DNA from: Stramenopiles sp. TOSAG23-2
Lineage: Eukaryota; Sar
Assembly: GCA_900128395.1 (NCBI GenBank)
Contig: LT649515.1
Span: 1,042-22,353, forward strand
Length of the DNA stretch: 21,312 nt
Direction: 5' to 3'
Position 1 is the stretch's first letter; each line of letters begins with the position of its first letter. The translations under genes and the position numbers were made by a program. The notes beneath the pieces are model-generated. The model saw nothing but the letters and a program-made list of their open reading frames with translations, searched no databases and was not told the DNA's origin. This document shows positions 1 through 21,312 of the stretch, one piece after another.

Positions 1-111
1 ATATCATTATCATACTTATGTACTTCATAACTTTATTATAAAAAATAAAAATATAACGTATATCAAGTATATCAATTATATCGTAATTAATTAGAGTTTT
101 TTGAACCTGTT
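1..111. other. AT-rich 3' flank of the first gene
   Basis: Very AT-rich sequence downstream of the minus-strand gene that ends at 112. It presumably holds that gene's 3' UTR and polyadenylation site. No coding potential or structured element is seen. Confidence 0.4.
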
Positions 112-1221
112 TTATATCTGTGGTACACTACTTGTAACATTTTGTTGCCCCATTACCACTTGTTGTTGAAACATTGGCTGTTGTCCCATAATTATTTGTT
201 GTTGTGGCATTGACTGTTGTCCCATAATTATTTGTTGTTGTGGCATTGACTGTTGTCTCACTGCCACTTGTTGTTGACCCATTACCACTTGTTGTCGTAA
301 CATTGGCTGTTGTCCCATTACTATTTGTTGTTGTCCATTGTAACCCCCACTTTGGAGAATCTCTACACAAAACTTGTCTATAATATAGCTCCCAGCTTGA
401 CCTGGCAATGCGTTTTTTTTATAAGTGCTTGCCCCAGGGGTCCAGGTTATCCTTACCTTTCTACCAAAAGCATTCTCGTGCGCTTCCCGAAGAGCTGTCC
501 ACATGGGCTGTGTGCCGTTCACTTCGGCATTTACCGTATGTTTGCAAACAAGCACGAAGAAGCCTACCAAGTATATGATTGTAAACACAGTAAAAACGCT
601 TCCAGCTGGCCCATCGATGCTGGATAGACCAGCCAAGAGAAACATGACAACAGCTGCTCCAATTCCATACAGAAAATTGTTACCCGCGCACAAGTGATTC
701 TTTTGTGGATCATAATAGTCTCGCCAGGCAGTATTGATGATTTTGGCGCCTTGCGCCCATTCTTCGCTCGTCAATATACCATATAATGGTGTTGGCAAAA
801 TTAATGGGATATATGGCTTGCAGAAGTCGGGGCGGCCGTAGTTTACTGATGCGCCAGCAATTCTATTCACCGCTTTTTCTATTTCACCTTCTAGCCTTGA
901 AACAAATTGACTGGCGTCATCATTTCCTGTTAATTCATGCTCTTGCAGAGGAAAACGGGAGACAATACAAAATGCAGTGTTACTATTAGGTGCCCCATTA
1001 CCGGCAAACATTCCCAAGGTAGAATCATGGATTTTTCCAGTGAGAAGAGGCCATTCATTCAGTGCATACTTGTAACTAAAACTGACTTGCTTCCCCCCTG
1101 CAGGCAAAAACCACCCGCCGGTTGGCCTCATTATAATTTTTGCATTTTCAAGTACGAAGATTTGCATCTGCGGTTGGCCGTCAAGCAAACCGTATGGATC
1201 AGGTAAACCATAACCACTCAT
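112..1221 (-). CDS. Unrecognised two-TM protein with Gln/Met repeat tail
   Basis: A 369-residue intronless reading frame that I do not recognise. Residues 1-180 form a soluble-looking domain with scattered Cys, Trp and Pro and no obvious signal peptide. Two hydrophobic segments at about 183-202 and 207-227, split by a short Gly/Pro turn, look like a transmembrane hairpin. Residues 232-295 form a second small domain containing the motif RITWTPG. Residues 297-363 are a tail of 12-residue repeats (QQQxxMGQQxMx): five full units and one 7-residue partial. The first ATG was taken because the frame opens there and upstream DNA is AT-rich. The gene looks clearly richer in G+C than its neighbours, and an A8 run (413-420) lies in the coding strand. 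It is divergent from the GH20 gene. That the gene is real is well supported; its function is unknown. Confidence 0.8.
   Translation of the reverse strand: MSGYGLPDPYGLLDGQPQMQIFVLENAKIIMRPTGGWFLPAGGKQVSFSYKYALNEWPLLTGKIHDSTLGMFAGNGAPNSNTAFCIVSRFPLQEHELTGNDDASQFVSRLEGEIEKAVNRIAGASVNYGRPDFCKPYIPLILPTPLYGILTSEEWAQGAKIINTAWRDYYDPQKNHLCAGNNFLYGIGAAVVMFLLAGLSSIDGPAGSVFTVFTIIYLVGFFVLVCKHTVNAEVNGTQPMWTALREAHENAFGRKVRITWTPGASTYKKNALPGQAGSYIIDKFCVEILQSGGYNGQQQIVMGQQPMLRQQVVMGQQQVAVRQQSMPQQQIIMGQQSMPQQQIIMGQQPMFQQQVVMGQQNVTSSVPQI
133..333 (-). repeat. 36-bp coding minisatellite (Gln/Met repeats)
   Basis: Tandem 36-bp units encode the Gln/Met-rich C-terminus of the gene at 112-1221 (residues 297-363). 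Units at 181-216 and 217-252 are identical, and exact period-36 identity runs from 178 to 257. Other units have diverged by point changes, and one is shortened to 21 bp. Identical neighbouring units suggest recent expansion by slippage or unequal exchange. Confidence 0.9.
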
Positions 1222-1603
1222 AGTTGATTGTAAATATATCGCATATATGCTTTGTGTAGTAATTGTTGTTTGGTTCTATTTAACTAACTGAAAAGTACTT
1301 AGTGGCAATATAAATACACACTTAGATCAACACATCTCTGTGGAACTAATATATAATAATATTTTTTCTTTTTTTATTAATAATATCTCAACTGCAACTT
1401 CTTATTATTACATTCATAAGCACATCATTAATAACATCATTTTAATCATACCAGCATACCAGGTACTATTACAACTATTAATATAGCCTATGATTTTTAT
1501 TTAAAATATTATAGAAAATAAGAAAGTTAAGAGAGGAAACATATCAACAACAAAATATAAGAATACGCAATACCATTATTATCATCATCATCAATCTGGA
1601 ACG
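1222..1603. promoter_or_regulatory. Divergent intergenic region, inferred promoters
   Basis: 382 nt of AT-rich DNA between two divergently transcribed genes, so it presumably carries both start regions. No motif can be named with confidence. A 14-codon hydrophobic ORF on the plus strand (1247-1291) ends in TGA and was not accepted as a signal-peptide exon. Confidence 0.5.
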
Positions 1604-3713
1604 ATGGCTTTTGCACCTAATTTAGACAAACCAATTGGAGATTTGTCACCCGCAGATCTAATATGGCCAAAACCTTTTGATATTAATTGTACAAAACCAA
1701 CTAATGGCAAATTTGATAGAAATGAAATGTTAAGCGGAGGTTGGGGAAAAATAGCAATAATAAGTCCAAAACAATTGAATCTCAACTTTGGTATACCTGT
1801 AAAAAATGTAAAAGTATCTAATGTCATAAACGAAGCTTTTGATCGTCTGCAGTCACACTTATCGGTTTATGATGTAAATGATGCACCATATACACGAATG
1901 CATTTCATACCTTTGCGGAAAAATGTTAAAGATACCTGGTCAAAACAATTGAAAAATTTACCAATTCAATATACTCTAGTAGTAGTCAATTTGCTGGAAA
2001 TTGGTGATAATATGGATAAAACTTGTTTTGTTACTGATAATCATGTTGATGAGTCGTATAACATGGTTATAGATCGAAAGGATATGGATGTAGTAGTGGA
2101 AATAAATGCAAGTAGCTGTGTTGGCGTGTTACGTGCTCTATCGTCTCTACAATATAGCGTGGAATATATTGATAACGGTAAGTTTATCTTTGGTGGTTTA
2201 CCAATTTATATTCATGATAAGCCTAGGTTTAAATGGCGAGGATTAATGGTTGATACTTCTAGACATTTTATTCCTTTAAGCAGATTGAAAAATGTTGTAG
2301 ATGGCATGGAAAGATTAAAGTTGAATGTTTTCCATTGGCATATAGTTGATTCACAAAGCTTCCCATTCGAATCGAAAATCTATCCAAATTTGGCAGCAAA
2401 AGGTGCATATGATGATAAAAATGCTGTCTATAGAAGAGATGAAATCAAAGATTTTATAGAATATGCTGGGAAACGCGGTGTTCGTATCGTACCTGAATTT
2501 GATTTACCCGCACATACAGGAAGCTGGGGTGGTCTTAGCATCGATGCTGCTGATACTGGTTTACTTGTCAGATGCCCAAATATAGTAAAAGCAGATGAAA
2601 GATTGATGGAGCACGGCGTTGATAAGGTTGCGCTAAATCCATTACATCCAAAAATTTTAAAATTGTTAACACCACTATTAAATGAAATATTTGATTTGTT
2701 TCCTGATAATTATATACACTTTGGTGGTGACGAAGTAAATGCTGATTGCTGGGAAACAAATGAACAAATTAAAAAATGGAAAGCAAATTATGAAAAAGTT
2801 GGAAATTCCGTACCATGGCATTCAAAATTACAAGGAATTTTTACAAAAAAAATATTCAAACTTGCAAAAACAAAAAACAAAAGGCCAATTGTTTGGGATG
2901 ATACCTTAAGCATAACAGATCTCACTGAAGATCATGTAGTTCAATGGTGGAGAGGTTGGTTGCCATCGCAAATTAATATAGCGCATCAGCGGAACTTGCA
3001 AACAACGTCAAGTGTTGGTTACTATTTAGATGATTTATCACAATCATGGCAAAAAATGTACCAGCAAACAATTGATGATAGTAGCAGTACATTGAGTCTC
3101 GGTGGTGAAGCTGCATGTTGGGATGAGCATGCAGATGATGATAATCTAGACCATCGAATATTTTCCAGATTGCCAGCTGTTGGTAAGTAAATCCTAAGAT
3201 TCCCCTGTAGAAATACATTATATACTGTACAGTTAAGATAAAAGAAAATATCTAACCTTTTTTCATACATTACGTTACACAGCTGAACGATTATGGTCTA
3301 GAAAAGAAGCTACAGCATCGTTAGACGAAATAGACAAACCCAGAATGGGAAGAACTCTTTGTTTGCTAAAACAGCAAATTGGCTTAAATGTTGGACCTGT
3401 ATTTCCTGATTTTTGTAAAATTCCACGGAAAACATTATTGAATAGAAATGCTAACAATGTAATAGTGGCTGGTCTTGGAACAGTGAATGATAGTAATCCA
3501 TCGTATATGGATAAAATAGAATGGGAAACAATTGCCATGTTATCGTTTTTCTGTTGGATGCTTACAGCATCCATATTATTTTATAAATTTTATGCTGGTA
3601 AGCAGTTTAAAGGAAAGCGTTACGTTGAAAATAGCTACTCACCTGTATCCACAGAAGAAGAAGAGGATGCAGAGGAGAGGCGATTAGATGGTTTAAATGA
3701 TTATGGGGAATGA
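1604..3713 (+). CDS. GH20 beta-N-acetylhexosaminidase, two exons
   Basis: Predicted to remove terminal beta-linked GlcNAc/GalNAc from glycans or chitin fragments (EC 3.2.1.52). Exons are 1604-3182 and 3283-3713, giving 669 residues. The N-terminal GH20b-like domain spans about 30-200. The catalytic barrel starts near RGLMVDTSRHF and WHIVDSQSFP. The hallmark HFGGDEV places the catalytic Asp-Glu pair at D376/E377. Splicing recreates the family's RLPAVAERLWS motif across the junction, and a C-terminal Cys motif ends the barrel as in lysosomal hexosaminidases. Unusually, a hydrophobic helix at about 609-627 and a Lys-rich then acidic tail (STEEEEDAEERR) follow, suggesting a single-pass membrane form, yet no N-terminal signal peptide is visible. 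An upstream exon may be missing. Its 3' end faces the next gene 110 nt away. Confidence 0.94.
3183..3282 (+). other. Intron of the GH20 gene (100 nt)
   Basis: It begins GTAAGT, ends ACACAG, and has a TCTAACC branch-like motif before a pyrimidine-rich stretch. Removing it joins G|CT into an Ala codon and restores the conserved GH20 motif. It is phase 1. It also contains the palindrome ACTGTACAGT (3224-3233). Confidence 0.93.
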
Positions 3714-3767
3714 TCCAATTTAAAATACGAAAAAAGTATTTTTTAATATTTTTTTTTATATATTATA

Positions 3768-3777
3768 TTCGTACGAA
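3768..3777. repeat. 10-bp palindrome in convergent gap
   Basis: TTCGTACGAA is a perfect palindrome in the 110-nt gap between two facing 3' ends. Related words (ATACGAAG, CGTACATGT) follow directly. It may be a 3'-end element or chance; its role is unknown. Confidence 0.4.
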
Positions 3778-3823
3778 GTATCATACGAAGTCGTACATGT
3801 ATTTTTAAAAAATTGTTCATGTT

Positions 3824-5491
3824 TTAAAATTCTTCACTTGCATCACTTTCATAGGACTCTTCAACACTTTCGCCATTTACAACAAGATCGTTCTCTTCAA
3901 TACTATTCTTGCTATTTCCATTTTCTCGTCCGTTTATTTCATTTTCAGTTTCCTTTGTTGAATTGGCAATGTCATGTTCATTGGTAGTACTGCTGGATCT
4001 TATCATTTTATCAACTATTTTTTTCTCCTTTGATATACATGCAATTAATTCACCATATGCGTAATGCGTTTTGACAGAGACTGCTGTAACAACACCATCA
4101 ATTATCGATAACATACGTTTAGTAGAGCATGCATCATTATTTGAATGAACCAAAGCACACAATTGGTTTTTTCGCACTATCTCACCTGGTTGAATAAATA
4201 ATTCAACCACTCCTTCGTCTGATAGATTAGTTGAGTAGAGATGATTTTCAAATATTTTAGGCACATTCGCATCCTCATCGTCTTCTTCTTCTTCCAACTG
4301 ATATTTATTTTCCATTGCTAAATCTTGGGAAAATGGTTCATATGCCGAACATGAAATGGAATTTATTTGTTCTTCCTCCATACCTGGCGGAACATTCAAA
4401 ACAATACTCCCAGCCAATAATGAGCGCCAAATCATTTGTTCGATATTTTTAAAGTATGAATAGTGTAAACCGATATGATTTGAAAAATCTTGGCAAACAG
4501 TATAACGAGGTATTGAAAAAGCATCAACTTGTAATGCTAAGTCTGACGTAAGAAATGTTTTGAAATTATTGAATTTCTTTCGAAATCCCGTGCAATTTGT
4601 AAATGGTGATCTAAAACTGCGATTCTCACTATCATCTATTGTGTTAAAATCCGAAGGTGACGAAACAATTCCGTTGTTATTACTTGCAGTAATGTTGCTG
4701 TTGTTGTTGTTGGTACTCCTGCTGACAACAATTAAATTATCATTTTGATTTTGATTTTGTTCTTGTTCTTTTGTAATTAAAGAACCTGAATATAAAACTA
4801 CTTCAATACCAAACGACGATAATAGCTCTAAGCCTAGTGCTTGTGTATTACCACAAGCATGATCTTCTACCGATGTGACTACACATGGTGGAATACGAAT
4901 GCTGTCCCCACGACAACAATCTCTGAATTCAATAAAATAATCAATTTGTGAAATAATTTTTTCTGAAAATACATGCAATAATGAGGATGGTATCTCCTCA
5001 GATAAAATGACATATTGACCACTCATTGTTTTGCAATCTAAGCTACGAAATACTTTTAGAGAAGCTGTTTCAGAAACAAGATTGCTGGTACCATTATAAT
5101 ATAGCCCTATTGGTCCATTTTGTATACCAGTGACTACATATAATGATATTACTCGCATTATAGGCCCGTTGTCCGTGTGCTCAGCATATGATAATTTTAC
5201 TCGTAATTTTGTACCAGTTGCACAAGAATTAAAATTGAAGTTTAATAATAACGATGGTTGAATAACAATACGGTTGTTATTACTTGAACCTGACAGGTCA
5301 TCACCTGTTACATCATCCGCTATGAATGTCAAATCAACTTGAATGTCATTATCCTGTTGTTTTTTTTTTTTTTTCCTACCTCTCTTTTTTTTCCCGGAAG
5401 AGGTAGTATTCATATTAGGATTATTACGTCGTTTCTTACTTGCTCTGACTGTTTTTCCATCTTGTTGTTCATTCGTGATAGTATTATTCAT
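3824..5491 (-). CDS. Degenerate AstE/AspA-like protein (probable pseudoenzyme)
   Basis: 555 residues, one frame. Residues 18-46 are strongly basic (KKRGRKKKKK), like a nuclear localisation signal; this K run is coded by 15 consecutive A, prone to slippage. The core follows the order of the succinylglutamate desuccinylase/aspartoacylase family (M14-like zinc hydrolases). Residues 115-130 match the first strand and zinc loop, 176-190 the strand carrying the third zinc ligand, 217-237 the next helix and strand, and 325-363 the strand with the catalytic Glu. Residues 425-487 match the C-terminal beta-barrel (PGEIVRKNQL, IIDGVVTAV, AYGELIACI). The usual HGDE is QNGP here, DLH is EFR, TVE is TVC, and the DLNR region is shortened. 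Asn/Gln-rich and acidic low-complexity segments interrupt the fold. Family assignment is by motif order only, so moderate; loss of catalysis is inferred. Confidence 0.6.
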   Translation of the reverse strand: MNNTITNEQQDGKTVRASKKRRNNPNMNTTSSGKKKRGRKKKKKQQDNDIQVDLTFIADDVTGDDLSGSSNNNRIVIQPSLLLNFNFNSCATGTKLRVKLSYAEHTDNGPIMRVISLYVVTGIQNGPIGLYYNGTSNLVSETASLKVFRSLDCKTMSGQYVILSEEIPSSLLHVFSEKIISQIDYFIEFRDCCRGDSIRIPPCVVTSVEDHACGNTQALGLELLSSFGIEVVLYSGSLITKEQEQNQNQNDNLIVVSRSTNNNNSNITASNNNGIVSSPSDFNTIDDSENRSFRSPFTNCTGFRKKFNNFKTFLTSDLALQVDAFSIPRYTVCQDFSNHIGLHYSYFKNIEQMIWRSLLAGSIVLNVPPGMEEEQINSISCSAYEPFSQDLAMENKYQLEEEEDDEDANVPKIFENHLYSTNLSDEGVVELFIQPGEIVRKNQLCALVHSNNDACSTKRMLSIIDGVVTAVSVKTHYAYGELIACISKEKKIVDKMIRSSSTTNEHDIANSTKETENEINGRENGNSKNSIEENDLVVNGESVEESYESDASEEF

Positions 5492-5542
5492 AGTTTTTTC
5501 CCTTCTTCTTTCTTTATTATATCTTAGCTATCCCCTGTATCC

Positions 5543-5584
<42 letters not shown>

Positions 5585-5586
5585 TT
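5543..5586. repeat. ATCT tetranucleotide microsatellite
   Basis: About ten perfect ATCT units followed by one variant unit. It lies 52-95 nt upstream of the ATG of the minus-strand gene, probably in its 5' leader or promoter, and is likely length-polymorphic. Confidence 0.95.
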
Positions 5587-5839
5587 ATCATCTGTGAGAT
5601 ACAAATTCATTCTTTTTTTGTGTTCACGGCTTACAACTTACAATCTTACAATTTACCGCGTTTTTAAGTATGCTTCTTAGAATATTTGCAAAATACTCAA
5701 ATGGTAGGGGAAAACAAAAAATATATAATTCCTATATCCCTTAAAAAAAACTAAACCCATCACCACTACAATTACATACCAGGAGCCATACTTGGATAGT
5801 TGGATTTGATAGGAGGAGGAGTGATATTTTTTCACCATC

Positions 5840-5986
5840 ATGATCAACGAGATTCATCGAACAAAAAACAGCTCTGGGAGCTCGCAGCTTCTTTATGCAG
5901 CCACAGCAGCTATCTCTCTATCTAGGCTAGTAAGCTCAGCTAGTATACAGCAAGTATGGATTAAAATGCACAAACTGAAGAAATGA
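5840..5986 (+). other. Candidate small ORF, 48 codons
   Basis: The frame starts ATGATCAACGAG and ends at TGA (5984-5986). The peptide is rich in Ser, Ala, Leu, Arg and Lys without acidic clusters, somewhat like a mitochondrial presequence. It lies 194 nt upstream of the uL23m ATG on the same strand, in a patch richer in G+C than the surrounding DNA. It could be an upstream ORF, a missed exon or chance. A GTAAGC inside it could act as a splice donor. A rough random model gives a fair chance of one such ORF in this gap. Confidence 0.2.
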
Positions 5987-6180
5987 ATTATGAATTATTA
6001 TTTTTAGAATTTTATAAAATTTTTATAACAAATAGAATAAGAAGTGTAGTAGAAGTAATAGTAAGTATTATATATATCTATATACAGATATATGTGTGAA
6101 CAAATAAATAGAGTTTATTTACATATTGTTGTTGCTCCACCCTCCTCCTCCACTCGTATACATAAGTAAAGATAAACACA

Positions 6181-6519
6181 ATGTCGCGATGGGTGAAATT
6201 GCCACGAAATATAGTATCATTAATGTTGCCGTCAAATGGAAAAGTGCCTACTGGTAAAAAAGCAAAATTTAAAGTTGATCCAAGTATGGGAAAATTTGAT
6301 ATCAAGGAATATTTAGATAAAGTTTATGATTTACCTAAAATTAATAAGATCCATACTGTCAATTACGATGGACATTTGAAACGGGTTCCAAAGCCAAAAG
6401 GAGATGGCTACATGATTAAACGTATGAAAGCTTATAAAACTGCGTATGTATATTTTGATACACCATTAGGTGATGAAGAGGATAATAATGAAAATAATAC
6501 AAAATTAATATCCGAATAG
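6181..6519 (+). CDS. MRPL23: Mitochondrial ribosomal protein L23 (uL23m)
   Basis: 112 residues. The protein should bind 23S-type rRNA near the peptide exit tunnel of the mitochondrial large subunit. Family landmarks are visible in order: an N-terminal strand with LPRNIVSLMLP, a central FKVDPSMGKFDIKEYLDKVY, then DLPKINKIHTVNYDG and a C-terminal AYVYFDTPL strand. Compared with bacterial L23 the loop is short and basic, as in eukaryotic mitochondrial versions. The N-terminus (MSRWVKLPRN) is basic and lacks acidic residues, which suits mitochondrial import without a long presequence. The last 14 residues are an acidic/Asn-rich extension. It is intronless as read; its 3' end faces ATG13 256 nt away. 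Confidence 0.82.
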   Translation: MSRWVKLPRNIVSLMLPSNGKVPTGKKAKFKVDPSMGKFDIKEYLDKVYDLPKINKIHTVNYDGHLKRVPKPKGDGYMIKRMKAYKTAYVYFDTPLGDEEDNNENNTKLISE

Positions 6520-6668
6520 TAGTAGAGGGAGAGTGCAAAAAAAATGTAAAAAAAAATATTTTTATTTTTATAAATTCGTAAAATATATTATATAATGGAA
6601 TGCAACAATATTACGTTAACATTGTACGTATTTTTAAGTATTTCTGCCGATTGATTTTTTCATATTAC

Positions 6669-6688
6669 CACACACACACATATATATA
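6669..6688. repeat. CA/TA dinucleotide tract
   Basis: A CA run passes directly into a TA run in the convergent gap, just left of the inverted repeat at 6694-6729. Confidence 0.7.
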
Positions 6689-6693
6689 AGCTA

Positions 6694-6729
6694 ATATCAT
6701 ATCATATCTGATATCATATGATATGATAT
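6694..6729. repeat. Perfect 14-bp inverted repeat, 8-nt loop
   Basis: Arms ATATCATATCATAT (6694-6707) and ATATGATATGATAT (6716-6729) are perfect reverse complements around CTGATATC. It sits between the facing 3' ends of uL23m and ATG13. It could form a hairpin in either transcript and may serve 3'-end formation; AT-rich sequence raises the chance of coincidence. Confidence 0.75.
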
Positions 6730-6775
6730 GTACATATATGATATTTAAATATATATATATCATAGTACGAAATAT

Positions 6776-9070
6776 TCACTTTCTTTCTTGCAATCTACGT
6801 TTAGCATTTTCAACAATACCAGTGGCATTTTCAATCACTTGTTTAATCGGTTTCATATCTGTTATTGAAATATCTCTAGGATCTTTTAAGATCAAATTTA
6901 ATGTATCTAATGAAGTAGGAATAACTTTGTTTTCATCATCAGCGAAAAATACATCATCACCATTATCATACCAGGCAAATGCAGCAACATCAATATCAAC
7001 TTCCTCTTCGCCTTCCGCCTCCTTATTGTTATCATCATCATCATCATCATCATCATCATTATTATTCATAGTATCACTTCTTATATTGCTATTTGCAATA
7101 TCAACATTACTATTACTTTTATTCTGGTTGTCAATACTATCACTACTACTACTACTACTACTACTATTAATATTATTTGCATCTTTTTTCTTTTCCTTAT
7201 CTTTCTTCTTTTTTACCCTTTTCCCATTTTCGTCTACTTTAACAAAAGTACTAGATGATGTATTTTCAAGATCCTCAGAGATTAAATCAAAAACACTACT
7301 CCCTGCAATCCATGTTGTATCTATTGCACCATACTGACATTCTTTTCCAGCACGTTTTGCAACTACTCCTAATGTGGTGCCCCATGGGGAGTGTAATGAC
7401 ATTTCTCCGATATTCGGGTTGTTCGAGTTTTGATTTCTATTATCAGACTGACTATTGTCGTTGTTATTGTTGTTGCTATTATTATTATTATTATGACTAG
7501 TATTAGTGCTACTACCAGATGAAGTCCCAACCTTCAGATTATTACTTGAAGTCATATTGTTGGTAGAATTATTACCAGACATAAATGATGCGTACGGTGA
7601 TGTAAAATATGAATACGTTGGTGGTGATGGTGTTGGTTTTATAGTTTTAATGCCAACTGGTGTTACACTGGTCGCACCACCTTTTTTATTTATACGATTG
7701 GCCATATACATACCAGAAAATGGGGGGCTAGAACCAGTAATAGTTGTATTATTAAATGGCGATTGGGATACTCCAGATTTAAACGAACCAGAAGCAAATG
7801 CCGGAGGAGTTGCAGACCCAGGACTAAATTGAGTAATATTGCTATTGCTTCGACTACGATTATTTCCCATCATCATATTACTAGTACTTCTATTTCCATA
7901 ATTACTACCTAAACTTGATGGATGCAATGGTGGTGTACCAACTGAAAATGCAGCACCACCACTAATTTCGTATATGTGTTGCGTTAATGTAATATTATAT
8001 ATATATACATATATATATATATAATGTTAGTTTGGAATTCAAAAATAAAGGAAAAAGATCAATATATGTACATATATATATATATATAATTGTACGTACC
8101 TATCACCAAATGAACCAAATCTACGCCTTGCAGTACCTTCAGCATACGAGCTTGGATATACAGGACTATTATCACTTTTATTATTTGGAACACGCATATC
8201 AAGTAAAACGTCTCTTCCACTACTATTTGTGGATGAATTTGAACCAGTGCTATTTCGTTTAAGATTAATATTTGTTGGAATTTGTCTCGGGTCTGATTTG
8301 ACTCGTGTTAAACGTGTAGGACCTGGAATATAATTATCATTCACAACAGTTTTTCCAAGATTAGGATTCCTATTATTATTATTGTTATTGTTTCCATTTC
8401 CACTCATATTGTTGTTACTAGACGAAGGTATAGCTTCATTAATTGTATGTATATTCCTTCGTTCATCCATTACATTTTTACGATATAAGACTTCTACTTG
8501 AAAGACTCCTAATATACTATGTAAACTTTTAAATTGATATTTGACAACGATTGCATCATCCCTGAAAGATTTTTTACCGGGTTTCGACAATGTAATGTTA
8601 TATGATTCACCTTGATGACGATTTGAACGGATACTTGCAGGTAATACCCCTACAAGACTTTGTAAAGAACGTAAAAATATGGACAATTCCAATAATGTTT
8701 TACTCATATTATACGTCGGATTTTTCATTGCAGTTGCTTGATCATGTTGCGTTAACCGTACATTCCAAGTTTCTAATAAATTATCCTCACCAGCAAATAC
8801 ATGCAAAGAGACAGGTTGACGAATGCCCCCACCTAACACATCGACTTGCTTACGCAGTTGCCTCATTTCAGGCACTACTAAGTTAAACTGTAATATGAAA
8901 ATAGTGTGTTAGTTATGTATAAATAAAAAATGTTTTGATGAACTCTTGTTAAAACTTACCATTTTCATTGGAGTTCTTTCCCAAGCTGCAGAGTCCGGAC
9001 ACCTTGCGTATCCAACGATCTCGTATGCCATATATACAGCATATTTAAATACTTTTTCCCATTTATCCAT
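6776..9070 (-). CDS. ATG13: ATG13-like autophagy protein, three exons
   Basis: Predicted regulatory subunit of the Atg1/ULK1 autophagy-initiation complex. Exons are 9070-8960, 8887-8100 and 7961-6776, giving 694 residues. The N-terminal part (about 1-200) fits the ATG13 HORMA domain: a first amphipathic helix (WEKVFKYAVYMAYEIVGYAR), then FNLVVPEMRQL, the strand motif LETWNVRL, the helix LLELSIFLRSLQSLVGVLPA and later strands FKSLHSILGVFQVEVLYR. The rest is disordered, rich in Asn, Ser and Asp with triplet-coded runs, as ATG13 tails usually are; an acidic aromatic patch (AFAWYDNGDDVFFADDE) near the C-terminus could be a binding motif. The frame is kept across both introns. Start chosen at ATG 9070; a further upstream exon cannot be excluded. 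The call rests on motif order and not on an alignment. Confidence 0.7.
7031..7066 (-). repeat. Triplet repeat coding poly-Asn/Asp
   Basis: A run of ATC/ATT triplets (GAT/AAT on the coding strand) in the disordered tail of the ATG13-like gene. It encodes Asn residues followed by Asp residues and is likely length-variable. Confidence 0.9.
7141..7169 (-). repeat. Triplet repeat coding poly-Ser
   Basis: A run of TAC triplets (AGT on the coding strand) in the ATG13-like tail, encoding a Ser run. Confidence 0.9.
7962..8099 (-). other. ATG13 intron 2 (138 nt)
   Basis: On the minus strand it begins GTACGT and ends AATTAG. It splits a Ser codon (AG|T). A CATTAAC and an ACTAAC motif are possible branch sites. 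It contains two long TA-dinucleotide tracts (about 7995-8023 and 8071-8090) that can pair with each other. The donor itself lies in the palindrome GTACGTAC. Confidence 0.8.
8888..8959 (-). other. ATG13 intron 1 (72 nt)
   Basis: On the minus strand it begins GTAAGT and ends ATTACAG with a CTAAC branch-like motif and pyrimidine-rich end. It is phase 0. Removing it joins the first HORMA helix to the FNLVVPEMRQL segment. Confidence 0.85.
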
Positions 9071-9341
9071 TTGTCTATCTTTTTTAAAAAAGAATTATAA
9101 TTTGCCAAAATAATAATATCTATAAGTTGAATGATTCATATATATCAAATCCATATCTAAATGACAAACTAAAACTATATATTACTAATTATATATATCG
9201 GCTTATTTCTATTAATATTGAAATGATGTGCAAAAATTATAGACTAACTACAACAACAATTATTTGTTGTTTTTTTTGATTGAAAAAAGCGATTTAAGGT
9301 ACATTATTTTAGTTTGTCAATTCATACTAATACGAGCGCTG

Positions 9342-9369
9342 TTTCTGGATTTTTATTCAAATCCAGAAA
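9342..9369. repeat. Perfect 11-bp inverted repeat, 6-nt loop
   Basis: Arms TTTCTGGATTT (9342-9352) and AAATCCAGAAA (9359-9369) are exact reverse complements around TTATTC. Unlike most repeats here, the arms are not simple AT. It lies about 270 nt upstream of the ATG13 start and 440 nt upstream of the LRR gene start, so it may be a regulatory site or a transcript hairpin. Confidence 0.85.
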
Positions 9370-9530
9370 ATCCTACTTAACAACATTTTGATAGGAAAAA
9401 AGACTAGTTACAGAAGTTAATTAATCTTTACCTGCTGAAATTTAGGATGGACACAGCATTAAATAGCATAAAAATCTGATTGTATTCTAATTACCCATTC
9501 AAGTATAAATTTTATGGTCATTTGCTAGGT

Positions 9531-9632
9531 ATGACAACAACCTTAAATAGGCTAAAACAACCACTAGCACTAGCACCTAGCACACTGCAAAAAAAAGCTA
9601 AAACCTTCTCTCTGCTAAAACGCGCACAATAA
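9531..9632 (+). other. Candidate small ORF, 33 codons
   Basis: The ORF starts at ATGACAACAACC and ends at TAA (9630-9632), 175 nt upstream of the LRR gene on the same strand. The peptide is basic (Lys/Arg, Leu, Thr, no Asp or Glu). It could be an upstream ORF or presequence-like peptide; chance is as likely. Confidence 0.15.
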
Positions 9633-9807
9633 TATATTATAACAACCGTTGTTGAGTTGTACGTTAAAAATGAAATAATAAATTATAAAAACTTATAAAA
9701 TGAAAAAAGGTAAAGTTGTAGATATATATCAAAGCAACGTTCTAAATCGATATTAAAAAAGAAAAGTAATTACATAGCGGTATATATATAATACATATAA
9801 AAGAAAG

Positions 9808-10821
9808 ATGGGAAAAAAAGGTGGCGATAAAAAAAAAGCAGCGAAAGGCCCAGTAGTAGAACCAGTAACGCCGGAAGAATTTATAGCAAATTATAAAAAA
9901 GCATGTAAACTATTTGGTGCACCATCTTGTGATACAGTAGTGCAACAACTAAATAATGAAGAAAATCCTGATAAGACAAAGATGGTAGTAGATGATGAAA
10001 TTGGACCTGCTGGTGTACGTGCAATATGTGCAGCTTTATTGGGGAAACACCCTGATTTTAAACCACCACGTTCGTTTGAACATTATACCTCTTTACATTT
10101 TGGTAGGTCTAATGCTGGTCCAGATGGTTGTGTATCAGTTGCAGAATTATTACGACTAGGCGGCGAAGCGCAAACCATTCAATGTTTAAGAATGATGGAT
10201 AGTAAGATTGGCGTGCGTGGGTGTAAAGCACTCGGCTCTGCACTTAGTTTCGGTTGCAATGTCACGCTAAAGACGTTATATCTACAATACGATAGTACAA
10301 TAGGCGATGCTGGATGTGATGCATTATGCCGTGGTTTGAGGACCAATTCTACGATAAAAAGAATTGAGCTTGAATATTGTGACATAGGCCCTAAAGGTGC
10401 TAAGGGTATTGCCCAAGTCATGGGATATGGACGTACTGAAATTGAGAAAATAAGTCTTCGTGGAAATAAAATTGGTGGCCAAGGATTAGTGTATATTGCA
10501 AAAGCGTTAGGTAAAAATTCAAAATTAGCATCATTAAGTTTACAAGATAATTGTATATCTCAAGATAATTTGGAAGAATTAGAAGTTTTACGTTCTGGAT
10601 TGGATGCAAATGAGACATTGGAAGCATTTTATTTCAGCGACAATCCAATTGGTTCTGAAGGTTGTAGTGTATTAGCCCCTGCATTAGCAAAAGATGCAAA
10701 TAAAAATTTAAAAACTGTGCAAATTTATACTAAACAACCATCTGGATTATTTAATGAATTAAATCGTGCTGGTGGTGGTGGTAAAAAAGGTAAAAAAGGA
10801 AAGAAAAAGAAAAAGAAGTAA
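9808..10821 (+). CDS. Leucine-rich-repeat (ribonuclease-inhibitor type) protein
   Basis: 337 residues, intronless. An N-terminal Lys-rich stretch (MGKKGGDKKKAAKG) precedes a helical segment (about 20-50). From about residue 60 to 315 there are roughly seven 28-30-residue repeats of the ribonuclease-inhibitor LRR type, with the typical IGxxGxxALxxAL helix phase (IGPAGVRAICAAL, IGVRGCKALGSAL, IGDAGCDALCRGL, IGPKGAKGIAQVM, IGGQGLVYIAKAL, IGSEGCSVLAPAL). Such solenoids bind proteins; no enzyme domain is attached. The C-terminus is Gly- then Lys-rich (KKGKKGKKKKKK). Similar LRR proteins are common in protist flagellar and cytoskeletal proteomes, so a structural role is a guess. It converges on the SHIPPO gene 255 nt away. 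Confidence 0.9.
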   Translation: MGKKGGDKKKAAKGPVVEPVTPEEFIANYKKACKLFGAPSCDTVVQQLNNEENPDKTKMVVDDEIGPAGVRAICAALLGKHPDFKPPRSFEHYTSLHFGRSNAGPDGCVSVAELLRLGGEAQTIQCLRMMDSKIGVRGCKALGSALSFGCNVTLKTLYLQYDSTIGDAGCDALCRGLRTNSTIKRIELEYCDIGPKGAKGIAQVMGYGRTEIEKISLRGNKIGGQGLVYIAKALGKNSKLASLSLQDNCISQDNLEELEVLRSGLDANETLEAFYFSDNPIGSEGCSVLAPALAKDANKNLKTVQIYTKQPSGLFNELNRAGGGGKKGKKGKKKKKK

Positions 10822-10838
10822 AAAAAGAGATATATGAT

Positions 10839-10860
10839 ATAAAATATTTTAATATTTTAT
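10839..10860. repeat. 10-bp inverted repeat after the LRR gene
   Basis: ATAAAATATT (10839-10848) and AATATTTTAT (10851-10860) are reverse complements around TT, only 18 nt beyond the LRR stop codon. It is AT-only, so chance is plausible, but its place fits 3'-end processing. Confidence 0.5.
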
Positions 10861-11076
10861 GATATTTTATATAGAGAGCTAAAAATTCGGATGTGTATAA
10901 TTATTTTACTTGTTTTTTTTATAACTTTCATGAATACTACTGATCAGAGTAAAAAATAAAAATAAAACACAAAATATTTTTTCATTTTTTATACCACACA
11001 CGCACACACAAAAAATTAAAAAAGTTCTACGTCGTAGCAAAAATTCTTTCTCACATAGTTTACATATAATTTCATT

Positions 11077-11769
11077 TCACTTTTTCTTTCTTTTCGTAGT
11101 TGTTTTCCTTTCTGACAATGCTTGTTTGATCCAATTTGAACTTTGTTTCGATACACCTGTAGGGCATAAATCAATCTCATATTCGTTAGGTCCTGGTGTA
11201 TCGTTCGCCCTTAAAATAGTTAAATCTAATTCTGTTAGTGGAAAAGCAGTTGAAAACTGCCCTCCAGACGGACCTGGCATTTTTATCAACCCGTATTCAT
11301 TAGGTGCAGGAATGTTTTTTGCTCTATATATTACCCATTCGATTTCACTCTTAGGATTTGCATCACTGATTTTAATACCACCAGTTCCCCATTCGTTTAC
11401 TTTAACATTATATTGATTTGGTCCAGGAGTTTGTTTAGCACGTGAGACTACCCAATCGAATTCACCTTTTGGTTTTGCAAGGCTAAACCGACCACCCCCA
11501 GGTAATAGATACCTGCCCGTTGCAGAGGAACCAGCCTGTTTTTTAGCAGCTGCTTTCTTTCTCCTAGTCAATCGCTCTAAAGTATTTGGATTCATATCTG
11601 ATGCTTTAGGTCTGACCCATCTTCCTGGCCCATTTTTATCTTTCGGTACCCAATAAACTCTGGGTCTTCTAAAATTAGGATCAGTTTTTTGTTTTGGTTC
11701 ATGTAACGCACGTCTTTTTGTTACTTTTTTTTTTACATTTTTGTTGCCATTTGAAGATGTTGACGACAT
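11077..11769 (-). CDS. SHIPPO-repeat (STPGP) flagellar-type protein
   Basis: 230 residues, one frame. After a basic, Ser/Asn-rich N-terminus, residues 91-205 hold three tandem units of about 38 residues. Each unit starts GG-x-FS or similar, has a hydrophobic/acidic middle (EFDWVVSRAK, EIEWVIYRAK, ELDLTILRAN) and ends in a SHIPPO core: TPGPNQY, IPAPNEY, TPGPNEY. SHIPPO/ODF3-family proteins associate with axonemal or other stable microtubules, so a flagellar role is likely if the organism is flagellated. The C-terminus is Lys/Arg-rich (TTTKRKKK). The gene is divergent from the IQ-SH3 scaffold gene, with which it may share a promoter. Confidence 0.78.
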   Translation of the reverse strand: MSSTSSNGNKNVKKKVTKRRALHEPKQKTDPNFRRPRVYWVPKDKNGPGRWVRPKASDMNPNTLERLTRRKKAAAKKQAGSSATGRYLLPGGGRFSLAKPKGEFDWVVSRAKQTPGPNQYNVKVNEWGTGGIKISDANPKSEIEWVIYRAKNIPAPNEYGLIKMPGPSGGQFSTAFPLTELDLTILRANDTPGPNEYEIDLCPTGVSKQSSNWIKQALSERKTTTKRKKK

Positions 11770-11895
11770 TTTAACTATACTATTTACACTTTTTTTCTTT
11801 ATATTATATATTTGTTTGTACTTTTAAATCAAAAAAATCAAAATATCTGATTTATACATGATATAAAAGAAAGAAGAGTAAGTTTATTACATATA

Positions 11896-11909
11896 ATACT
11901 GTACAGTAT
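11896..11909. repeat. 14-bp palindrome ATACTGTACAGTAT
   Basis: Perfect palindrome about 130 nt upstream of the SHIPPO gene start. Its first 12 bases also occur in the GH20 intron at 3222-3233. A dimeric transcription-factor site is possible. Confidence 0.6.
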
Positions 11910-12117
11910 ATTTACTGTAATGTTGCTAATACTAATAATATATTTACACAAAACAATAAAATAATAATAGTAGTCCAGTATAGTATTGCTATTACCTGGT
12001 AATATTATTAAATTGTATAGTATCCTCGTACCACTGTTGGTATCTCAACAACTCTATTCATCGTAATAAATTATATTATTTATTATTATGTAAAACAACT
12101 TTAAGGGAGAAAATATT

Positions 12118-12237
12118 ATGTCTGTAATTAAATTTTGGCACGGACATACCATCAGGTATCATTTTGATGACTTCTGGTTTTTTTGGTTTTCATTTATGAT
12201 GTGCAACATGTGCTCTAATGTACGTTATGAAGAATAA
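12118..12237 (+). other. Candidate small ORF, 39 codons
   Basis: The ORF starts ATGTCTGTAATT and ends TAA (12235-12237), 129 nt upstream of the IQ-SH3 gene. The peptide is unusually rich in Phe, Trp, His, Met and Cys (for example FDDFWFFWFSFMMCNMC). It could be an upstream ORF or a tiny membrane peptide; in AT-rich DNA an ORF of this length arises by chance about once in two such gaps by my rough estimate. Confidence 0.18.
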
Positions 12238-12366
12238 AATTAAAATATATATATATTATTTTATAAAGGACATATATGGATGGATAGTAATAATAGAATA
12301 ATTGGGAGGAGAAATAGATAATACATAGACAGATTATTATATATTGATATAATACGTAAATAGAAA

Positions 12367-15300
12367 ATGAAAGCAAGAAATAGAAAAAAAGAAGAGGAGT
12401 TTAAAAGGCAAAAACAGAAACATATACAAAGTGCTTTTTATGAAACTACTGGATCGAAATCGGGTGGCATTAGTAGTAAGCAACGAAGGCGTTCAAGGTA
12501 TAGAAATCAACAAACTTCTTCTTCCAATATATCCACTTCCTCTATTACATATAAAAAACGTGGTGCTAGTAGAAATAATTTGAAAAAAAATAGTAGACAT
12601 AATAATAGTCTTCCATACTTAAAACAAGAAAGTAGCTATACTACTAATAATAATAATAATAATAATAATGGAATATCTCAACAGCGTATGACACAATCGT
12701 ATAAAATGGAACGAAATAGCAGTTTCCCGCAGCGTCAACCAGAGCAATATGGTTATGAAACTAAGCTACACGATCATGAAAAATATCAAGATAATATCGA
12801 TGTAAACAACCAACGTGAAGCGTGGAGTAAAAAGCTTAGTCAATCCGTTGGCTCCCATTTTGATAATGGAAACAATTTAATAGAAAACAATGCAGATTTA
12901 TATAATAATGATAGTAACAACAACAACAACAACAATAATAATAATAATAACAAAACCATACAAATAAATACAGTCGAACGTACACGAATGAGACTTCCAA
13001 CTAATCTTCCAGTTCTAAGACTAGGTGTACCAAAATTTAAATCAAATAGTCTAGTTGTCATACAAAGGCCAAATGTACTTCAAAAAGCAATAGATATGAC
13101 TATGCAGAAAGATGAAAATATAGATGTAAACAATAACGATCAAACTAATGGAACTAAAACTAACTCGGATGTTACGCTAAGTGAAAACGGGAAAGTTATT
13201 GATAATAATGAGGAAATGCAAACATTAGAAAATACAGAAGAAGAACGCCCTAAATCAAGGTTTATACAAAATTTAAACGATAGAGACATTTCATTTTTCA
13301 GCGAATTAAATGTTGGACCATATGATGCACTGGAACGCGACATGGGAAAATTAGGTGCACGAGGAGTGAAATCAAAGCCAGTAATAACTTTAAATGATAG
13401 ATTAGCAGGAGTTATGAAAGATCGCACAGAAAAATTAGCAGAACAATTACTTTCGTCAAAACAAGATGAAGAAGATGTAAAAGATAGAATTAGAAACAAT
13501 ATTATAGAGCAACGGCGTACTTTGCCTTTAGATTTCATTTTTAGACGTGCTTTAAAGCGATATGTTAAAGCACATTTGGAAGATGGCATGAAACGTTGGA
13601 AATCTTTCATTCGACGTGCTCAAGCAGTGGAAAGGTTATTGAAAAAAGTTACACCATACGCTATTACAATTCAACGCCATATGCGCGGGTATTTAGGTAG
13701 AAAACGCGCTGCTGTGATGAGAGAAATTCGTCGCATTGAATTGAAACGCCTAAGAATTAAATCAGCAACGCAATTACAGGTGTGGTGGAAATTGATTGTT
13801 TTGCTAGAAAAAATTCGTATTCGCACGGCCAAAAATTTAGCTGCAAGACAAGAGCGATCAGCCAGAAAAATTCAATGGTGCTTTCGTGGTCACAAATCTC
13901 GATCGCGAGTACGGCGAATCCTACGCCTTGAATTAACACAATCTATGCGAGACATTTTAAAGTACGAGCATATGTTGACTGAAGAAGAACATATAATGAT
14001 GGAAGCTTGCAGTGCTGTCCTTTTTGATCAACGTGATGACCCTAGATGGGAACGAGAACAATTATATAGCTCTTTAGATATACGTCGTGCCACAAAATTA
14101 TGTAAACAAATTAATGAAAGCAGATTGAAACGCGCAAAAAAGAAACGAGATTTAAATGCTAAAGAGATCATGAGAGAAAAGCAACGTATGAAACGCGAGT
14201 TATTAGAGAAACAAAAGGCAAAATATGAAGAAAGGCTTGCAAAAGAACGCGAGCGATTGGTAGAAATTGCTAGAAGAGAGGAAGAAGAAAAATTACGCAT
14301 TTTACGCCTCAAAGAAGAGAGAGAGCGCGAGGAACAAGAACGATTAGCAAAACACCGCGCAATGTTAGAAATGGAAAACGCTCATATACGCGAAGTGATG
14401 GATCAAATGACCGAGGAAGAAAAAGAGCAACGGGAAGCAATGGAAAATTTAAAGCGGATAGAAAATAATAGAATTGGAAAAATTAAAGCGAATGAAAATG
14501 AAAAAGATGGCATGGCGCAAGCTAGACGTGAGGCACAGTTAGCAGCGCAACAAGAAAAAGTAATTGCTTTGCAAAAGTCAAAGTTGGAAGCGGATGGAAA
14601 AGAGGCAGTTGTAAACGAGGATGTTGTTGACGAAAAGAAAACGGAAGAAGGTAAACAAGAGAATCCAGAAAAACACCCCGAAGAGACTGAAAATGAAATA
14701 GAAGTAGGGGAGGAAGGGATGGAGAAAGAAGCGGAGGAGGGTAAGAAGAAAGATCCAACTAAGAAAACACGTGGAGGTGGTGATCCATGGCAAGTTTTAG
14801 GCAAATCAGCATACGATGCTGAAAATCAAGATGAATTAAATATTAATGTTGGAGATGTAATTCGAATCATTGATCGCGGGGACACAAGTGGTGATTCAGA
14901 CTGGTGGAATGCAGAAAATTTAACAACTGGAGCTGCTGGTTTATTTCCTAGTGATTGTATTGAAGTTGTACGCAAACGTGTCATTGGAAAAGAAAATTTT
15001 ATTCCTGAAGATGATGAAGAGCTTGCATTTGAGGAAGGTGATTTTATTGCAATTTATGAATGGAATGATCCAGAGTGGTGGAAAGGCGAAAATTTAACGA
15101 CAAAAGCTGTTGGTATGTTCCCATCTAATCTGGTTTTGACGGATGAAGAATTCAAAGAAAGAGAATTATTGCGAAAGGAGGAAGAGAGAAAAGAGGAAGA
15201 AAGGCAAATGGAACTTATGGCAGATATAGCAATGGAAGGAATCGCGGTTCAAGATGATGAAGACGGAGAGCGTGCTCTTCGAGTTGTTTTTAATTTATTA

Positions 15301-15759
15301 GACTTTAACAAAAACGGTACACTGGAACGAAAGGATGTTGTCTATTCAGCATTTGATGCGTCACGAGTTGAAAACATTTTGCAAGCATGTGGTAAATTAC
15401 GAATGTGGTTACGGCCTAGCAAAATCAATCGTTTTTATCGTTGTATTGATCATCCTTTGAAAGATGGTCATGCCACATATGAGCAATTCAAAACTTTCAT
15501 TAAAAATCCGGAAGTTATCGAAGCTCAGTTTTTCATGGAAGACAATCCACCAAAATCATTGATACCAACAGATAAGGAGGGGCAAGAACGGGAAGAACAG
15601 AAAGAAAAAATAGATAGCGACGGCAGTATGTTAAATAAAATCAATATTGATGATGTAGTATCAAATAATGGCGAAATTATCGGAAATGACGCTTCTATAT
15701 TAGAGGAAGATAAAATGGATAGTGCAGTAGATTTGATACCAACTGTTAATGATAAATAA
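12367..15759 (+). CDS. IQ-motif, coiled-coil, double-SH3, EF-hand scaffold protein
   Basis: 1130 residues, intronless. Residues 1-260 are basic and disordered with two poly-Asn runs. Residues 380-520 are helical and basic with three IQ-like motifs starting near A432 (AITIQRHMRGYLGRKRA), A467 and A499 (ARKIQWCFRGHKSRSR), predicted to bind calmodulin. A long charged Glu/Lys/Arg helix (about 570-730) is probably a coiled coil or single alpha-helix. After an acidic linker come two SH3 domains, about 812-868 (SAYDAENQDELNINVGD, WWNAEN, GLFPSDCIEVV) and 877-925 (ELAFEEGD, WWKGEN, GMFPSNLV). An EF-hand-like loop lies at 979-990 (DFNKNGTLERKD). The C-terminus is acidic. The layout suggests a calcium/calmodulin-responsive cytoskeletal adaptor. 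I do not recognise an orthologue. Confidence 0.87.
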   Translation: MKARNRKKEEEFKRQKQKHIQSAFYETTGSKSGGISSKQRRRSRYRNQQTSSSNISTSSITYKKRGASRNNLKKNSRHNNSLPYLKQESSYTTNNNNNNNNGISQQRMTQSYKMERNSSFPQRQPEQYGYETKLHDHEKYQDNIDVNNQREAWSKKLSQSVGSHFDNGNNLIENNADLYNNDSNNNNNNNNNNNNKTIQINTVERTRMRLPTNLPVLRLGVPKFKSNSLVVIQRPNVLQKAIDMTMQKDENIDVNNNDQTNGTKTNSDVTLSENGKVIDNNEEMQTLENTEEERPKSRFIQNLNDRDISFFSELNVGPYDALERDMGKLGARGVKSKPVITLNDRLAGVMKDRTEKLAEQLLSSKQDEEDVKDRIRNNIIEQRRTLPLDFIFRRALKRYVKAHLEDGMKRWKSFIRRAQAVERLLKKVTPYAITIQRHMRGYLGRKRAAVMREIRRIELKRLRIKSATQLQVWWKLIVLLEKIRIRTAKNLAARQERSARKIQWCFRGHKSRSRVRRILRLELTQSMRDILKYEHMLTEEEHIMMEACSAVLFDQRDDPRWEREQLYSSLDIRRATKLCKQINESRLKRAKKKRDLNAKEIMREKQRMKRELLEKQKAKYEERLAKERERLVEIARREEEEKLRILRLKEEREREEQERLAKHRAMLEMENAHIREVMDQMTEEEKEQREAMENLKRIENNRIGKIKANENEKDGMAQARREAQLAAQQEKVIALQKSKLEADGKEAVVNEDVVDEKKTEEGKQENPEKHPEETENEIEVGEEGMEKEAEEGKKKDPTKKTRGGGDPWQVLGKSAYDAENQDELNINVGDVIRIIDRGDTSGDSDWWNAENLTTGAAGLFPSDCIEVVRKRVIGKENFIPEDDEELAFEEGDFIAIYEWNDPEWWKGENLTTKAVGMFPSNLVLTDEEFKERELLRKEEERKEEERQMELMADIAMEGIAVQDDEDGERALRVVFNLLDFNKNGTLERKDVVYSAFDASRVENILQACGKLRMWLRPSKINRFYRCIDHPLKDGHATYEQFKTFIKNPEVIEAQFFMEDNPPKSLIPTDKEGQEREEQKEKIDSDGSMLNKINIDDVVSNNGEIIGNDASILEEDKMDSAVDLIPTVNDK
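12645..12669 (+). repeat. AAT triplet repeat coding poly-Asn
   Basis: Perfect AAT repeats in the disordered N-terminus of the IQ-SH3 gene. Confidence 0.9.
12915..12953 (+). repeat. AAC/AAT triplet repeat coding poly-Asn
   Basis: AAC units followed by AAT units encode a second Asn run in the same protein. The switch between two codons suggests separate expansion events. Confidence 0.9.
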
Positions 15760-16106
15760 GAGTGGGTCGCATGTGTGTATTTTTATATTATGTCTCTGGA
15801 CGTACGTCTTTTTACGCTGAACGCGCGTATTTGTTTTTTTTACTATATTTCCTACGAATTCGTATGATATTTTTTAAAAAAATATTAAACGCGTTATATA
15901 GTTTAATTGATGCATTTAACGTATTTTTTAAGTTTACGCGGCTGATATAATATAAAATAAGAGAAATTTTTTATATATATAATATTAATATATCTCTTTA
16001 AATTATAAATATCATAAGAGAATTTTTTATATAAATATAAATAAATTACGTTTTAAAAATATTTTACTTAATTTTTTTTATACCCCCCGAAGTATAAAAA
16101 ATTTTT
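15760..16106. other. Convergent intergenic region
   Basis: 347 nt between facing 3' ends of the IQ-SH3 and multi-AAA genes, very AT-rich. A near-exact direct repeat, AAGAGAA(A)TTTTTTATAT, occurs at about 15959-15976 and 16016-16032. AAGAGA (15959-15964) also pairs with TCTCTT (15993-15998). No gene is seen. Confidence 0.5.
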
Positions 16107-19100
16107 TTATGCTTTATTTACACACTTTTTACAGACATAATGCGATCCACCTGCGCATCTATATCCGTTTATAAACTGTTGTTGACAATTCATACAAGTA
16201 CCTCGACCAGGAAGCCATTTATAACTTTGAGGGCATATGCCAATCTTGTCCATCTTTTCCTTCAATAACTTGTCTGACATCTCCACCATATCTTCCTCTT
16301 CCTCCTTCTCCTCTTCTTCCTCTTCTTCCTCCTTGACTTCTGTTATTTCAATCGTAGGCGCATTACGTATTCTTTGTTGGTCATCATCATCACCACCACC
16401 CCCACGACCTTCTTTGTATCGATTTGGTCGATATCTGGGTGCTCCTGACGGCGATGGACCATTTGCAAATCGATTGTATTTCTCTTGATTAAGATTGTTC
16501 ATACTCATACCAATGATGTCAAAAACATTTCGAGGCTGGATAGTATTTATAATATTATTGCTATTATTATAATTATCATGATCATCAGGATGTATATTTT
16601 CTAACTCATTTTCATTTATTCCAAAATCTTGAGCAAGAAAAGTTTTTACATACACCTGCGTCATTTTGTCTTCTATATTAAGATTTAGTTTGTCCCAATT
16701 TTTCATTGTTCTTTCAGCCAAGTTTTCCATTGCTGTTTCAACTAAGTTCACAGCTAAGCCACCATTATGGGAAGCCATTTCTTCGCTCCACTTAAATGGA
16801 ATCCACTTTGCCAACTTTTCTTTCAATCCAGGTGCAAAAATATAATCTTTTTCCTCAGCCTTCGCTTCAGCAATTTCAGCTAACTCAGTACCATTGTAAT
16901 TTTTTAAAATCACTTGTTGCCTAAAGCGTCTTTTTAAACCAGGATCAGCCATTAACAATTTGCCCATTGGTCCTTCATACCCTGCTAAAATGACTAATAA
17001 TTCGGATCGGTGATTTTCAATTTCTGTTAACAGCGTTTGAATGACCTCTTTACCGAAGGTATCACCACCATTACTTATCAATGCATAGGCTTCATCGATG
17101 AATAGACAGCCTCCTAATGCATCTTGAACTATTTCTCGAACATTATGCGCCGTTTGACCTACATATTGGCCTTTCAAATGCAATGCATTAATCTCTTTGA
17201 AATGCCCAGTCTCCAGTATACCATGCGCGAACAAAAATTCACCGATTAATCTGGCCGTTGTGCTTTTGCCCGTTCCAGGGTTACCCATTAACACCAAATT
17301 CATGGAATTAAATAAGGGAGCAGTGTTACCAGTTTTTTCGACATATAATGCAGTGTTTTTCATTTTCGCAAAAAATTCTTTCATGTTAGCCATACCAATT
17401 AAATTCTCTACTTTTGCTGCAATTTCATCTTTTTTTAATTGATCGGCACCAATAGAGCCTTTTCCTAGGTCTTCGATGCCAAAATCAATTCCACAAATAG
17501 TCTTAGCATCATTCATTAATTCAGTTGGATTCCTTGTCTGTCCCTCTGATGATTCTAATAGACGGCCTTCTAGCGCTTGCACAGCTTTTTGAACAAGGTT
17601 TACAGCAAGGCCACCATTCTCTGATGCTATCTTTCGCCTATATTTGATGCCAATATGTTTGCTCAACGCCTCCACCAAACCAGGCTCAAATGATTTACCA
17701 TTTCTTGAGAATGCAACGTACTCCGCAATTTGAGCAATTTCGTTTGTGGAATAATTAACTAAATGTAACGCTTCTGGGAAACGACGTGGTAATCCCGGAT
17801 CCTCTCTTAAAAGACGTTCGATCTTATCTTGATAACCAGCAATGATAACTAATGTATTATCACGATTATTTTCAATCTCCGTCAACATAGTGCGAATAGC
17901 CTCTTTGGAAAACGTATCACCTCCTTTTCCATTTTCAGATGCCAACGCATATGCTTCATCGATAAATAGGGTTCCAAATTTTGCGTCTTTAAACGCTGCT
18001 TTTACTAAAGGCGCGGTGCTACCAACATATTCACCTTTAAGTTCCAAGGCATTTTTTTCAACAAACTCACCCGTCAAAATGCCATGTGCTTTAAAAAATT
18101 TATGAATTATTCTTGCAAAAGTTGTTTTTCCAGTGCCAGGACAGCCTGTAAGCTTTAAATTATAACAACGTTTCACACTACGACGATCACCAGTAATGTT
18201 TACAAACTTGATTGATTTGCTAATTTTTTTTAACCATTGTTTAGCACTGTCCATTCCAATTAATCCTTCAACTTCTTTCATTACCTCAGCAATTAATTCT
18301 GGATCTCCAAGTTCTTTTCCAATACCAAAGTCAGCTGGGATTAATATGTTATTCGTATTTAATTGTGTTTCATCCTTTGAAATTCTTTCTACACGAGAGC
18401 GAATCGCTTGATCGACTAGATTTCGAATGAAACGAACACCACCTTCCGGTACTTTACCACACGTATCATGCAAATGTTGAGCCAATTTGTCTTGCAATCC
18501 TTCCTGTAAAGCACTATTTCGTTGCTGCACATATTGTTCTGCAATTTTCACTAATGTTTCCGGAGACGGATTTGGAATTCGTACATGCCATGGAAACTTT
18601 GTCTCTATTTCTGCATGAGAATTTTTAATCGAGATAGCTTTGTTTGGTTTACATGCAAGTGCAATAAACGAGCTTGGCTTTGAAGCTTCTTGAACTAAAC
18701 TTTCTACTAATCCGGTCTTTGCACTTGTAACATAATTGGATTCATTAACAGCATTTGTCGGTAGAATTAGTTCTGCTTGTGAAACCATTATACCACCTTC
18801 GACATTTTTGCATATGCTTGCAAATGTATCGTTACGATTTTCTGCAGCTGCATTATATAAATTTGGTGCGGAACTTTTTATAAAAGTATTTGATGGCAAA
18901 ATATTATATGCATGTAAAAACTCAGTTGCTAATTCCATAAATAACGTTTTCCCTACACCATCGTTTCCTTCAATGATTGTGTTGAACTCCCACGATGCTA
19001 ATGTAGGCTGTGAATCATTCGAATCGCAATTCGTCGAAGTCTTTGCTATGGATATTGCATTTCCATCATTACCACCAGAATCGACTTTTCTCTCATCATC

Positions 19101-21312
19101 ATCAAATACATTTTTTAGACAATATTTCGTATCGGTGTCGGTTTTCTTTACGTTATTTTCTGATCGTTCATGCTCCTCAATATGTTCTCTTACACGCTGA
19201 AACCACCATCTTGGAGAATTTTCATCATTGCTGCCCCAACCAATTTGTGCAGCAATCTTATCATTGATTGCTTGCCTCTTTTTCTCTTTCTCCTCACGGC
19301 TTACTGTATTTACATCAAAGTCACCAATAGTAAGAACTAACGGAGAATGCATAGCAAAGTTATCGTCACCTCCTGAGTCTTTTAGTCTTTTATTTTTGCG
19401 GGTAATTGCTTGATCAACACAATCATTTGCTAACCACGCATTTCTATCGTTTATCTCTTTCGCTTTATACTTTGACTTTACAATTTTTTTCATTGTCAAA
19501 AAGTCACTATTGCATTCATCGTCACATTGAAGTTTGTAACCACGCTCTCGCAATTTGTTAAGTGAAATACGTGCTAAATTTGCCGGTGATATTACTGGCA
19601 ATGAAATAAGGTCAGGTTTGTATTTGCGAAAACAAGTCAATGCTGAGATGGTATTACTTATACTGACACTGGCGCCAATAATTACACGAATGTTTTTGTC
19701 ACACGCTGCACTTAAACATGTACTAATTGCAACCAATTTTTTGCGGCATATAGGTTCCGACTCTATCATTGGCCAATAAATGGAAATTGGTTCTTTTAAT
19801 GGCTTGTCTACGTTTTGAAGCTCTTCTTTTAAAGCATCTAAGCTTGCAATTTCCTTGTACTTTTTAGGTTTTGCTATTTCAAGAGCCCCTTCTCTATAAG
19901 ACCAGTCTGTTTTATTGTACTTTATAGTGATATAACCATTACCACTTCTTCCTTCTACACGTGTAACTACACCGATTTGCCCTGGATTTAATGGCCCTCC
20001 ATCTGCTTCCGTGTCAAACTTTTTATAATCCGTTTTTAGCGTCTTCTACACGTGTAACTACACCGATTTGCCCTGGATTTAATGGCCCTCCATCTGCTTC
20101 CGTGTCAAACTTTTTATAATCCGTTTTTAGCGTCACTCTTGATCCTACTTTAATAGCACTTACGTTGGCACTCATGTTGCCAAAAGTTATTGAGTTTGCT
20201 TTTCTAGGCTTTATTTGTACTGTAAGTACATCACACCAATCTGCAATTAGTTTTGCCGACGTATTTTTCCCGCTTCCTGCATTTCCAGAAATTATAATAT
20301 GTCTCAGCGTGACTTTTTCCAAGACTTTAAATCTCCCCTCAACATCAGCAATCGTTTTAAGAATATGTTTTTTGACAGCATCTAAACCAACTAATGCTTC
20401 TTGTTCCGCCTTTAACTTTCCAATTTTATTCGCCATTTCTGAACTTAATCCAAGTTCACTTACAATAGATTGTACTGGAATTGAATCGGCATATTTAGCT
20501 GCAAGTTGTTTTTGCTTTGTTTCAATAGATTCTTTGCTCTTTTTGCGCATCTCTGGCACCCGTTTTTGCAAAATAGTTCTTAACTTTTTCTTCAATTCAA
20601 TTTCAAATTTCTTTTCTTCTTGAAAATACTTTTTTACGTCACGAATATGTTTTGACGCAAACGTTGCGACTAAATTCCACAATTCTTTAACGTTCTCAAC
20701 TGACAAAGTTTTGTTTTTATCATTTCTTAACTTCATTATATCTGGCATAAATTTTTTTAATACACATTTTAACTTTTTCGGTTTCTCTAATTGTTTGCGT
20801 CTGAAAAATCTACGGAGGAAGGGTATTGCTCCATATACTTTTTCGTATTCGTTAAATTCATCAAATTTCTTTTTCTCAGAATCTCCTATTAGTAAAATCA
20901 AAATGGGAGCGATTCTTTCATGATTAAATCCCTTTCCATCAACGGTATCGCTTACTGCTTGTAAAGCTTTTAAATATAGTTTAATTGCGTATAATGCAAG
21001 CGCTTCTGTTTTATCGTTTGTTTTTAATGAAGTTTTCTTTGACTGAAATAATGCAACAGCTTCATTAAAAAATCCTTTGCCACTTATTGATGTTTTGAAG
21101 AGTCCTTTGCTAGCAGGTTTAGAGGAAGTAGTTGATGCTCCACCAAATAATCCACCTCCATTCGTTCTTTGTGTTGATGCTCCACCAAATAACCCACCTT
21201 TAGAAGATGTTGTTGTTGGTCTACTAAATAGTCCACCTGTAGAAGCATTTGTTCTTTGTGTTGATGATCCACCAAACAGTCCACCGTTAGAAGATGTTGT
21301 TGATCCACCAAA
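16107..21312 (-). CDS. Giant multi-AAA (CbxX/CfxQ-type) protein, 5'-partial and frame-disrupted
   Basis: The gene enters from the right edge, so its start is unseen. Open frame 1 runs 21312-20023; frame 2 runs 20045-16107. They are the same gene split by a 91-bp tandem duplication; counting one copy gives 1704 visible residues. Order: GLFG-type repeats (21312-21100); MIT-like helices (about 21085-20950); a basic coiled helix; AAA1 with P-loop GNAGSGKN (20260-20286) and an inserted MIB/HERC2-like domain (about 20155-19870: GSRVTLK, GGPLNPGQIGVV, WSYREGAL); AAA2 with GNDGVGKT (18945-18968) but SQAE where Walker B should be; AAA3 with GCPGTGKT (18120-18146) and LFIDEAYAL; AAA4 with GNPGTGKS (17256-17286) and LFIDEAYAL; an acidic run; a Cys/His tail. 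AAA3/AAA4 carry DPGLxRRF arginine-finger motifs, so they are probably active hexameric remodelling modules. Confidence 0.85.
16119..16198 (-). other. C-terminal Cys/His motif of the multi-AAA protein
   Basis: The last 40 residues contain C-x2-C-x8-C-x4-H-x2-C-x2-C (CMNC, GYRC, GGSHYVC, KKC), with one more Cys upstream. The spacing suits a small zinc-binding module. I cannot assign it to a named finger family. Confidence 0.65.
19952..20133 (-). repeat. Exact 91-bp tandem duplication, frame-breaking
   Basis: Bases 19952-20042 are repeated without mismatch at 20043-20133. As 91 is not a multiple of three, reading through both copies shifts the frame and meets TAA (20025-20023) inside the second copy met on the minus strand. 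Reading one copy followed by 19951 onward keeps the frame and completes the MIB/HERC2-like domain (VVTRVE then GRSGNGYITIKY). Confidence 0.97.
21097..21312 (-). repeat. GLFG-type repeats at the N-terminal side of the multi-AAA gene
   Basis: Repeats of the type GGLFGG-[AS]ST separated by Ser/Thr/Asn/Gln-rich linkers (STQRTN, TTSSK). The core is seen as GLFGG three times and as GLFS and KGLF once each; FGG at the very edge shows that the array continues outside the window. Corresponding DNA words (CCACCAAATAA, GTTGATGCTCC) recur. Confidence 0.85.

Follow-up and report, generated by a model that had tools for sequence, protein, structure and literature searches.

A four-module CbxX/CfxQ-type AAA+ protein with a degenerate first module and a GLFG repeat stretch at a contig end

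Introduction

CbbX, the red-type Rubisco activase (PDB 3syk, 3syl and 3zuh), and EccA1 (9lur) are among the closest known systems to the protein described in this work. CbbX acts on one exposed peptide and is not a general unfoldase; CbbX and p97 both form homo-oligomers. CbbX has one AAA module, whereas the protein studied here has four, two of them dead, plus an insert and extra parts. The likeness to the SpoVK and EccA families consists of a TIGR02881 match in three stretches, but our protein has four modules, comes from a eukaryote and stays under their NCBIfam equivalog cut-offs (387.1 of 422.95 bits and 293.6 of 466.65 bits), as it does for NCBIfam CbbX (261.8 of 459.25 bits). By these cut-offs it is not SpoVK, EccA or CbbX proper. 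The p97/Cdc48, NSF and ClpA/ClpB/ClpC proteins likewise carry tandem modules in one chain, and the fold match extends across two modules, but they have two modules and belong to other families.

CbxX modules also stand in series in proteins from Ignavibacteria, Firmicutes and other bacteria (L030-L109). Among 80 bacterial ORFs (the best 80 of 164 confirmed loci), three modules were counted in 58 and two in 22, and a four-module ORF was not found. This count omits hits shorter than about 80 profile positions, the form in which dead AAA1 modules appear, and a loose P-loop pattern lies upstream in 34 of the 80 ORFs; a dead fourth module may therefore be present in bacterial tandem CbxX ORFs. Viral contigs gave 62 loci, and 15 of the 17 ORFs of at least 400 aa that were counted have one module, one has two and one has three. 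Elsewhere, there are seven module hits in P0041, six in P0045 and five each in P0050, P0052 and P0053. Against this background of bacterial ORFs with two or three modules and other proteins with five to seven hits, the proposal of the initial annotation of this locus that four CbxX modules in series are exceptional is not supported.

The locus and its features

The window (the whole stretch of DNA analysed, 21,312 nucleotides) corresponds to C282:1042-22353 in an assembly of 17.45 Mb and 793 contigs. Its right end coincides with the contig end. The AAA gene, a minus-strand gene, extends from there to position 16107, and its N-terminus is therefore cut. The features of the gene, in the direction of transcription, are:

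21073..21312, minus strand: GLFG repeat stretch, truncated at the contig end (PF13634, 33.8 bits, cut-off 32.2)
20458..21072, minus strand: helical region before AAA1 (aligns with the paralogue from residue 128 onwards; helical in the model of the paralogue)
19386..20418, minus strand: AAA1, degenerate, split by the insert and the duplication; outer boundaries approximate
20263-20286, minus strand: AAA1 Walker A, GNAGSGKN; Walker B acids absent
19872..20223, minus strand: insert in AAA1 that looks SH3-like, occupying the stretch of the AAA3/AAA4 pore loop
19952..20134, unstranded: exact 91-bp tandem duplication, with the frame break within AAA1
18327..18995, minus strand: AAA2 with lid; Walker A GNDGVGKT at 18945-18968; SQ replaces the Walker B DE
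17577..18278, minus strand: AAA3, intact; Walker A at 18123-18146, Walker B DE at 17955-17960, pore loop YVG, RRF finger
16725..17417, minus strand: AAA4, intact; Walker A at 17262-17285, Walker B DE at 17091-17096, pore loop YVG, RRF finger
16251..16583, minus strand: low-complexity acidic linker (pLDDT below 50 at model residues 681-781)
16110..16235, minus strand: C-terminal Cys/His tail, motif found by pattern

As the 91-bp duplication disrupts the AAA1 frame, searches were run with two separate query pieces, the N piece (window:20026-21312, minus strand; P0001, 429 aa) and the C piece (window:16110-20045, minus strand; 1312 aa). With the C piece as query, and 7,989 candidates scored, the matches were P0002 (1480 aa, encoded on a 4,726-base contig in the public ENA) and a pair of distant AAA proteins, of which one is named CDC48.

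A family of four-module proteins

A paralogue copy (P0005, 51% identical) is present on contig C219 of the same assembly and forms one frame over AAA1-AAA4. A search with this paralogue gave 88 proteins, of which 35 (P0006-P0040) align across the four-module core; identity to P0002 was 33-44% in the seven compared. The architecture, presented earlier as new, is therefore shared in its core by the paralogue and 35 database proteins, with ends that differ between the copies. The organisms named are Symbiodinium microadriaticum (P0032, 'spoVK') and Cymbomonas tetramitiformis (P0021). We infer that this is a protist family because of these two organisms, the eukaryote-only source (eukprot) of some others and the present genome. 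Some relatives carry SpoVK or EccA1 names in databases, so that proteins under those names include a distinct eukaryotic four-module chain with a conserved dead module. The titles and abstract openings of the literature searched contain no description of the four-module family, which is real and apparently undescribed, the window protein being one copy of it.

Two dead and two intact modules

The protein is a member of the CbxX/CfxQ-type AAA+ superfamily: the C piece matched TIGR02881 (387.1 bits, E 2.9e-116) in three stretches, and the AAA_lid_6 that goes with the CbxX-type module (PF17866, 57.7 bits, cut-off 24.3) likewise matched in three. The four AAA modules in the chain are real. An alignment of 46 rows served to read the motifs, and the counts come from 37 of these (P0002, P0005 as the paralogue, and P0006-P0040), which include P0009 and P0010, each with one module more than the window protein. 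P0041-P0049, other multi-module proteins or poorly aligned, belong to the 46 rows but were excluded from the counts, and P0050-P0092 were left unaligned.

The graded loss of function that the initial annotation described, which leaves the two C-terminal modules intact, is common to the family. The Walker B DE is present in 37/37 rows in both AAA3 and AAA4, and the Walker B acids of AAA1 are absent in 37/37 rows, two of which (P0009 and P0010) are gapped there. The poor P-loop of AAA1 was also correctly described: Asn follows the Walker lysine in GNAGSGKN, at a position where the usual Thr/Ser is replaced by a basic residue in 32/37 rows (R 20, K 6, H 6; the others are N 3, Q 1 and S 1). The dead AAA1, which the relatives have in common, also often has an enlarged pore-loop stretch. 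AAA2 of the window keeps Walker A without the Walker B acids, again as annotated; across the 37 rows, AAA2 has a canonical Walker A in 14, the Walker B DE in 7 and both in 7. Walker A is kept in 37/37 rows in AAA3 and in 36/37 in AAA4 (P0035 is gapped), and the pore loop is aromatic in 33/37 and 37/37 rows respectively. The AAA3 arginine finger is kept in 37/37 rows, while the AAA2 finger is kept in 7/7 members whose AAA2 site is live and in 16/30 whose site is dead. Judged by these motifs, AAA1 and the window AAA2 have lost their catalytic residues and AAA3 and AAA4 retain them, both intact modules having an aromatic-hydrophobic-glycine pore loop and an arginine finger.

Predicted models were single chains (pTM 0.67 and 0.47), AAA1 and AAA2 being modelled on the paralogue. 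In the predicted structure of the paralogue, AAA1 shows an AAA fold. The best fold neighbours among the matches listed were CbbX and p97. Foldseek TM-scores were low among these matches (0.21-0.41 by query length), with high rmsd in the long two-module alignments, and the fold and VIA-align matches listed concern mostly the AAA parts, not the tail or the insert.

Insert and variable ends

The AAA1 stretch from the first helix to the strand on which Walker B would lie varies from 35 to 204 residues and reaches at least 100 in 23/37 rows; the equivalent AAA3 stretch has 48-51 residues. The insert sequences resemble an SH3 barrel (insert alignment, by eye), and the paralogue model has short strands at the insert, which thus looks SH3-like. 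A foreign domain within AAA1 had been proposed; the insert is there, but its identification as MIB/HERC2 did not stand, as PF06701 was absent from all 10 insert pieces searched (Pfam, E up to 1). With the Mind bomb SH3 repeat PF18346, the same 10 pieces gave P0018 above the cut-off (E 2.4e-8) and P0021 weakly (E 0.11), and none of the three insert pieces from the window protein matched.

The helical region before AAA1 is also common to P0007, P0011 and P0013 (by eye). It had been called MIT-like; the Pfam search with the N piece gave four families up to E 1, and the MIT domain (PF04212) was not among them. The annotated Cys/His tail is present and conserved in 22/37 rows (20 by pattern, P0002 counted, plus P0014 and P0024 by eye), and the C219 paralogue has it in the reading frame that follows its own break (by eye). 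By resemblance only, this tail may bind zinc. The end parts vary among the family copies. The C-termini of P0006-P0008 have a SAM-like stretch (by eye), and we take other end domains, from their source accessions, to be ankyrin (P0021, P0033 and P0034), SAM (P0017), CCCH (P0018), ubiquitin plus vWA (P0011 and P0012), UBA (P0038) and NHL (P0015).

The GLFG stretch

The stretch at the contig end is an FG nucleoporin-type repeat region. The annotated GLFG repeats were thus confirmed at this place, but not as an array elsewhere in the family: GLFG occurs in 0/40 N-terminal stretches inspected, the C219 paralogue included, and P0006-P0040 have no such array. Outside the window, single GLFG motifs lie in P0007 (within the AAA1 insert), P0034 and P0051, and the fungal P0093 has ten. 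The protein search with P0001 gave one match, a hypothetical protein from a fungus that carries FG domains, and no second copy of the N-terminus (the 7,991 candidates with most words in common scored).

The 240-base GLFG chunk occurs at two places in the assembly, in C282 and in C73, and the DNA search for the upstream part of the gene gave no contigs other than these two. In C73 the identical 240 bases (C73:39577-39816) adjoin FG repeats, with sharp divergence beyond, and follow a 1347-aa FG-repeat frame that was read by eye as a nucleoporin; a Pfam search of this frame did not name a nucleoporin domain. The stretch could therefore be foreign to the AAA gene, introduced by misassembly at the contig end, and we regard this as a serious alternative with somewhat less than an even chance. 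It is favoured by the contig terminating inside the GLFG stretch, by the second copy beside FG repeats, by the 165 bases directly upstream of the chunk in C73, which are 99% identical to C73:40248-40412, itself among FG repeats, and by the lack of GLFG in the inspected N-terminal stretches. Against it, the chunk is in frame with the AAA part in the window, while in C73 it terminates an open block of 193 codons (L022:4239-4817) whose frame agrees with the FG repeats on neither side. The start of this block also resembles residues 990-1066 of the C219 paralogue, about 430 residues before its AAA1 (BLASTP, 30.4 bits; identity 24% over 109 columns, and 70% within the first 20 residues; E 4e-5 alone, or 0.003 when 93 proteins are searched; 0/300 shuffles as good).

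Because the start of the block resembles the paralogue and the chunk continues in frame into the AAA part, we read the block as the upstream part of the AAA gene, misplaced in C73, and the GLFG repeats as probably native. This estimate is tempered, in favour of misassembly, by two results: C73 was not among the 39 matches obtained with the first 1404 residues of the paralogue (33 of 88 candidates scored), and the paralogue was not within the first five hits of phmmer with the upstream part of the block. If the repeats are native, the protein might be an AAA+ remodeller that gained N-terminal GLFG repeats by a lineage-specific gene fusion, beside a segment nearly the same as one within the FG repeats of another gene in this genome, and is delivered to, or acts on, nuclear pores or transport receptors, as a pore-targeted disassembly or quality-control machine; we put this forward tentatively and consider it rather unlikely. 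The pore or membrane link of the initial annotation has the FG repeats, at a tangled contig end, as its single basis and is not supported. If the GLFG fusion is true, it would also connect a motor of this kind with the nuclear pore, and it would be the sole new part of the architecture.

Arrangement of the modules

Our main reading, with a probability of about 0.6, is that this four-module CbxX/CfxQ AAA+ protein acts as a stacked-ring remodeller powered by its AAA3 and AAA4 modules, that AAA1 and AAA2 are structural, that the variable ends serve as adaptors and that the frame break is an assembly fault. The conserved Walker motifs, the pore loops and the AAA3/AAA4 fingers are, as far as sequence can tell, the parts of a threading AAA+ motor. 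Copies of the protein would assemble as stacked rings, in which ATP hydrolysis by AAA3 and AAA4 would pull a client peptide and AAA1/AAA2 would form a fixed tier. The SH3-like domain at the pore-loop position of AAA1 may receive or gate the client, and the variable N- and C-terminal parts (ankyrin, SAM, ubiquitin/UBA, the Cys/His tail and perhaps GLFG) may serve as client adaptors. Counterpoints to this reading are the non-aromatic AAA3 pore loop in 4/37 rows and the action of CbbX, which is confined to one exposed peptide.

The modules of one chain might instead close a ring by themselves, as in dynein, midasin or RNF213, with the dead ones structural. The two live and two dead modules per chain would suit such a ring, and the dynein-related Pfam family AAA_5 matched above its cut-off (32.4 bits, cut-off 22); even so, we consider it improbable. 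Dynein and midasin have six AAA modules per chain, but four were found here, in a window cut at the contig end. In the paralogue, the module profile gave no hit ahead of AAA1, which begins at residue 1497. The dynein or midasin logic invoked earlier is not supported. The AAA_5 match (E 1.1e-7) is far weaker than that to AAA (E 1.6e-38), and the best fold neighbours, CbbX and p97, are homo-oligomers. Moreover, the AAA3 finger is invariant although the Walker A and Walker B motifs of AAA2 are both canonical in just 7/37 rows. Since the AAA2 finger tracks the live AAA2 site (7/7 versus 16/30), like modules may pair between neighbouring chains, as in stacked homo-oligomers, a weak indication as the rows are related. 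The family offers a natural test of the role of dead modules within an AAA stack, and of the way in which swapped end domains direct one motor core.

The interrupted frame

P0002 covers 100% of the C piece with 98% identity and is identical to the N piece across the 169 shared residues. At the position of the 91-bp duplication it is unbroken, in a single frame, and has a linker there that is rich in Gly and about 30 residues long. Exact duplications in two copies, 91-144 bp in size, were found seven times within the 77,482 bases of the assembly examined, one at the frame end of the C219 paralogue and two at the breaks of a gene read by eye as a pyrophosphatase. Because P0002 reads across and such duplications recur in the assembly, the frame break is best explained as a local assembly fault and not as the boundary of two genes. 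Two separate genes divided at the repeat, as the stop codons of the assembled frame might suggest, are very improbable and largely refuted by the continuous frame of P0002, as a split would cut AAA1 itself and both the paralogue, in its single frame, and the TRINITY-named ORFs hold the AAA core undivided.

An intron at the 91-bp repeat was also considered and rejected: neither strand of the unit contains AGGT or AGGC, so that one copy could not be spliced out at GT-AG or GC-AG borders, and P0002 has a different sequence at that spot. Introns created by tandem duplication in general were likewise rejected, with AGGT on one strand in two of the seven duplication units. The remaining frames of the window look ordinary for a eukaryotic microbe and include a GH20 hexosaminidase, an ATG13-like piece, an LRR protein, a sperm-tail PG-repeat protein and an SH3/IQ protein.

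Tandem duplications and a probable misjoin in the assembly

Two further stretches of the assembly contain units of 95-144 bp, each present as two exact copies in tandem:

L008:454-644, tandem duplication
L008:1203-1420, tandem duplication
L025, tandem duplications at four sites

Reading-frame breaks coincide with some of these duplications, and further genes of the assembly are probably interrupted by the same tandem-duplication fault as the window's AAA gene. An open block in contig C73 is a probable misjoin:

L022:4239-4817, block whose reading frame does not continue into the FG repeats at either end
L022:4410-4571, 54-residue motif (NYQAEVTKIYQQYNPSKL...), with further weak copies in contigs C371, C33, C224, C62, C472 and C12

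Several frames of the genome match this motif weakly, with four matches in C371 (E up to 0.1).

The C219 paralogue and other repeat-bearing frames

L029:187-8253 (C219:2486-10552), frame of the paralogue, 2689 aa
L007:2-1678 (C219), frame in which an arginine-proline dipeptide is repeated over a very long stretch; a 78-bp repeat is also present
window:112-1221, frame whose tail is rich in Gln and Met and made of repeated 36-bp units

Pfam revealed ankyrin repeats in the C219 paralogue, N-terminal to the four-module core common to it and the window protein, and further N-terminal stretches of the paralogue were found repeatedly across the genome. A Pfam search of the window:112-1221 frame gave no match up to E 0.05. 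The proteins P0041 and P0045 showed seven and six CbxX module matches respectively in a single chain.
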